Below are positions 1-64,000 of a stretch of 64,000 nucleotides of DNA, piece after piece. The notes under the pieces were generated by a model. The model ran no database searches and was not told the DNA's origin. It worked only from the letters and a program-made list of their open reading frames with translations. Location of the stretch: contig JAJFIQ010000028.1 in the NCBI GenBank assembly GCA_021774785.1, forward strand, positions 124,001 to 188,000, in the 5' to 3' direction. This DNA comes from Emcibacter sp. Lineage in GTDB: Bacteria; Pseudomonadota; Alphaproteobacteria; Sphingomonadales; Emcibacteraceae. Each line of letters starts with the position of its first letter. Positions within the stretch are counted from its first letter, which is position 1. The position numbers were made by a program, and so were the translations under genes.

Positions 1-1181
<1,181 letters not shown>

Positions 1182-2615
1182 TTATTTTTTTGCCAAAGCG
1201 AGATAAAAACCGCCCGCTACAAAGACTCCGACAAACCAAGCGTAATTATACACCATATCAAAGATTTCCGGAACAGTTTCCACAAAACCCGCAGCATGGA
1301 GAAAACCCGGCAGGTTGGGCAAAATACCAATAACAAGGGCCCATAGCCCCGCCCTATTCCATCCATTGCCGCTCCCGTACTCGCCGTCGTGACGGAACAG
1401 GTCATCCACCTTCAGATTACATTTTCTAAGCAGAAAATAATCAGCAATCAGAATTCCCGCAATGGGGCCAAGCAATGCCGAATAACCCAGCAGCCAGACA
1501 AAGAGATAGCCGCCAGAACTTTCCAGAAGTTTCCACGGAAAAATAGCAATCCCAATACTGGCAGTGATATATCCGCCCATGGTAAAGCTTATTTTCTGAG
1601 GATTGAGATTTGAAAAACCGTAAGAGGGTGCCACCACATTGGCCGCCAGATTAGTGGTAAGGGTCGCGACAATAAGTGCCGCCAAAGCCACAACAACACC
1701 AAAACCACCCATACGCCCGGCAAGAGCCACAGGATCCCAGATCGCTTCCCCAAAAATTGTTACCGTTGCCGAAGTCACCGCAACCCCGATAAAGGCAAAT
1801 AGTGCCATGGGTAACGGCAGCCCTATCATTTGACCAACGATCTGGTCTTTCTGGCTTTTGGCAAAGCGGGTGAAGTCGGGAATATTAAGAGCCATAGTAG
1901 CCCAAAAGCCTACCATGGCCGTCAATCCCGCAATGAAGGCACCAAGAAACTGGCCATCCTTAGCACCGCCGGGGGAAAACTGTGACGGAGTTGATAGCAT
2001 CGCACCAAATCCTCCCGCTTTTATATAGGCCCATGCCAATAGAGCAAGGCCCATGAAAATCAGAAAAGGGGCCGCTATGGTTTCCAGCCACCGAATTGAT
2101 TCCGTACCATTTTTGATGAAAAACAAATGTATTGACCAAAAGCCTAAAAAGCTAAAAAACTGGGCAATATCAATACCAAGAAAAGGCAGAGGCGTACCCT
2201 GAAAAGCATTACCCGACAGACTATTGATGATAACATAAATGGCAGAGCCACCGACCCATGTCTGAATTCCAAACCAGCCGCAAGCGACCAGTCCACGGGC
2301 CATGGCCGGAATGCGCGCACCTTTGGTACCAAAAGCGGAACGAAGAAGGACAGGAAAGGGAACCCCATATTTAGCGCCTGCATGACCGATCAGGATCATG
2401 GGGGCGAGGACGATGATGTTGCCCAGCATAACCGTGATCACCGCCTGATCCCAAGACATCCCCTCTGCGATCAAACCCGCGGCGAGCATATATGTGGGGA
2501 CACAGACTACCATGGCTATCCAAAGGGCAGCATAGGCCTTCCAGTCCCAGGTTCTGGTGACTTCTGTGGTCGGTTCTAGGTCGGCATTCCAAAGGTCAGA
2601 ATCATAATCCGTCAT
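1182..2615 (-). CDS. NCS1-family nucleobase/hydantoin permease
   Basis: Inner-membrane symporter of 477 residues, probably importing uracil, thymine or dihydropyrimidines for the surrounding catabolic operon. The N-terminus carries the NCS1-like short hydrophilic stretch followed by about twelve hydrophobic segments. The GWFGIQTWVGG segment near residue 115 matches the substrate-binding TM3 of the hydantoin transporter Mhp1, with its Trp and Gln. It sits between beta-ureidopropionase (21 nt upstream) and dihydropyrimidinase (15 nt downstream), so co-transcription is very likely. Substrate specificity is inferred only from context; allantoin or cytosine transport is the main alternative. Confidence 0.88.
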   Translation of the reverse strand: MTDYDSDLWNADLEPTTEVTRTWDWKAYAALWIAMVVCVPTYMLAAGLIAEGMSWDQAVITVMLGNIIVLAPMILIGHAGAKYGVPFPVLLRSAFGTKGARIPAMARGLVACGWFGIQTWVGGSAIYVIINSLSGNAFQGTPLPFLGIDIAQFFSFLGFWSIHLFFIKNGTESIRWLETIAAPFLIFMGLALLAWAYIKAGGFGAMLSTPSQFSPGGAKDGQFLGAFIAGLTAMVGFWATMALNIPDFTRFAKSQKDQIVGQMIGLPLPMALFAFIGVAVTSATVTIFGEAIWDPVALAGRMGGFGVVVALAALIVATLTTNLAANVVAPSYGFSNLNPQKISFTMGGYITASIGIAIFPWKLLESSGGYLFVWLLGYSALLGPIAGILIADYFLLRKCNLKVDDLFRHDGEYGSGNGWNRAGLWALVIGILPNLPGFLHAAGFVETVPEIFDMVYNYAWFVGVFVAGGFYLALAKK

Positions 2616-2636
2616 TATACTCTCACTTTTTTAAAA

Positions 2637-3521
2637 TCACTCTCCGCGTGTTAGGGGACCGTATGTTTCCGGCCTACGATCACGGAAGAACTGCCATTTA
2701 TTGCGCACTTCCTGTACCATGTTCATATCCATGTCATGAATGATCAATTCATCCTGGTCGCGGCTGGCTTCTTTTTCGATCTGACCACGCGGATTGACGA
2801 AATAAGTCTGGCCGTAAAATTCGCCGATATTCCATGGCTCCTCGGTACCGACCCTGTTGATAGCCCCGATCCAGCAGCCATTGGCCGCAGCAGAAGCGGG
2901 CTGTTCAAGCTTCCATAAATATTCAGATAGTCCAGCAACAGTCGCCGATGGATTGACAATATATTCCGCTCCATTAAGAGCCAAAGCCCGCCAGCCTTCC
3001 GGGAAATGGCGGTCATAACAGATATAAACGCCCAGTTTGCAATATTGGGTATCAAATACCGGCCAGTCTGATGCCCCGGGTTTAAAGAAGAACTTCTCCC
3101 AAAAGCCCGAAACCTGTGGAATATGAGTTTTCCGGTATTTACCAAGATATGAACCATCCGCATCAATCACCGCTGCGGTATTATAATAAACGCCCGTCAC
3201 ATCATCACGCTCATAAATGGGGACGACAATGACCATTTGGTATTTGGCGGCATATTCCTGCATCAATTTGGTGGTTGGGCCTCCTGGAATGGGTTCCGCA
3301 CTCTCATACCATTTTTCATCCTGACTGGGACAGAAATAAGGCTGGGTGAATACCTCCTGAAAGCACAAAACCTGGACGCCTTCCTGCCCGGCTTTTTCAA
3401 TCAGCGGAATATGCGCTTCGATCATTGCCTGACGGATGGTTTCCGGATCATTATCCGTTGATGCTTTGAGGGCCATCTGGATCAGGCCGCCTCTGAGCGT
3501 TGCTGTTTTTGGTTGTGTCAT
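2637..3521 (-). CDS. Beta-ureidopropionase / N-carbamoyl-beta-alanine amidohydrolase (nitrilase superfamily)
   Basis: Third step of reductive pyrimidine degradation: hydrolyses N-carbamoyl-beta-alanine to beta-alanine, CO2 and ammonia. The 294-residue protein is the usual length for the bacterial nitrilase-fold enzyme and shows the Glu-Lys-Cys triad: Glu56 in FQEVFTQPYF, Lys131 in KYRKTHIPQ and Cys168 in GVYICYDRHFPEGWR. The last motif is typical of the beta-ureidopropionase/N-carbamoyl-D-amino-acid amidohydrolase group. It lies 12 nt after mmsA and 21 nt before the permease. N-carbamoylputrescine amidase is a close relative, but the operon partners make that role unlikely. Confidence 0.9.
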   Translation of the reverse strand: MTQPKTATLRGGLIQMALKASTDNDPETIRQAMIEAHIPLIEKAGQEGVQVLCFQEVFTQPYFCPSQDEKWYESAEPIPGGPTTKLMQEYAAKYQMVIVVPIYERDDVTGVYYNTAAVIDADGSYLGKYRKTHIPQVSGFWEKFFFKPGASDWPVFDTQYCKLGVYICYDRHFPEGWRALALNGAEYIVNPSATVAGLSEYLWKLEQPASAAANGCWIGAINRVGTEEPWNIGEFYGQTYFVNPRGQIEKEASRDQDELIIHDMDMNMVQEVRNKWQFFRDRRPETYGPLTRGE

Positions 3522-3533
3522 ATTTTTCTCCCT

Positions 3534-5030
3534 TTATCCCATACTTGGAAATGTAAATTCCGCACCGGAACGGATACCCGTCGGCCAACGTGATGTCACG
3601 GTTTTCAATCGTGTATAAAAATGAATAGCTTCCGGCCCGTAAATGCCATGTGCGCCAAAGATGGATTGCTTCCAGCCGCCAAAGCTATGATAGCCGACCG
3701 GAACGGGAATGGGCACATTAATACCGACCATGCCCACCTGAATACGATTGGCAAAATCCCGCGCCGCGTCCCCATCACGGGTAAAAATCGCCGTGCCATT
3801 GCCATATTGATGCTTGTTGATCAAATCAACCGCATAATCATAACTGTCTGAGCGCAACACTGAAAGGACAGGGCCGAATATTTCCTGTTGGTAAACGGTC
3901 ATATTCTCAGTGACCCGATCAAGCAAAGTACCACCGACCCAGAAGCCGCCTTCATAACCCTGCAAAGAAAAACCACGGCCATCCACAAGCACTTCCGCGC
4001 CTTCCGTTTCTCCGGCACTAATCATGCCTTCAATCCGGTCTTTGGCATCCTTGGTAATTACCGGCCCCATTTCGGCGTCGGGGTCATCCGAAGGTCCAAT
4101 TTTGAGGGCTTCTACTCTTGGGACCAACTTCTCTATCAGGCGGTCTGCGGTCTCATTACCCACAGGCACCGCAACACTGATTGCCATACAACGTTCACCT
4201 GCCGAGCCAAATCCGGCCCCCATCAGCGCATCTGCAGCCTGATCAATATCGGCATCGGGCAGAATGATCATATGGTTCTTGGCCCCGCCAAGGGCTTGCA
4301 CACGTTTGCCTGCTGCGCAGCCATTGCTGTAAATATAATGGGCGATCGGGGTGGAGCCTACAAAGCTTATCGCCTGAATGTCTTTATGGGCGATGATGGC
4401 ATCAACGGCATCCTTGCCGCCGTGAACCACATTCAGAACACCATCCGGCAGACCAGCTTCCCGGAACATATCAAAAATCAAATTAGCACTAGAGGGGTCA
4501 CGTTCAGACGGCTTCAGGACAAATGTATTGCCGCAGGCCAGCGCCATGGGGATCATCCATAATGGCACCATTGACGGAAAATTAAACGGCGTGATGCCCG
4601 CTACAACGCCCAAGGGCTGTCGTTCGGCACAGGTATCAATACCGGGGCCAACATCACGGCTGAAATCGCCTTTTAATTTATCGGGAATACCACAGGCATA
4701 TTCGACCACTTCCAAGGCTCTGGCGACCTCGCCAAGCGCATCATCATGGGTTTTGCCATGCTCGGCACTGATCGTGCGGGCAATTTCATCGGCACGACGG
4801 GTCATGACGCCTCTCATGGCAAACATTACAGCCGCCCTTTTTGCAGGTGATGTGTTGGACCATAGGGGCAGCACATTTTTCGCGGCCTGAACGGCGGCAT
4901 CAATTTCTGCGGTGGCACCCAATATCACTTGGCCCACGGCTTCCCCTGTTGCCGGGTTAAAGATATCCTGTGTCTTGCCACTGGAACCTGATGTACTCTC
5001 GCCACCGATGATATGTTCAATTAAGGCCAT
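3534..5030 (-). CDS. mmsA: CoA-acylating methylmalonate-/malonate-semialdehyde dehydrogenase
   Basis: Oxidises malonate semialdehyde (from beta-alanine) or methylmalonate semialdehyde (from beta-aminoisobutyrate) with NAD+ and CoA to acetyl-CoA or propionyl-CoA plus CO2. The 498-residue aldehyde dehydrogenase fold has the nucleotide-binding ITPFNFPSMVPLWM stretch, a FVGST turn, and the catalytic Cys281 in SAGERCMAIS. The segment GGAKNHM, where hydrolytic aldehyde dehydrogenases carry their general-base Glu, is characteristic of MmsA. Its start lies 3 nt after the transaminase stop, consistent with translational coupling. In this operon it finishes the pathway by feeding the carbon skeleton into central metabolism. 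Confidence 0.93.
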   Translation of the reverse strand: MALIEHIIGGESTSGSSGKTQDIFNPATGEAVGQVILGATAEIDAAVQAAKNVLPLWSNTSPAKRAAVMFAMRGVMTRRADEIARTISAEHGKTHDDALGEVARALEVVEYACGIPDKLKGDFSRDVGPGIDTCAERQPLGVVAGITPFNFPSMVPLWMIPMALACGNTFVLKPSERDPSSANLIFDMFREAGLPDGVLNVVHGGKDAVDAIIAHKDIQAISFVGSTPIAHYIYSNGCAAGKRVQALGGAKNHMIILPDADIDQAADALMGAGFGSAGERCMAISVAVPVGNETADRLIEKLVPRVEALKIGPSDDPDAEMGPVITKDAKDRIEGMISAGETEGAEVLVDGRGFSLQGYEGGFWVGGTLLDRVTENMTVYQQEIFGPVLSVLRSDSYDYAVDLINKHQYGNGTAIFTRDGDAARDFANRIQVGMVGINVPIPVPVGYHSFGGWKQSIFGAHGIYGPEAIHFYTRLKTVTSRWPTGIRSGAEFTFPSMG

Positions 5031-5033
5031 GCG

Positions 5034-6365
5034 TTATTCCAAATTCTTAATGATGGTTGCCAATGTTTCAAAAGCGAAATCAATCTGGCTTTTTTCGATA
5101 ATTAAGGGGGGTGACAATGCAATGGTATCACCCGTAGTACGGATAAGAAGCCCGGCTTCATAAGCTTTTAAGAAAGCCTCGAAAGCGCGTTTTGTCGGCT
5201 TTCCGGGGAATGGCTCAAGCTCAATTCCGGCAATGAAACCAAGGTTTCGCAAATCTATGACATGGGGCAGCCCCTTCAGGGAATGCACAGCCTGCTCCCA
5301 ATAGTCCGAAAGCTCCGCAGCCCGTGTCAAGAGGCCGTCTTCCTCATAAGTATCGATCGTCCCAAGGGCCGCGGCACAAGCCATAGGGTTGCCGGAAAAA
5401 GTATAGCCGTGGAAGAATTCAACCATATTTTCCGGCCCCTGCATAAAGGCCTCATAAATTTTATCCTGAACGAAGACAGCCCCCATGGGAATGACCCCGT
5501 TGGTCAGACCTTTGGCCGTGGTTACAAGATCAGGCTCCACCCCAAATTTATTAACGGCAAACGGAGTTCCTAAACGGCCAAAGCCAGTGATAACTTCGTC
5601 AAAAATCAGCAAAATACCGTGTTTGTCACATATTTTTCGCAGACGTTCGAGATAACCCTTAGGCGGCAGGATGACCCCTGCTGATCCGGCCAATGGCTCA
5701 ACAATGACCGCCGCAATGGTGGAGGGATCATGCAATTCACACAATCGTTCCAGATCATCTGCCCGTTCAGCCCCATACTCAGGAAGGCATCTTGAAAACC
5801 GGTTTTCTTCAATACCATGGGTATGTCGTATATGGTCAACACCGGACACCAAAGTGCCAAACATTTTACGGTTCGGGGACATGCCACCGACCGACATGCC
5901 GCCGAAATTGACCCCGTGATAACCCTTTTCCCGACCGATCAGGCGGGTACGATGTCCCTCACCGCGCACCCGGTGATAGGCAAGGGCCATCTTGAGCGCT
6001 GTTTCAACTGATTCTGATCCGCTGTTGGTGAAAAATATCCGATTAAGGTCGCCCGGCATCATGCCTGCCAAACGGTTTGCCAATTCAAACTGTTTGGGGT
6101 GGCCCATCTGGAAAGCGGGCGCATAGTCAAGCTCTGCTGCCTGTTTCTGTATGGACTCCACAATACGCGAACGGTTATGGCCCGCATTGCAACACCAAAG
6201 CCCGGCGATACCATCAAGCAGGTCACGACCATCTGAGGTTTTATAATACATACCGTCAGCCCCGACCAACATACGCGGATGTTCTTTAAACTGCCTATTC
6301 GCCGTGAACGGCATCCAGTAGGCGTCAAGGTCGTTGGCTTTTTGCCCGGCGGAAATACTATTCAT
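5034..6365 (-). CDS. Omega-amino acid:pyruvate aminotransferase (beta-alanine transaminase)
   Basis: Class III PLP aminotransferase that would transfer the amino group of beta-alanine (or beta-aminoisobutyrate) to pyruvate, giving malonate semialdehyde for MmsA. I choose the ATG at 6365 (443 residues) because its A overlaps the preA stop in a TGATG junction and it has an AGGAGAA ribosome site. An upstream in-frame ATG at 6404 would extend 13 codons into preA. Motifs: LLIFDEVITGFGRLG with the PLP-contacting Asp256, and Lys285 in TTAKGLTNG as the Schiff-base lysine. The N-terminal YWMPFTANRQFK motif is typical of the beta-alanine-pyruvate group. Confidence 0.92.
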   Translation of the reverse strand: MNSISAGQKANDLDAYWMPFTANRQFKEHPRMLVGADGMYYKTSDGRDLLDGIAGLWCCNAGHNRSRIVESIQKQAAELDYAPAFQMGHPKQFELANRLAGMMPGDLNRIFFTNSGSESVETALKMALAYHRVRGEGHRTRLIGREKGYHGVNFGGMSVGGMSPNRKMFGTLVSGVDHIRHTHGIEENRFSRCLPEYGAERADDLERLCELHDPSTIAAVIVEPLAGSAGVILPPKGYLERLRKICDKHGILLIFDEVITGFGRLGTPFAVNKFGVEPDLVTTAKGLTNGVIPMGAVFVQDKIYEAFMQGPENMVEFFHGYTFSGNPMACAAALGTIDTYEEDGLLTRAAELSDYWEQAVHSLKGLPHVIDLRNLGFIAGIELEPFPGKPTKRAFEAFLKAYEAGLLIRTTGDTIALSPPLIIEKSQIDFAFETLATIIKNLE

Positions 6366-7636
6366 CACATTTCTCCTAATGGGTTTTTGGGATGCTCCGG
6401 CCATGTAAGATACGGCAGGTCATTCTTTACCGGACGCATTTCAATACAATCGGGAACCGGACAGATAAGTGCGCAAAGATTGCATCCCACACAATCTTCA
6501 TCGACAACCGTGAAACTTCGCTGGCCATCCTTGGCCACATCAAATGTAATGGCCTGATGAGACGTATCTTCGCAGGCAATATGGCAACGGCCACATTCGA
6601 TACAGGCTTCCTGATCAATGAATGCCTTGGTATCGAAGTTCATATTAAGTTCGTTCCAGTCAACGGTATTTTTCACAGCCAGACCACGGAAATCGTCAAT
6701 GGTTTTATAGCCCTTTTCATCCATAAAGTTGGAAAGACCCGCGATCATGTCATCCACAATGCGAAATCCATAGAGCATAGCGGCTGTGCAAACCTGCAAT
6801 GCATCGGCACCAAGGGATATAAATTCAGCCGCATCACGCCAATTTTCTATGCCGCCGATGGCAGAAATATCAATGCCTTGCGTTTCGGGGCTACGGGCAA
6901 TTTCCGCAACCATATGCAGTGCAATGGGTTTTACCGCAGAACCGCAATAACCACCGTGACTGCCCTTACCATCCACTGTTGGAGTTGGGGCCATGGCGTC
7001 AAGATCGACAGAAATAACCGAATTGACCGTATTGATCAATGATACCGCCTGTGCACCACCGGCCTTCGCCGCCTCTGCCCCCCATAGAATATTGGTGATA
7101 TTGGGGGTAAGCTTGGTGAATACAGGAATATCCACCGCTTCACAAACCCAGCGGGTGGTCTGCTCAATCATTTCCGGAACCTGTCCGATGGAAGAACCCA
7201 TGCCGCGTTCGCACATACCATGGGGACAGCCAAGATTAAGCTCAATACCATGAACACCGGAAGCTGCTATCTTGATGGCAAGTTCTTTCCATGCCCTTTC
7301 ATCAATCTGTGCCATCATGGACCCGATGATCACGCGGTCCGGCCATTCCTGACGAACCTGTTCAATTTCCCGTAAATTTACATCAAGAGGCCTATCGGAA
7401 ATCAGTTCAATATTGTTAATACCGATCACACTGCGGTTGCTGCCCAGATGGGCACCGTAGCGGCTGGACATATTGATAACCGGCGGGTCTTCGCCTAGCG
7501 TCTTCCATACCACACCACCCCATCCTGCCTCAAAGGCACGAACCACATTGGAATATTTATCCGTCGGCGGTGCTGAAGCAAGCCAAAAGGGATTGATGCT
7601 TTCTATCCCCGCGATGGTACATCTTAAATCTGCCAT
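6365..7636 (-). CDS. preA: NAD-dependent dihydropyrimidine dehydrogenase, catalytic subunit PreA
   Basis: Catalytic subunit that reduces uracil or thymine to the 5,6-dihydro form. The first roughly 320 residues form an FMN-binding TIM barrel related to dihydroorotate dehydrogenase (LNLGCPHGMCERGMG, KLTPNITNI, GKGSHGGYCG motifs). The C-terminal 90 residues are a 2x[4Fe-4S] ferredoxin domain with CIECGRCHIACE and CVGCNLCALICPVPDC. Where mammalian dihydropyrimidine dehydrogenase has its ACGQ active-site cysteine, this protein reads SSIGQ; I recall similar substitutions in other bacterial PreA/PydA proteins. It is 9 nt downstream of preT and shares one base with the transaminase start. Confidence 0.94.
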   Translation of the reverse strand: MADLRCTIAGIESINPFWLASAPPTDKYSNVVRAFEAGWGGVVWKTLGEDPPVINMSSRYGAHLGSNRSVIGINNIELISDRPLDVNLREIEQVRQEWPDRVIIGSMMAQIDERAWKELAIKIAASGVHGIELNLGCPHGMCERGMGSSIGQVPEMIEQTTRWVCEAVDIPVFTKLTPNITNILWGAEAAKAGGAQAVSLINTVNSVISVDLDAMAPTPTVDGKGSHGGYCGSAVKPIALHMVAEIARSPETQGIDISAIGGIENWRDAAEFISLGADALQVCTAAMLYGFRIVDDMIAGLSNFMDEKGYKTIDDFRGLAVKNTVDWNELNMNFDTKAFIDQEACIECGRCHIACEDTSHQAITFDVAKDGQRSFTVVDEDCVGCNLCALICPVPDCIEMRPVKNDLPYLTWPEHPKNPLGEM

Positions 7637-7645
7637 ATCTGTTCC

Positions 7646-8986
7646 TTAGTTATTCTGTAGCCAGACATCCACCGCAATAGCGGCTTGCTTACCATCCTGC
7701 ACAGCCTGCACCGTCAGGTCTTCACCGCTACGCACGCAGTCGCCCCCGGCAAATATACCGTTAAGGCTTGTCTCATAATTTTCTGATACCTTGAGCTTGC
7801 CATCTTCTGTGACCAGTCCCCTCAGGTCGGCCCCTTCGATCTTTTGGCCTATGGCCTTTAGGACCATATCGCAGGTGATGTCATATGTCTCACCAGTACC
7901 GATAAGTTTGCCACCCTTTAGCATGGTCTGCTCAAAGGTCATAGCTCTCACGGTCCCTTCGCCCTGCACCGCCACAGGTTTTGACCAGAGATGAACCATC
8001 ACCCCATTCTGACGCGCCAAATCCACCTCGAACGCGGTTGCGCCCATTTGTTCTTCACCCCGACGATAGGCGAGTGTGACATTTTGCCCGCCAAGTTTTT
8101 TCGCCTGTACAGCCGCATCTATGGCCGTATTGCCGCCGCCGATAACGATGATGTCTTGACCAAGCTTAATAGCCAACAAATCACTGGTCTGGCGAATATC
8201 TTCAATAAAATCAATGGCGTCCGTGATACCCGCCATATCTTCGCCATTCAAGCCCAGGTCGTTGGTATCACCAAGCCCTACGCCCACAAACACCGCATCA
8301 TGTTTTGTCCGCAAATTCTCAAGCGTAACTGTTGAGCCAAGAGCCTTGTCATAAAATATTTCAATACCGCCAATACCCATCAGAAAAGTGACCTCCTCAG
8401 CGGCAAAATCCCTGACCATTTTATAGGCAGCAAGGCCATATTCATTTAGCCCGCCCGGTTTTGATTTTGCTTCATATACACTCACCTTATGACCGAGCAT
8501 TGAAGCACGATGGGCAAAAGACAATCCCGCTGGGCCGGCCCCGATTACGGCAATATGGCGTCCGCTATCAGGGGCGCGCATGAACGGATGAGGACCATCC
8601 TTAATAGATATCTGGTCCATGAGATGATCTGTTGCATAGCGTTGCAATAGACCAATTTCAACCGCTTTATTTTCCCCGCCATTATGAACACAGGCTTGCT
8701 CACATAACACTTCCGTCGGGCAGGCACGGGCGCAGGTGCCACCCATAATATTTTCACTCAGGATAGTATGAGCCGCACCAGAGACATTACCCGTCCTGAT
8801 CTGATGAATGAATGTTGGAATATCTATGGATGTTGGGCAGGCCTGAATACAGGGGGCGTCATAACAATAAAGGCAATGATCAGCCTCTTTCACTGCCATC
8901 AATCCGCCAAGCGGCATATGCAAATCATCAAAAAATTGTGCGGCAGATACATTTGCACAAACTGCCTTACTGGCATGGTGGGTCAT
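7646..8986 (-). CDS. preT: NAD-dependent dihydropyrimidine dehydrogenase, electron-transfer subunit PreT
   Basis: Flavoprotein partner of PreA, moving electrons between NAD(P)H and the catalytic subunit. The 446 residues resemble the small subunit of glutamate synthase. An N-terminal Fe-S helical domain has CLYCYDAPCIQACP and GTCARACPTEVLCEQACV. An FAD Rossmann motif (IAVIGAGPAGLSFAHR, near residue 143) and a second nucleotide-binding motif (IIVIGGGNTAIDAAVQ) follow, and the C-terminal GIFAGGDCVRSGEDLTVQAV is the expected FAD-contacting segment. The ATG at 8986 has an AGGAGG ribosome site. It is the first gene of the seven-gene operon, directly downstream of the RutR-like palindrome. Confidence 0.94.
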   Translation of the reverse strand: MTHHASKAVCANVSAAQFFDDLHMPLGGLMAVKEADHCLYCYDAPCIQACPTSIDIPTFIHQIRTGNVSGAAHTILSENIMGGTCARACPTEVLCEQACVHNGGENKAVEIGLLQRYATDHLMDQISIKDGPHPFMRAPDSGRHIAVIGAGPAGLSFAHRASMLGHKVSVYEAKSKPGGLNEYGLAAYKMVRDFAAEEVTFLMGIGGIEIFYDKALGSTVTLENLRTKHDAVFVGVGLGDTNDLGLNGEDMAGITDAIDFIEDIRQTSDLLAIKLGQDIIVIGGGNTAIDAAVQAKKLGGQNVTLAYRRGEEQMGATAFEVDLARQNGVMVHLWSKPVAVQGEGTVRAMTFEQTMLKGGKLIGTGETYDITCDMVLKAIGQKIEGADLRGLVTEDGKLKVSENYETSLNGIFAGGDCVRSGEDLTVQAVQDGKQAAIAVDVWLQNN

Positions 8987-9020
8987 AGAGGCCTCCTATC
9001 TGCCATAATAGTATAAAAAT

Positions 9021-9036
9021 TTGACCATTTAGTCAA
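9021..9036. promoter_or_regulatory. RutR-like operator in the divergent preT / Fe-S protein promoter
   Basis: The sequence TTGACCATTTAGTCAA lies 35 nt upstream of preT. It differs at one position from the E. coli RutR consensus TTGACCA-NN-TGGTCAA as I remember it. The flanks extend the symmetry to ATTTGAC/GTCAAAT arms (9019-9025 and 9032-9038). RutR-type TetR repressors sense uracil or thymine and control pyrimidine catabolism, so the position in front of this operon fits. No rutR gene is in the window. Confidence 0.7.
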
Positions 9037-9101
9037 ATATTATTTTTCTATTCTGTAATCAGTTAATTGATTTATCATTTACCTGAGAGTAGACTGAAAA
9101 G

Positions 9102-10076
9102 ATGCCAATAAAACAAAATGCGAAAACCAAATTTATTCCAAATCCGGAACAAATGGCTTTGATGCCGGATATTTCTGGAAATGAAATCAATGGCTTGGGG
9201 GAGACAGAGGCTCGCCGGTCAAAACCCATCTACTGGCAAAGCCCGGAATTAACGCCCTTTGGCCCGCTCATGGAATGGTTTTATGCCCAGACCCCCGATG
9301 ATGAACGCATGAAAGCCGTGCAAAGACACCGGGCTGAGACAATGGCTGTGAAAATCCCCCCTGTCGCCAACATACAACAGGAAAAAAACACGGCGGAATG
9401 GACCGATCTCGTCACCGAAATTGGCAAACAGAACGGAGCCGATATTATCGGTATTGCCAAAATGCGGCCCGAATGGGTTATAGAAACCTTTGACGTACCG
9501 CACCCGACCGTTATCATTATCGGCGTTGCCATGGACTTCGAAGAATTGAAAACAGCACCGGATATACCGGCGGCGGCAGAAGTGATCCGGCAGTATGATC
9601 GCGGCCACAGGGTTTCAAGGGCCCTGACCACTTGGATTCACGCCCAGGGCTGGGAAGCTCTTTCCTTTGGTGGCAGTGGCAATGTACCTATACTCCTGAT
9701 ACCACCGGCCCTAGAATGTGGGTTTGGTGAATTAGGCAAACATGGTTCAATCATCAATCGTGAATTTGGTTCGACCCTGCGTCTGGCCGCCGTTGTCACA
9801 GATATGCCGCTGAATACAGGCAATAGGGACGTATTTGATGTTGATGATTTCTGCACCAATTGCAGGGCTTGTGAAAAAGCCTGTCCGCCAGAGGCCATTA
9901 GCCCGGCCAAACAAATGGTGCGCGGGGTGAATAAATGGTATGTGGATTTTGATAAATGCCTGCCTTTTTTTAACGAAAATATGGGTTGCGCTATCTGCCT
10001 TGCCGTCTGCCCATGGAGCCGTCCCGGCGTACCAGAGAATCTGATCCGGAAAATTGCCAAAAAGAAAATTCGTTAG
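9102..10076 (+). CDS. Reductive dehalogenase/epoxyqueuosine reductase-like 4Fe-4S protein
   Basis: A 324-residue cytoplasmic-looking protein with no signal peptide or twin-arginine motif. The central part (GADIIGIAKMRPEWV, then VIIIGVAMDF) resembles the cobalamin-binding region of QueG and reductive dehalogenases. The C-terminus carries two [4Fe-4S] motifs, CTNCRACEKACPPEA and then CLPFFNENMGCAICLAVCPW; the latter split arrangement is typical of reductive dehalogenases and QueG. It is shorter than respiratory dehalogenases and differs from QueG at the N-terminus. It is transcribed divergently from preT and shares the RutR-like operator, so a role linked to pyrimidines or their analogues is conceivable but unproven. 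Substrate is unknown. Confidence 0.75.
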   Translation: MPIKQNAKTKFIPNPEQMALMPDISGNEINGLGETEARRSKPIYWQSPELTPFGPLMEWFYAQTPDDERMKAVQRHRAETMAVKIPPVANIQQEKNTAEWTDLVTEIGKQNGADIIGIAKMRPEWVIETFDVPHPTVIIIGVAMDFEELKTAPDIPAAAEVIRQYDRGHRVSRALTTWIHAQGWEALSFGGSGNVPILLIPPALECGFGELGKHGSIINREFGSTLRLAAVVTDMPLNTGNRDVFDVDDFCTNCRACEKACPPEAISPAKQMVRGVNKWYVDFDKCLPFFNENMGCAICLAVCPWSRPGVPENLIRKIAKKKIR

Positions 10077-10078
10077 CT

Positions 10079-11875
10079 TTACTGGCCTGTAAATTGCTCA
10101 GAATTCATGGTCATGCAGGTATCATCAAGTGATGCGACCAAGGCAAAGCTGGTATAAACACTGGGCAATTCATAACGAAAGAAGAACCGACAGGCCGCCA
10201 GTTTTCCCTCATAAAAATCCGCCTCGCCTGAATCTTCTTCCAATCCTTTATTGGCGGCAAACCCCTGTTTAAGCCATAACCAGGCCACAACAACATGACC
10301 GAAAGCATCCAGATACGCCGTCGCATTAGCCAGCATCAAATTGATATTATCCGTCCCGGCGACTATTATTGCCGTATTTTTCAATTCTTCAAACGCGGCT
10401 CCAAGCTCATTTGCGTAGCCGGACAGGCGATCGACCTCACGCGCCTCATTCATAGTTTGTTGAATGACCTGTTCCAAAGCGTGAAGCGCGGCCCCACCCT
10501 TCATGCGGACTTTGCGGCCCAAAAGGTCAATACCGTGTATGGCGTAAGTTCCCTCATGGATATGATTAAGCCGGTTATCCCGGTAAAAACGCTCCACCGG
10601 ATATTCCCGTGTATAGCCATAGCCCCCCAATATCTGAATGGCATGTTTATTGGCCTCAAGGCAAAATTCCGACGGCCATGATTTGGCGATCGGGGTCAGG
10701 ATATCCAGAAGCAAGCCAAGGCGTGCCTTATCCGTATCATCATCAGCCACCGCCTGTTTATCAATCAGTCCCGCACAATATGTTACCAGTGACAGGCCAC
10801 CTTCCACGTAAGCCTTCTGTGCCATAAGCATACGTTTCACATCGGCATGCTCTATTATCATAACCTGCGGAGATTCGGGGTCTTTCTCATGGGGGTGACG
10901 TCCCTGTGGCCGGTTGCGTGCATAATCCAGTGAATAGAGATAACCCGCCAGACCCGACATTACAGCACCGGACCCCACAGCGGTTCGCGCTTCATTCATC
11001 ATATGAAACATATAAGACAACCCCTTGTGTGGCTCCCCTATGAGCGTGCCATGACAAGCACCATTTTCGCCAAAATTAAGCAGGGCATTAGTCGTTCCCC
11101 GATGGCCCATTTTATGATTTAAACCGGCTAGGGCAATATTGTTATTCTCGCCAAGTGATCCATCAGTGTTAACCCGGATTTTAGGCACAATGAACAAAGA
11201 AAGTCCCTTAACCCCAGCCGGACCGCCGGGAATCCGTGCCAGAACCATATGGACAATATTCTCTGAAATATTCTGATCACCACCCGAAATCCACATTTTA
11301 GTTCCTGTGATGAGATAGCGTCCCTCGCCATCCTCCACGGCTTTGGTGCGAATATCCGACAAAGACGACCCTGCCTGTGGTTCGGACAGACACATAGTAC
11401 CATACCAACGCCCCTCCAGCATGGGCGGCAGATACAGGTTCTTTTGTTCTTCATTGCCATAGGCCTCAAGCATATTGGCATTGGCCTGTGTCAGGAACGG
11501 ATAGCCCGCAATACCAATATTGGCACAGGTGAAAATACCGCCCAGAGCAGAACTGACCATGAATGGCATCTGCATGCCCCCCAATTTCTCGTCAAAGGGA
11601 GCCGAAAAAAAACCTGCTTCACGGTAAGCGTCGAGCGCCTCTTTAACTTCGGGGATGATATGCACTTGTTCACCATCAAAGGTCGGCTCATTTGCATCAA
11701 GCTTTGCAGCACAGGGCAGAAATTTATCTTCAGCAATGGTTTGAGCCGTATCAAGCACAGCCGTCACCACTTCCCGGTCATAATCACCATAACGTGTTGT
11801 CGCCAGAAGCCGGTCAAGGTCAAAGACCTCATACATCAGGAAATCCAAATCCCGACGGTTCACAATCATGGACAT
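10079..11875 (-). CDS. Acyl-CoA dehydrogenase, long (about 600-residue) type
   Basis: FAD-dependent alpha,beta-dehydrogenation of an acyl-CoA. The 598 residues show the order N-terminal helical domain, the middle-domain motif GTMCLSEPQAGSSLSDI, KMWISGGDQN, the C-terminal helical domain with QILGGYGYTREYPVERFYRD, and an HEGTYAIHGIDLLGRKV tail followed by an extra C-terminal helical region. That extension places it with the large FadE/DmdC-like class. DmdC (methylmercaptopropionyl-CoA dehydrogenase) has this length and is common in marine alphaproteobacteria, but nothing here settles the substrate. It converges with the Fe-S protein gene (2-nt gap) and lies just downstream of the DUF1499 gene, although that gene ends beyond its start. 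Confidence 0.9.
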   Translation of the reverse strand: MSMIVNRRDLDFLMYEVFDLDRLLATTRYGDYDREVVTAVLDTAQTIAEDKFLPCAAKLDANEPTFDGEQVHIIPEVKEALDAYREAGFFSAPFDEKLGGMQMPFMVSSALGGIFTCANIGIAGYPFLTQANANMLEAYGNEEQKNLYLPPMLEGRWYGTMCLSEPQAGSSLSDIRTKAVEDGEGRYLITGTKMWISGGDQNISENIVHMVLARIPGGPAGVKGLSLFIVPKIRVNTDGSLGENNNIALAGLNHKMGHRGTTNALLNFGENGACHGTLIGEPHKGLSYMFHMMNEARTAVGSGAVMSGLAGYLYSLDYARNRPQGRHPHEKDPESPQVMIIEHADVKRMLMAQKAYVEGGLSLVTYCAGLIDKQAVADDDTDKARLGLLLDILTPIAKSWPSEFCLEANKHAIQILGGYGYTREYPVERFYRDNRLNHIHEGTYAIHGIDLLGRKVRMKGGAALHALEQVIQQTMNEAREVDRLSGYANELGAAFEELKNTAIIVAGTDNINLMLANATAYLDAFGHVVVAWLWLKQGFAANKGLEEDSGEADFYEGKLAACRFFFRYELPSVYTSFALVASLDDTCMTMNSEQFTGQ

Positions 11876-11893
11876 TATTTTACCCTTTTATCT

Positions 11894-12646
11894 TTATGGA
11901 GATGCTGAAAAAATTTTCTGAAAAGTCATAATTCTACTGGCATTTACCCCAAGGTCGCTCATGCCCACGCGGGAAACACTGCGCATATCTATCTGACTGC
12001 CGTTTTCGGTGGCTTTTACAATCACAACCACATCATCTGCAAAGGCAAACCATAAGCTATGATCCGTGGCCTCAAAACGCATGGCAGAAGCGTCGACGCC
12101 GGTAATGTCCCAACCCATTTTACCGGCAACATCCAATGCCTTGGTAAAGGCCTGCTCCTGCTGATCTGAGATCATAAGCGGTGCTATGTCAGGATAAAAC
12201 TCTTTCTGTATGGCAGCCAATTTATCTCCTTCATATACCAGACTATTGGCACCCTCGCCCCGTTTACCCACAAGCGCAATAAAAAGCGGTGGGTTTGTCA
12301 TATCTGTTGTGATGTCATGGATAGAGGGAACGCCGCCGCCCCCTGACAGGCGCAAATAACCAACGGGTGAGGCAAGCAATAAGCCAATGAGCAATGACAA
12401 TACTCCCTTACCCATACCGCCTCTTTTTTTGTTCATGGCAATCATTATGATAACGATCAATGATAGCCCCGCCAAAGCCAGACCGCCCATAAAACCGGCC
12501 TTCATGGATAATATAAACCCATCAAGCGGCGACCATAACCCCATATGAACCCCCGGCCCTCCGGCCAGTACTACCAGCATCAGCAATAGAGCCAGAATCC
12601 ATAAAATACGTGCACCAAGAAATATCTTTTTTTGACCCAAAATCAT
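11894..12646 (-). CDS. DUF1499 family membrane protein
   Basis: A 250-residue protein with three predicted membrane helices in the first 115 residues (LWILALLLMLVVLAGG, GGLALAGLSLIVIIMIAM, VLSLLIGLLLASPVGYL). A soluble DUF1499 domain follows, containing MGWDITGVDASAMRFEAT and IDMRSVSRVGMSDLGVNA. The RSRVG-like motif with the GxND/DLGVNA tail is the hallmark of DUF1499, whose biochemical function is unknown. It lies between the sugar dehydrogenase and acyl-CoA dehydrogenase genes on the same strand (22 nt and 19 nt gaps), so it may share their transcript. Confidence 0.82.
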   Translation of the reverse strand: MILGQKKIFLGARILWILALLLMLVVLAGGPGVHMGLWSPLDGFILSMKAGFMGGLALAGLSLIVIIMIAMNKKRGGMGKGVLSLLIGLLLASPVGYLRLSGGGGVPSIHDITTDMTNPPLFIALVGKRGEGANSLVYEGDKLAAIQKEFYPDIAPLMISDQQEQAFTKALDVAGKMGWDITGVDASAMRFEATDHSLWFAFADDVVVIVKATENGSQIDMRSVSRVGMSDLGVNASRIMTFQKIFSASP

Positions 12647-12667
12647 TATAAATTCCCATTTCTATTT

Positions 12668-14086
12668 TTACATATCAGGCGATAAGCGTATAATCAATGA
12701 AGGGCTGTTGGCAAGGACATATATGGCACCATCCGGGCCAACCGTGATGCCGCGCAACCTAGCCACCCCCTTCAGTATTATTTCCTCTTTAACAACTTTG
12801 TCACCGTCAAGCACCAGACGTCTTAAATCTTTATATTTAAGGGAAGTGACGAATAAGTTATTTTTCCATTTTGGAAACAAATTACCATTATAAAAATCAA
12901 TGTCGCTTACGGCTATTGAAGGCGTCCAGTAATGAGCCGGTTGTTCCATGCCATCCTTCGCTGTAAATTCCGTGATTATTGATCCATCATAATTTACACC
13001 ATAGGTAATTTCAGGCCAGCCGAAATTTTTAGCCCGCCGGATATGGTTTAATTCATCGCCGCCCATGGGGCCATGCTCCGTTGCCCAGATTTCTTTAGTG
13101 ATGGGATGCACTGACATACCCTGCTGATTTCTATGGCCGTAGCTGAATATGGACGGGATCGCCCCTTTACGGTTTACAAAAGGGTTATCTTTTGGAATTG
13201 TCCCATCTTTATGAATTCGATGAAGTTTTCCATTGGGCCATGTGACATCCTGTGCCTGTTCTTTGGCACCGCGATCACCAACAGTAAAATACAGATAGCC
13301 ATCTTTGTCGAAAACAATCCGGGAACCATAATGATGGCGCGTGGCAGAATAGCGCTCCTCCGGTGCCTGAAATAAAACCTGTTGGTCGACCCATTTACCA
13401 TCCTTTATGTGTCCACGAATGATACGGGTCATGGCACCGGCTGTTTTCTCGCCCTTCTTCTTTTTCAGTTCATGGCTATAGGAAAGATACACCCACCCAT
13501 TTTTTGCATAATCCGGGTCAAGCATTACATCAAGCAAGCCGGACTGACCTATATTTGTAATGTTGTCGGGAATGCCTTTAATTGCTTCTTCATTGATTTT
13601 GCCATTCTGCATTTGATAAAGCTTGCCAACCTTATCGGTAACCAATGCACTATTTTCATTAATGAAGGCTATGGACCATGGCTCAACAAGGCTGTCATCG
13701 AGTATTTCCAGTTTGAAACCGTGTAATTCACTATTCACATGCGTTGGAATTTCTGGGTATTTTATGGACGAACTTTTATCGACATCCATAATATAGGTGA
13801 CGACTGATTTAATTTCATCATCATTCAGGACATCTTTCCACGCAGGCATTTCCAGATTAGCTATACCAAATTTTACATTAGAACCGATGGCCCAGTCTTC
13901 GTCGCCGTAATTCCACACATGATCAATAAAACTGCTTCCTATGGCCCCTTGCAATTCCGCGCCATGACATTCTACACAATGTTGCTGATAGATTTTTTTA
14001 CCTTGTGGGGCATCAGCCTTCGTTGCGATGGACGTTGCAACCATGATGGTAAGAAATGTTATATTCAACCGCGAAAGAAATTTCAT
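12668..14086 (-). CDS. Cytochrome c-PQQ-dependent sugar (aldose/sorbosone-type) dehydrogenase fusion
   Basis: Exported 472-residue protein. A hydrophobic signal peptide of about 25 residues is followed by a class I cytochrome c domain with the heme motif CVECH (Cys37, Cys40, His41). A soluble glucose/sorbosone-dehydrogenase-type six-bladed propeller then runs from about residue 115 to the end, with ATEHGPMGGDELNHI and GWPEITYG motifs typical of the PQQ-binding family. Fusion to a heme domain suggests oxidised sugars feed electrons directly to the periplasmic respiratory chain. The ATG at 14086 is preferred over the GTG nine bases upstream because AGGTGG stands at correct spacing. The sugar substrate is not evident. 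Confidence 0.85.
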   Translation of the reverse strand: MKFLSRLNITFLTIMVATSIATKADAPQGKKIYQQHCVECHGAELQGAIGSSFIDHVWNYGDEDWAIGSNVKFGIANLEMPAWKDVLNDDEIKSVVTYIMDVDKSSSIKYPEIPTHVNSELHGFKLEILDDSLVEPWSIAFINENSALVTDKVGKLYQMQNGKINEEAIKGIPDNITNIGQSGLLDVMLDPDYAKNGWVYLSYSHELKKKKGEKTAGAMTRIIRGHIKDGKWVDQQVLFQAPEERYSATRHHYGSRIVFDKDGYLYFTVGDRGAKEQAQDVTWPNGKLHRIHKDGTIPKDNPFVNRKGAIPSIFSYGHRNQQGMSVHPITKEIWATEHGPMGGDELNHIRRAKNFGWPEITYGVNYDGSIITEFTAKDGMEQPAHYWTPSIAVSDIDFYNGNLFPKWKNNLFVTSLKYKDLRRLVLDGDKVVKEEIILKGVARLRGITVGPDGAIYVLANSPSLIIRLSPDM

Positions 14087-14235
14087 ATTACCCACCTATT
14101 TATCATTTTTCCGTACAATAACAGCACCGGTGAGCACAGGCAAATTTATATTTTTTACGTTGTCTATTTTTGCCTTATTTATGATATATTATTATGGAAA
14201 AATGGCTCGGAAGAAGAATAAACAGAGGATTCAAT

Positions 14236-15132
14236 ATGCGTTTTACATCACTTAAAGCAGTTTTCATTCCACTGGCATTATTGCTATTTTCACAACAGGG
14301 TTTTTCCCAAACTGAAGAAGAAAACGATGCAAAATTTGCCTCGACAGAACTTCTGGTTGAGACTTTCATTGCCAGCGAAAGCCAGGCGGTAAAAGATGCA
14401 GAAGCAGCCGTTGAAGATGCTGAAGTCGCCGTTGCAGATGCTACAGCAGGCAGCCCTGAACTTATCGAAGCAGAAAACGCGCTGGAAGCGGCAAAAATCA
14501 GCCTAGAACAAGCCACGCTGGCTAATAGCGAAGAAACTGACCTGATAACAGATCTGGTCGGTAAATTATCTGAAGAGCAGATTCTGGCCTTTAACCGTTC
14601 TTTGAACAATAGTTTACATAATCAATTCCCGGTTGATCTGAACGCCGATATTCTTCAAGCCGCCCTTGATGGCGAATATGACAAAAAGCAAATTATTTTC
14701 CTGACCAAGGCCTATGAAGAGGAGGCCAAATTCCTCAGCCTCGCCGAGAAATTTGAAGCAAAAGCTGAAGAAACCGGTGATGATAAATTTCTTAGACAAG
14801 CTGACCGCATGACAGCAAAAGCGGAAACTAGCAAAGAAAAATTTCTCTCCAGAATTGATCGTGATAACAGCGATATCAGCGAGGGTGAAAATCTTTCCCG
14901 TCAGGAAAGCAGGGAGGCTTCCCGTGAGGCCCGCGCCGCGGCCAAAGAAACAGCACAGGAAGCACGTATAGCTGCCAAAGAAACGGCGCGTGAAGCCCGG
15001 GACTTAGCAAAAGATGTTGCCAGAGAAGCCCGTGACGCTGCGAAAGAAGCCGCTAAGGAAGCCCGTGAGGCAGCAAGAGAAAATGCCCGGGAAAATGCTA
15101 AAGAAAATTCACGCGGTAGCAATGATGGTTAA
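14236..15132 (+). CDS. Secreted, highly helical Ala/Glu/Lys/Arg-rich protein with LEA-like 11-residue repeats
   Basis: No enzyme family recognised. The 298 residues begin with a clear signal peptide (MRFTSLKAVFIPLALLLFSQ, cleavage likely after FSQ). An acidic, alanine-rich coiled-coil region follows (VKDAEAAVEDAEVAVADATA, residues about 54-75), then a middle region (residues about 120-220) of charged helices, and a C-terminal tail of 11-residue repeats. The start at 14236 is chosen for the signal peptide and the AGAGGA ribosome site; an ATG at 14194 would add an unlikely leader. Composition and the 11-mer period recall group 3 LEA and other amphipathic surface-binding proteins. A periplasmic stress-protectant or envelope-binding role is inference. 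It stands alone, divergent from the sugar dehydrogenase. Confidence 0.8.
   Translation: MRFTSLKAVFIPLALLLFSQQGFSQTEEENDAKFASTELLVETFIASESQAVKDAEAAVEDAEVAVADATAGSPELIEAENALEAAKISLEQATLANSEETDLITDLVGKLSEEQILAFNRSLNNSLHNQFPVDLNADILQAALDGEYDKKQIIFLTKAYEEEAKFLSLAEKFEAKAEETGDDKFLRQADRMTAKAETSKEKFLSRIDRDNSDISEGENLSRQESREASREARAAAKETAQEARIAAKETAREARDLAKDVAREARDAAKEAAKEAREAARENARENAKENSRGSNDG
14938..15102 (+). repeat. Five tandem 33-nt / 11-residue repeats inside the secreted helical protein
   Basis: Five contiguous units translate as AAKETAQEARI, AAKETAREARD, LAKDVAREARD, AAKEAAKEARE and AARENARENAK. The period is exactly 11 residues. The DNA units are diverged, with synonymous changes throughout, so the repeat is maintained at protein level rather than being a fresh slippage array. 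A weaker sixth unit precedes it (ESREASREARA). Confidence 0.88.
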
Positions 15133-15245
15133 TCGCCATAATAAAATATTAGTATTAGATTAACCAATCATATGTTAGCTTGAATTGAACATAATTATTA
15201 TTGAACCAAAACAGTAGAATATAATATCTAGTTAGTGAGTATCCT

Positions 15246-15761
15246 GTGGCATATAATGATGGCAATCTTGTAGAAAGTTTCTCTATTGATGACCTTCCTA
15301 GTGATATTTTGAAGGACATCTATCAATATTGGCTTGTCATGAAGGGAGACCGCGACATGCCAAGCCGCGAAGATTTACACCCTTCCGATATCGTCAGCCT
15401 CCTGCCCTATGTGAGTCTTATTGATGTGGAACATGATACACAAAGATATAAAATGCGGCTGGTTGGTACCGAAACGGTAAACGCCTTAGGAAAAGATATA
15501 ACTGGAAAATATCTGGATGAACTTCCCGAAATTGAAAGACACCTTAAGGGAAGATATGAGTGGATATTAAAAAATAAACGCCCCTATATTATTACTGATA
15601 AATTACGCTGGTCCAGCAAATCATTCTTGCGCTTTTGTTCACTTGGATTACCCCTTTCCAATGATGATCAGAATGTGGATATCATTATGTATGGGTCCTA
15701 TTTTAAAATCCCCAATGAAGAACGGGCAGAATATCCCGCAGGATACGACTGGAAAGCATAA
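15246..15761 (+). CDS. PAS_5-type (DUF1457-like) PAS domain protein
   Basis: A 171-residue single-domain protein. The core (LKDIYQYWLVMKGDRDMPSR, then DIVSLLPYVSLIDVE, YKMRLVGTETVNALGKDITG and LPLSNDDQNVDIIMYG) matches the pattern of the small alphaproteobacterial PAS_5 proteins, which usually lack an output domain and have no assigned function. The frame opens with GTG at 15246 and no clear ribosome site precedes it; an ATG start would remove about 33 residues of conserved sequence, so the GTG is kept. It stands between the LEA-like gene and arsR, and shows no obvious link to either. Confidence 0.75.
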   Translation: MAYNDGNLVESFSIDDLPSDILKDIYQYWLVMKGDRDMPSREDLHPSDIVSLLPYVSLIDVEHDTQRYKMRLVGTETVNALGKDITGKYLDELPEIERHLKGRYEWILKNKRPYIITDKLRWSSKSFLRFCSLGLPLSNDDQNVDIIMYGSYFKIPNEERAEYPAGYDWKA

Positions 15762-15773
15762 ATCACAGAAATG

Positions 15774-16100
15774 CTACGTTTTAACCAGTGAAATAATTTC
15801 ACCGCAATTTTCAACCTGCCCGTTACAACAATCCTGTAACATAAAGCGAATTAAAACCCCCATATGATCTAGATTGGCAGTATAGTGAATTTCCCTTTGC
15901 TGCCGTGTCGATTTTAACAGTCCCGCGCGCTTTAATATCCCTAAGTGCCCTGATAACGTTGACGGTACAATATCCAGCATGCGAGATATTTCCCCAACGG
16001 GAAGCCCGTGTGGTTCCTTGCTAACCAGCAAACGAAATATCGCCAGTCGACTGTCCTGCGCCAGTGCAGAAAAATTTTCTATGGCAAGATCCTGATTCAT
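15774..16100 (-). CDS. arsR: ArsR-family arsenite-responsive repressor
   Basis: Winged-helix repressor of 108 residues; MNQDLAIENFSALAQDSRLA is a typical ArsR N-terminus, so I take the ATG at 16100 rather than the one at 16151. The recognition helix is in VPSTLSGHLGILKRAGLL. Instead of the classic CxC in the DNA-binding helix, it has a C-terminal triad Cys91-Cys92-Cys99 (DCCNGQVENCG), resembling the As(III) site of the Acidithiobacillus ferrooxidans ArsR type. It is transcribed divergently from acr3 and very likely represses both. No ribosome site is obvious. Confidence 0.88.
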   Translation of the reverse strand: MNQDLAIENFSALAQDSRLAIFRLLVSKEPHGLPVGEISRMLDIVPSTLSGHLGILKRAGLLKSTRQQREIHYTANLDHMGVLIRFMLQDCCNGQVENCGEIISLVKT

Positions 16101-16103
16101 AGA

Positions 16104-16177
16104 TCGATAATATCCGAATAATCGAAATTTCCAAGGCAAATATATTGACATTTCGATATGTGCCGTAGTATCAAATA
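16104..16177. promoter_or_regulatory. arsR-acr3 divergent promoter with TCGAT inverted repeats
   Basis: The 105-nt gap between the divergent starts contains an imperfect palindrome with TCGAT/ATCGA ends (16104-16125). It also has a perfect 8-bp inverted pair, ATCGAAAT (16121-16128) and ATTTCGAT (16150-16157). A TTGACA -35 element (16145-16150) with a TATCAA-like -10 about 18 nt downstream could drive acr3, so the right arm of the pair sits inside the promoter spacer. That is where an ArsR operator would be expected. Confidence 0.55.
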
Positions 16178-16205
16178 ACTAGATAAGGATAATTGGTATA
16201 AGCAT

Positions 16206-17231
16206 ATGGGTGTTTTTGAACGATATTTATCACTTTGGGTCGGGCTATGTATTATCGTAGGGGTCATTTTCGGTAATCTGATACCAGATGCCTTTCTCAA
16301 AATTGCTGATCTGGAATTTGCCCATGTGAATATGGTGGTCGCGGTTCTGATCTGGGTCATGATCTATCCCATGATGGTTCAGATCGATTTTTCTGCGGTA
16401 AAAGACGTTGGTAAACGCCCCAAGGGACTGATATTGACACTGGTCATCAACTGGTTGATCAAACCCTTTTCCATGGCTGCTTTAGGCTGGTTGTTTTTCA
16501 AGGTTATTTTTGTTGACCTTGTGGACCCCCAGACGGCCAGTGAATATATCGCAGGCATGATATTACTGGGGGTTGCCCCCTGTACAGCCATGGTATTTGT
16601 CTGGAGCCAATTGGTCAAAGGTGACCCCAACTACACCCTCGTACAAGTATCTGTCAATGACCTTATAATGATATTTGCCTTTGCCCCCATTGCCGCATTC
16701 CTCTTGGGGGTTAGCGATATTGCAGTACCGTGGGAAACTCTTCTGTTATCGGTTGTTTTATATGTGCTGCTGCCATTGGTTGCCGGATATTTCACCCGCA
16801 AAAAACTGGACCGCAAGAATGATCACAATCACCTGAACCATTTTATTCAGCGGCTTAAACCCTGGTCTATGGTGGGATTACTGGCAACAGTGGTTCTTTT
16901 GTTTGGCTTTCAAGCCCAAACCATCATCAGTCAACCCTTAGCTATAATACTCATTGCCATACCCCTGCTTCTACAGACATACGGCATATTCGTGATCGCT
17001 TACGGCAGCGCCAAATTTATGAAGCTGTCCCATGATATTGCCGCACCAGCCTGCCTTATCGGCACATCCAATTTCTTTGAATTAGCCGTTGCGGTTGCTA
17101 TATCACTATTTGGACTGCATTCAGGAGCGGCCCTTGCCACCGTTGTCGGTGTATTGGTTGAGGTTCCCGTTATGTTGTCACTGGTTGCTATCGCCAACCG
17201 TACCCGCCATTGGTTTACTCCACAGCAATAA
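16206..17231 (+). CDS. acr3: ACR3-family arsenite efflux transporter
   Basis: Inner-membrane As(III) exporter of the bile-acid/arsenite/riboflavin transporter superfamily, with about ten hydrophobic helices in 341 residues. The signature cysteine is Cys126 in [15 protein letters not shown], followed by the [14 protein letters not shown] motif of TM5, both diagnostic of ACR3. The ATG at 16206 lacks a close ribosome site (AAGGA is about 16 nt upstream). No arsenate reductase or other ars gene is adjacent, so this is a minimal repressor-pump module. Its 3' end overlaps the amidohydrolase gene on the opposite strand by 17 bp. Confidence 0.93.
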
Positions 17232-18540
17232 CGCCGCGAACCATAACAAAACTAGGGTCTAGCAATGTGGCAATATCATTAAGAGGATTACCAGAGGATG
17301 CTATAATATCCGCAGATTTTCCAGCCGCCAAAGTGCCAATGCTATCCGGCATGCCCATGAGGTCGGCGGCACTAACGGTTGCTGAAATCAACACGTCTTT
17401 TTCGCTCATTCCGGCCTTGACCATCAACAGCAGTTCACGGCCATTGATGCCATGGTCACTGACACCACTATCGGTGCCAAAAGCAATTTTAACACCGCCT
17501 TTATAGGCCATATATAAAGCGTTAGCCATAACCGGACCAACACGCTTGGCTTTTGCCGCCACTTCGGGAATGAATGCCCCCGGTTTATTCACTGCGATAT
17601 AAGCCACGGTCTCCCCAGCAAGCAAAGTTGGTACCAGATAAGCACCTGTTTTCTTAAATAACTTAATACTTCCCTTGTCCATATATGACCCATGTTCAAT
17701 GGAATCCACCCCCGCCCTGAGTGCCGCATCGATGCCGCCCTTGCCGTGGGCATGAGCCGCCACTTTGCGTCCCATGGCATGGGCGCTCTGCACTATCGCT
17801 TTCTGTTCCGCATCGGTGAATTGCTGGCCAGTGCCAGTGGCAATCTTGCTCAACACACCGCCGGTCGCCACGTATTTTATCATATCAGCACCGTATTTTA
17901 TCTGGTTCCTGACAGCGCGGCGGCAATCGTCGGCCCCGTTACAAATCCCACTGTGCGGCGTGGCAAAAACATCCGGACGGAACCCGTTATCATCCCCATG
18001 ACCACCAAGCGGGGATATTGTCTTGCCGCCAGCAATAATGCGCGGCCCTTGAATTATGCCCTTGCGGATACTGTTCCGCAGTGCAAAGACCGCTTCCCGT
18101 GGCCCGCCCACATTTCGGATAGTTGTAAAACCGGCATTGAGTATCCGTCTGGCATAAACCGCACCCAAAAGGGCATATTCAGATTCGGTGGTGGTTACCG
18201 CAGCCTTGCGTGTATGGGCATCCAACTTATTCGTCACATGTGTGTGACTGTCGATCATCCCCGCCATGACAAACTGATCTGTTAAATTAATAATGCGCGC
18301 ATCTTCGGCACCAGCCACATCGGAAGGAGATATATAGCCGTCGCGAATTTCGACTATCTTGCCATTTTTTATTATAATAGTTTGCTGGGCTTTAACAGCT
18401 TTCCTAGCATCCGCCAGCAACGTCCCCGCATGTATGACCATCCATCGGTCGGCTTGTTCTGCCGCACTGACTAAGGAAATTGTCCCCAGTGAAACCCCAA
18501 TAGCAACCGCCATAAGAAACAGTTTTTTAAACATACTCAT
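17215..18540 (-). CDS. Exported imidazolonepropionase/prolidase-like amidohydrolase
   Basis: Metal-dependent hydrolase of 441 residues with a signal peptide ([20 protein letters not shown]), so it acts in the periplasm or outside. Ligands visible are HTH in [11 protein letters not shown], the carboxylatable lysine in [12 protein letters not shown], His in [12 protein letters not shown] and SIEHGSYMD, and the catalytic Asp in [12 protein letters not shown]. This layout belongs to the amidohydrolase group that includes Xaa-Pro dipeptidases and related exported enzymes. The true substrate cannot be read from the sequence. ATG at 18540 or 18534 are both possible; AGGG lies just upstream. Confidence 0.85.
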
Positions 18541-18619
18541 TATCCCTATATATTACTTTAAAGGGATAGTATCTGTTTACGAAAAATGCACAAGAAAAAA
18601 AGCAACCCATTGATATTGC

Positions 18620-18724
18620 TTATATCAGAGTGAAGATACCGACGCCGATTAAAACCAAACCACCGCCGTATCCAATCCAGTGGCCGTTAGGAACAAGCTT
18701 TTCAAACAGTACAAATAATGGCAT
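18620..18724 (-). pseudogene. C-terminal remnant of a small-membrane-transporter gene (EamA/DMT-like)
   Basis: In the intergenic space a 34-codon frame encodes MPLFVLFEKLVPNGHWIGYG followed by GGLVLIGVGIFTLI and a stop. The pattern (an FEKLVP-type loop followed by a Gly-rich hydrophobic helix) resembles the last transmembrane hairpin of EamA/DMT-type transporters. No upstream coding continues it, and no ribosome site precedes the ATG, so I read it as a decayed fragment. Family assignment is tentative. Confidence 0.4.
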
Positions 18725-18742
18725 GAGTTAAAACTTATAGTA

Positions 18743-18777
18743 TTGACTCTTTATCTATCAATTTATACGATAAGATA
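18743..18777 (+). promoter_or_regulatory. Promoter with internal inverted repeat upstream of the PLP decarboxylase
   Basis: A TTGACT -35 (18743-18748), a 17-nt spacer and a TACGAT -10 (18766-18771) form a good sigma-70-type promoter. Within it, TATCT (18752-18756) and AGATA (18773-18777), extended inwards by ATC/GAT, form an imperfect inverted repeat. That would be a natural site for the TetR-family protein encoded in the same operon. Confidence 0.45.
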
Positions 18778-18820
18778 GAATTCAATAATATTTATACGGA
18801 ATCATACAAAGGAGCTATTC

Positions 18821-20071
18821 ATGGATCCGACTGATGGAAAAGTTATCAAGCCAATGCCCAAATCCGGCATGAGTTTTGAAGCAATCAAGGAACATTTAGG
18901 CAAATTGGAGATGCCGGACCCCTATGCCCATTTCGCCAGAGCCTTTCGCGGCCCTAAGGATGTACAGGAGGTGGGAAAATATGCTTATGAACGCTTCATG
19001 GCCGATAATGGTTTTTTCTCTCTGTACCTGCCCTATATGCAGACCATTGAGCAGGAAGTTATCGCCATGGGGGTGAGCTTGCTGCATCCCACCGAAAATT
19101 CCACAGGAAATTTTACCAGTGGCGGCACGGAGAGCAATTTTTCCGCCATGCATGCGGCAAAGGAATGGGCCAGAATTTATAAGCCAAATGTGAAAAAGCC
19201 AAATGTAGTTGCGCCCTATACTATTCACCCATCCTTTCAGAAAGGAGCGGAATATCTTGATATGGAAGTTATTACCACTGATCTGGATGAGAATGGTCGT
19301 GGGGTTGCCGCTAATATCGCTGCCGCTATCAATGATAATACGGTCATGATTGCGGCCTCTGCCCCGTCATGGCATTACGCCAATATAGACCCAATCCCGG
19401 ACATTGCCGACGTTGCGCAGGACGCGGATTTATGGATGCATGTGGATGGTTGTATTGGCGGCTATATTTCACCGTTCCTTGAAAAGCTGGGCGTGGAACT
19501 CACCCCGTGGGATTTCCGGGTGCCCGGTGTCATGTCCATTTCAGCCGATCTTCATAAATTCGGCTATGGTCAGAAGCCTGCATCGACCATTTACTGGCGC
19601 GATACTAAGCTACAAGATTACCATTATGTCTCCATAGACGACCCCTTCCTTGGCCCTTACAAGATGGCCGGTTTTTCCGGTTCCCGTTCTGCGGGCCCCA
19701 TTTTTGCGGCTTGGGCTGTTTTCAATTATCTGGGGGAAGAAGGCTATTTGCGACTGACCCGAAGGCTGCTGGAGCTAAAGGAAAAATTCAATGACGGCGT
19801 GGGAAGTATTGAGGGGCTACGCATGTGGGACGTCGATGTTTTCCCCCTTCATTTTCATTCTGAAAAAGCACCAACATCCGCTGTTTACCAAGGTCTGCTG
19901 GATAAAGGCTGGCTTATGCTGGGACTATTGGAACCCGAAGCCATTACCATTCCCATAGACCCCGCCCTGTCAGATGAAGCGGCCGATATGCTTCTTGCCG
20001 ACCTGCGCGAGGTTACCGAGGCTATTCTGGCCGGTGGCAATGCGAAGAAGGGTGACATACGATATGGCTAA
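18821..20071 (+). CDS. PLP-dependent decarboxylase/lyase (group II decarboxylase, sphingosine-1-phosphate-lyase-like)
   Basis: Fold-type I PLP enzyme of 416 residues. The phosphate-binding turn is GGTESNFSAM, the pyridine-contacting Asp is Asp209 in HVDGCIGGY, and the Schiff-base lysine is Lys246 in SADLHKFGYGQ. These match the group II decarboxylase/sphingosine-1-phosphate lyase family rather than glutamate decarboxylase proper. An AAAGGAGC ribosome site precedes the ATG. The gene overlaps the following TetR gene by 8 nt, so the two form one operon and the regulator probably controls this enzyme. Substrate is unknown. Confidence 0.85.
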   Translation: MDPTDGKVIKPMPKSGMSFEAIKEHLGKLEMPDPYAHFARAFRGPKDVQEVGKYAYERFMADNGFFSLYLPYMQTIEQEVIAMGVSLLHPTENSTGNFTSGGTESNFSAMHAAKEWARIYKPNVKKPNVVAPYTIHPSFQKGAEYLDMEVITTDLDENGRGVAANIAAAINDNTVMIAASAPSWHYANIDPIPDIADVAQDADLWMHVDGCIGGYISPFLEKLGVELTPWDFRVPGVMSISADLHKFGYGQKPASTIYWRDTKLQDYHYVSIDDPFLGPYKMAGFSGSRSAGPIFAAWAVFNYLGEEGYLRLTRRLLELKEKFNDGVGSIEGLRMWDVDVFPLHFHSEKAPTSAVYQGLLDKGWLMLGLLEPEAITIPIDPALSDEAADMLLADLREVTEAILAGGNAKKGDIRYG

Positions 20072-20708
20072 CCCCTTAAGCCAAGTAGCCGATATGGGAA
20101 CAGGATTACGGCAAAGGCAAAAAATTCGCCGCCGTTCGCGCATCATCGCAGCCGGCAAAACGTTGTTTCTCAATCAGGGTTATTCCGCCACTAGCATGGA
20201 AGCTATTGCCGAACTGGCGGAGGTGGGTGTTGCCACCGTCTATAACTATTTTGGCAGCAAGGGGCAGTTACTTGCGGACATTCATAAGCCGGATTTTGAA
20301 GAACTTTTTACACGTGGCAGCATACTACTGGCCAATCCACCCGAAGATCCGGTCACCGGGGTATTATCACTCATTGATATTTATCGTCATTTCCAGAATG
20401 ACTGGGAAAAGAAAGATGCCCTATTGGCCGTGATCGGCCCCGGCCTTTCTGCGGAACCCGTGCTGGATGAACTTGCTGCCTATACAGAACGTCAGGTCAA
20501 GCAGCAGATTGAAGATATAATATCCTTATATCAGGAACAAAATCTGGTGAGATCATCCATAGATGTCACTGATGCAGCAACCATCATTTTCTTCATTTTT
20601 AACCAGCATTTCATTGAATATGTCACTCAGGCTGATGCTGAATACGAACAAATGAAACAAGAAATGGACCGCCAAATTAGCTTTATTGTATCTGCCTTGC
20701 TATATTAA
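20064..20708 (+). CDS. TetR-family transcriptional regulator
   Basis: A 214-residue repressor-type protein. The N-terminal helix-turn-helix is clear (TSMEAIAELAEVGVATVYNY followed by FGSKGQLLADI, residues about 46-76) and the rest is the usual helical ligand-binding domain. The ATG at 20064 lies inside the last codons of the decarboxylase gene, giving an 8-nt overlap, with AAGAAGG upstream. Tight coupling to the decarboxylase suggests autoregulation through the inverted repeat in the shared promoter. The ligand is unknown. Confidence 0.88.
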   Translation: MANPLSQVADMGTGLRQRQKIRRRSRIIAAGKTLFLNQGYSATSMEAIAELAEVGVATVYNYFGSKGQLLADIHKPDFEELFTRGSILLANPPEDPVTGVLSLIDIYRHFQNDWEKKDALLAVIGPGLSAEPVLDELAAYTERQVKQQIEDIISLYQEQNLVRSSIDVTDAATIIFFIFNQHFIEYVTQADAEYEQMKQEMDRQISFIVSALLY

Positions 20709-20736
20709 CATTATTATTAAGGCAGAAAGAGGGTTT

Positions 20737-21561
20737 ATGTTCAAATTATTAGCAGTATTCTGGATTTATATTCACACGGTAATATTCTTTTCCAATATAG
20801 TACAAGCACAGCAATTTGAACATTTTCAAGGGTTAAATAATACAAGTTACCATAATGTAGAATCAAAGGCGTTGGGCCGGAACTTTCATATCTATATTCG
20901 GACACCTGCAAATTACGCCGGATCAACCAAAGAATATCCTGTTATTTACCTGTTAGATGGCGGTCATACATTTCCAATGCTGGCTAGTTATTATAATTTG
21001 CTCACAATTGGTGAAGAGGTTCCCGATGCAATCCTTATTGGGATATCTTATGGTACGGATGACTATAGAAAAGGAAATTTCCGGAGCACCGATTTCACAG
21101 CTAAGGCAATATCCCGCGCGCATTATGGTGGTGCTTCCAATTTTCAAATTTTTTTGAAGAAAGAGTTAATGCCATATGTTGAGTCTAATTTTAGGACAGA
21201 CACAAATCGCAGAATTATTTTTGGCCAGTCCTTAGGTGGCCAATTTGTATTATACACGGCCCTTACCGACCCAAATCTTTTTTGGGGTCATATAGCCAGC
21301 AATCCAGCTTTACACAGGAATTTACCTTTTTTCATAAAACCACTTGAGGGGGTAGAGACATCGAAATCAAAAGTTTATGTAGCAAGTGGGTCGGAAGATG
21401 ACCCTAGATTTCGTCAGCCTGCTAAAGCATGGATCAAACATTGGTCAAATATACCGGAATTACCGTGGGATTTGAAAACCGTTACTTTAGAAGGTGAAAG
21501 CCACCTTTCAGCGACCCCTGTTGCCTTTAGAAAAGGATTGCGTTGGTTGTTTGGTTCCTGA
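20737..21561 (+). CDS. Exported alpha/beta-hydrolase, esterase (IroE/Fes-like) family
   Basis: A 274-residue protein with a signal peptide (VFWIYIHTVIFFSNIVQAQ). The fold motifs are VIYLLDGGHTFPM (oxyanion strand), the nucleophile elbow IFGQSLGGQFVLY (GxSxG) and a late His in GESHLSATP. Family members cleave siderophore esters or other small esters in the periplasm; the true substrate is not evident. The ATG at 20737 has an AGAGGG site and lies 28 nt after the TetR stop, so it may be co-transcribed with the decarboxylase-TetR pair. Confidence 0.82.
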   Translation: MFKLLAVFWIYIHTVIFFSNIVQAQQFEHFQGLNNTSYHNVESKALGRNFHIYIRTPANYAGSTKEYPVIYLLDGGHTFPMLASYYNLLTIGEEVPDAILIGISYGTDDYRKGNFRSTDFTAKAISRAHYGGASNFQIFLKKELMPYVESNFRTDTNRRIIFGQSLGGQFVLYTALTDPNLFWGHIASNPALHRNLPFFIKPLEGVETSKSKVYVASGSEDDPRFRQPAKAWIKHWSNIPELPWDLKTVTLEGESHLSATPVAFRKGLRWLFGS

Positions 21562-21573
21562 CAAATAAAAATA

Positions 21574-22065
21574 TCATTTCTGAAGTTTTGCCCTATAGCC
21601 TACAAAGCGCTTTCCTTCCGGTTCTGATGCTTCAACCATCCAGCCCGTCATTATGTCATCTGTTGAACGCTCAATTGTTAGTAGCATTAGTGGCCCTTCA
21701 CCGCCAAACTTCCCTTCAAATCGGGCATGAGTGCCAGAATTTTCAATCATTTTAAATTGTGTCGTGGTTGGTTGCTGAAAATCCGCGCCCTTGCGATAAA
21801 GATCAAACCGATATGTTATGTCATCGTCACTGGCGACCATGGTCAGCATCTCATACATGCGCAATTCGCCTTTTTTAATCACACGGTAAGTGCCAACCAT
21901 TGAATTACCATCGACCTCGCTCCACTGAATTTCAACTGTGGTTTCTTCAGACGGCTTCTCAAGCCATATCCCGGTGAGCCATGACAAATCTTTCAGGTCA
22001 GCCGCAACCGCCTGGTTTCCTGCCATATAGAAAGCTAATATAATAATATATTTAATAAGACGCAT
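21574..22065 (-). CDS. Small exported DUF6265-type protein
   Basis: A 163-residue protein with an N-terminal signal peptide (LIKYIIILAFYMAGNQAVAA). The mature part starts with DLSWLTGIWLEKPSEET and continues with a beta-rich pattern (ELRMYEMLTMVAS, TTTQFKMIENSGTHARFEGK). The opening LxWLxGxW motif is shared with the DUF6265 lipocalin-like family of unknown function. The ATG at 22065 has an AAGGAGAA ribosome site; an earlier in-frame ATG at 22113 would spoil the signal peptide. It converges with the esterase gene, 12 nt away. Confidence 0.75.
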   Translation of the reverse strand: MRLIKYIIILAFYMAGNQAVAADLKDLSWLTGIWLEKPSEETTVEIQWSEVDGNSMVGTYRVIKKGELRMYEMLTMVASDDDITYRFDLYRKGADFQQPTTTQFKMIENSGTHARFEGKFGGEGPLMLLTIERSTDDIMTGWMVEASEPEGKRFVGYRAKLQK

Positions 22066-22139
22066 TACATTCTCCTTTTCGTAACAGCATAATAGAAACC
22101 CTAGGTCCGGCAATAAAATTTTAATTTATTAAAGCAATA

Positions 22140-22165
22140 GGGCGGCTCACTTAAGGAACCGCCCC
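22140..22165 (-). terminator. Hairpin downstream of the 965-residue TonB receptor gene
   Basis: GGGCGG (22140-22145) and CCGCCC (22159-22164) form a GC-rich stem 30 nt after the receptor stop on the minus strand. The following U content is poor, so it is a weak intrinsic terminator at best. Confidence 0.4.
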
Positions 22166-22196
22166 ATAAATTTAGATCAATATTGTGCCAGTTTGC

Positions 22197-25094
22197 TTAC
22201 AGTTTAAAGGCAATCCGACCATAGAAGAACCGACCCGGTATCTGATGAATAGTGCCATCAAAGTTATTCAGATCACAAGTCGTACAAAGTGGTGTATCTT
22301 CATCCAAGAAATTCTGCACACCAAATGTGAAAGACACATTCTCTTCCAGAAATTCCGGCGTAAAGGTGAATTGGGCATCCGCATAGAAGACACTGTCAAG
22401 CCGGTTTCCGGCTTCGCCGCTAGAGCAATTCTCGAAGAAACCAAAGTCACCGGTGGTTCCACCACAATCTTCATCAACGCCGCTAATATAACGTCCTGTA
22501 AAACCAACAGTCCATTCATTCCGGGTCCAGTCTAAAAAGAGAGAAGACTTGAATTTAACAAATGCTCTTTCCGGGGAACCCAGTTCAGTACCTGACCGTT
22601 CCGTGATAATAGGAACACCATCAATACCAAGCACTGATTCCGTATAGTTGAACAGATGCGTGTTCACCCACTTGAAACGTATCTGACCCCATTCAGCTTC
22701 CTGTGTCTCGGCAGTAATAGACCAGTCCAGTCCGTTAGTGTCAATTCCGGCTATGTTGGTTAAAATTCCATCGATCCGTGTTACGGTACCTGTAGCTGTA
22801 CGGGTAACATTATCACAGAAAAGCGGATTTAACGTTGCCACACATCCCTCAAGAACATCGGAGGCATTTGGTGCCTGTATGGTGTCATCTACTGATATAT
22901 CATAATAATTAACTTCAAATGTGATACCGGCAAGTCCCATTGATTCCGCAAAAGCTGCTGGGCTATAGGTCGCTCCAAAAGTAAAGGTTTTTGACGTTTC
23001 CGGTGTAAGGTTGGGATTTCCGCCTGTTGTTACACTGATCTGCGGGTTAGGCTGCTGATGATCATCCGGCACTCCAAGAGTGGCGCAATTTGCAGGAACC
23101 GAAGTATTGGCCACGGTATCGCACGGGTCAGTAATCGTACTGTCGAAACGTGATCCGGTGTTGAATAATTCACCAATATTTGGCGCCCGGAATCCCTCTG
23201 ACCAATTGCCTCGGAAGGTGAACTCATCATTGACCTGCCATACGGCACCGGCCTTGAAGACGGTTGAACTGCCCGATGTATTATAATCCGAATATCGAAC
23301 AGCCGCATTTACATCAAAGCTTTTCACAAAGTCCATATCGCCGATAACTGGAATATTAATTTCACCATAAAGCTCTGTTGCTTCGATCCGGCCTGCAGTC
23401 GGGCTTGCCGGAACCCCGGCGGTTTCCCCGCTTGATACAACTGAATCAGGTGTGAACGAACCTATTTCCTCCCGGTATTCAATGCCAAAGGCAACGCCAA
23501 TCGGGCCTGCGGGCAGTTCAACCACCTCACCGGAAACATTGGCCAGTAAATTAAATAATTCCTGACGACTTTCGTCTTTCTGGGTGAAAGTTATAAAATC
23601 CAACATTTCCGGAGTGATGGTTCCGGCGCCGCCAAAGAAGTTAAGCGGTACGCAGCCTGGTATTGCTGCACAAGCATCGGGATCACCAAGGGCATCGCTG
23701 ATCCGGCGGGCATTAAATGCACCGTGCTTTATCTGTGAGGCCTGATTTTGAGAAAATGTTGCCGTCACATCCCAGAAGAAGCTCTTGTCATCAAATTTTA
23801 TTGTACCATCAAGGCTGTTGGAGACATACCATGTATCAACATTTTGCTCAAAGATACGGGGACCGGCCTCAATAGGTCTACGACCAAAGAAGACAATGTT
23901 GCTGCTGTCCAGCTGTACCCCGAACGGGTTGAAAGGCTGATTGGCCGGAACGACAATATTATCCAGCCAGAAACCAGCCCCTGCGTCCGGCCCAAGGAAA
24001 AGAGGCTCCGGAGCCGCCTGACTGACTGACTGACGGTTGTTAAAGGAAGCAATGGCCCGGTAAGTGATATCTTCGGTAAGATCATATTCCCCTTTGATGA
24101 AAACATTCACCCGTTCACTTGGGGTTAACAGCTTATTGAACGGCTGCCAGTTAAAGCGGTCGTTAATGGTGAAATCATGAAAGTCCGAAGTTGGACCAGT
24201 TGGATCAAGAGGGTCAAAGGTTGGAATGGGACCTGTGCCATCATTGGGTGTGATATTCAAACCATCCAGATTGGACCCATCCTGAAACAGGAAACGACCT
24301 TGCGGTGTACCGGAAGATGCCCCGAGATTTTCAATGGGAATGGCAAAAGCGGAAATTTCCCGGTCTTTGGCTTCAACGGCTCCCTGAGAGGTATAACTCA
24401 AGTCAATGATTATACGGCCCTTGTCACTCTGGGCACCAAAACTTAAATCATATTCCTGAGTATCCCCATCGCCGTCTTCATAAAGGCCGTAATAAGCACT
24501 GCCTCTGAAGCCATCATAATCGTCTCTGGTTTTAATATTCACCACGCCTGCGATGGCATCTGAACCATAAATCACCGATGCGCCGTCTTGAAGCACTTCA
24601 ATGGACTTGATAATGCCAACCGGAATCGTATTTAGATCCACAGCCCCTGATACTCCAGATGCCGAAGATCCCCGAATCCACCGCTTACCATCAACCAATA
24701 CAAGAACACGTTTCGCTGAGAGGTTACGCAAATCGATTTGGGACGATCCCGCACCAATTCCTGAACCATCCGGTGGAAAACCAAGGTTGCCGGAGGAGTT
24801 ATTAGATCGGTTATTAGCCGACCCGGATATGGGCAAACGTTGCAGAAAATCCGCGACCGATACTTGTCCGGATTCAGTAATATCATCCGAAGTTAAAATC
24901 TGTACTGGTGATTTCGCTTTGAGTGGGTCTTGACGGATACGCGATCCTGTTACAATTACTTCTTCAAGCGTTGCTTCTTCATCCGCCGCGAAAACCCCTT
25001 GGGCTGGCGTCAGGAGCATCAATCCAAATACTATGGCAGACGCACTGCCAAGATATCTTTGCTTAAGTCGATTTCTTTTCGTTATAGTAAACAT
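22197..25094 (-). CDS. TonB-dependent outer-membrane receptor (965 residues)
   Basis: Outer-membrane active transporter. A long signal peptide ends near PAQGVFAADEE. The TonB box region LEEVIVTGSR follows, then the plug domain (SPVQILTSDDITES, VLVLVDGKRWI, SIEVLQDGASVIYGSDAIAG) and the large barrel ending in RFFYGRIAFKL. The VTGSR plus Asn/Ser-rich plug style (NNRSNNSSGN) is that of the large receptors used for oligosaccharide or peptide uptake in marine alpha- and gammaproteobacteria; no siderophore genes are adjacent. AGAGGAAA precedes the ATG, and two tandem palindromes lie in its 5' leader. The ligand is unknown. Confidence 0.9.
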   Translation of the reverse strand: MFTITKRNRLKQRYLGSASAIVFGLMLLTPAQGVFAADEEATLEEVIVTGSRIRQDPLKAKSPVQILTSDDITESGQVSVADFLQRLPISGSANNRSNNSSGNLGFPPDGSGIGAGSSQIDLRNLSAKRVLVLVDGKRWIRGSSASGVSGAVDLNTIPVGIIKSIEVLQDGASVIYGSDAIAGVVNIKTRDDYDGFRGSAYYGLYEDGDGDTQEYDLSFGAQSDKGRIIIDLSYTSQGAVEAKDREISAFAIPIENLGASSGTPQGRFLFQDGSNLDGLNITPNDGTGPIPTFDPLDPTGPTSDFHDFTINDRFNWQPFNKLLTPSERVNVFIKGEYDLTEDITYRAIASFNNRQSVSQAAPEPLFLGPDAGAGFWLDNIVVPANQPFNPFGVQLDSSNIVFFGRRPIEAGPRIFEQNVDTWYVSNSLDGTIKFDDKSFFWDVTATFSQNQASQIKHGAFNARRISDALGDPDACAAIPGCVPLNFFGGAGTITPEMLDFITFTQKDESRQELFNLLANVSGEVVELPAGPIGVAFGIEYREEIGSFTPDSVVSSGETAGVPASPTAGRIEATELYGEINIPVIGDMDFVKSFDVNAAVRYSDYNTSGSSTVFKAGAVWQVNDEFTFRGNWSEGFRAPNIGELFNTGSRFDSTITDPCDTVANTSVPANCATLGVPDDHQQPNPQISVTTGGNPNLTPETSKTFTFGATYSPAAFAESMGLAGITFEVNYYDISVDDTIQAPNASDVLEGCVATLNPLFCDNVTRTATGTVTRIDGILTNIAGIDTNGLDWSITAETQEAEWGQIRFKWVNTHLFNYTESVLGIDGVPIITERSGTELGSPERAFVKFKSSLFLDWTRNEWTVGFTGRYISGVDEDCGGTTGDFGFFENCSSGEAGNRLDSVFYADAQFTFTPEFLEENVSFTFGVQNFLDEDTPLCTTCDLNNFDGTIHQIPGRFFYGRIAFKL

Positions 25095-25120
25095 TGGTGT
25101 TTCCTCTGGTTAAAATTCGC

Positions 25121-25160
25121 TAATAATAATTATTATTAGTAGATTAATCATATGATTAAT
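25121..25160. promoter_or_regulatory. Two tandem perfect palindromes upstream of the TonB receptor
   Basis: CTAATAATAATTATTATTAG (25121-25140, perfect 20-bp palindrome) and ATTAATCATATGATTAAT (25143-25160, perfect 18-bp palindrome) stand with centres 21 bp apart, that is two helical turns, only 27 nt upstream of the receptor start. The AT-rich first element is loosely reminiscent of a Fur-type site. The spacing suggests a cooperative operator for the receptor gene. Confidence 0.5.
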
Positions 25161-25313
25161 AATAAGAATTTACAACCTAATTATGGTTAACACAATTATT
25201 ACACAACCACTTTTTCGTGATCAAGAAATCCCACATAACCAATTATACGTTTATTACAAATGGTTAAGCGTTCCGTATACGAATCAGCCGATCATTAACT
25301 GAAATATTATAGC

Positions 25314-25342
25314 AAAAAAATGCCGGGTTAAAAAACCCGGCA
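25314..25342 (-). terminator. Strong intrinsic terminator of the candidate sRNA
   Basis: On the minus strand a perfect 9-bp stem TGCCGGGTT/AACCCGGCA with a four-base loop is followed by seven T residues. It lies 191 nt beyond the yqgE stop codon, unusually far for a terminator of that gene. Confidence 0.85.
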
Positions 25343-25478
25343 AGTTGCAAAATATAGGGAGGTTCCATGTCTTAGGGAGAACATGAAACAGCCATACCCC
25401 TCAATGGGAGGAAATAGGAATATGGCAAATTGAATAATTCGGGGAGAATTTTTCAATCAAAGATGTTTCAAACATCTG
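25314..25478 (-). ncRNA. Candidate small RNA with repeated anti-Shine-Dalgarno (CUCCC) loops
   Basis: Reading the minus strand from about 25477, four hairpins follow one another. Hairpin 1 (25461-25477) has 8-bp arms AGAUGUUU/AAACAUCU. Hairpin 2 (25430-25456) has a double stem closing a UCCCC loop. Hairpin 3 (25391-25426) has a GCCAUA/UAUGGC stem with UUUCCUCCC inside. Hairpin 4 (25362-25389) has a 9-bp stem with loop UCUCCCUAAG. A single-stranded CCUCCC and a textbook intrinsic terminator (25314-25342) complete it. A promoter TTGGTT-18-TATATA (25508-25513, 25484-25489) fits a start at hairpin 1. Four copies of the C-rich anti-SD motif in or beside loops are characteristic of several alphaproteobacterial trans-acting sRNA families. 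Read-through from yqgE is the alternative explanation for the terminator. Confidence 0.68.
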
Positions 25479-25532
25479 AGACATATATAGCCATAAGGAT
25501 AAGCTTCAACCAACGGTAAATGGGCAATGCAG

Positions 25533-26138
25533 CTATGCATTGCCTGCATGGGTAGACAGCATTGTTATGTCAACTCCTAGCTTCGCCATAGCACGAGCCC
25601 ATTTCAATTCCAGATCAGTGCGGAATAGCAATTCTTCATCTGCTTCTATATTGAGCCAGCTGTTACGACTAATCTCCTCCTCAAGCTGACCCTTCCCCCA
25701 TCCGGTATAACCTAGGGCCACAATATAGTTCTTCGGCCCGGTTCCCTGTGCGATAGCAGCTAAAATATCAATCGTGGCAGTCAAGGCAATGGTTTCCGAG
25801 ATAATCATAGTCGATTCCTGAACATAATCGGCGGTATGAAGAATGAACCCTCGGCCAATTTCAACCGGGCCACCTGCATGAAGGATAACTTCCTCACCTT
25901 CTTCCTCTTTGTAAGTAGACAGAGGCTCGTCAGAGAAATCTTCTTGATTATAAGCCACATCCAGTTGCTCAAGCAAACCGGGAAAATCAATATTGACCGC
26001 AGAAGAATTTATCACCAGTCCCATGGCCCCTTCTTCGCTATGGCTACAGATATAAATAACGCTGCGATCAAACCGTGGGTCGGTCATACTCGGCATGGCA
26101 AGCAACAATTGACCATCAAGGTAGGTTGCTTTAATCAT
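25533..26138 (-). CDS. yqgE: YqgE/AlgH family protein
   Basis: A 201-residue conserved cytoplasmic protein of unknown function. Family motifs are GQLLLAMPSMTDPRFDRSVIYICSH cut across residues 9-33 (the opening MPxMxDxxFxxxVIYxxxH pattern), AMGLVINS, a GGPVEIGRGFILHT strand (G-G-P-V) and YVALGYTGWGKGQLEEEI near residue 140. Length equals the family norm. It is divergent from the DsbD-N-like gene, a pairing I recall from other alphaproteobacteria. A GGCAATGCA/TGCATTGCC hairpin (25523-25544) spans its stop codon. Confidence 0.92.
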   Translation of the reverse strand: MIKATYLDGQLLLAMPSMTDPRFDRSVIYICSHSEEGAMGLVINSSAVNIDFPGLLEQLDVAYNQEDFSDEPLSTYKEEEGEEVILHAGGPVEIGRGFILHTADYVQESTMIISETIALTATIDILAAIAQGTGPKNYIVALGYTGWGKGQLEEEISRNSWLNIEADEELLFRTDLELKWARAMAKLGVDITMLSTHAGNA

Positions 26139-26245
26139 ATGAATCTACGGTCTGAACAGGTTATTGACATAATTTTCACATAATATTGATTATGATAATT
26201 GAACATAGACTATATTATAATAGTTATGGAATATACAGAAACAAA

Positions 26246-27073
26246 ATGAATATGATGAGAAAAACCACTTTTACAATAGCAGTTTGCACCCTGATTCTGC
26301 CCTCGCTTTTATCTGAAAAAGCGTTAGCAGAGAATTTGTCATCGCAGTGGATTCTTGATCAATATACCAAATCGCGCTTGTTTGTCGGGGGATATGACAA
26401 GGAAAACAAGACGCTCCATCTGGGCTGGCAAGTATCACTGAAAGACGGTTGGAAAACATATTGGCGAACCCCCGGAGAGGCCGGGTTGCCACCACGCTGG
26501 ACCTGGAAAGACACAGACAACGTTCACGCCATTACCGTCAACTGGCCTAAGCCTGAGCTGCTTCATATATTCGGCATGGACACCTATACCTATCATAATG
26601 AAGTAATCCTGCCTATTGATGTGGAGGTTGCCGATATTGAAAAAGCATTTACCATAGGCTTGGACCTGCAATATCTAATCTGTTCGGATATTTGCATTCC
26701 ACAAGAAGGTAAATATCATCTGGACGTTTCCCAGCTAGAGAATATTAAAATTTCCCGCTTTCAAAAGGCGCAGCTTGACCGCTACCGTGACCTTGTCCCC
26801 GTCAAAATATCGGGAAAGGACTTCGTCATAAAACCTGACCGGGATCAAGAGAATATGCTCACAATCCACTTGCCGGAATATATTGGTGATGTTGAAAACA
26901 TCATTGTTGAAGGGTCTGATGAAATATTATTTGGCCGTGCAACATCAAATAGGGATGGACTATTTAGTCTTCATCACAACGGAAAACAGTCACTGGAAGG
27001 TCAAGAACTTACCCTTACCCTATTGTTAAAAGATGGCAGAGCCAAAGAAACAAAGATAATTGTCAGGCCATAA
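26246..27073 (+). CDS. Periplasmic protein with DsbD N-terminal-like (thiol:disulfide) domain
   Basis: A 275-residue exported protein with a signal peptide (FTIAVCTLILPSLLSEKALA). The mature region reads LHLGWQVSLKDGWKTYWRTPGEAGLPPRW across residues about 45-73, the pattern of the DsbD-alpha/disulfide-bond corrector domain. CSDICIPQEGKYHL (a CxxxC pair) is near residue 150. The membrane and thioredoxin-like parts of DsbD are absent, so it must work with another reductase or have a different role. ATG at 26246 or 26252 are both plausible; no strong ribosome site is seen. It is divergent from yqgE. Confidence 0.78.
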   Translation: MNMMRKTTFTIAVCTLILPSLLSEKALAENLSSQWILDQYTKSRLFVGGYDKENKTLHLGWQVSLKDGWKTYWRTPGEAGLPPRWTWKDTDNVHAITVNWPKPELLHIFGMDTYTYHNEVILPIDVEVADIEKAFTIGLDLQYLICSDICIPQEGKYHLDVSQLENIKISRFQKAQLDRYRDLVPVKISGKDFVIKPDRDQENMLTIHLPEYIGDVENIIVEGSDEILFGRATSNRDGLFSLHHNGKQSLEGQELTLTLLLKDGRAKETKIIVRP

Positions 27074-27087
27074 AAAAATAATCAAAG

Positions 27088-27117
27088 AAAAAGGGAAGCG
27101 CATAGGCTTCCCTTTTT
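27088..27117. terminator. Bidirectional intrinsic terminator
   Basis: A 12-bp perfect stem (AAAAAGGGAAGC / GCTTCCCTTTTT) with a six-base loop. It has A-rich and T-rich ends on both sides and lies between the convergent DsbD-N-like gene and the 824-residue TonB receptor gene, serving both. Confidence 0.85.
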
Positions 27118-27139
27118 AATATCTATATGATTATCATCC

Positions 27140-29614
27140 CTAGAAGTTAAATACACCTTCAATACCATATGTCCGTGGCAGGTTAGGGAAACGGGCAATA
27201 GTTCCAAAGAAGTCCCGCAGATCATCAACATATTTGCGTTGATCGGTGAGGTTTCTGCCCCAAAGATAAACTTCCCAACCAGCACTATTGGATATTAACC
27301 CTATCCGTGCATTAATCATGGTCAAGGACTCAATATAATCAAACGGCACCGTAGCGCCGGGGATTGCTCTAAGTGGTGATGATGTATCATTATTCACTGT
27401 TGTGAAATAACCACTTCTGTGCGTTAAGTCCGCACGCAACAATAGAGTTGAATCGATATCTTCCAGTTCATGATAATATTGTGCGCTGAAGGCCGCATTA
27501 AATGTTGTGGCATTGGGCAGACGGTTACCAGAAACATCGGAGCCTCCGGCACCACCTTCAAGAAACTCGTCAAATGTTGCATCAAGCACACCCAAAGATC
27601 CGTTAAAGGTCAAACCATCAGTGGCATGCCATGTGGCTTCCGCTTCAATACCTTTTGTCTGGACTTTCGCCGCATTTGTAATACGGATAGATGTCCGGCC
27701 ACCCCCAAGGTCAACAAACTGGTTTACCTGATAATCATCATAATTGGAAATAAACCCGGCCATATTCAGCTTAATGCGATTATCCATGAAGCTGCCTTTA
27801 AAGCCGACCTCAAAGCTATCCACAGTTTCCTTATCGAATTCAAGACCCGCATTGGCCTTCAATTCATCCGCATTGATGAAATCCAGATTGAAGCCACCAC
27901 TCTTATAACCAGATGAATATTTAGCATAAATATTCACATCTTCGGTCACCGCATACATAAGGTTGATTGACGGTGCAAAGAATTTATCCTGTCTGTCATT
28001 AATCAATGGTTGCGGATTATTTGGGTCATCCCCTGTAGTACCTGTGTTAAAGGCAAGGCCATTTAATTGAATGAATGGCGCGAGTTGAGCAGCTGCTAAG
28101 GGTGAAAAGAAATTAACCGCTGCAATTGATTCAGAGGTAATGTCTGTGCCAATCAGATTGCCTGCATTGTCAGGATTTACCAAATCAGGCAGACCGGCTA
28201 ATGAATCTGGAATAAGCAATGGACGCCCTGAGAAGCGACCATCCGCTGTCCAGTTTACATCTTTGTCTTCGACTGAATAACGCATGCCGAAACCGATTTT
28301 GAATTTATCAGTAACTTCATACACTCCGTTAAAATAGGCCGCATAACTTTTTGTATTTACGATACCGAAGTTAGTTGTTTTATCAACGCCCGGCACACCA
28401 AACCCTAAGGTCTGGCGAACTGTTTCCTGAAATGGTCCGGGTACGCCAAACACATCGAAGAAACCCTCGAAGAAATCCGCTCCAATATTGGCGTCACGTT
28501 GCGTTTGGGCTTCCTGATCATAATAATAAAGGCCAACCATATAGGTAAATTTTTCATCATCCGGGGAAATAAATTGGATTTCCTCAGTAAGCTGTTTATA
28601 TCTATCTGCAAACTTAATGGTCACAATATCCAGTGGCGAATAATCCGTCTGGTTGGTGTAAACCGCATCGGTATCTCGGTATCCCGTAATGGACTTGATG
28701 GTGAATCCGTTATCAAATTCATAGTTGATGTCCACATGACCGCCATAAACATCCCTTTTATCATCAGGATCTTTATCGAAAAATACTTCCCTTTCTTCTG
28801 GGGCGAAAGGGACTGGTACAAGAGCGAATGTATCAGTTAGTGGCTCACCTACCAAGATTAAAGCATCACTGTTCAGGCCATCAAAAGAGGCATTAACTTC
28901 CAACTTGTCGTTGACCTGAAACCGAATTTGCGCACGGTAGGACAAAGTATCAACCTGCATAAGGTCGTTACCTGTAAAGCTATTCAAGACATAACCGTCC
29001 CGATCAGCCTTGGCGATTGTGAATTTGGTGAAGACCTTATCGGAAAGCGGAATATTCACCATACCCTTAAATTCTGTATAACCCAGATTCCCCGCATCAG
29101 CAGTAACCTGACCGGCAAATTCTTCATCTGGTTTTTTGCTCACCAGATTAATCGCGCCAGCCACCGTGTTCTTACCGAACAGGGTTCCCTGCGGACCACG
29201 GAGAACCTCAACCCGTTCCAGATCAAGCAGTTCTTGGTTTAGGGACGGTGATTGCCCCATATAAACGCCATCCACATAAACACCCACGCGAGCATCAAAG
29301 CCAATATTCCGGCTCTGGGCACCAACACCACGAATGGTCACGGTTGAGCGGAAGTCGTTGGACTGGCTGATTTGCAGGTTTGGAATATATTCGGCGATGG
29401 ATTTCAAATCACGAACGCCTGTCTGGTCAATCTGTTCTGAGCCCATGGCTGACATTGAGATCGGAACATCTTTCATACGTTCGGATCTTTTTGTTGCCGT
29501 CACAACAATGTCTTCAATAATAAAATCTTCGTCAGCGGCTGATGCTGTGAAGCTGGTCGCAGATAATGCTGTGGATAGAGCAATTATCGACGAGAATGTG
29601 GTGTATTTTTTCAT
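27140..29614 (-). CDS. TonB-dependent outer-membrane receptor (824 residues)
   Basis: Signal peptide ending near SFTASAADE, TonB box IEDIVVTATKRSE, and a plug with PISMSAMGSEQID, LQISQSNDFRSTVTIRGVGA and LERVEVLRGPQGTLFGKN. A barrel follows, ending PRTYGIEGVFNF with the terminal Phe of outer-membrane proteins. The VTATKRSE and RGPQGTLFGKNTVAGAIN motifs place it with the family of broad-substrate receptors frequent in sphingomonads and marine alphaproteobacteria. TTAGGGAGAGATC precedes the ATG. No dedicated uptake genes are adjacent except the divergent sodium symporter gene 206 nt away. Ligand unknown. Confidence 0.9.
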   Translation of the reverse strand: MKKYTTFSSIIALSTALSATSFTASAADEDFIIEDIVVTATKRSERMKDVPISMSAMGSEQIDQTGVRDLKSIAEYIPNLQISQSNDFRSTVTIRGVGAQSRNIGFDARVGVYVDGVYMGQSPSLNQELLDLERVEVLRGPQGTLFGKNTVAGAINLVSKKPDEEFAGQVTADAGNLGYTEFKGMVNIPLSDKVFTKFTIAKADRDGYVLNSFTGNDLMQVDTLSYRAQIRFQVNDKLEVNASFDGLNSDALILVGEPLTDTFALVPVPFAPEEREVFFDKDPDDKRDVYGGHVDINYEFDNGFTIKSITGYRDTDAVYTNQTDYSPLDIVTIKFADRYKQLTEEIQFISPDDEKFTYMVGLYYYDQEAQTQRDANIGADFFEGFFDVFGVPGPFQETVRQTLGFGVPGVDKTTNFGIVNTKSYAAYFNGVYEVTDKFKIGFGMRYSVEDKDVNWTADGRFSGRPLLIPDSLAGLPDLVNPDNAGNLIGTDITSESIAAVNFFSPLAAAQLAPFIQLNGLAFNTGTTGDDPNNPQPLINDRQDKFFAPSINLMYAVTEDVNIYAKYSSGYKSGGFNLDFINADELKANAGLEFDKETVDSFEVGFKGSFMDNRIKLNMAGFISNYDDYQVNQFVDLGGGRTSIRITNAAKVQTKGIEAEATWHATDGLTFNGSLGVLDATFDEFLEGGAGGSDVSGNRLPNATTFNAAFSAQYYHELEDIDSTLLLRADLTHRSGYFTTVNNDTSSPLRAIPGATVPFDYIESLTMINARIGLISNSAGWEVYLWGRNLTDQRKYVDDLRDFFGTIARFPNLPRTYGIEGVFNF

Positions 29615-29820
29615 GATCTCTCCCTAAAGGTTCTTATTGTAATAAAACTAACGTTTATATTATTCCTATTAAAGCAAGTATTTCAAGCATTTCATTCAAA
29701 ATCAGCCATATTTTTTCTTAAAGGTCACTTTATATGTTTGTCACTGGCGAAAAAAAATGCTTTCCGATATGGTGATGAAACAATGGGCTAAAACGATAAA
29801 AGCGATAAATATAGGGAAAA

Positions 29821-31245
29821 ATGTCAAAAGAAATAACAGTATTGATCGTTCTGGTCATTTATAAGGTTATCCTGATTCTAATCGGCCTATGGGCGCAAAG
29901 ACGGACCCATAACAACGCGGATTTTTTTATCGGCGGGCGGACACTTGGGCCAATTGTGGCCTCCATCAGTTATGCGGCAAGCTCTGCCTCCGCATGGACA
30001 ATACTTAGCCTGAGCGCGGCGGCCTTTACTATGGGCATTTCAGCATTCTGGATATTTCTTGGTTTATTATGGGGGCATGGTGCATCATGGATATGGCTGG
30101 CCCCGCGCCTGCAAAAAGTTGCTGCTGAGAAAAATCTGGTGACTGTAACTGACTTGCTGGCACTGGAAGGTTCGGAAAAAACCAGACGAAACATTCGCCT
30201 GCTTGCCGCCGCCGTTGTGACTTTCTGCTTTACTTTTTATGTGGCAACCCAGTTTATGGGCGCGGGGAAAGCCTTTGCCGCTACCTTTGATATGTCCATT
30301 TCCAGCAGTATTATGCTCGGCGGCGGAATTGTCTTGATTTATACACTGCTCGGCGGTTTCTGGGCGGTGAGTCTTACCGATACACTGCAAGGTTTGTTAA
30401 TGCTACTGGCGGCAATTGTCCTGCCCGGTCTGGCCTTGATTGAGGTTGGTGGTTTTTCGGGTCTTTGGGCTGGCCTTAAAGCTGTATCAACACCAGAACA
30501 GTTATCTATTACCGGCCCCAATGTGGGCCTGATGGCGGCTGGCTTTATCATGGGTATTCTGGCCATGGGTCTGGGCACTTTTGGCCAGCCCCATCTGTTA
30601 ACTCGATTCATGTCAATTCGGGATGCGGCGGCAGTTAAGACGGCGCAGAAGCTGGCCATTTTCTGGTTTTTCATGGTACTGGGTAATATGGTAATTCTTG
30701 GTCTGTGCGGCAAAGTCCTGATCTCAGCACCCCTTGCCGACCCGGAACAATTATTCTTTGTCATGACAGAAAGCCTATTGCCAACCGTACTCGGGGCCAT
30801 TTTGCTGGCGGCCGTGCTCAGTGCCATCATGTCAACAGCCGATAGTCAACTTCTGGTCAGTGCCTCTGCCGTTGCCCATGATATTATGGGCGAACCGGAT
30901 GAAGGGGAAAGTCGGCTGTGGGTGTCCCGTCTGGTAATCAGCCTGCTCTGTGCGCTTTCCGTGTCCGTGGCAATCCTTCTGCCATCCGATATCTTTTCAC
31001 GAGTCTTATTTGCCTGGGGGGCTTTGGGTTCGGCCTTTGGTCCGGTCGTGGTTTTAAGACTTGCCGGGGTAAATCTAAATCCAAAAGCTATCCTGCCTGC
31101 CATGGTGACGGGACTCACCCTGACCATTTTCTTTTATCTTCAGCCTAATACTGTGGGCGATATACTTGAAAGGCTTGTGCCGTTTCTACTTTCTTTTATA
31201 TTGCTCTATATAACCAAACAACAACCAGAGAAAGTAACATTATGA
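29821..31245 (+). CDS. Sodium:solute symporter (SSS family, PutP-like)
   Basis: Inner-membrane Na+-coupled transporter, 474 residues, about 13 hydrophobic helices. Family motifs include FIGGRTLGPIVASISYAAS near the N-terminus, GAGKAFAATF, FGQPHLLTRFMSIRD and AVLSAIMSTADSQLLVSAS; the last is a strong PutP/SSS signature. The closest functional guess is proline or another small amino acid. Its stop overlaps the peroxiredoxin start by four bases (ATGA), so the two are translationally coupled even though their functions look unrelated. Confidence 0.9.
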   Translation: MSKEITVLIVLVIYKVILILIGLWAQRRTHNNADFFIGGRTLGPIVASISYAASSASAWTILSLSAAAFTMGISAFWIFLGLLWGHGASWIWLAPRLQKVAAEKNLVTVTDLLALEGSEKTRRNIRLLAAAVVTFCFTFYVATQFMGAGKAFAATFDMSISSSIMLGGGIVLIYTLLGGFWAVSLTDTLQGLLMLLAAIVLPGLALIEVGGFSGLWAGLKAVSTPEQLSITGPNVGLMAAGFIMGILAMGLGTFGQPHLLTRFMSIRDAAAVKTAQKLAIFWFFMVLGNMVILGLCGKVLISAPLADPEQLFFVMTESLLPTVLGAILLAAVLSAIMSTADSQLLVSASAVAHDIMGEPDEGESRLWVSRLVISLLCALSVSVAILLPSDIFSRVLFAWGALGSAFGPVVVLRLAGVNLNPKAILPAMVTGLTLTIFFYLQPNTVGDILERLVPFLLSFILLYITKQQPEKVTL

Positions 31246-31724
31246 CCATAGCCGTTGGCGACAAATTACCGGAAGCCACCCTCGTAGAAATGATCGGGGA
31301 AGGACCAGCTCCCAGAACAACAGCAGAAATATTTAATGGCCGAAAAATCGCCCTATTTTCTGTGCCTGGTGCTTTTACCCCAACCTGCTCTGCAAAACAT
31401 CTGCCGGGGTTCGTGGACCAGTCGAAAGATTTTAAGGCAAAGGGTATTGATGAAATCATCTGTATAGCGGTCAATGATGCTTTCGTCATGGGGGCTTGGG
31501 GCAAGTCACAAAATGCGGATAGCAAAGTCAGTATGCTGGCCGATGGCAACGGAGATTTCTCAAAATCCCTTGGGTTAGAGATGGACGGAAGAGCATACGG
31601 CATGGGTATGCGGGGGCAACGTTTTTCCATGATCGTTGAGGATGGCGTTGTGACCACCTTAAATGTGGAAGGTCCGGGCGAGTTCCATATTTCCAGCGCA
31701 GATCATATGCTGACCCAACTGTAA
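31242..31724 (+). CDS. Peroxiredoxin, Prx5 (AhpE/PrxII-like) type
   Basis: Thiol peroxidase of 160 residues, single domain. The peroxidatic Cys49 is in VPGAFTPTCSAKHLPGF, the Prx5 signature. A Trp-Gly-Lys stretch (VMGAWGKSQNAD) and the C-terminal FHISSADHML are also family typical. A glutaredoxin domain is not fused, so the reductant would be glutathione/glutaredoxin or thioredoxin. It shares four bases with the symporter gene and is followed by a good terminator. Confidence 0.92.
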   Translation: MTIAVGDKLPEATLVEMIGEGPAPRTTAEIFNGRKIALFSVPGAFTPTCSAKHLPGFVDQSKDFKAKGIDEIICIAVNDAFVMGAWGKSQNADSKVSMLADGNGDFSKSLGLEMDGRAYGMGMRGQRFSMIVEDGVVTTLNVEGPGEFHISSADHMLTQL

Positions 31725-31744
31725 TAAAAACTCTTAAAATTAAG

Positions 31745-31782
31745 AAACCGGCCCGCTTGATATATCTGGGGCCGGTTTTTTA
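31745..31782 (+). terminator. Intrinsic terminator after the peroxiredoxin gene
   Basis: A perfect 10-bp stem AAACCGGCCC/GGGCCGGTTT with a 14-nt loop, followed by a T run, 21 nt after the peroxiredoxin stop. It may act weakly in the opposite direction for the convergent FKBP gene. Confidence 0.85.
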
Positions 31783-31788
31783 TGGGAT

Positions 31789-32604
31789 TTAATTTACCCG
31801 GATCAGTTCAACGGTGAAAATCAACGCCGCATTAGGGGGAATGGCACCCGGTGACCCCTGTGCGCCATAAGCCAACTCTGATGGGATGAAGAATTTGTAT
31901 TTTGACCCTTCCTTCATTAGCTGCACGCCTTCTGTCCAGCCGCGAATAACCTGATTCAGACCAAAATCTATTGGCTCACCACGATCGTAAGAGCTATCAA
32001 ATTTAGTGCCGTCAATGAGCGTACCTTCATAATGTACGGTCACGCGGTCGGTAGCATTCGGGCTTTTGCCGGTTCCTTCCAACAGGACTTTATATTGCAG
32101 CCCGCTATCGGTGATCTTGATACCCGTTTTATTTTTGTTTTCCTCAAGGAATTCCTTGCCTTCATCCACAACGACCTTGAATAGTTCAACAATAAAAATC
32201 AGATCGGAATTTGGCGGGATAGGGCCACCGCCCTGTTCGCCGTAAGCAAGCTCTGAGGGAATGGTAAATTTATATTTTGCGCCTTCTTTCATCAACTGAA
32301 CACCCTCGGTCCAGCCTTTGATCACCCGGTTTAGGGGAAAGGTGATGGTTTCACCACGGTCGTATGAACTGTCGAATTTTGTGCCGTCCATGAGCGTGCC
32401 TTCATAATGTACGGTAACACTATCGTCGGCTGTGGGGCTTGCGCCTGTTCCTTCGGTCAGAATTTCATACTTGAGACCAGATTCTGTCGTATACACTTTT
32501 TGTTCCTTTTCCTTGTCTGAACATGCGGTAATTAATAGGGCCAGCGCCGTCGATAACAACACTGACAATATGGGTTTTGCAACTTTATTGAATAGGGCAA
32601 CCAT
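31789..32604 (-). CDS. Tandem FKBP-type peptidyl-prolyl isomerase lipoprotein
   Basis: A 271-residue envelope protein with a lipobox (ALALLITAC, Cys28) followed by two complete FKBP domains (residues about 40-145 and 165-271). Each has the motif series VTVHYEGTL, DGTKFDSSYDRGE, VIxGWTEGVQLMKEGxKYKF, IPSELAYGxQG and IPPNxxLIFxVEL. Aromatic and Asp active-site positions are retained in both copies, so both look active. Duplication within one lipoprotein is less usual than the single-domain FkpA/Mip type, which has a dimerising N-terminus. Likely role: folding of outer-membrane or periplasmic proteins. Confidence 0.92.
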   Translation of the reverse strand: MVALFNKVAKPILSVLLSTALALLITACSDKEKEQKVYTTESGLKYEILTEGTGASPTADDSVTVHYEGTLMDGTKFDSSYDRGETITFPLNRVIKGWTEGVQLMKEGAKYKFTIPSELAYGEQGGGPIPPNSDLIFIVELFKVVVDEGKEFLEENKNKTGIKITDSGLQYKVLLEGTGKSPNATDRVTVHYEGTLIDGTKFDSSYDRGEPIDFGLNQVIRGWTEGVQLMKEGSKYKFFIPSELAYGAQGSPGAIPPNAALIFTVELIRVN

Positions 32605-32888
32605 GCCGAAACTCTCTAGTTATTACGGTTTATGGCCATGAGCTATAAAGCAAAGCCTCTATTTTTCCAAGGTAAATATTTGGACAGAATCTTGCCACAT
32701 TTGTCAAAGATAACCCCGGCCGTAATGTCAGGCCCGCGTTTACATGTAACTGTTAAATGCTTGTCCTGCCAAATTTTTATGATATATGTTTGTCATAAAT
32801 TTGAAATATTTGCAGGGAAGCACTGTTTCCCCTCTTTTAGCGTGCTTAATATTCTTCACAATGAAGAACAAAAAATAAGGTTTAAGAT

Positions 32889-34016
32889 ATGTCAAAAATC
32901 AAAATAGCAATCGCTGGTATTGGTAACTGTGCCAGCTCCCTTATCCAGGGTCTGTATTTTTATACACCTGAGCGGGTTGGTGAAGCCAAACGGGTTCCTG
33001 GCCTGATGCATTGGGATGTGGGTGGCTACCGCCCCTGTGATATCGAAGTGGTTGCCGCTTTTGATGTTGATAAACGCAAGATTGGTAAAGACGTCAACGA
33101 AGCTATCTTTGAAAAGCCCAATAATACAACTGTATTTCATGGCGATCTGCCGAAAAGCGGTACTATTGTTAAGATGGGTAACATTCTTGATGGTGTTTCA
33201 CCGCATATGGCTGATTACGATGATGACCGTACTTTCCTGCTGGGTGATACGCCTTCTGCCACCAAGGAAGATGTTGTACGCGAACTGAAAGAAAGCGGCG
33301 CGGAAATCCTCACCAACTATATGCCAGTGGGATCAGAAGAAGCCGCAAAATTTTATGCGGAATGTGCCTTGGAAGCGGGTGTAGCTTACATTAACAATAT
33401 GCCGGTCTTCATTGCCTCCAATCCGGAATGGGCCGAAAAATTCAAGGCCGCAAAACTTCCCCTTATCGGTGACGACATTAAAGCACAATTGGGCGCGACC
33501 ATCACTCACCGCACACTAACCGACCTGTTCGCAAAACGCGGTGTTGTTCTGGAGCGCACCTATCAGCTGAATACGGGCGGCAACACAGACTTCCTGAACA
33601 TGAAAAATCAGGATCGTCTGGAATCCAAGAAAATTTCCAAAACCGAAGCTGTACAGTCCGTAGCCGGTGAGCGTCTGGACCCTGAAAACATCCATATCGG
33701 CCCATCAGATTATATTCCATGGCAGAATGACAACAAACTTTGTTTCCTGCGTATGGAAGGCGACCTTTTCGGTGGTGTGCCCATGAATATCGAACTGCGT
33801 CTGAGTGTGGAAGATTCACCAAACTCTGCCGGTGTTGCCATTGACATGATCCGCTGTTGTAAGCTGGCTCTGCTTAATGGTGAAGGCGGCATCATTCACG
33901 GTGCTTCTGCTTATTTCTGCAAGCATCCCCCCAAGCAATTCACTGATGATCAGGCTTACGAGATGACTGAAGAGTTTATCGCCAGTCGCATCAGCGCCTT
34001 GAATGCCGCTGAATAA
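32889..34016 (+). CDS. ino1: myo-Inositol-1-phosphate (3-phosphate) synthase
   Basis: Converts glucose-6-phosphate to inositol-1(3)-phosphate with NAD+. The 375-residue protein has the N-terminal Rossmann motif IKIAIAGIGNCASSLIQG and the prokaryotic-type signatures ALEAGVAYINNMPVFIAS, KLPLIGDDIKAQLGATITHR, NTGGNTDFLNM and LRLSVEDSPNSAGVAIDMIR. Length and motifs match the short actinobacterial/archaeal class rather than the 500-residue eukaryotic enzyme. It is followed at 30 nt by a sugar-phosphate nucleotidyltransferase, suggesting a committed inositol-phosphate pathway. Confidence 0.93.
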   Translation: MSKIKIAIAGIGNCASSLIQGLYFYTPERVGEAKRVPGLMHWDVGGYRPCDIEVVAAFDVDKRKIGKDVNEAIFEKPNNTTVFHGDLPKSGTIVKMGNILDGVSPHMADYDDDRTFLLGDTPSATKEDVVRELKESGAEILTNYMPVGSEEAAKFYAECALEAGVAYINNMPVFIASNPEWAEKFKAAKLPLIGDDIKAQLGATITHRTLTDLFAKRGVVLERTYQLNTGGNTDFLNMKNQDRLESKKISKTEAVQSVAGERLDPENIHIGPSDYIPWQNDNKLCFLRMEGDLFGGVPMNIELRLSVEDSPNSAGVAIDMIRCCKLALLNGEGGIIHGASAYFCKHPPKQFTDDQAYEMTEEFIASRISALNAAE

Positions 34017-34046
34017 AAGCAATAAAAGCAATAAAAAGGTAATATC

Positions 34047-34763
34047 ATGAAGTGTTTGATTGCCGCAGCCGGTCAAGGAACCAGAATGCGCGAAAAAGGG
34101 GATATCAAACCCCTGCTCGAGCTTAACGGTGTGCCGATTATTGAACGGGTGATTAGGAACCTCCGGAACGGTGGTGTTGACGAATTTTTTGTTATCACCG
34201 GTTATCGTGGGACAAAAGTCAGATCATTTCTGGATGTTTTGGCCGAACGGGAAAATATCTCAATCACACATGTTATCAATGAGGATTGGGAACGTTCAAA
34301 CGGTATTTCAGTATTGAAAGCCAAGGAGGTCATAGAAGGCCCGTTTATCCTGACCATGAGCGACCATCTGTTCGACCCGGAGATTATTAAATCGCTTCTG
34401 GCCCATAACCATGAAGCAGATACTGTGACCCTTTGCGTTGATTATAACATTGAAAATCCGGTGGTTGACCTTGAAGATGTAACGCGCGTCAATTGCACAC
34501 GCACCCATATTGAAAATATTGGTAAAGTAATCAAAGACTATAACGCTTTTGATACCGGGATATTCTATTGTCATGATGTTATGTTTGAAGCGTTAGAACT
34601 GAGTGCGCGTGAAGGCGATGACAGCATCAGCGGTGCCATGAATATTCTGGGCAGCCAGGATAAGGCACGGACTTTTGATATTGAGGGACGCCTGTGGCTT
34701 GATGTGGATGATCCCACAGCCTACGGCAAAGCCATCGTCTATGTGGACGAAGGTCGCCTGTAA
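34047..34763 (+). CDS. MobA-like/sugar-phosphate nucleotidyltransferase, probable inositol-phosphate cytidylyltransferase
   Basis: A 238-residue Rossmann-type NTP transferase with the signature LIAAAGQGTRMREKGDIKPL at the N-terminus, an acceptor loop VITGYRGTKVRSF and the metal-binding Asp in FILTMSDHLFD. Its place directly after ino1 (30 nt) suggests activation of inositol-1-phosphate to CDP-inositol, as in IPCT enzymes of the di-myo-inositol-phosphate or phosphatidylinositol-phosphate pathways. The usual CDP-alcohol phosphotransferase partner is not fused and not adjacent. Choline-phosphate or other NDP-sugar pyrophosphorylase activity is an alternative. Confidence 0.75.
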   Translation: MKCLIAAAGQGTRMREKGDIKPLLELNGVPIIERVIRNLRNGGVDEFFVITGYRGTKVRSFLDVLAERENISITHVINEDWERSNGISVLKAKEVIEGPFILTMSDHLFDPEIIKSLLAHNHEADTVTLCVDYNIENPVVDLEDVTRVNCTRTHIENIGKVIKDYNAFDTGIFYCHDVMFEALELSAREGDDSISGAMNILGSQDKARTFDIEGRLWLDVDDPTAYGKAIVYVDEGRL

Positions 34764-34781
34764 AAATTTTGATATAAATAC

Positions 34782-34815
34782 AAAAAAGCCGGGTGGTCAT
34801 TCACCCGGCTTTTTT
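34782..34815. terminator. Bidirectional intrinsic terminator after the inositol genes
   Basis: A 14-bp perfect stem (AAAAAAGCCGGGTG with its complement) and six-base loop lie 18 nt beyond the nucleotidyltransferase stop. The A and T ends allow it to work for the convergent formaldehyde operon too. Confidence 0.88.
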
Positions 34816-34868
34816 ACATCACAATGTCTCATTAGAAAAATACCCAGAACAAAACCCATAGTGCCGTT

Positions 34869-35705
34869 TCACAAAATTTCCCCATGATGCCGAATGTGAC
34901 CTTCCATAAAGGTCTGAATGAAGAAATACCCATGATCATATCCCGCATGGCGGCGAAGGTTCAGTTTCTGTCCCACAGACGCACAAGCCTCTTCAAATAA
35001 ATGCGGTTTAAGCTGTTCCTCCAGAAACGGATCATCCAGCCCCTGATCAATCAGTATCAAAGGTCGGGACGCAGCATTGTCTGATTTTTTCATGAGTTCT
35101 GTTGCATCATGCGCCGCCCAAAATTCGGGGTTATCCCCCAGATAGTTACCCAATGCCTTATGCCCCCACGGACATTGGCTTGGTGCCACAATCGGGGAGA
35201 ATGCGGAAACAGATTTATAAATATCCTGATTTTTCAGATATAGCGTCAACGCTCCATGCCCGCCCATGGAATGTCCGAAAATACCTTGCCGCGACCCATC
35301 AACCGGGAAATTTTCAACGATCAGTTGGTTCAGCTCACGGGTGATATAGCTATACATCTTATAATTCTTGTCCCACGGGCTTTGGGTGGCATCAACATAA
35401 AATCCGGCACCCTTGGCAAAATCCCATGCATCTTCATCAGGCACATGGTCGCCCCGTGGCGACGTATCCGGGGCGATAAGAACAAGACCACATTCCGCAG
35501 CTGTCTTATAGGCTCCGGCCTTGGTGGTAAAATTATCCTCTGTACAGGTCAGCCCCGCAAGATAAGTCACAACGGGTAGTTTCTTACCCGCCGCATCCTG
35601 CGGGGTAAAAACTGTAAAACGCATTTCACAATCCAGCGTTTCAGCTCTATGTTTGAAATAAGCCAGCCGTCCGCCGTAACAGCCGTGTTCTGATAATTTT
35701 TCCAT
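34869..35705 (-). CDS. fghA: S-formylglutathione hydrolase
   Basis: Second step of glutathione-dependent formaldehyde oxidation, releasing formate and glutathione. The 278-residue alpha/beta-hydrolase shows KHRAETLDCEMRFTVFTP, VTYLAGLTCTEDNFTTKAG and the nucleophile motif FGHSMGGHGALTL. The later Asp in DQGLDDPFL and His in YDHGYFFIQTF are all typical of esterase D/FGH. It starts 2 nt after the adhC stop, so the two are one operon. Confidence 0.95.
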   Translation of the reverse strand: MEKLSEHGCYGGRLAYFKHRAETLDCEMRFTVFTPQDAAGKKLPVVTYLAGLTCTEDNFTTKAGAYKTAAECGLVLIAPDTSPRGDHVPDEDAWDFAKGAGFYVDATQSPWDKNYKMYSYITRELNQLIVENFPVDGSRQGIFGHSMGGHGALTLYLKNQDIYKSVSAFSPIVAPSQCPWGHKALGNYLGDNPEFWAAHDATELMKKSDNAASRPLILIDQGLDDPFLEEQLKPHLFEEACASVGQKLNLRRHAGYDHGYFFIQTFMEGHIRHHGEIL

Positions 35706-35707
35706 AA

Positions 35708-36814
35708 TCAGTATAGCACCACGCTGCGTATGCTTTCCCCCGCATGCATCAGGTCAAAAGCTTTGTTGATATCATCAAGTGGCATGGTGTGCGTGATCAG
35801 GTCATCAATATTGATTTTGCCGTCCATATACCAATCAACAATTTTCGGCACGTCCGTGCGCCCGCGTGCCCCGCCAAAAGCCGTACCGCGCCAAACCCGA
35901 CCTGTAACCAACTGAAAAGGCCGCGTTGATATTTCCTGGCCAGCACCCGCTACCCCGATGATAATACTTTCACCCCAACCCTTGTGGCAGCATTCCAGGG
36001 CCTGTCGCATGGTATTCACATTACCTATGCATTCAAAACTATAATCCGCACCACCGCCCGTCAAATCAAGAATAGCTTCTATCAGATCCGGACATTTTGT
36101 GGGATTGATAAAGTCGGTCATACCAAATTTCTTAGCGAAACCCACTTTGCTTTCATTTATATCAACACCAATGATTTTATTGGCCCCAACCATACGAGCG
36201 CCTTGAATAACATTCAGACCAATACCACCAAGACCAAATACCACCACATTGCTACCCGGTTCCACCTTGGCATCAAAAGCCACAGCCCCAACGCCCGTAG
36301 TCACACCGCAACCGATATAACAAACCTTGTCAAAAGGGGCGTCTTTGCGAATTTTTGCCAAGGCTATTTCAGGCAGCACCGTATGATTGGAAAAGGTAGA
36401 GCAACCCATATAATGTAGTATCGGTTTCCCATTCAATGAAAAACGGCTGGTGCCATCGGGCATCAGTCCCGCCCCTTGGGTTTCACGGATAGACTGGCAG
36501 AGGTTGGTCTTGGGATGCAAACAATAATCACATTCCCGACACTCGGGCGTATAGAGTGGTATCACATGATCGCCCACTTGGAGCGATTTCACACCTTCGC
36601 CTACTTCAACCACAATACCAGCACCCTCATGACCCAATATGGCAGGAAAATCCCCCTCCGGATCATCACCCGACAGCGTGAAGGCATCGGTATGACAAAT
36701 ACCCGTAGCTTTCAGTTCTACCAAGACTTCTCCGGCACGGGGGCCTTCAAGGTTTACGGTTTCGATACTTAGGGGTTCCCCGGCCTTAAAAGCCACGGCT
36801 GCGCGTGTTTCCAT
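35708..36814 (-). CDS. adhC: S-(hydroxymethyl)glutathione dehydrogenase / class III alcohol dehydrogenase
   Basis: NAD-dependent oxidation of the glutathione-formaldehyde adduct (also GSNO reduction). The 368 residues show the catalytic zinc Cys in [14 protein letters not shown] and His in [15 protein letters not shown]. The structural zinc cluster is [15 protein letters not shown] and the NAD motif [22 protein letters not shown] precedes the ATG. Paired with fghA, it forms a complete formaldehyde detoxification route. A LysR gene is divergent, 108 nt away. Confidence 0.96.
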
Positions 36815-36922
36815 GATAGATTTCCTGTTTCAGTATGATAAGTTTGATAAATTTTATATTGAATTTCAACAGGTGACAATATATTTATATATTCACAAAG
36901 TGTTTCTATATGGAAATAATAA

Positions 36923-37804
36923 ATGCTCATCTGGGAAGGTATTGAAGAATTTGTCAGAGTTGTGGAAAAGGGTTCTTTTTCCAAGGCGGCACAGGCCATG
37001 GGTCTGTCCAAATCACATATGTCAAAACATGTGAAAAAACTGGAAAACCGCCTTGATGTGACCCTCATCCACCGCACCACCCGCAAGCTGAAACTAACCA
37101 ATCAGGGTCAGGAGTTTTTCCTGAAATGTCAGACCATCCTCCATGACCTGGAAGAGGCCCGCGCCAGTCTGGTCAATGAAATCACTGATCCCAGGGGACA
37201 TATCCGCCTTACCGTTGCCGGGGCATTTGGTGAAGACTTTCTCAGCCCCGTCATTGCTGAATTTTTGCAGGACTATCCAGATGTTAGTGTCGACATGACA
37301 TTTACCAATCGGCGCGTTGACCTGCTTGAAGAACAATTTGATCTGGCCATCAGATCCGGAATGGATGCTAAAAGTACCGTACTGGATGAAAAACTCTTTT
37401 CCCACCCCCTGATCACAGCGGCAAGCCCCAAGTATCTGGCGAAATGCGGTGTACCCAAAAGCATCAGCGAACTAAAATCCCATAACTGCCTCTGTGGTAC
37501 CCTGCCCCACTGGCGATTTCAGACAGGAGGGCATGTGAGGGAAATTAGCGTTAGTGGCAGTTGGCATTCCAACAACGGCCGCGCCCTTGTCCATGCGGCG
37601 AAGGCTGGACTTGGCATCATTCAAGTGCCGGATTTCTATGTAACCAAAACCCTGGCTAAAGGTCTACTCACAGAAATACTTACGCCTTATCGTGTTGAAA
37701 GCAACAGCTTTTGGGCCATTTATCCCAAAAGCCATCATGTACCGAGAAAATCCCAGATGCTGGTGGAATATATCCGCAGCAAACTAAACCAGCTTTCTTT
37801 TTAA
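36923..37804 (+). CDS. LysR-family transcriptional regulator
   Basis: A 293-residue LysR-type protein. The winged helix occupies residues 1-60 (VEKGSFSKAAQAMGLSKSHM, HVKKLENRLDVTLIHRTTRK) and the effector domain starts at about residue 90 (GHIRLTVAGAFGEDFLSPV). The start codon lacks a strong ribosome site. It is divergent from adhC-fghA and is the obvious candidate to control them, although LysR regulation of this pathway is mostly known from other bacteria. Confidence 0.9.
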   Translation: MLIWEGIEEFVRVVEKGSFSKAAQAMGLSKSHMSKHVKKLENRLDVTLIHRTTRKLKLTNQGQEFFLKCQTILHDLEEARASLVNEITDPRGHIRLTVAGAFGEDFLSPVIAEFLQDYPDVSVDMTFTNRRVDLLEEQFDLAIRSGMDAKSTVLDEKLFSHPLITAASPKYLAKCGVPKSISELKSHNCLCGTLPHWRFQTGGHVREISVSGSWHSNNGRALVHAAKAGLGIIQVPDFYVTKTLAKGLLTEILTPYRVESNSFWAIYPKSHHVPRKSQMLVEYIRSKLNQLSF

Positions 37805-37907
37805 ACTGACGAATCAAGGATATAACTTCTTTGATTTTCATTTCTCCTGAAAAATGGGTCTGATAGAATTTTACATAATAGCTGGCAATAACCAACAATT
37901 TATCCAT

Positions 37908-37933
37908 AGAAAAAGGCGGCAAAAGCCACCTTT
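37908..37933 (-). terminator. Intrinsic terminator after the 764-residue TonB receptor gene
   Basis: On the minus strand AAAGGTGGC and GCCGCCTTT form a 9-bp stem with one G-U pair and a four-base loop, continuing into a T-rich tail, 27 nt after the receptor stop. Confidence 0.65.
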
Positions 37934-37959
37934 ATCAAAATTACAAAATGTGAAATAGC

Positions 37960-40254
37960 CTAGAATTTATACCCTGCCGTAAAGGTAAAAGTTCTTGGGG
38001 CACCAAAGAAGACTGTGATGTTATTTTCCAAGCCCAGTGTCGGGAAGTTATAACCCGCTGTTTTATAGCGTTCATCTGCCAGGTTTTTGCCATGAAGTCC
38101 CGCCGTCCAAGTACCATCTTCACTGGTCCAGACGATGCTGGCATCAAACAGGCTGTAGCCTTCCTGATCAATTTCCGGTACCGCTGTTTCAAACTGGACG
38201 ATTGAGCCTTTGCGTGACCAGCTTCCGGTAACAGAAAGGTCACCCTCTGACAGGGGCACTGTATAGGTAGCTGCCAAAAAGGACATGAACTCCGGCGTAT
38301 TCTGAACCGCACGATCAGCCGCCACATTCACACCATTTAACAGCCATTCATCAATCTTGGCATCCAGAATGCTCACATTTGCCCGTATCACAAGATTGTC
38401 AGTAACAAGAAAGGTGCCTTCAGCCTCAATGCCCTTGATGGTCGCTTTACCGGCATTGGTCACCGTACCGATGAAGTCATCATTTGTGCCATCACCATCC
38501 GTATCAACCGGGAGGGACCCCGGAACCTGCATATCCTCATAATCACTATAAAAAGCAGCAATATTCACCCGCGCCCTGCCATCGGCAAAGGTGGATTTGA
38601 CCCCCACTTCATAGGTCGTGAGATTTTCCGGAGCAAACCCGTTTTCCACGTCCTGACCACCGGGTCCCAGATTGGCACCTCTGGGGTCAAAACTACCCGC
38701 TTTAAAGCCTTTGGAAAAAGACACATATGTGGTTACGTCATCATTGAATGTATAATCTAAAACAACGCGCGGCGTGAATTTCTTAAACGTGCGGCTATTT
38801 TCAAAATCACTGGTCGTTGCGATGGCAACAGCACTGGCATTACCAAAAAATGTAGACGGGGCGCCAAGAAATGTCTGGCGCAGTATATCGGCCGACCGTT
38901 TGTCATTGGTATAACGACCACCAAGCGTCAGGGATAATTCATTGGTCACATCATAACTGAATTCACCAAAAACAGACCAGGCCTTGGTTTCCACAACACC
39001 CCCGGTAAAGGCGGTAAGCTCCGTTCCAAAAGCCACCCGGCCAAGCTGACCCAGCACAACATCAAACTCATTTGACGCTGAGGCATCCAGATAATAAAAG
39101 CCGATCAGACCCTGAAGTTTTTCGCTGGCATAGGCAAGCTGGAATTCCTGACTGAACTGGTCATTATCGTAGATCACCGCCGCATCAAAATCATCGACGG
39201 CCAGACTGTCAAAATCAATAACGGATTCTGTAAAGTCCTCGCGATAAGCCGTAATGGATTTAAACGTAACATTTTCATTGATATTCCATTCCAACAAACC
39301 CTGTATGCCCTTGGCCTTCACTTCGTTATTACCATCAATGCCTGATGTTGAGGCATTGGTATCGGCACCGGCACGGGTATCAAACACATCATCCAGCACC
39401 GGCTGGCCGCCAACAGCCCCAGGATTAGCCCGGTGGCCGTAGCGGGGATTGGAATCATCGTCGGTATAATCACCGGATATGCGGATGAAGACATCCTCTG
39501 ACGGTTCAAATTCAAGGCTGGCACGGAAGGCCAATATCTCTTTATTATAATTCTCGGCACCGGTATCAATATTTTCACCAAAACCATCTCGGTTCAAGGA
39601 GGCAATGGCCCCGCCGATGCGCACTTTATCGCTAAGTGGAACAGAGGCAGAGATCACGCCGTCAACCTGAGTGTAGCTGCCAAAAGAACCCCGAAGCGAC
39701 AGGCTAGGCTCATCGGACAAACGTTTGGTTACATATTTTATGGCCCCCCCAACGGCATTCCGACCATATAATGTTCCTTGCGGCCCGCGTAGAATTTCAA
39801 TTCGTTCCACATCATAAACCTCGAGCAAGGTTCCCTGCGGACGGGCCAGATAAACATCATCCAGATAAATAGCAACGCCCTGCTCAAACCCGGCTAAGGG
39901 GTCCTGCTGTCCCACGCCACGAATAAAAGCTGTCAGCGTTGAATTGGTTGCACGCGAAGCTTCCAGCGTTACACTAGGGGCACTTTGAGCAAGCTCGGTA
40001 ATATCTGAAATACCGCGACGTTCAAGGTCAGCGGCTGTAAAAGCGGTAACGGCTATGGGCACGCTCTGCAAACTTTCATCCCGACGACGTGCGGTCACCG
40101 TGATTTCTTCCAGCGTGATACTTTCTTCTGCTCCATAGACCTTTTGACCGGCCCCCGCTGTCAGCAATATTGCGCCAAGTGAAATTGAGGATAGTAAATT
40201 ATGTGATAGGTGCTTTTTCAACTGTTTTCTCCCAGATTTTCTAACAAAATACAT
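37960..40254 (-). CDS. TonB-dependent outer-membrane receptor (764 residues)
   Basis: Signal sequence ending near GAGQKVYGAEE, TonB box LEEITVTARRRDES, plug domain with VPIAVTAFTAADLERRGISD, LTAFIRGVGQQDPLAG and IEILRGPQGTLYGRNAVGG, and barrel ending in FTFTAGYKF. It belongs to the receptor family typical of marine alphaproteobacteria and sphingomonads. Its gene is divergent from the GntP permease and 3-hydroxybutyrate-oligomer hydrolase genes and shares a 109-nt regulatory region with them. It may therefore bring the same class of compounds across the outer membrane; this is inference from position only. Confidence 0.9.
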   Translation of the reverse strand: MYFVRKSGRKQLKKHLSHNLLSSISLGAILLTAGAGQKVYGAEESITLEEITVTARRRDESLQSVPIAVTAFTAADLERRGISDITELAQSAPSVTLEASRATNSTLTAFIRGVGQQDPLAGFEQGVAIYLDDVYLARPQGTLLEVYDVERIEILRGPQGTLYGRNAVGGAIKYVTKRLSDEPSLSLRGSFGSYTQVDGVISASVPLSDKVRIGGAIASLNRDGFGENIDTGAENYNKEILAFRASLEFEPSEDVFIRISGDYTDDDSNPRYGHRANPGAVGGQPVLDDVFDTRAGADTNASTSGIDGNNEVKAKGIQGLLEWNINENVTFKSITAYREDFTESVIDFDSLAVDDFDAAVIYDNDQFSQEFQLAYASEKLQGLIGFYYLDASASNEFDVVLGQLGRVAFGTELTAFTGGVVETKAWSVFGEFSYDVTNELSLTLGGRYTNDKRSADILRQTFLGAPSTFFGNASAVAIATTSDFENSRTFKKFTPRVVLDYTFNDDVTTYVSFSKGFKAGSFDPRGANLGPGGQDVENGFAPENLTTYEVGVKSTFADGRARVNIAAFYSDYEDMQVPGSLPVDTDGDGTNDDFIGTVTNAGKATIKGIEAEGTFLVTDNLVIRANVSILDAKIDEWLLNGVNVAADRAVQNTPEFMSFLAATYTVPLSEGDLSVTGSWSRKGSIVQFETAVPEIDQEGYSLFDASIVWTSEDGTWTAGLHGKNLADERYKTAGYNFPTLGLENNITVFFGAPRTFTFTAGYKF

Positions 40255-40296
40255 ATATTCACAAACATGCGAACCATTTATTTCTTACAAACTAGC

Positions 40297-40312
40297 ATGA
40301 TCAACCGATCAT
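40297..40312. promoter_or_regulatory. Inverted repeat between the TonB receptor and GntP genes
   Basis: ATGATC and GATCAT flank an AACC spacer, forming a 16-bp dyad in the divergent intergenic region. A second, smaller palindrome GACCATGGTC follows at about 40322. Either could bind a regulator controlling both directions; no regulator gene is adjacent. Confidence 0.35.
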
Positions 40313-40363
40313 GTGACCATAGACCATGGTCCATATAGCCTAATCTCCTCAAAATCCGTCATT

Positions 40364-41749
40364 ATGTCCTATGAATTACGGGAATTTTTGGATTATCCTG
40401 TTGAAATCTATGAATTATTTGGGAATATCATGATTGAAGCTTTAAGTATGGTTGGCCTGATTGGGGGGTTATCATTACTCGTATATTTAACCATTCGCGG
40501 TGTAAATATAATGATTGCAGGGCCATTATCGGCATTTTTTGTTGCGGTAATGGGCGGCCTTGCTCTGCTGCCCCAACTAGCCGACCCCGGACAGGCCAAT
40601 TATATCGGTAGCTATATGGATGGCTTTTCCGGTTTTATCTTTTCATGGTTCCCTATTTTCATTCTGGGTGCCATTTTTGGCAAGGTCATGGAAGACTGTG
40701 GTGCAGCCGACAGTATTTCCCACTGGATCGTCGGAAAACTGGGCCTAAAGCATGCTGTCTTTGCCATTGTTGCCGCCTGTGCCGTGATGACATATGGCGG
40801 GGTTAGTCTGTTTGTGGTGGCTTTTTCCGTCTATCCCATGGCACTCAGCCTGTTTAAACAGGCTAATCTACCGCGCCGCTTCATTCCGGCGGCTATGGCT
40901 TTCGGATCCGTGACTTTCACCATGACATCCGCAGGATCACCAGAAATACAGAATGTCATTCCCATTAAATTCCTAGGCACAACACTATATTCCGGCTGGC
41001 AGGTCAGCATCGTAGTGGCCCTGTTCATGGCCAGCTTCGGCTTCTGGTGGTTACGGCGTATGATCACGAAAGCGATCACAGCGGGTGAATGTTATGATGA
41101 GCGCGCCAATGATCCGGTGATAGAGCAGAATGGCAACCTGCCCAATCCTTTCCTGAGCATGCTACCGCTTGTTATGGTTTTAGGTGTTTCCTTTGCTTTC
41201 CACGATACGTTAAAACAATCAGCACTTCTAATCGCGCTCACCTGCGGGGTGCTCAGTAGCATTATCATAAACTGGAAAGCCTTTAAAAATCTGGAAGGGG
41301 CATTATCTGCGGGAACAGCCGGCGCCTTGATTGCCATTGGCAATACCTCTGCCGTTGTTGGGTTTGGCACTGTTGCCAAAGCTTCCCCGGCTTTTGCGGT
41401 AGTGGTGGATGCCATGACCAGTCTTCCGGGTCATGAATTGATTGGTGCTGCCGTTGCCGTAAGCGTCATTGCCGGCCTGACCGGGTCAGCATCCGGCGGA
41501 CAGTCTATCGCGCTGCCTGTGCTCGCACCACATTATCTGGATTTGGGGGTTGACCCGGATGCGCTTCACAGGGTTGTTGCCATTTCATCAGGGGCACTGG
41601 ATAGTCTGCCCCATAACGGGTATGTTGTCACAACCATCAGAGCCATTTGCGGTGAAAAACACAAAGATGCCTACGGCCCCCTTGCGGCCCTGACAGTAGT
41701 TGTGCCAGTGTTGGGTGTAATATTAGCCATAGGATTATTTCTGATATGA
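40364..41749 (+). CDS. GntP-family permease (probable 3-hydroxybutyrate transporter)
   Basis: Inner-membrane permease of about 461 residues with 12-13 hydrophobic segments. Motifs such as AVMTYGGVSLFVVAFSVYPM, TMTSAGSPEIQNVIP and GSASGGQSIALPVLAPHY place it in the gluconate/hydroxybutyrate permease group. It overlaps the next gene, a 3-hydroxybutyrate-oligomer hydrolase, by four bases, which argues for 3-hydroxybutyrate or related hydroxy acids as substrate. The start is uncertain: GTG at 40313, ATG at 40364 and ATG at 40430 (just before the first helix) are all in frame, with no convincing ribosome site. Confidence 0.85.
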   Translation: MSYELREFLDYPVEIYELFGNIMIEALSMVGLIGGLSLLVYLTIRGVNIMIAGPLSAFFVAVMGGLALLPQLADPGQANYIGSYMDGFSGFIFSWFPIFILGAIFGKVMEDCGAADSISHWIVGKLGLKHAVFAIVAACAVMTYGGVSLFVVAFSVYPMALSLFKQANLPRRFIPAAMAFGSVTFTMTSAGSPEIQNVIPIKFLGTTLYSGWQVSIVVALFMASFGFWWLRRMITKAITAGECYDERANDPVIEQNGNLPNPFLSMLPLVMVLGVSFAFHDTLKQSALLIALTCGVLSSIIINWKAFKNLEGALSAGTAGALIAIGNTSAVVGFGTVAKASPAFAVVVDAMTSLPGHELIGAAVAVSVIAGLTGSASGGQSIALPVLAPHYLDLGVDPDALHRVVAISSGALDSLPHNGYVVTTIRAICGEKHKDAYGPLAALTVVVPVLGVILAIGLFLI

Positions 41750-43767
41750 AAAAAATTCCTCTTATAATTTCCATCAGCGTTATGGGGCCATCTCTGGCAG
41801 CTTGTGACATGAATGACAATGATGCCATACTAGCGCCGGATTTCCTCGTTGGCGAGATGGTACGCGTCCAGTATGATGGTATATCTAATGACCTGCTAAC
41901 CGGCGGACTTGGGGTCAAGGGACTTCAATCTCCTACACCACCCGTTTTTCAAAATGCGGAAGAACCGACACCCGCAGAACTCCGAACCTATGCCATCCAT
42001 ACCAATTATCGGGCATTGAACGATACAACAACCGCAGGGGGGTTTGGCCGCCTGTATGGTCCAAATGTGAATAACAAAAACAGGCTAGGCAAAATTGCAG
42101 GGGTTGAATATCTTAGCTTCATGAAACTGGATGCCGATCATCAGAATGTTACGCTTATGGTTCAGATTCCCGATAATTTTGATACGGACCATCCCTGCCT
42201 GATCACGGGGCCATCCTCAGGGTCGCGAGGCATATATGGAGCCATCGGAACTGTCGGCGAATGGGCATTGAACAAAGGCTGTGCCGTCACCTATACAGAT
42301 AAAGGCACCGGAACCGGATTTCATTATCTGACCAGTGGCAAGGTCTTTGATCTACAGGGACAATTAATTGATGCGGTCACGGCGGGTAACCGGTCTAGCT
42401 TCACCCTGCCCCTCACCCCTGAATTAAGGGAATATAACGAAAAATATCCCCATCGGGTCGCGACACAGCATGCCCATTCCGGATTGAATGATGAGCAGAA
42501 CTGGGGGCAATATGTTCTCTCCTCCATTAAATTTGCCTTTTATGTGTTGAATAAAGAACTGGCTGCGACCAAAAATAAATTTACCCCTGAGAATACACTT
42601 GTTATCAGTTCCAGTATTTCACAGGGCGGTCACAGCTCTCTGTTAGCGGCTGAACAGGACAGGCAAGGATTGATTGACGCCGTAGCTGTGGCAGAACCCA
42701 ATATCCCGTTACCCAGAAGTAACGAATTTGCCATTCAAATGGGAAATCAGGAGCCAATCACAAACCACAGCAGTCCCCTATATGACTACAGCACACTGTT
42801 AAATCTGTATCAACCCTGCGCGATTTTGAGTGATGATATTCTGAATGCCCCTTTTGGGGCGGGGTCTAATCCCGCAGCCAAGAAAGTTCTAACAGACCAT
42901 TGCGGTCTTTTGCATACACGGGGACTATTAACTGCCGATACCGCCCCAGGACAAATTGAACAATCCGTTACAAAAATCCGTGAAATGGGCTTACTTGATG
43001 AAACGCTTGTCTTGGGACCAGTGAATGTCGCAATCAAATTATGGCCCGCCATTGCCGTAAATTATGCTAATGCTTATGGTCGTTTCTCCGTGACAGACAA
43101 CCTGTGCGGTATGAGTTATGCCAAACTTGATGCATCGGGACAGGGGGTTGCTCAAAGTCAGGCGGAAATGACGTCCGTCTTTTCAAAATCCAGTGGCGTC
43201 GCCCCAGTTGCCGGACTGGCCTTTGCCCCGACAGAATTAAAACTGCCCATTGATTATGCCATTTGCTACCGAAATTTTATAACCGACACAACAAATCAGG
43301 CCAAGCGTGTGCAAAAGGGAATTGAAGAAACCAACCATACCGCTGATCTGCAGGGAAAACCAACAATCATTGTCCACGGCCAGTCTGATGCCCTTGTCCA
43401 TGTGAACCATTCATCACGGGCATATCTAGGACTGAACCATCTGGTAGAAGGGGTAAATAGCAATCTGCATTATTATGAAATCAGCAATGCCCATCATTTT
43501 GATGCTTTCAATGCGCTGCCCGGATTTAACAGCCGCTTTATTCCATTACATCATTATTTAATGACCTCACTTGATCTGATGTATGATCATATGACCAAAG
43601 GTACGGCTTTACCCGATAGTCAGATAGTCTGGACCCTGCCCCGAAAACAACAAGAAAATGGCACGGTGGAAGATTTAAGTGAAAAACATATGCCCGGAAT
43701 TTTGCAGACTCCCGAACTATCCCGTATTAAGATTGAACAAGGAATAATTAAAATTCCTGTAAAATAG
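41746..43767 (+). CDS. 3-Hydroxybutyrate-oligomer hydrolase family lipoprotein
   Basis: A 673-residue exported hydrolase. The N-terminus has a lipoprotein-like signal (MGPSLAACD). Conserved segments include HPCLITGPSSGSRGIYGAIG, KGCAVTYTDKGTGTGFHY, the probable nucleophile motif VISSSISQGGHSSLLAA near residue 288, and HGQSDALVHVNHSSRAY then ISNAHHFDAFN for the acid and His. The combination matches the 3HB-oligomer hydrolase family that cleaves short PHB fragments. It begins inside the permease stop codon and ends 8 nt before the sensor kinase gene, so permease, hydrolase and kinase form one operon. Confidence 0.88.
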   Translation: MKKIPLIISISVMGPSLAACDMNDNDAILAPDFLVGEMVRVQYDGISNDLLTGGLGVKGLQSPTPPVFQNAEEPTPAELRTYAIHTNYRALNDTTTAGGFGRLYGPNVNNKNRLGKIAGVEYLSFMKLDADHQNVTLMVQIPDNFDTDHPCLITGPSSGSRGIYGAIGTVGEWALNKGCAVTYTDKGTGTGFHYLTSGKVFDLQGQLIDAVTAGNRSSFTLPLTPELREYNEKYPHRVATQHAHSGLNDEQNWGQYVLSSIKFAFYVLNKELAATKNKFTPENTLVISSSISQGGHSSLLAAEQDRQGLIDAVAVAEPNIPLPRSNEFAIQMGNQEPITNHSSPLYDYSTLLNLYQPCAILSDDILNAPFGAGSNPAAKKVLTDHCGLLHTRGLLTADTAPGQIEQSVTKIREMGLLDETLVLGPVNVAIKLWPAIAVNYANAYGRFSVTDNLCGMSYAKLDASGQGVAQSQAEMTSVFSKSSGVAPVAGLAFAPTELKLPIDYAICYRNFITDTTNQAKRVQKGIEETNHTADLQGKPTIIVHGQSDALVHVNHSSRAYLGLNHLVEGVNSNLHYYEISNAHHFDAFNALPGFNSRFIPLHHYLMTSLDLMYDHMTKGTALPDSQIVWTLPRKQQENGTVEDLSEKHMPGILQTPELSRIKIEQGIIKIPVK

Positions 43768-43775
43768 GAATTATT

Positions 43776-46700
43776 ATGCTCCAGAACTGGGTCATCATTA
43801 CAGTTTCATTAGGTTACGTTGGTTTGTTATTTGCCATCGCCTATTATGGTGACAAACGCTCGGCAGAGCGGCCTCAGAATAAATATAGGGCAATAATATA
43901 TAGCCTGACATTAGCAGTATATTGTACCTCATGGGCCTTTTACGGTACATCTGGGCAAACTGCCGCGACAGGCTGGATCATGGCACCCACCTATCTGGGC
44001 TCAATATTGGTTCTTGTATTGGGATGGCCGTTCCTGATAAAATTAATTACCGTCAGCAAGAAACAGAATATTACCTCTGTGGCCGACTTTCTTTCGTCCC
44101 GTTATGGCAAGTCACAACAGCTGGCTATTCTGGTGAGCTTTGTCGCGGCAATGGGGGTCGTGCCCTATATCGCGTTGCAGTTAAAGGCGGTTTCGACCAG
44201 TTACAATGTGCTGACAGGCAAAGTGGTTCAAGGGTTTGGCAGTATTTCCCTATGGGAAGATACAGCCATTTTTGTGGCGGCTCTGATGGCCCTTTTTACC
44301 ATTTTATTCGGCACACGGAATATCAAATCCAACGAACATCACGAAGGCATGATGCTCGCCATTGCCTTTGAATCTATTGTCAAACTGGCGGCTTTTACCA
44401 TTGTGGGCCTTTTTATCACTTATGGCTTGTTTAGTGGTTTTGGCGATATATCCACACGGGTAGCTGAAAATTCGGACATTCAGGAAATTTTCAAAACCGG
44501 AAACCAGAACAGCAGCTTCCTGACATCAATTGTTCTGGGTATGGCGGCCATATTCTGTTTGCCCCGGCAGTTTCATGTCCTTGTTGTTGAAAATTCTGAA
44601 CCGGGGGATATTCGCCTTACCCGTTGGTTATTTCCCATCTATCTGTTGGGAATGAGCCTGTTTATTTTCCCGGTGGCTGCTGCGGGATTATTAACTCCCG
44701 CTGCCGGATCTAATCAGGATTTTTATATTCTGACCCTGCCTCTCACTGTTGGTCGCACGGACTTGGCACTACTTGCTTTCATCGGCGGCCTGTCAGCCGC
44801 CACCAGCATGGTCATCGTCGGGGCAGTGGCGCTGAGCACTATGGTTTCCAACGATGTGATCATGCCGATCATCCTGCGCATGAAGTGGTTGAAGCTAGAT
44901 GAGCGAAAAGACATCAGTTGGATGCTTTTACTGATCAGGCGGATCACCATTATCGCTATTATGTTTCTGGCTTATTTCTATTACCGGATGGTGGTAAGTT
45001 TTGATGCGCTGGCTTCTATCGGTCTTCTGTCCATGGTGTTGGCGGCACAATTTGCACCATCCATTGTCGGTGGGCTTTATTGGAAAGATGCCACTCATAA
45101 AGGGGCCATAGCAGGGCTTTGCGCCGGTTTTCTGATCTGGTGCTATACACTTCTTATACCGCTTATCGTCCGGGCGGGCTGGATTCCTTCCAACATTTTA
45201 AATGACGGTTTGTTTGGCAGTAGCTTTCTTCTGCCGGAAAGCCTGTTCGGCATATCGGGTCTTAGTCATGTCACCCACGGATTGATTTGGAGTTTGGGAT
45301 TTAATCTATTTTGTTTTATCCTCATATCACGGCTAAGCCGCCATAGCCTGATTGAGCATATTCAGGCGGCAACCTATGTGGATAGCGGGTTTGACAGCAA
45401 AAAAGAACAAAGCCTGTTGATCCGTTCATCTGCCAAAGCATCAGACCTGATGGCACTGGGCGAACGGTTTGTCGGGACAGTACATGCCCGTCAGGCTTTC
45501 TCAAATTTTGCCGCCGAACGAAACGAAACGCTGTCTCCAAACAGTCTGGCCCATGATGATTTAATCATATTTACCGAGCATCTTCTGGCCGGTGTCATTG
45601 GTTCCGCCACTGCGCGGGTGGTGATCAACACCAGCCTACAGGGACAGGACATGAAACTGGATGATTTTGTTTCCATCGTGGATGAAGCCTCCGAAGTCTT
45701 TCGGTCCAACCGGACCCTATTGCAAAAATCACTGGAGAATATCAATGTTGGCATCAGTGTGGTTGACAAGGACCTTCATCTGGTGGCCTGGAACAGACGA
45801 TATCTGGAAATGTTCAATTACCCGGAGGGGCTGATTTACGCTGGACGCTTTGTGGGCGATGTATTGAGATATAATGCAGAGCAGGGTTATTTTGGTACTC
45901 ATGACGTTGACCAGCAGGTCCAGAAACGGCTTGATCACCTATACAGAGGTACGGAATATGATTATGAACGTACACTCGCTAATGGTACCGTTATTGAATT
46001 CCACGGACATCCTCTGCCCGGCGGGGGGTTTGTCACCAGTTACAGCGATATTACCATTCATAAACAAGCCGCCGAAGCCCTGCTAAAGGCTAATGAGCTT
46101 CTGGAACAAAGGGTGACAGAGCGCACCCATGAGCTTGAAGCTGCCAAGGCTGAAGCTGAAGAAGCCAATATCAGCAAAACCCGCTTTCTCGCTGCCGCAA
46201 GTCACGACCTGTTGCAGCCCCTTAATGCCGCCCGGCTCTTTACCTCAGCCCTCTCAGAAAAAAACGCCGATGGTAATATCTCACCGCTGATAGCCCATCT
46301 GGGTAGTAGCCTGAATGCAGTTGAAGGACTGCTTGACGGTTTGCTGGAAATTTCAAGACTGGACGCTGGGGTATTGCAACCACAATTAATCAACTTCACC
46401 ATTGATACCCTGTTACATGAACTTGGTCTTGAGTTTACCGCCATTGCCCGGGACCGGGGCATTGACTTTAAAATGATCCCGTCCAGCATAATTGTTCATA
46501 GCGACCCGAAACTTCTGAGAAGGGTTTTGCAGAATTTTATCAGCAACGCCATTCGCTATACCAGTAAGGGTCGCGTTCTACTGGGATGCCGCAGGCGAAA
46601 AAACAACCAATTAGAAATACAGGTTTGGGACACAGGTTACGGAATTTCTGGAAATAAACTTGATGAAATATTCATAGAATTCAAACAGTTAAAAAACAAC

Positions 46701-47276
46701 CCAGAAAGCAAGGAACAAGGGTTGGGTCTGGGGCTTGCCATCGTGGAACGTATTTGCCGATTGCTTGGTCATACCCTGAATGTCAATTCCACATTGGGAC
46801 AAGGGTCTATTTTTAGTGTCACTTTGCCCTTTGGTAAACAGAACCAAAAAGTCCCGCTTCATATTGTCACACCAAAAAAACGTCCAAATAGCAGTCTCGA
46901 TTTTTCAAACCTCAGGGTTCTTTGTATCGATAATGATCCGGATATTCTAACCGGGATGGAGGTTTTATTGTCCAATTGGGGTTGTACGGTCGTTTGCTGT
47001 CATTCATTAACGGAGGTTAACAGCAAATCTAATGGTTTTATACCCGATATTATTCTGGCTGATTATCACCTTGATAACAGGGAAACAGGAATAAATACGA
47101 TGGATACCCTTCGGTCCAGACTGGACCCGGCACCACCCGGCATTATCATTTCCGCTGACCATACAGAAGAAGTTAAAAATAATGCCGAAACCAGGGGTTA
47201 TAAATTCCTGCACAAGCCTGTCAAATCAGCGGCCCTAAGGGCACTAATTAGCAGCCAGCTGCTCTACCGGAAATAA
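43776..47276 (+). CDS. Symporter-fused hybrid sensor histidine kinase (CrbS/MxtR-like)
   Basis: Large membrane sensor of 1166 residues. Residues 1-520 form an SSS-type transporter domain with about 13 helices (SVADFLSSRYGKSQQ, FCLPRQFHVLVVEN, GLSAATSMVIVGAVALST). Residues about 650-765 form a PAS domain (NINVGISVVDKDLHLVAWN), then a coiled coil, HisKA with the phospho-acceptor His810 in AAASHDLLQPLNAARLF, HATPase (NFISNAIRYTSKG, GLGLGLAIVERI) and a C-terminal receiver with Asp1096 in DIILADYHLD. The architecture equals CrbS-type kinases that govern acetate and short-chain acid use. A partner LuxR response regulator gene faces it. Confidence 0.93.
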   Translation: MLQNWVIITVSLGYVGLLFAIAYYGDKRSAERPQNKYRAIIYSLTLAVYCTSWAFYGTSGQTAATGWIMAPTYLGSILVLVLGWPFLIKLITVSKKQNITSVADFLSSRYGKSQQLAILVSFVAAMGVVPYIALQLKAVSTSYNVLTGKVVQGFGSISLWEDTAIFVAALMALFTILFGTRNIKSNEHHEGMMLAIAFESIVKLAAFTIVGLFITYGLFSGFGDISTRVAENSDIQEIFKTGNQNSSFLTSIVLGMAAIFCLPRQFHVLVVENSEPGDIRLTRWLFPIYLLGMSLFIFPVAAAGLLTPAAGSNQDFYILTLPLTVGRTDLALLAFIGGLSAATSMVIVGAVALSTMVSNDVIMPIILRMKWLKLDERKDISWMLLLIRRITIIAIMFLAYFYYRMVVSFDALASIGLLSMVLAAQFAPSIVGGLYWKDATHKGAIAGLCAGFLIWCYTLLIPLIVRAGWIPSNILNDGLFGSSFLLPESLFGISGLSHVTHGLIWSLGFNLFCFILISRLSRHSLIEHIQAATYVDSGFDSKKEQSLLIRSSAKASDLMALGERFVGTVHARQAFSNFAAERNETLSPNSLAHDDLIIFTEHLLAGVIGSATARVVINTSLQGQDMKLDDFVSIVDEASEVFRSNRTLLQKSLENINVGISVVDKDLHLVAWNRRYLEMFNYPEGLIYAGRFVGDVLRYNAEQGYFGTHDVDQQVQKRLDHLYRGTEYDYERTLANGTVIEFHGHPLPGGGFVTSYSDITIHKQAAEALLKANELLEQRVTERTHELEAAKAEAEEANISKTRFLAAASHDLLQPLNAARLFTSALSEKNADGNISPLIAHLGSSLNAVEGLLDGLLEISRLDAGVLQPQLINFTIDTLLHELGLEFTAIARDRGIDFKMIPSSIIVHSDPKLLRRVLQNFISNAIRYTSKGRVLLGCRRRKNNQLEIQVWDTGYGISGNKLDEIFIEFKQLKNNPESKEQGLGLGLAIVERICRLLGHTLNVNSTLGQGSIFSVTLPFGKQNQKVPLHIVTPKKRPNSSLDFSNLRVLCIDNDPDILTGMEVLLSNWGCTVVCCHSLTEVNSKSNGFIPDIILADYHLDNRETGINTMDTLRSRLDPAPPGIIISADHTEEVKNNAETRGYKFLHKPVKSAALRALISSQLLYRK

Positions 47277-47281
47277 ACTTT

Positions 47282-47938
47282 TCATTCTGGAAGTTCTTCA
47301 GCTTCCAGCCTTTGGGCAGCAATAATCAGGTGGCCGCGACTGTAGGTACCAAATTTCTTCAAAACACCCGTTACATGTGCCTTTACCGTTCCTTCTGCAA
47401 CACCCATTTCATAAGCAATTTGTTTATTTAACATGCCTTCAGACAGATAACTGAATACCCTGAATTGTTGCGGCGTCAGGGAAGCCACGGTTTCAGCAAT
47501 GGATATTTCTTCTTCTTGAATATTTTGCTGTCCTATGGAAAAACCCGGCGGCACCCAAAAAGCTCCGCCAATAATGGTTTTGATAGCCTCTGCCATATCC
47601 GGTAAGTCTGTTGATTTTGGAATAAACCCCGAAGCGCCATGGTTCATAGCCTTAGCCATGGTTTTATCCTGATCATTACCGGAAACCACTACCACTGGCA
47701 CCTCGGGATGTAGCCCCCGCAAATAGATCAATCCTGAAAAACCCCTCGCCCCCGGCATTTGAAGATCAAGCAAAAGCAGGTCATAAGGGGCACCCTTACC
47801 CATAAGTTTCATCACTTCATCAATTGATCCGGCTTCATAGATATTGGCATTATCAAAGGCAAGTCTAGTCGCCTGTTGCAATGCAATCCGAAACAAAGGA
47901 TGATCGTCTGCTATTAGGATATTGGGCCTTATTGTCAT
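47282..47938 (-). CDS. NarL/LuxR-family response regulator (CrbR/ErdR-like)
   Basis: A 218-residue regulator: receiver domain (ILIADDHPLFRIAL, phospho-acceptor Asp58 in LLLLDLQMPGARG, Lys in ASGFIPKST) and a C-terminal LuxR helix-turn-helix (LTPQQFRVFSYLSEGMLNKQ, then AEGTVKAHVTGVLKKFG). Its stop lies 5 nt from the stop of the convergent sensor kinase gene. In known CrbS/CrbR or MxtR/ErdR systems this pair activates acetyl-CoA synthetase and related genes. That pairing is inferred here from position and architecture. Confidence 0.9.
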   Translation of the reverse strand: MTIRPNILIADDHPLFRIALQQATRLAFDNANIYEAGSIDEVMKLMGKGAPYDLLLLDLQMPGARGFSGLIYLRGLHPEVPVVVVSGNDQDKTMAKAMNHGASGFIPKSTDLPDMAEAIKTIIGGAFWVPPGFSIGQQNIQEEEISIAETVASLTPQQFRVFSYLSEGMLNKQIAYEMGVAEGTVKAHVTGVLKKFGTYSRGHLIIAAQRLEAEELPE

Positions 47939-48106
47939 TTAATATTTTCTACATAATATTGAATGAGTTTATACCCTATTTAATCCCTCAACCAAACTTT
48001 TTTGCCTTGTTGTTATCTTTTAACGCCATTTACAATCATGGATATTCACAATTAGTCTATTCTATATCACCGGATTTAAAAATCCGAGTAAGTAACTATC
48101 AATAAT

Positions 48107-49336
48107 TCAAACATAATTTCTATCTGTTGCCCGCTTAAAAAGATATAAAATAACCAAAATAAAGGTCAGGGGTACCAGTGAAAAATAAAACGCCGTCTGT
48201 CCATCAAATCTGCCAAAGACATAGCCCGTAATCATAGAGCCAGACGTGCCGCCTAAAGCGGAAAAAGCCACGATAAGGCCAGTCATGGCCGAATGTTTAT
48301 GAACAGGCAATGCACTGAGCATTACAGAAATAATCACAGGATATATGGGAGCCATAAAAAGTCCTATCAAAGGAAACATTAAGGCAACCAAAGGTACCGT
48401 CTGCCAGTTAACATTCTCCTGCATGGGAATATCGTTCGTCATGGGCAGAATGATGATGATCAAAGCAATCATGGCAAGCGTGCAAATATTCACCAGAGGA
48501 TACCAACTGATCTTTTTCAACAAGCCTCCCGCACTCAATCGCCCTATAGCAAGGCAAGCAGCAAAGATGCTCGTCGCCTGCACACTCATAGCCGTGGGTA
48601 ATTTCATAATTTCATTATTAAAGGTCGGTAGCCAGGTCATGATACTCTGTTCTATCAACACATATAAAAAAGCAGAGATTACAAAAATATAAACCATCGG
48701 TTTGGCAACCAGTCTAAGCATATTTATAAAATCACTTGCCAGATTACTTTCTTCCGTCCGGGCCTTGGACTCATCAAGGGGAGTGGTAAACAGAACCAGT
48801 ATATTAATGGCACATAGAACTGCCAGAAACCAATATATATTCAACCAACCCAGAGATTTAACATCGTTTGAATCAATAAAGCTGCTAAATAACCAATATC
48901 CGCTTAACACGCCGACCATAAACAACCCTTCGATCATACTCATGAAAGAAGCATGCTCTTTCTTGCTACCGGTAATCAGGCCGACCGTGGAATAAACCGA
49001 AACCTTAACCAGAGCAAAAGAAACCCCAATACATAAGAACAATATCTTGGTGGTCAAAAAGCTTGGCAGAAGGGGCATGCTAAGACAGGCGCATATCACG
49101 ATAACGAGCCCGATCATCATAGCATTACGATATCCTACACGCGGCAGGAAAGATGCCACTATAAAAGAGACAATGGCAATGGGAATATCCTTAAATCCCT
49201 CAAGAATGGCGGCACTATGTTTTGCAACATCATAGGTATTTATTACCTGCATAATGACCGTTCCAACACTATTTAATAAAATAGCAAAAACAAAATAAGT
49301 CAAAATGAGTGAAAATTTAATACGCCAGTCATTCAT
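48107..49336 (-). CDS. MFS transporter (FucP/TsgA-like), probable oligosaccharide or sugar importer
   Basis: Twelve-helix inner-membrane protein of 409 residues. Segments AILEGFKDIPIAIVSFIVAS, GYRNAMMIGLVIVICACLSM, SFMSMIEGLFMVGVLSGYWL and IYPVIISVMLSALPVHKHSA resemble the FucP/TsgA branch of the major facilitator superfamily. It is divergent from the alpha-glucosidase gene and shares its LacI-type operator, so it probably imports maltose, glucose or another alpha-glucoside for that enzyme. The exact sugar cannot be told. Confidence 0.87.
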   Translation of the reverse strand: MNDWRIKFSLILTYFVFAILLNSVGTVIMQVINTYDVAKHSAAILEGFKDIPIAIVSFIVASFLPRVGYRNAMMIGLVIVICACLSMPLLPSFLTTKILFLCIGVSFALVKVSVYSTVGLITGSKKEHASFMSMIEGLFMVGVLSGYWLFSSFIDSNDVKSLGWLNIYWFLAVLCAINILVLFTTPLDESKARTEESNLASDFINMLRLVAKPMVYIFVISAFLYVLIEQSIMTWLPTFNNEIMKLPTAMSVQATSIFAACLAIGRLSAGGLLKKISWYPLVNICTLAMIALIIIILPMTNDIPMQENVNWQTVPLVALMFPLIGLFMAPIYPVIISVMLSALPVHKHSAMTGLIVAFSALGGTSGSMITGYVFGRFDGQTAFYFSLVPLTFILVILYLFKRATDRNYV

Positions 49337-49384
49337 GTTACCATCCCTTAAACAATAGATTTATGCTTATATCAATAACCACCA

Positions 49385-49422
49385 TATTAACACTATTGCA
49401 ATCGATTGCAATAGTGTTAATA
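49385..49422. promoter_or_regulatory. 38-bp perfect palindrome containing a LacI-family operator
   Basis: All 19 base pairs on either side of the CG centre (49403/49404) match. The core is TTGCAATCGATTGCAA (49396-49411), a LacI-family operator with central CG. The site lies between the divergent MFS and alpha-glucosidase genes, and a TATATA -10-like element follows at 49431, so bound repressor would cover the glucosidase promoter. The same core recurs twice upstream of the TonB receptor at 56.8 kb. Confidence 0.85.
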
Positions 49423-49495
49423 ATAAGTGCTATATAAATGATTCGGAAAGGTTGGTTTTACTGAACCAATACGAAAAAACATAAGTGGACTTATT

Positions 49496-51073
49496 ATGAA
49501 TGAATGGTGGAGGGGCAGTGTTATATATCAAATCTACCCGAGGAGTTTTTATGATTCCAACGGAGATGGCGTTGGAGATCTTGCAGGGGTTACGTCAAAA
49601 ATTGATTATATAAAAACATTGGGCGTTGATGGAATATGGCTTTCCCCGTTTTTTCGGTCCCCCATGAAAGACTTCGGATATGATGTATCAGATTACCGGG
49701 ATGTAGATCCTGTTTTCGGTACATTGGCAGATTTTGATAAGCTCTTGGATGGTGCACATACTGTGGGGCTTAAACTAATCATTGACCAAGTCTATTCGCA
49801 CACTTCCGAAAAACATGAATGGTTTGCCGAAAGCCGGTCATCAAAAAATAATAGCAAAGCTGATTGGTATGTATGGGCTGATGCAAAAAGTGATGGCAGT
49901 ATGCCAAACAACTGGCTCGCATTATTTGGTGGCCCTGCCTGGAGTTGGGATACACAAAGACAGCAATATTACATGCATAATTTCCTATCCGAACAGCCCG
50001 ACTTAAATTTCCATAATCCGGAAGTGCAGTCAGAAATTTTAGATATTGCAAAATTCTGGCTCGACCGTGGCATTGATGGTTTTCGTCTTGATGTGGCAAA
50101 TTTTTACTTCTGCGACCCTGAACTGAAAGATAACCCGCCAAAAAAATCTAATGGCGGCTTTGACCGACCTTATAAGCACCAGCTTCACTTGAATGACCGG
50201 TCTCAGCCAGAAAATATTATTTTTATGGAAGAAATCCGCAACCTGATGGATCAGTATGAAGATAAAATGGCTGTCGCTGAAATAGGGAGCGAATCCTATA
50301 TCGCTCGCTCAATAGAATATACCACACCCAATAGGCTACATACGGCCTATAATTTTATGTTGCTTGAAAATGGACCGTTATCGGCAAAACTAATCCGAGA
50401 TGCTTTGGAAAGCTGGACAAGTGATGAAGCATGGCCTAGCTGGTCCTTCTCAAATCATGATGTGGAGCGCTCTCGTTCGCGTTGGGGTGGCATCAACGCT
50501 TCCAATGAATTCACACGCATGCTTTTAAATATACTCATGTGTTTACGGGGAACCATTTTCCTTTATCAAGGCGAAGAACTTGGCTTGCCACAAGGCCAGG
50601 TGCCTTACGATAAACTTCAGGATCCCGAGGCCATTCGATTTTGGCCAAATAATCTGGGTCGTGACGGCTGCCGTACGCCTATGCCATGGGAAACGCACGA
50701 ACCATATGCAGGCTTTTCCCAAGTGGAGCCGTGGTTGCCAATAGATACACAGCAGCAGGCCTTAGCCGTTGATGTTCAGGTACAAGACGAAAATTCCTGC
50801 CTGGCATGGACAAAAAAATGTATTCACCTTCGCAAAGAACAGACCGCTCTTCGTTTGGGATCTATTGACTTTATTGAAACGCCAGAACCTATTCTTGCCT
50901 TCCGCCGTACATACGAAGGCGAATCTCTTGTGTGCATTTTTAATATGAGTGAAAGTGAAATCTCCAGATCGCTCGCCATCACATTCAAAAAAATATTATT
51001 TGGCATCGGTGACTACAAGGATGGCAAAATATCGCTACCCGCTTTTGGCGGTATTGTTATCCAAGAAAACTAA
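49496..51073 (+). CDS. GH13 alpha-glucosidase
   Basis: A 525-residue retaining alpha-glucosidase without signal peptide, so cytoplasmic. The GH13 regions are DQVYSHTS (region I), GFRLDVANF with nucleophile Asp199 (II), VAEIGSESY with acid/base Glu262 (III) and FSNHDVERS with Asp322 (IV). WWRGSVIYQIYPRSFYDSNG at the N-terminus is typical of oligo-1,6-glucosidase/alpha-glucosidase subfamilies. It would release glucose from maltose, isomaltose or malto-oligosaccharides imported by the divergent MFS protein. The operator palindrome is 74 nt upstream of the ATG. Confidence 0.94.
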   Translation: MNEWWRGSVIYQIYPRSFYDSNGDGVGDLAGVTSKIDYIKTLGVDGIWLSPFFRSPMKDFGYDVSDYRDVDPVFGTLADFDKLLDGAHTVGLKLIIDQVYSHTSEKHEWFAESRSSKNNSKADWYVWADAKSDGSMPNNWLALFGGPAWSWDTQRQQYYMHNFLSEQPDLNFHNPEVQSEILDIAKFWLDRGIDGFRLDVANFYFCDPELKDNPPKKSNGGFDRPYKHQLHLNDRSQPENIIFMEEIRNLMDQYEDKMAVAEIGSESYIARSIEYTTPNRLHTAYNFMLLENGPLSAKLIRDALESWTSDEAWPSWSFSNHDVERSRSRWGGINASNEFTRMLLNILMCLRGTIFLYQGEELGLPQGQVPYDKLQDPEAIRFWPNNLGRDGCRTPMPWETHEPYAGFSQVEPWLPIDTQQQALAVDVQVQDENSCLAWTKKCIHLRKEQTALRLGSIDFIETPEPILAFRRTYEGESLVCIFNMSESEISRSLAITFKKILFGIGDYKDGKISLPAFGGIVIQEN

Positions 51074-51079
51074 GTCGCT

Positions 51080-52099
51080 CTAGCCACCGCTGGATTGGCG
51101 GACGATAAGTTCCGTATCCAATATAACGGATTCAGCTTCCTTGCCAGACAGCTGGTCCATTAAGCATTTCACAAGATGGTGTCCGGCCTCTTCAGTATTT
51201 TGCCTGACAGTGGTCAGGGCTGGTGTACAAAAAGCAGATATGGGGATATCATCATAACCACTAACCGCTACATCATCGGGTACCCGCAAATTCTTTTCCC
51301 CAAGCTGTTTGATAGCCCCCATGGCAATAGCATCACTGACCGTAAAAATAGCATCAAAGGATAGCTTCTTACCCAGTAAAGCATCACGAGTATTAGCATA
51401 CCCATCCCGACTTGAAAAACCTGTGGTGATGATAAGGTCTTCGTCCAGAACAATGCCCGCTTCGCTCAGCGCCTGCTTGTAGCCTTCCAAACGTTGTTCA
51501 ATTTCCGGGTATATACTATTCCCAAAAAAGGCGATACGACGGTGACCAGTATCAATGAGGTGTTTCACCGCCATATAGGCCCCATTTTTATTATCACTGC
51601 CAACCGTACAATATTTTTGCCCTGGCCGATGTGCCCCCCATACAACGAATGGCTTACGGCTCCCGGCTAATGTATTTATATTTTTGCCATATTCTCCCTC
51701 ACCTATGAGAATCATACCATCAGCACGCTTTGACTCCAGATAGTTAGGAGTCAATTCTTCACCTTGAGTAAGGGGCGTAGACAAAAGCAGGTCATAACTA
51801 AATTTAGCAAGTTCATCTGCAACATTGCCTAATAATCCAAGTAGAAAGGGGTCGGAAATGGCTTGCCCTGATTCCGTATCCAGTAACATTATTACCGCAA
51901 TAGTGTGAGATTTTCTAAGTCTTAAATTCCGGGCACTCTCATTAATTTGATAATTATGCTCGCGGGCAATTTTCTGAACTTTTAGACGGGTTTTTTCATT
52001 AACGAGCGGATCATTCCGAAGTCCGCGTGATACTGTGGATTCTGATACCTGTGCCAACTTGGCAATATCAGACATGGTCAATGATTTTTTATCGCTCAT
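51080..52099 (-). CDS. LacI-family transcriptional repressor of the alpha-glucan locus
   Basis: A 339-residue LacI/GalR regulator. The DNA-binding domain is MSDIAKLAQVSESTVSRGLR with the hinge helix INESARNLRLRKSHTI (residues about 45-60), and a periplasmic-binding-protein-like core follows, ending VRQSSGG. I take the ATG at 52099; an in-frame TTG 15 nt upstream is less likely. It converges with the alpha-glucosidase gene (6-nt gap). The three matching central-CG operators in the locus are its expected targets; the effector is probably maltose or a related sugar. Confidence 0.92.
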   Translation of the reverse strand: MSDKKSLTMSDIAKLAQVSESTVSRGLRNDPLVNEKTRLKVQKIAREHNYQINESARNLRLRKSHTIAVIMLLDTESGQAISDPFLLGLLGNVADELAKFSYDLLLSTPLTQGEELTPNYLESKRADGMILIGEGEYGKNINTLAGSRKPFVVWGAHRPGQKYCTVGSDNKNGAYMAVKHLIDTGHRRIAFFGNSIYPEIEQRLEGYKQALSEAGIVLDEDLIITTGFSSRDGYANTRDALLGKKLSFDAIFTVSDAIAMGAIKQLGEKNLRVPDDVAVSGYDDIPISAFCTPALTTVRQNTEEAGHHLVKCLMDQLSGKEAESVILDTELIVRQSSGG

Positions 52100-52209
52100 G
52101 GCTGCACTATACAAATATTAAAAATCAAAAGTCGAGTTATTTCTCAGTCTAATTAACAAGTTATTCTATCTTAAAAAAAAGATGAAAATCTTGTCATATC
52201 TAAAATCCT

Positions 52210-54288
52210 TTAATGAAGTTTATCTGGGGGCCGTATGGCTAAATAGACCGTACTCCATAATTGGGCAGCATTAGATTCCGTCATATGTCCCTGACCTTGA
52301 CCAAATGGAGAAATAGTAAATTCATCATCCTCAATGGCCCACGACCATAATTCAGAATTTTGGATTTCCCGCCCCTTCTTTATCACCTGCCATAAATTAT
52401 TTTGATATTGCATGATGAGCTTTCGGGTTGGCTCTGATAAATCATCGCGCATTAATTGATGCTCAAGACCGGCAGCTATTAGTGCCTGTTGCCAAGACCA
52501 AATAACACTGCCGTGATAATGGCCCTTGGTAAAAATTCGTTTCAAAGCATCCGAAGCAAAGACGGGATTGGCAACAACAAGCCCTACCGGTGTCATTAAC
52601 CCCGCTGGAAAAGGCCGCATGATACCCTTAAGCACATATTCAATTTCTGCCTCTGCTGGTTCATCAAAAAGCAACATATATCCTATATCCGACTGAATAA
52701 TAGGGATGTTATTCCCCCATTTGTCCAAAGATACTGCATAATAATCAACCCCTTCCCCTGAGAGGGCCAACCTTGCCTGCTCCATTGGTACATTGAGGTC
52801 TTTTGCATAATCTATCATTTTATTACTAGCCAATGATGCTGGGATAGAGACTTTAAAAAACGCAGGTGCTTTTTCCCGCCAGATTTTTTTCATTATACCC
52901 GCTTGCATCAAAAAACTTTTTTCCCCCAAATAATTATTAAACATCCTGCTTTGTTGTAAATTAATAATAGATTTCAATGCAACTGGCATAAAAACCGCAT
53001 TCACATCATAAGCATATTTTCCACCACCAAGACCTTCATCACTGTCACGCCAGTTTCCTTTTTGAAGGTCTTGTTTGGTGGCTATGAGATTTTCCACCGT
53101 GGGAGACCTGGCAAAGGGAGCCGCCATATTCAGGATAAATTCCATGTTCTTTACCAAGGCTTCACCATATGTCTGACCAAGGCTTGTTTTTCGGCTTAGA
53201 AAAGCTTTTACCCTACCTTGGTCAGTTTGCTTATCGAGAATATATTCTGCGACTAAAATGGGCAGCATATAGTCATCATCTATCATTTTATAATCATAAA
53301 TTGGTGAACTATCCGTCTGTCTGTCTTCCTGTAAATGTCTAAGAACCGCAAATTCACCAATATCTTCTTCATGGGCCACTTCGCCTTTAGCGTCCAGACG
53401 CTCAATAACTGATCCTAATCCGGCCTCTATGGCCTCTGGCTTCAAGACCGGCATTAACATGCGCAGCGATAACAGCGTATCCCGACCAAAATAGGTGAGA
53501 AAACGCCAAGAACCGGCAAGCATTTTTTCTTTATAACTCAAGAAGGATAATATATGTCGCGATTGAATGTCATGAGCAGCTTTATGATTTAACAGTTCAG
53601 CCTGCTCAAGGGGAATTAATGGTTTATCCCCGGTTAAGGCAACGACCCGCAAATGCAAGTTTTCTTGTGCTGCTGCTTTGAAGGAAATTACCTTGCCCCC
53701 AATATTTTTCACATGCCCATTAAGTATTTCCAGGGAAAGTTTATATCCACCCTTTTTATCCAAACGGCTGCGGGACCATGTCACCCTATTGCCAGACACA
53801 ATGATATTATTTGAAATATTTTCAGGTGGCTGAACATTATGCATATAATTCCGGATTGTGCGAATGCTGCCCAACAGCGCCTTTTCCACTGTTATTTGCG
53901 ATGCGCTGACGGTTAATTCTGTTTTTATGCCATAAAGCGGCTCACCATTTTCATTATAATGTCGAACACCTGACATATTTGTAACATTTTGCCATTCAAC
54001 CTGTTCTAGCCCCTCTTTAAACCATAGGCTAACCCCACTATTACCAGCAGGAAAAGCAACAATTAATCTGGGCTTTAGGCCTGATGTTAGAACCGTATGG
54101 GCAGCCACAGGTCCCTGGCGGTAAAATTCATTATAAATTGCACCTTCCTGCACTGTGAAATGAAGTCGTTCACCCTTTTCTAACACCGTAACAGCCTGAT
54201 CGTAGGAACAGGCTGTAAACAGGCTGATGAATACCACCAGAAATAACGCTTTCAGACATTTAATTGTTATTTTAATGGGAACTGTCAT
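52210..54288 (-). CDS. Lipoprotein (alpha/alpha)6 glycosidase, glycogen-debranching/GH15-like
   Basis: A 692-residue exported protein. A signal peptide with lipobox (VVFISLFTACS, Cys near residue 26) is followed by a beta-rich N-terminal half (to about residue 280) and an (alpha/alpha)6 catalytic region. Motifs: FLTYFGRDTLLSLRML (the FGRDT pattern of amylo-alpha-1,6-glucosidases), GEVAHEEDIGEFAVL with paired acidic residues, GNWRDSDEGLGGGKYAYDVN and HYHGSVIWSWQQAL. The start at 54288 is preferred because a terminator hairpin lies just upstream, inside any longer version. Likely a membrane-anchored alpha-glucan hydrolase; the precise GH family is not certain. Confidence 0.78.
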   Translation of the reverse strand: MTVPIKITIKCLKALFLVVFISLFTACSYDQAVTVLEKGERLHFTVQEGAIYNEFYRQGPVAAHTVLTSGLKPRLIVAFPAGNSGVSLWFKEGLEQVEWQNVTNMSGVRHYNENGEPLYGIKTELTVSASQITVEKALLGSIRTIRNYMHNVQPPENISNNIIVSGNRVTWSRSRLDKKGGYKLSLEILNGHVKNIGGKVISFKAAAQENLHLRVVALTGDKPLIPLEQAELLNHKAAHDIQSRHILSFLSYKEKMLAGSWRFLTYFGRDTLLSLRMLMPVLKPEAIEAGLGSVIERLDAKGEVAHEEDIGEFAVLRHLQEDRQTDSSPIYDYKMIDDDYMLPILVAEYILDKQTDQGRVKAFLSRKTSLGQTYGEALVKNMEFILNMAAPFARSPTVENLIATKQDLQKGNWRDSDEGLGGGKYAYDVNAVFMPVALKSIINLQQSRMFNNYLGEKSFLMQAGIMKKIWREKAPAFFKVSIPASLASNKMIDYAKDLNVPMEQARLALSGEGVDYYAVSLDKWGNNIPIIQSDIGYMLLFDEPAEAEIEYVLKGIMRPFPAGLMTPVGLVVANPVFASDALKRIFTKGHYHGSVIWSWQQALIAAGLEHQLMRDDLSEPTRKLIMQYQNNLWQVIKKGREIQNSELWSWAIEDDEFTISPFGQGQGHMTESNAAQLWSTVYLAIRPPDKLH

Positions 54289-54311
54289 AATAGTGATCCA
54301 ATTTACCTGAG

Positions 54312-54351
54312 AAAAAAAGGGCATTGTAAACCTAACGGATTCACAATGCCC
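54312..54351 (-). terminator. Intrinsic terminator/attenuator between the TonB receptor and glycosidase genes
   Basis: On the minus strand GGGCATTGT and ACAATGCCC form a perfect 9-bp stem followed by seven T residues, 65 nt after the receptor stop and 24 nt before the glycosidase ATG. Most receptor transcripts should end here, with read-through giving lower expression of the glycosidase. Confidence 0.85.
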
Positions 54352-54415
54352 AAATTCTATAAAATACAATTAGGTATGTAATGATACTGACATTTTAACA
54401 CATTTCGGACTACTA

Positions 54416-56677
54416 TTAAAAATCATACCCAATACTGAATTTAAACGAACGGCCCAATATTGGACGACCATTTGGCGCCGATGGATTACGGGGGTCGCCC
54501 TCAGTAATACCGTGACTATCGTTAAGGTTATCCGCACTGACCTGGAAGAACAGGTTTTCGCCAGTACGTACCAATATACCCGCATCCAGTTTGGTATAGC
54601 TGGCAAGTTCTACTGTATTGCCATTGTCGCCATACCGTTTGCCAACAAATTGAGCCGCGCCATAAAGGATTGCTGTCGCGTTATCACCAATCTCAATTTC
54701 ATAACTTGGTGCAATACGCAGCAGAAATTTAGGCTGACGCAATACTTGGTTCCCAACATCAGACGCCGTCGTCGATTCTGTAATTTCAGCATCCTGCAAT
54801 GTGGCAATGAGCGACAGGTTAAAGGCCTCGTAAGTAACACTGCCTTCAAGCTCAACACCAATGGAGCGCGTTTTAAAGGCTGCCGCCGCTGTAGCACTAC
54901 CTACGACACTGGAGAAACTGTCATTTTTGTTATAAAAGGCCGTGGCAAACAAGTCAAAAAATTCGCCGGAATATTTAACGCCACCTTCAAGCTGTTGAAT
55001 GCCGTTAACGTTCAGATTACCTTCGCGTACGTCATCAAAATGGGGGAATAAGAAACCATCTGAATAGCGTAAGTAAACGCCAAGATCTTCGGAAACGTCA
55101 TAATTGGCCGCAACGGTATAGGCAAAATCATTCTCGTCAAGATTAACGGCCATGTCACGTACACCATCAGGATAACCAGGGCCAGCATCCAACACATAAT
55201 TAAGCTCCAGCCATTCCTTGCGCAGACCCACATCAAACCGCAGTTCATCCGTTGCCTGCCAGCTATCCGCTATATACAATGCATCTGCTGTGGCATCACC
55301 TGCAGAATTGATACCAAATGCCCAACAACCTGATCCTGAACCAGCATCCTGCAAATCACTACAAGAAACACTATTGTCAAGAAAGTCACCGTTTGCCACA
55401 TTATGAACTGGGGTAAAATTACCCAATGTCCAGAAATCATCCGCTGACCAAGATGCCCTGTAATAACCCACAGTAATACTATGATCACCGACCTCTTTGT
55501 TAATACTCAAATCATTAGTGAATGATTCAAGGTCCTTCTTAACCACCCAATGGCCATAGTTCTGTACATATTCCGCATCACCTAATGCTGTACCACCCAA
55601 TGTACTAACTGTCGCGGCACCACTACTTGTCCGCAATGCGCCAACTGTAATGGGGCTTCCGTCAGGCACAAAGCCAAAGGTATCCGCATCACCTTTTGTA
55701 AAAGACATATTATCGCGCACTTCAAAACCATTACCCAGGTCAAAGTTGGCATTGACGCCAGAGACAGAGCCTTTCCAACCACGGCCATCGGCAAAATCAA
55801 AGTCTTCCGTATCACCCGCAGCATTAACCTGAAGAGTACGGAAACGGGTTGCATTTCCCAATTGCGAAAATGAGCCAAGGTCATTACCCGTATTAAGCGC
55901 CATGGGCAGATACCACTGACCATGATCATCCGTAACCCGGCTCCAGACATTAATTTCACCATTATCAAATTCTTTGGTCAGCTGTGCAGTGATCTGATAG
56001 CCTGTTTCCGAATTAAATTCGGCATCCCGAATACCTGATGAAGAACTGACATAACCGCCTATCATATAATAAAGACCCTCCCCAAGCGCTCCGGACAATA
56101 CCGCATCAAAACGCTGCAAACCATAATCCGATCCGCTATATTTAACACGCCCTTCGGTTTCCTCGCCACCCTTCTTGAGATTAAAGTTTAGCGTCACGCC
56201 CGGCTCCCCATTGGAGAAAACGGCATTGGGGCCCCCGCGCAAGGCCTCCGCACTGGCAATTGTTTCATCAACCCTGAAAATTGAACTTTGCTCGAAAAAG
56301 GATAACATTTCAGTGCCATAAATCGGTGCGCCATTGATAGACATGGTGACAAAGGGAGCATCCCCACCACCGGGCAGACCACGTACATCAATATTTGCCC
56401 CAGCAACACCGCCTGAACTTTCCGCCCAAACACCTGGAACCAATGTAAAGACCTCTGCTGTGCTCTTAACGCCAGCCATATTCATTTCGTCTGAACTCAT
56501 CGTGGTAATGGCAAAGCTGGCATCCTGCTTGGCAAGTCCAGCACCGCCGGGCGTACCCATTACAACGATTTCTTCAAATACTGCCGCTTCTTCTTCATCA
56601 GCCGCCAATGCCGCCTGAGCGGAAACGGCTATTACTATCGCCGTTGTGGATTTTAGAAAATTTTTTCTTAAGTTCAT
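54416..56677 (-). CDS. TonB-dependent receptor of the alpha-glucan locus (753 residues)
   Basis: Signal peptide ending AQAALAADEE, TonB box VFEEIVVMGTPGGAG, plug with INGAPIYGTEMLSFFEQSSI and AEALRGGPNAVFSNGEPGVT, then a barrel ending GRSFKFSIGYDF with the terminal Phe. The gene lies upstream of the glycosidase and carries two LacI-type operators in its promoter region, so it probably imports malto-oligosaccharides, as maltodextrin receptors do in Caulobacter. AGGAGGGCC precedes the ATG. The ligand is inferred from the shared operator and neighbours. Confidence 0.92.
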   Translation of the reverse strand: MNLRKNFLKSTTAIVIAVSAQAALAADEEEAAVFEEIVVMGTPGGAGLAKQDASFAITTMSSDEMNMAGVKSTAEVFTLVPGVWAESSGGVAGANIDVRGLPGGGDAPFVTMSINGAPIYGTEMLSFFEQSSIFRVDETIASAEALRGGPNAVFSNGEPGVTLNFNLKKGGEETEGRVKYSGSDYGLQRFDAVLSGALGEGLYYMIGGYVSSSSGIRDAEFNSETGYQITAQLTKEFDNGEINVWSRVTDDHGQWYLPMALNTGNDLGSFSQLGNATRFRTLQVNAAGDTEDFDFADGRGWKGSVSGVNANFDLGNGFEVRDNMSFTKGDADTFGFVPDGSPITVGALRTSSGAATVSTLGGTALGDAEYVQNYGHWVVKKDLESFTNDLSINKEVGDHSITVGYYRASWSADDFWTLGNFTPVHNVANGDFLDNSVSCSDLQDAGSGSGCWAFGINSAGDATADALYIADSWQATDELRFDVGLRKEWLELNYVLDAGPGYPDGVRDMAVNLDENDFAYTVAANYDVSEDLGVYLRYSDGFLFPHFDDVREGNLNVNGIQQLEGGVKYSGEFFDLFATAFYNKNDSFSSVVGSATAAAAFKTRSIGVELEGSVTYEAFNLSLIATLQDAEITESTTASDVGNQVLRQPKFLLRIAPSYEIEIGDNATAILYGAAQFVGKRYGDNGNTVELASYTKLDAGILVRTGENLFFQVSADNLNDSHGITEGDPRNPSAPNGRPILGRSFKFSIGYDF

Positions 56678-56846
56678 GGTTGTGGCCCTCCTACGCCATA
56701 ATTATTTATTTCTAATTCTACACGCTAGAGATCTATGTGAATTCTACTTAGATCTATCTTACCAAATAATGCCTTCCATACGGTCAGGAAAATAATCGCT
56801 TTAGCGAATCATTTAATAAATTGGTGCCACTAACAATTACTTTATT

Positions 56847-56862
56847 TTGCAATCGATTGCAA
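56847..56862. promoter_or_regulatory. LacI-family operator, proximal copy
   Basis: TTGCAATCGATTGCAA, identical to the core of the 38-bp palindrome at 49.4 kb, 170 nt upstream of the TonB receptor start. Together with the second copy it forms an inverted repeat with perfect 19-nt arms (56841-56859 and 56873-56891). Confidence 0.85.
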
Positions 56863-56869
56863 TCACTAT

Positions 56870-56885
56870 TTACAATCGATTGCAA
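56870..56885. promoter_or_regulatory. LacI-family operator, distal copy
   Basis: TTACAATCGATTGCAA, one base different from the proximal copy, with centres 23 bp apart, close to two helical turns. It probably binds the LacI-type protein encoded at 51080-52099. Confidence 0.8.
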
Positions 56886-57105
56886 AATAAAGCGCCTCCA
56901 TTATATTTACTGTCTTAGCCTATGGACTTATCACATTATTTTTTGTGAATACCACAATTCAAGAAAACCAGCTTAATTGGCTGAATATTCAAATTCTTTA
57001 AGAACTCAACAGTAATTTATAAGAACAAAGGGGATGTTTGTTAAATCAGGGTAAGTCCAACATTACAGCAATCAAATTTTCACATATTTTTAATGTAATT
57101 TTATA

Positions 57106-57119
57106 TTGACCTAAATCAA
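57106..57119. promoter_or_regulatory. FNR/FixK/ANR-type box upstream of ccoN
   Basis: TTGACCTAAATCAA matches the FNR-family consensus TTGAT-N4-ATCAA in nine of ten defined positions. It lies 116 nt upstream of ccoN, fitting low-oxygen induction of the cbb3 oxidase. Confidence 0.8.
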
Positions 57120-57235
57120 TGTTTCTTGGATAAGAATAAACTAACACCGTTGTTTAATATATCAAATAATGTGTGCGACAGCATAACCATGTAGCTAAAG
57201 AAAAATGTTTACCATTTATTATTCAGGTTAGAAAA

Positions 57236-58885
57236 ATGACAAACCTCAGTTCCCCACCTACCGTTAGTGGCCTTGCAAAAGGTTTAACCTCCTTTTGTCT
57301 GGGCATAGGCATATTATTGGCTCTGTTTATTGTTGCCAAAACCACTTCCTCACCCATGGCATTTCATGGATACATATTGATCATTGCATTCACTCTTGGC
57401 ATTGTCGCAATCTTAAATATGGGTTTTGGCAATGATGGTAAAATCAAGGCCGAAGCCTCACCCGCAGGCATTTTCTATAATGATGGTGTGGTCAAGGCTG
57501 GCGTGATCGCCGCAGCCTTCTGGGGTGTCGTAGGTTTTCTGGTCGGGGATATTATCGCCTGGCAGCTGGCCTTTCCAGCCCTGAATTTTGATCTGCCCTG
57601 GACTAATTTTGGCCGTATGAGGCCTCTGCATACCTCTGCGGTTATTTTTGCCTTTGGCGGTAATGTTCTCATCACCACCTCATTTTATGTGGTACAACGT
57701 ACGGGCAAAACTCGGCTGTTCGGTGAAATCGCCCCATGGTTTGTTTTCTGGGGTTATCAGTTATTCATCGTCCTTGCCGCGACCGGTTATCTTCTGGGCA
57801 TCACACAGAGCAAAGAATATGCCGAGCCGGAATGGTATGTGGATATTTGGCTGACCATCGTCTGGGTGACTTATCTGCTGGTGTTCCTCGGTACGCTTTG
57901 GAAGCGCAGAGAGCCCCATATCTATGTGGCCAACTGGTTCTATCTGGCCTTCATTGTGACCGTAGCCATGTTGCATCTGGTCAATAATATGGCCGTACCA
58001 ATTTCTTTTGTTGAGCCTAAAAGCTATACCTTGTTTTCCGGTGTTCAGGATGCCCTGACCCAATGGTGGTATGGTCATAATGCCGTGGGCTTCTTCCTGA
58101 CCGCTGGTTTCTTGGGGATCATGTATTATTTTGTGCCCAAACGGGCAGATCGTCCGGTTTATTCTTACCGCTTATCGATCGTTCATTTCTGGTCATTGAT
58201 CTTTCTTTATATCTGGGCCGGACCCCACCATCTTCATTATACCGCCCTGCCCGACTGGACACAGACCTTGGGCATGACCTTCTCCATAATTCTATGGATG
58301 CCGTCATGGGGTGGAATGGTCAATGGCCTGATGACCCTTAGCGGGGCATGGGACAAGCTGCGCACTGACCCGGTTTTGAAAATGCTGGTGGTCTCGCTTG
58401 CTTTTTATGGCATGAGTACGTTCGAAGGGCCACTTATGGCGATAAAAGCGGTTAACAGTCTCAGCCATTATACGGACTGGACCGTTGGTCATGTGCATTC
58501 CGGTGCTCTTGGGTGGGTGGCTTATGTGAGCTTCGGCGCGCTTTATTGCCTATTCCCATGGCTTTGGAAACGCGAAGGACTTTATTCACTGAAACTGGTG
58601 AATATGCATTTCTGGATTTCCACAATTGGTATTGTACTTTACATCTGTGCCATGTGGGTATCGGGAATTATGCAGGGCCTAATGTGGCGTGCTTATGACA
58701 GTCTCGGCTTTCTGGAATATTCCTTTGTGGAAACTGTGGAAGCCATGCACCCCTATTATATTATCCGGGCAACGGGCGGGTTATTATTCGTCATCGGGTC
58801 ACTGATCATGGTTTATAATTTATGGAAAACAGTACGCGGAAAAGGGGATGCCATTCCCCTGACCCAAGCTGTACCAGCAGAATAA
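57236..58885 (+). CDS. ccoN: Cytochrome c oxidase cbb3-type subunit I
   Basis: Catalytic subunit of the high-affinity terminal oxidase, 549 residues with about 14 hydrophobic helices. The low-spin and binuclear-centre ligands appear in [47 protein letters not shown] and [15 protein letters not shown], the canonical CcoN histidine positions. The start is taken at 57236, where the conserved N-terminus begins; a GTG 63 nt upstream is in frame but unlikely. It is first of the ccoNOQP-GHI gene run and preceded by an FNR-type box. Confidence 0.97.
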
Positions 58886-58899
58886 GAGGGAGATAAAAA

Positions 58900-59628
58900 A
58901 TGTCTTTCAAACATGCTATTTTTGAAAAAAATCCCCTCATCCTTCTGGTTGGTATCCTGATTATGGTTGCCATTGGTGGATTAGTGGAAATCGCACCGCT
59001 ATTCTATCTGGAAAGCACCATTGAAAAAGTAAAGGGTATGCGGCCTTATACACCGCTGGAACTGGCGGGCCGGAATATCTATATCCGGGAAGGCTGCTAT
59101 AACTGCCATTCTCAGATGATCCGGTCCACCCGTGATGAGGTGGAACGTTATGGTCATTACTCACTGGCGGCGGAAAGTATGTATGATCATCCTTTCCAAT
59201 GGGGGTCAAAACGCACCGGCCCGGATCTTGCCCGTGTGGGTAATAAATATTCCGATGAATGGCACCGGGAACATATGACTACACCCCGTACTATAGTGCC
59301 GGAATCTGTCATGCCCGGCTACCCATTTCTAGCGGAAAATGATTTGAAATTCACCCATATTTCTGCTGAGCTTAAAGCCAACTTTATGGTAGGCGTACCT
59401 TACAGCGAAGATCAAATCAAATATGCCGAAACAGATTTAAAGGCCCAGCTTGATGAAGATAGCGATGACTTTGACGCTTTTGAGGAACGCTATCCAACGG
59501 CACAGGTTCGTGACTTTGATGGCAACCCGGATAAGATCAGTGAACTGGATGCCCTGATTGCTTATATGCAAATGCTCGGTACACTGGTTGATTTCTCCCT
59601 TTATAACGAAAAAGAAAACAACCGCTAG
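58900..59628 (+). CDS. ccoO: Cytochrome c oxidase cbb3-type subunit II (mono-heme)
   Basis: A 242-residue membrane-anchored mono-heme cytochrome c. One N-terminal helix ([20 protein letters not shown]) is followed by the heme motif CYNCH in [15 protein letters not shown]. The axial Met lies in the [12 protein letters not shown] segment, and [13 protein letters not shown] is near the C-terminus. It passes electrons from CcoP to the CcoN core. Spacing to ccoN is 14 nt with a GAGGGAG ribosome site. Confidence 0.97.
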
Positions 59629-59638
59629 GAGCCGGACC

Positions 59639-59788
59639 ATGACACATCAGGACGTAGCAAATTTTGCCGAAAGCTGGGGTCTTTTATTCCTCTTCAGCAT
59701 GTTTGTCATAGCCATCGCTTATGCTTTTTGGCCAGCCAATAAAGAAAAATTCACCAGGGCGGCAAACCGCCCTCTGGATGAGGAGTAA
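59639..59788 (+). CDS. ccoQ: Cytochrome c oxidase cbb3-type subunit IV (CcoQ)
   Basis: A 49-residue single-helix protein (WGLLFLFSMFVIAIAYAFWP) with a charged C-terminal tail, the right size and position for CcoQ, which stabilises the cbb3 complex. It starts 10 nt after ccoO with a GGAG site and ends 4 nt before ccoP. Confidence 0.93.
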   Translation: MTHQDVANFAESWGLLFLFSMFVIAIAYAFWPANKEKFTRAANRPLDEE

Positions 59789-59792
59789 GATT

Positions 59793-60656
59793 ATGTCTAC
59801 AGAACCAGAATATGATGAAGTTACCAAAACCTATACCACTGGCCATGAGTGGGACGGCATCAAAGAATTAAATACCCCATTGCCACGTTGGTGGTTATGG
59901 ACACTCTATGCCACTATAATATGGTCCATTGGTTATTGGATAGTTATGCCTGCCTGGCCATTGATTAACGACCATACTAGGGGCGTACTGGGATATTCCC
60001 AACGTGATACGGTCAATGCCGAACTTGCAGCCGCGAAGAACGCGCGTTTGATCTTTTCCGAAAAGCTTCTTAATGCTGATCTGGAAACTATCGAAAATAC
60101 ACCGGAACTTCTTGAATTTGCCATGGCTGGTGGCAAAGCAGTTTTTGGCGATAATTGTGCTGGCTGCCATGGTACTGGGGCATCAGGGGCCAAAGGCTAT
60201 CCAAATCTGAATGATGATGACTGGCTTTGGGGCGGCAGTCTGGATGAAATTCATGAAACCATCACGGTAGGCATTCGCGGCGTTCACGATGACACGCGCC
60301 TCAGTGATATGCCGGCCTTTCTCACCGATGACATGCTGGATAAGGACCAGATAAAAAATATGGCTGATTATGTGGTGTCCCTAAGTGACAATACCCATAC
60401 CGTACCGGAAGGAACATATGAAGTATTTCAGGAAAATTGTGCCGCCTGTCATGGTGAAAACGCTAAAGGAAACAAAGATTTCGGCGCGCCTAATCTCACC
60501 GATGGCATCTGGCTTTACGGAGCGGATAAAGAGACCCTGATATCCACAATTTCATACAGCCGCAAGGGTGTTATGCCCGCATGGGCAGACCGCCTTGATC
60601 CCGCCACGATCAAAAGCTTGGCCGTATTCATTCACAGCTTGGGTGGGGGCAAATAA
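59793..60656 (+). CDS. ccoP: Cytochrome c oxidase cbb3-type subunit III (di-heme)
   Basis: A 287-residue di-heme cytochrome c. The N-terminal region HEWDGIKELNTPLPRWWLW precedes one membrane helix (YATIIWSIGYWIVMPAW). Two class I cytochrome c domains follow, with CAGCH (DNCAGCHGTGA) and CAACH (ENCAACHGENA) heme motifs and the Met in MPAFL and MPAWADRL segments. It accepts electrons from cytochrome c or bc1. It starts 4 nt after ccoQ and ends 3 nt before ccoG. Confidence 0.97.
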   Translation: MSTEPEYDEVTKTYTTGHEWDGIKELNTPLPRWWLWTLYATIIWSIGYWIVMPAWPLINDHTRGVLGYSQRDTVNAELAAAKNARLIFSEKLLNADLETIENTPELLEFAMAGGKAVFGDNCAGCHGTGASGAKGYPNLNDDDWLWGGSLDEIHETITVGIRGVHDDTRLSDMPAFLTDDMLDKDQIKNMADYVVSLSDNTHTVPEGTYEVFQENCAACHGENAKGNKDFGAPNLTDGIWLYGADKETLISTISYSRKGVMPAWADRLDPATIKSLAVFIHSLGGGK

Positions 60657-60659
60657 GGC

Positions 60660-62168
60660 ATGACTTTCCGGCCTGATTCTGGGTCTGCCAAAACCCCCAT
60701 TATACCCCACGAAAAGATTGACCGCGCCAAGGTAGAAGCGGTAAATAAAGCGGAACATCGTTCGCTATATGCCGCCCAAAAGAAAATCCACCCCAAACGG
60801 GCAAAAGGCACCTTCCGTACTATTAAATGGTGGGTGATGATAGTCACGCTAGGCATTTACTATTTTTCTCCCTGGATCAGGTGGGAGCGTGGCCCCGGCA
60901 TACCGGATCAAGCCATTCTGGTTGATATAGCCAACAGCCGGTTTTATTTCTTCTTCATCGAAATCTGGCCGCAGGAAGTGTATTACATAACAGGTCTGTT
61001 AGTACTTGCGGCTATTGCCCTGTTCCTTGTAACCAGCACAGCGGGACGAATATGGTGCGGCTATACCTGTCCGCAAACGGTCTGGGTTGACTTGTTTCTG
61101 GTAGTAGAGCGATTCTTTGAGGGCGAGAGAAACGCACGGATTAAGCTGGACAAAGCCAGCTGGTCCAGCGCCAAGATTTTCAAAAAGATCGCAAAACATA
61201 TCACATGGCTGGTCATCGCCGTCCTTACCGGCGGTGCATGGGTATTCTATATGAATGATGCGCCGACACTTATGCATCAGTTGATTGCTTTTGATGCCCC
61301 ACTGACCACTTATTTCTGGATTTTACTCCTGACCTTTACGACCTATCTTCTGGGGGGATTCGCCCGGGAACAGGTCTGTACCTATATGTGCCCCTGGCCC
61401 CGTATTCAGGCGGTGATGATGGATGAAGATTCGTTAGCCGTTATGTATCGGTCTGACCGAGGGGAACCGCGCGCACCCCATAAGAAAAATGATACATGGG
61501 ACGATCGTGGCGACTGCATTCAATGTCGGCAATGTGTCGTTGTCTGCCCCATGGGAATTGATATTCGCGACGGTATGCAGCTCGAATGCATACAATGTTC
61601 GCTATGTATTGATGCCTGTGACACTGTCATGGAACAAATTGGCCGTCCGAAAGGACTGATTACCTATGACAGTCTGGCAAATTTTGAACGTCGGGAAAAA
61701 GAGGAACCGGAAAAAATACATATCGTCCGACCACGTACCCTACTTTATACCATATTCATGATCGTTCTGGGGGGCAGCATTATATGGGGACTGACCCACC
61801 GCAGCAATCTGGAAGTAAATGTCCTTCGAGATCGAAACCCCTTGTTTGTTCAACTTTCATCGGGCGATATCCGCAATGGCTATACAGTCAAAATACTGAA
61901 TAAAACTCACGACATTCGAAAATTCTCGCTCAGCATTACTGGCCTGAAAAATTACGATATGCGGGTTGTCGGCGTACAGGAAAAAACCCCTGAAGGGATG
62001 CCCATCATCGAAGTGGACCGGGATCGGCTAAGGTCAGTAAAAGTCTATCTGTCAGTCCATAGAGAAAACTTGCCAACCCCTAGCATAGATTTTTCCATCA
62101 CTGCCACTGACCTTGACGGCACAAGCGTCAGCAATAATGCAACAACCTTCAAAGGGCCAAATAAATGA
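60660..62168 (+). CDS. ccoG: Cytochrome c oxidase accessory protein CcoG (FixG), 4Fe-4S cupric reductase type
   Basis: A 502-residue membrane ferredoxin-like protein. About five helices lie between residues 55 and 370. Two [4Fe-4S] motifs are seen in DCIQCRQCVVVCPMGIDIRD and CIQCSLCIDACD near residue 300, and a conserved WCGYTCPQTVW and YMCPWPRIQ in the membrane part. The C-terminal domain is immunoglobulin-like (TVKILNKTHDIRKFSLSI). CcoG reduces Cu(II) for cbb3 assembly. It overlaps the ccoH gene by four bases. Confidence 0.96.
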   Translation: MTFRPDSGSAKTPIIPHEKIDRAKVEAVNKAEHRSLYAAQKKIHPKRAKGTFRTIKWWVMIVTLGIYYFSPWIRWERGPGIPDQAILVDIANSRFYFFFIEIWPQEVYYITGLLVLAAIALFLVTSTAGRIWCGYTCPQTVWVDLFLVVERFFEGERNARIKLDKASWSSAKIFKKIAKHITWLVIAVLTGGAWVFYMNDAPTLMHQLIAFDAPLTTYFWILLLTFTTYLLGGFAREQVCTYMCPWPRIQAVMMDEDSLAVMYRSDRGEPRAPHKKNDTWDDRGDCIQCRQCVVVCPMGIDIRDGMQLECIQCSLCIDACDTVMEQIGRPKGLITYDSLANFERREKEEPEKIHIVRPRTLLYTIFMIVLGGSIIWGLTHRSNLEVNVLRDRNPLFVQLSSGDIRNGYTVKILNKTHDIRKFSLSITGLKNYDMRVVGVQEKTPEGMPIIEVDRDRLRSVKVYLSVHRENLPTPSIDFSITATDLDGTSVSNNATTFKGPNK

Positions 62169-62674
62169 CCCCATCACCTCATAAGCCGAATAAAGAATTT
62201 ACCGGTAAAAAAGCCCTGATGTGGATCGTTGGATTTTTCCTGATTATCTTCATCGTAAATGCCATTATGGCTACCATTGCTGTTGGCACTTGGGGTGGAC
62301 TTGAAACCAATGATTCTTACCGGAAGGGTCTTTATTATAATGATGAAATTGCTGCTGCTGAAATCCAAAAAAGCTCCGGATGGAAAATAGCCCTCAGCCA
62401 TAGCCCCAGCGGCCTGCAAAATGACAGGCTGGATGTTGAAATCAGCTGGCCGGAAGGTGACTTGCCGCCTGCGAAAGTAACCGCCATTATCAGCCGCGCA
62501 GTAACTAATGCCTATGATCAGCAGATCATCCTTACCAAGTCCGGAAAGAATATATATACAGCCCCTCTAAACCTGCCGCAGGCCGGACAATGGAATATAA
62601 ACATCCTTGTAAAAAGAGCCGATGGCCCCATATATCAACTCAGAGAAAAGATATTAGTAGAAGTTGAAAAATAG
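62165..62674 (+). CDS. ccoH: FixH family protein (CcoH)
   Basis: A 169-residue single-pass membrane protein. The helix WIVGFFLIIFIVNAIMATIA is followed by NDSYRKGLYYNDEIAAAEIQ, the family's conserved YxKGLxYN motif, and a beta-rich periplasmic domain. It assists cbb3 oxidase assembly. It starts within the ccoG stop region (ATGA overlap) and is 8 nt from the copper ATPase gene. Confidence 0.94.
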   Translation: MTPSPHKPNKEFTGKKALMWIVGFFLIIFIVNAIMATIAVGTWGGLETNDSYRKGLYYNDEIAAAEIQKSSGWKIALSHSPSGLQNDRLDVEISWPEGDLPPAKVTAIISRAVTNAYDQQIILTKSGKNIYTAPLNLPQAGQWNINILVKRADGPIYQLREKILVEVEK

Positions 62675-62682
62675 AGGATATT

Positions 62683-64000
62683 ATGCCGGTTCATAAATCA
62701 GAAAATACTTTTGATCACAAAAGTCCTGAATTAGAACATTTTCTGGTAGAAGGCCTGCATTGTCCATCCTGTATTCGGGAAATCGAAGGGGCACTACAAA
62801 AGAACCCTATCATTAAAAATGCCCGCCTCAACCTGACGACCCAGAGACTTGCTGTTGAATGGTCCGGTGACAGTCCGGATGCCATTGCCAATAGTAATGA
62901 GGTTATCGGAACCCTGAAAGATTTGGGCTTCAAGGGCTATCTGTTTAAAGATGACCCTTCTGCTGCCGAAGATGACAAAGAAGGCCGCTGGCTATTAATC
63001 TGTATGGGCATCGCTGGCTTTGCCATGATGAATATCATGTTGTTATCTGTCTCTGACTGGGCCGGAACTGACATGGGCGACAATACCCGTAGCTTTTTCC
63101 ACTGGATTTCCGCGCTGATAGCGCTGCCTGCCTCTGCTATCGCGGGATTGCCTTTTTATAAATCCGCATGGGGCGCACTTAAAGCCCGCAGTCTAAATAT
63201 GGATGTACCTATCTCCCTCGCGGTCATCTTGTCTTTACTGATGAGCATCATGCAGTCCCTGAACCACGGCGCAGACACCTATTATGACGCCGCCGTAATG
63301 CTGTTGTTTTTTCTATTGATAGGCCGTTTCCTTGATCGGAAAATGCGTAACCATGCCCGTGCCACAGCCCATAATTTGATGAGCTATCGCCCAAGCACAG
63401 CAACTGTCGTCAATCAGGATGGTGAAACCGAAAGTCGCACCATAGAGCTTCTTAACACTGATATGGTGGTACGGGTGGCACCGGGCGAACGCATCCCTGT
63501 GGACGGGGTAATCATACTAGGCACTTCAGAAGTGGATAGCAGTCTGGTCACTGGCGAAACTATTCCCGTTAAGTCTACCATTGAAGACAAGGTTTTTGCG
63601 GGAACCATGAATGTCAGTGGTGCCCTTGATATCAAGGTTACAGCACTCAGTGGCAAGACCCTTCTTGATGAGATCATCGGCCTGATGGAAACCGCTGAAC
63701 AGGGTCGGGCTAAATATGTCAGATTAGCCGATAAAGCAGCGCAAATTTATGCCCCTGCGGTACATCTTCTGGCATTGATAACTTTCTTGGGCTGGATGAT
63801 ATTCAGCACTGTTGGTTGGGAACAGTCCCTGATCACTGCCATAGCGGTATTGATCATTACCTGCCCCTGTGCCTTGGGGCTGGCGGTGCCGGTAGTGCAG
63901 ATTGTAGCCTCAAGCCGCCTGTTTAAAAACGGCATTTTGGTTAAGGCACCGGACGGGCTGGAACGGTTGGCGGAGATAGATACCATAGCCTTTGACAAGA
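62683..64000 (+). CDS. ccoI: Copper-translocating P1B-type ATPase CcoI (FixI), partial at 3' end
   Basis: Copper exporter needed to metallate cbb3 oxidase. The frame is open from the ATG at 62683 (ATAGAGGA upstream) to the window edge, about 439 codons. The N-terminal heavy-metal domain has GLHCPSCIREIEG. Helices follow, then the actuator motif VTGETIPV and the ion-binding CPC in ITCPCALGLAVPV. The window stops at the phosphorylation motif (FDK, the start of DKTGT), so the nucleotide domain lies outside. The cysteine pair and CPC indicate Cu(I). Confidence 0.95.
   Translation, partial: MPVHKSENTFDHKSPELEHFLVEGLHCPSCIREIEGALQKNPIIKNARLNLTTQRLAVEWSGDSPDAIANSNEVIGTLKDLGFKGYLFKDDPSAAEDDKEGRWLLICMGIAGFAMMNIMLLSVSDWAGTDMGDNTRSFFHWISALIALPASAIAGLPFYKSAWGALKARSLNMDVPISLAVILSLLMSIMQSLNHGADTYYDAAVMLLFFLLIGRFLDRKMRNHARATAHNLMSYRPSTATVVNQDGETESRTIELLNTDMVVRVAPGERIPVDGVIILGTSEVDSSLVTGETIPVKSTIEDKVFAGTMNVSGALDIKVTALSGKTLLDEIIGLMETAEQGRAKYVRLADKAAQIYAPAVHLLALITFLGWMIFSTVGWEQSLITAIAVLIITCPCALGLAVPVVQIVASSRLFKNGILVKAPDGLERLAEIDTIAFDK

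Follow-up and report, generated by a model that had tools for sequence, protein, structure and literature searches.

A conserved four-hairpin RNA downstream of yqgE in Emcibacter, a candidate counterpart of AbcR1 under a VtlR-type promoter

Is the stretch between yqgE and the next gene on the minus strand of this Emcibacter genome only a spacer, or does it encode an RNA, and if so, what might switch that RNA on and what might it act upon? The window (the whole stretch of DNA analysed, 64 kb) contains at minus strand 25480-25314 an unannotated small RNA (sRNA) locus, with yqgE upstream and a TonB-dependent receptor gene downstream. Comparative evidence supports a real, conserved RNA here. Our preferred reading, to which we give a probability of roughly three in four, is that it is a VtlR-activated, probably Hfq-assisted anti-Shine-Dalgarno (anti-SD) trans-acting sRNA of about 165 nt, with its own promoter, which would lower the translation of several mRNAs. 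The parts of the RNA, with the evidence for each, are:

25314-25480, minus strand: sRNA, about 165 nt, with a putative start (fold, covariation, model alignment)
25461-25477, minus strand: hairpin 1, no anti-SD motif (fold and covariation)
25428-25458, minus strand: hairpin 2, loop UCCCC (fold and covariation)
25391-25426, minus strand: hairpin 3, loop CCUCCC (fold and covariation)
25362-25389, minus strand: hairpin 4, loop CUCCC (fold and covariation)
25357-25362, minus strand: single-stranded CCUCCC ahead of the terminator (motif count in aligned copies)
25314-25342, minus strand: intrinsic terminator, 9 bp stem at 25342-25321 with T7 (fold, terminator, covariation)

The original prediction, of four hairpins and a strong terminator on the minus strand, is borne out by the fold: the minimum free energy is -57.5 kcal/mol, against -32.4 +/- 4.0 for shuffled sequences (z -6.3), and none of 200 shuffles equals it. 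Stem lengths differ from those first given (8, 5+5, 6 and 9 bp), being 7, 7+5, 11 and 10 bp, with 9 bp in the terminator. The four anti-SD CUCCC motifs are also there, three in hairpin loops and one single-stranded before the terminator; in order they read CUCCCC, CCUCCC, CUCCC and CCUCCC, with YUCCC cores from RNA positions 35, 71, 102 and 120. At least four YUCCC occur in just two of 2554 stepped 167-nt segments (64 kb, both strands), and both overlap the sRNA.

Could hairpins have piled up by chance in an AT-rich spacer? No point in support of this was found, and it is refuted by the fold z-score of -6.3, by covariation and by matches across the window's family (f1), leaving it next to no probability. 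A DNA search of 60 genomes, the window's own included, found the sRNA in 29: 28 of the 32 f1 genomes and one outside the family. The four f1 genomes without a match are 53-67% complete, and the LysR match (see below) is absent from them too. A second copy lies on another contig of the window's genome (locus L002), with the same promoter, four hairpins, motifs and terminator.

In a 36-row model alignment, which was fitted to the structure, both sides have changed with pairing kept at 25 of 45 pairs; 178 cells carry a both-side change, against 50 +/- 6 after shuffling, and 95.1% of cells are paired, against 35-49% when the structure is slid. In an unfitted MAFFT alignment of 40 rows, 11 of the 26 predicted pairs have changed on both sides. 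Such changes were found in every counted pair of hairpins 2 (7/7) and 3 (10/10), and in one of the 11 pairs of hairpin 4, which is near-constant in sequence. The stems are thus strongly covarying in relatives and the CUCCC motifs largely kept, the kind of conservation that the original prediction had looked to for its support: YUCCC persists in 23 of 36 rows in hairpin 2, 34 in hairpin 3, 30 in hairpin 4 and all 36 in the single strand. The 13 rows missing the hairpin 2 motif are the 12 aligned rows of genus g5 and one copy of L047, so that the number of motifs varies among copies. One alignment (A3) was put aside, since it included opposite-strand partial matches to the palindromic terminator.

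The same rows bear on a coding alternative, in which the RNA would be a short mRNA and the AUG of hairpin 1 the start of a small protein, 24 aa long in the window's copy. The 5' end does carry GATG in 34 of the 36 rows, but the frames that follow run for anything from 2 to 48 codons, or stay open (three rows), with no family-wide sequence. The hairpin 1 AUG opens no conserved frame, and this reading, very improbable, was rejected.

If the RNA is real, what drives it? The region upstream contains the following:

25484-25489, minus strand: -10-like TATATA (CTATATA), by eye CTATA or CTATAT in most copies
25508-25513, minus strand: -35-like TTGGTT, which by eye differs from copy to copy (types TGGT or TACTCAT)
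25526-25538, minus strand: VtlR/LsrB box GCATAGCTGCATT, or GCAT-N3-TG-N3-T, a predicted site (consensus from PMC8844928 and PMC7486931; these and all other papers are cited from excerpts)
25530-25549, minus strand: dyad ATGC-N7-GCAT-NN-CTG (containing T-N11-A), a candidate VtlR/LsrB operator that overlaps the yqgE stop region
25533-26138, minus strand: yqgE (YqgE/AlgH family), ORF, NCBIfam NF001268 at 252.8 bits against a cut-off of 216

The TTGGTT-18-TATATA proposed as a promoter is present as such, at 25513-25508 and 25489-25484, although a generic promoter scan does not list it. The dyad and box, at 25549-25526, fall outside the 25314-25478 of the original prediction, from which any link to VtlR or AbcR was absent. 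GCAT-N3-TG-N3-T is the VtlR/LsrB operator described at -61 to -49 of the S. meliloti abcR1 promoter (PMC8844928, PMC7486931); in the window it spans -58 to -46 relative to the assumed start at 25480. The dyad pattern has one match in the 64 kb, against 0.05 expected by chance, and six genome-wide, of which two fall at the sRNA copies, against none for a reversed control pattern. Among 40 sRNA copies (family f1 plus G044), TGC-N7-GCA is found at -67 to -70 in 36, and AGCYATGC-N7-GCATRGCTGCATTG is seen by eye upstream of most. The strict box is present in 24 of the 40; it is missing in 16, including 11 of the 13 in genus g5, which is a point against the preferred reading.

The gene upstream is a LysR regulator for 31 of these copies, 26 of which also show trxB, and yqgE for nine; the window copy follows yqgE, and the sibling at L002 shows the order trxB-LysR-sRNA. 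These positions help with another possibility, that the RNA arises chiefly by processing of the yqgE mRNA at its 3' end, with no independent transcript, in the manner of SorX, its nearest Rfam model, which R. sphaeroides makes by processing the 3' UTR of ompR-1 (PMC6238624, PMC8625941). The sRNA start is indeed only 52 nt past the yqgE stop, on the same strand. Against this, 31 of 40 copies, the sibling included, follow LysR, and there a comparable -10 and the box keep their spacing: recurrence of box and promoter beside different genes argues against plain yqgE read-through, as the recurring promoter does against RNase E processing from an mRNA 3' UTR, and because of the LysR majority a yqgE-only origin was set aside as quite unlikely.

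The adjacent LysR finds its best PDB sequence match in 9HH1 (E 2e-82; the next is at E 9e-33), the structure of A. tumefaciens LsrB (PMC11975290). The gene order in A. tumefaciens is trxB-vtlR-abcR1-abcR2 (PMC7486931). In S. meliloti and R. leguminosarum, named Rhizobiaceae loci that were taken from a plasmid collection, we find trxB-LysR-[two ar15 RNAs]-ArsR with the same dyad and box, and in an unannotated Shinella record LsrB is likewise followed by two ar15 RNAs, again with this dyad and box. The sibling thus occupies the AbcR1 position, and the window copy has an AbcR1-type promoter elsewhere; the window copy is a dispersed sibling under the same VtlR-type box. Published accounts of the regulator differ: for S. 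meliloti, one describes LsrB as without control over AbcR (PMC7486931), and another as indispensable for AbcR1 (PMC8844928), a disagreement that counts against the preferred reading; VtlR/LsrB is said in one to occur in many Alphaproteobacteria (PMC7486931), and LsrB in another to be unique to Rhizobiales (PMC11975290). The VtlR of the window's genome (L002:1736-2635) contains no cysteine, nor do those of most f1 relatives; one or two are present in L041, L042 and L043, and three in the LsrB of L162-L164. Lacking cysteine, the window genome's own VtlR cannot take its signal from the LsrB cysteine redox switch, which likewise counts against the preferred reading, and that switch is not general.

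AbcR sRNAs, which bind Hfq and repress ABC-transporter mRNAs, are a major element of metabolic control in rhizobia and brucellae. AbcR1/AbcR2 (alpha-r15, RF02345; Rhizobiaceae, Brucellaceae) have in common with the RNA described here the trxB-vtlR/lsrB-sRNA order (at the sibling locus), the VtlR box and dyad at similar distance, a CUCCC (M1) in a hairpin loop, and two copies per genome (PMC8844928, PMC7486931, PMC5461406, PMC3712013). They differ in having three hairpins, where the window RNA has five stem-loops and four anti-SD motifs, in the M2 motif GUUCCC, missing from the window RNA, and in a second copy in tandem with abcR1 rather than dispersed to yqgE. The ar15 model (gathering score 40 bits) finds nothing in the window, whether at gathering or with E<=10, against 97-127 bits for positive controls in L162-L164. 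The converse search, of the real AbcR RNAs in L162-L164 with model R2 (trained on 17 f1 sequences only, the window's among them), also found none at E<=10; both failures to match are points against the preferred reading. Since neither model matches, M2 is missing and there are five stem-loops, the window RNA is not filed as ar15: the best reading is of an AbcR1 counterpart by promoter, and for the sibling also by position, but not of a sequence member of that family. Common descent of the window RNA and AbcR from one RNA is plausible. The tandem arrangement of abcR1/abcR2 is paralleled by tandem sRNA copies after VtlR at four loci, three in L155 (G312) and two each in L039 (G019), L046 (G018) and L047 (G016).

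No Rfam family reached its gathering score anywhere in the 64 kb in a covariance-model scan, and the suggestion of a new family is therefore true as to Rfam. The nearest models are SorX (RF02784; 31.8 bits in the window, gathering 46.6) and SorY (RF02651; 24.7 bits, gathering 111), both of Rhodobacteraceae. They resemble the window RNA in a 3' module of hairpin-ACCUCCCU-terminator; SorX as modelled spans no more than hairpin 4 and the terminator. Repeated anti-SD motifs are also found in the CcsR/cuckoo RNAs, and CCUCCUCCC, the motif of NfeR1 (alpha-r14) and the CcsR/cuckoo group, is missing from the window RNA. No ar14 match to the window was listed at E<=10; NfeR1 shares its repeated anti-SD motifs with the window RNA (PMC8844928). 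The alpha-R8 model (suhB, RF00519) gives 17 bits against a gathering score of 41. Its members (MmgR/suhB; SisA-D in Caulobacter) resemble the window RNA in a CCUCCCU upstream of the terminator and in anti-SD regulation, and differ in their usual neighbour, FGase, and, for SisA-D, in having no conserved promoter motif (PMC12559287).

How far does the pairing of regulator and RNA extend? Wherever an f1 genome has a VtlR match (28 genomes), an sRNA copy lies 74-1167 nt downstream of that match. Over the 60 genomes, R2 matches at E<=0.01 in 43, of which 15 are outside f1: in the 11 of these at E<=9e-5 the match invariably follows VtlR on its own strand, at a distance of 82-193 nt, and the four weaker ones (E from 6e-4 to 0.0054) do not adjoin VtlR, which counts against the preferred reading. 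The window itself scores 141.7 bits with R2 and 125.6 with a second model, R3, matches which hold by construction, as it is in both training sets.

VtlR homologs were found at E<=1e-60 in 166 of 289 genomes sampled from the class. The best 30 class VtlR loci, the window genome's own included, gave an R2 match in 24 (weakest E 0.005; 145 kb searched) and none in six (L148-L151, L154, L160). R3, trained on 45 sequences that include class loci collected for adjoining VtlR, matches 133 of the 289 genomes at E<=1e-4. Among the matches listed (to E 1.3e-6) there are 104 genomes outside the training set, a count that is not fully independent, as sisters of training genomes were kept in it. A VtlR position is among the matches listed for 86 of the 104, and not for 18. 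Within the 86, again among the matches listed, the R3 match is 35-1476 nt downstream of VtlR on the same strand in 66; in the other 20 it is 1.7-5.6 kb downstream in eight and elsewhere in 12. Six R3 matches (L173, L175, L178, L187, L189, L191) are not directly beside a listed VtlR; these loci gave no Rfam match at gathering score, and are possibly dispersed siblings.

Twenty further VtlR loci of the order (L112-L131), chosen as loci without an R2 match beside VtlR and partly from genomes outside the 60-genome search, yielded only three R2 matches at E<=0.01 (L119, L124, L127), a further point against the preferred reading. By eye, the dyad plus CUCCC is present in seven others (L114, L115, L121, L125, L129-L131) and was not seen in ten (L112, L113, L116-L118, L120, L122, L123, L126, L128). 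Long C-rich hairpin loops (CCUCCCCUCCC and similar), with the same dyad, can be seen by eye after VtlR in other families of the order (L114, L115, L125, L127, L129-L131); only L127 among these matches R2, weakly. The 680 nt that follow LysR showed neither dyad nor CUCCC in Methylobacterium (L165), Tistrella (L166) or Azospirillum (L169). Two class searches were empty: LsrB at E<=1e-120, an overly strict threshold, and ar15, with matches in 0 of 190 genomes but also in 0 of 14 controls, and hence uninformative.

Rfam models at gathering score passed one sRNA in 60 mostly VtlR loci, a SorX after VtlR (L153, 47.0 bits). In eight named loci six ar15 RNAs passed, in three Rhizobiaceae, and one SorX each passed in Paracoccus (L167, 52.6) and Pseudorhodobacter (L168, 52.4), following a VtlR-like gene. 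A regulator homologous to LsrB, together with its operator and a neighbouring anti-SD sRNA, recurs in many other Alphaproteobacteria, which suggests that the pairing of VtlR/LsrB with an sRNA is older and wider than described. We lean slightly towards a broader proposal, in which VtlR/LsrB and an adjacent multi-loop anti-SD sRNA would form an ancestral alphaproteobacterial module: the four-hairpin RNA, the AbcR1 of Rhizobiaceae and the SorX/SorY type of Rhodobacterales would be lineage forms of a single VtlR-driven RNA, with operator and gene order preserved and a body changed so far that its sequence is no longer recognisable, and with VtlR in f1 also driving a small repeat protein (see below). 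If this is true, many unannotated genomes gain a predicted sRNA with a named activator, AbcR and SorX-type RNAs have one origin, and the module is an example of an sRNA changing its body while keeping its switch. A literature search found no paper joining SorX with AbcR, VtlR or LsrB; for Emcibacter and sRNA it returned a single paper, on a sea-anemone microbiota.

We infer transcription of the sRNA, VtlR binding, Hfq use and target repression, in the following sequence. The LysR regulator VtlR/LsrB, encoded elsewhere beside the sibling sRNA, would bind the dyad, which lies some 60 nt ahead of the start, and, once bound, activate transcription from the sRNA's own promoter. The RNA would expose four CUCCC stretches, three of them in hairpin loops and the last in the unpaired segment ahead of the terminator; assisted by Hfq (an hfq gene is present in the window's genome), these could pair with purine-rich ribosome-binding sites and so reduce how much several mRNAs are translated, which is how AbcR1 acts in rhizobia. 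The claim of the original prediction that the RNA blocks ribosome sites on many mRNAs is a deduction from the motifs and from AbcR.

The same motifs might instead serve a decoy or sponge, titrating purine-rich sRNAs or a protein rather than blocking mRNAs. C-rich sRNAs can have purine-rich sponges as partners, as SisA-D have CrfA in Caulobacter; in that pair, however, it is the C-rich partner that itself regulates mRNAs (PMC12559287), and AbcR, the positional counterpart, represses mRNAs (PMC5461406). We consider a sponge unlikely, and return to the anti-SD repressor.

Which mRNAs might it repress? AGGGAGG-N4-9-ATG occurs at 23 sites in the genome, against seven for the reversed motif, and two of the 23 are the sRNAs' own complement. 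Sites were compared across three genomes (21 from the window's own, all 38 non-sRNA sites of G011, and 21 of 23 non-sRNA sites of G005, in 20 stretches); they open an ORF of at least 30 aa in 14, 24 and 10 cases, respectively. Only nuoF has AGGGAGG before its start in all three (L241, L266, L305; NCBIfam NuoF, E 1.5e-33 over the first 70 aa). It is a candidate target, in a survey too weak to name targets; that no other such gene is shared by the three genomes counts against the preferred reading. TonB-dependent receptor genes lie at 22197-25094 and 27140-29614 on the sRNA's strand, the former directly downstream of it; by eye there is no strong SD complementarity ahead of 25094.

A second candidate member of the regulon is a small repeat protein of the xxYxFMDLLxDKGF type, the query for which had no Pfam match at E<=1. 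TGC-N7-GCA is found within 320 nt before the start in 22 of 30 copies (L327-L356), at -120 to -173 in all but one of the 22, against a background of 0.2 per 320 nt at the same loci, which suggests a second VtlR-regulated gene. In A. tumefaciens, VtlR activates both abcR1 and atu1667, which encodes a small hypothetical protein (PMC7486931). The window's genome has two copies of the repeat protein, one without the dyad (C11:223594) and one with it (G000:C21:260987-261196, L338).
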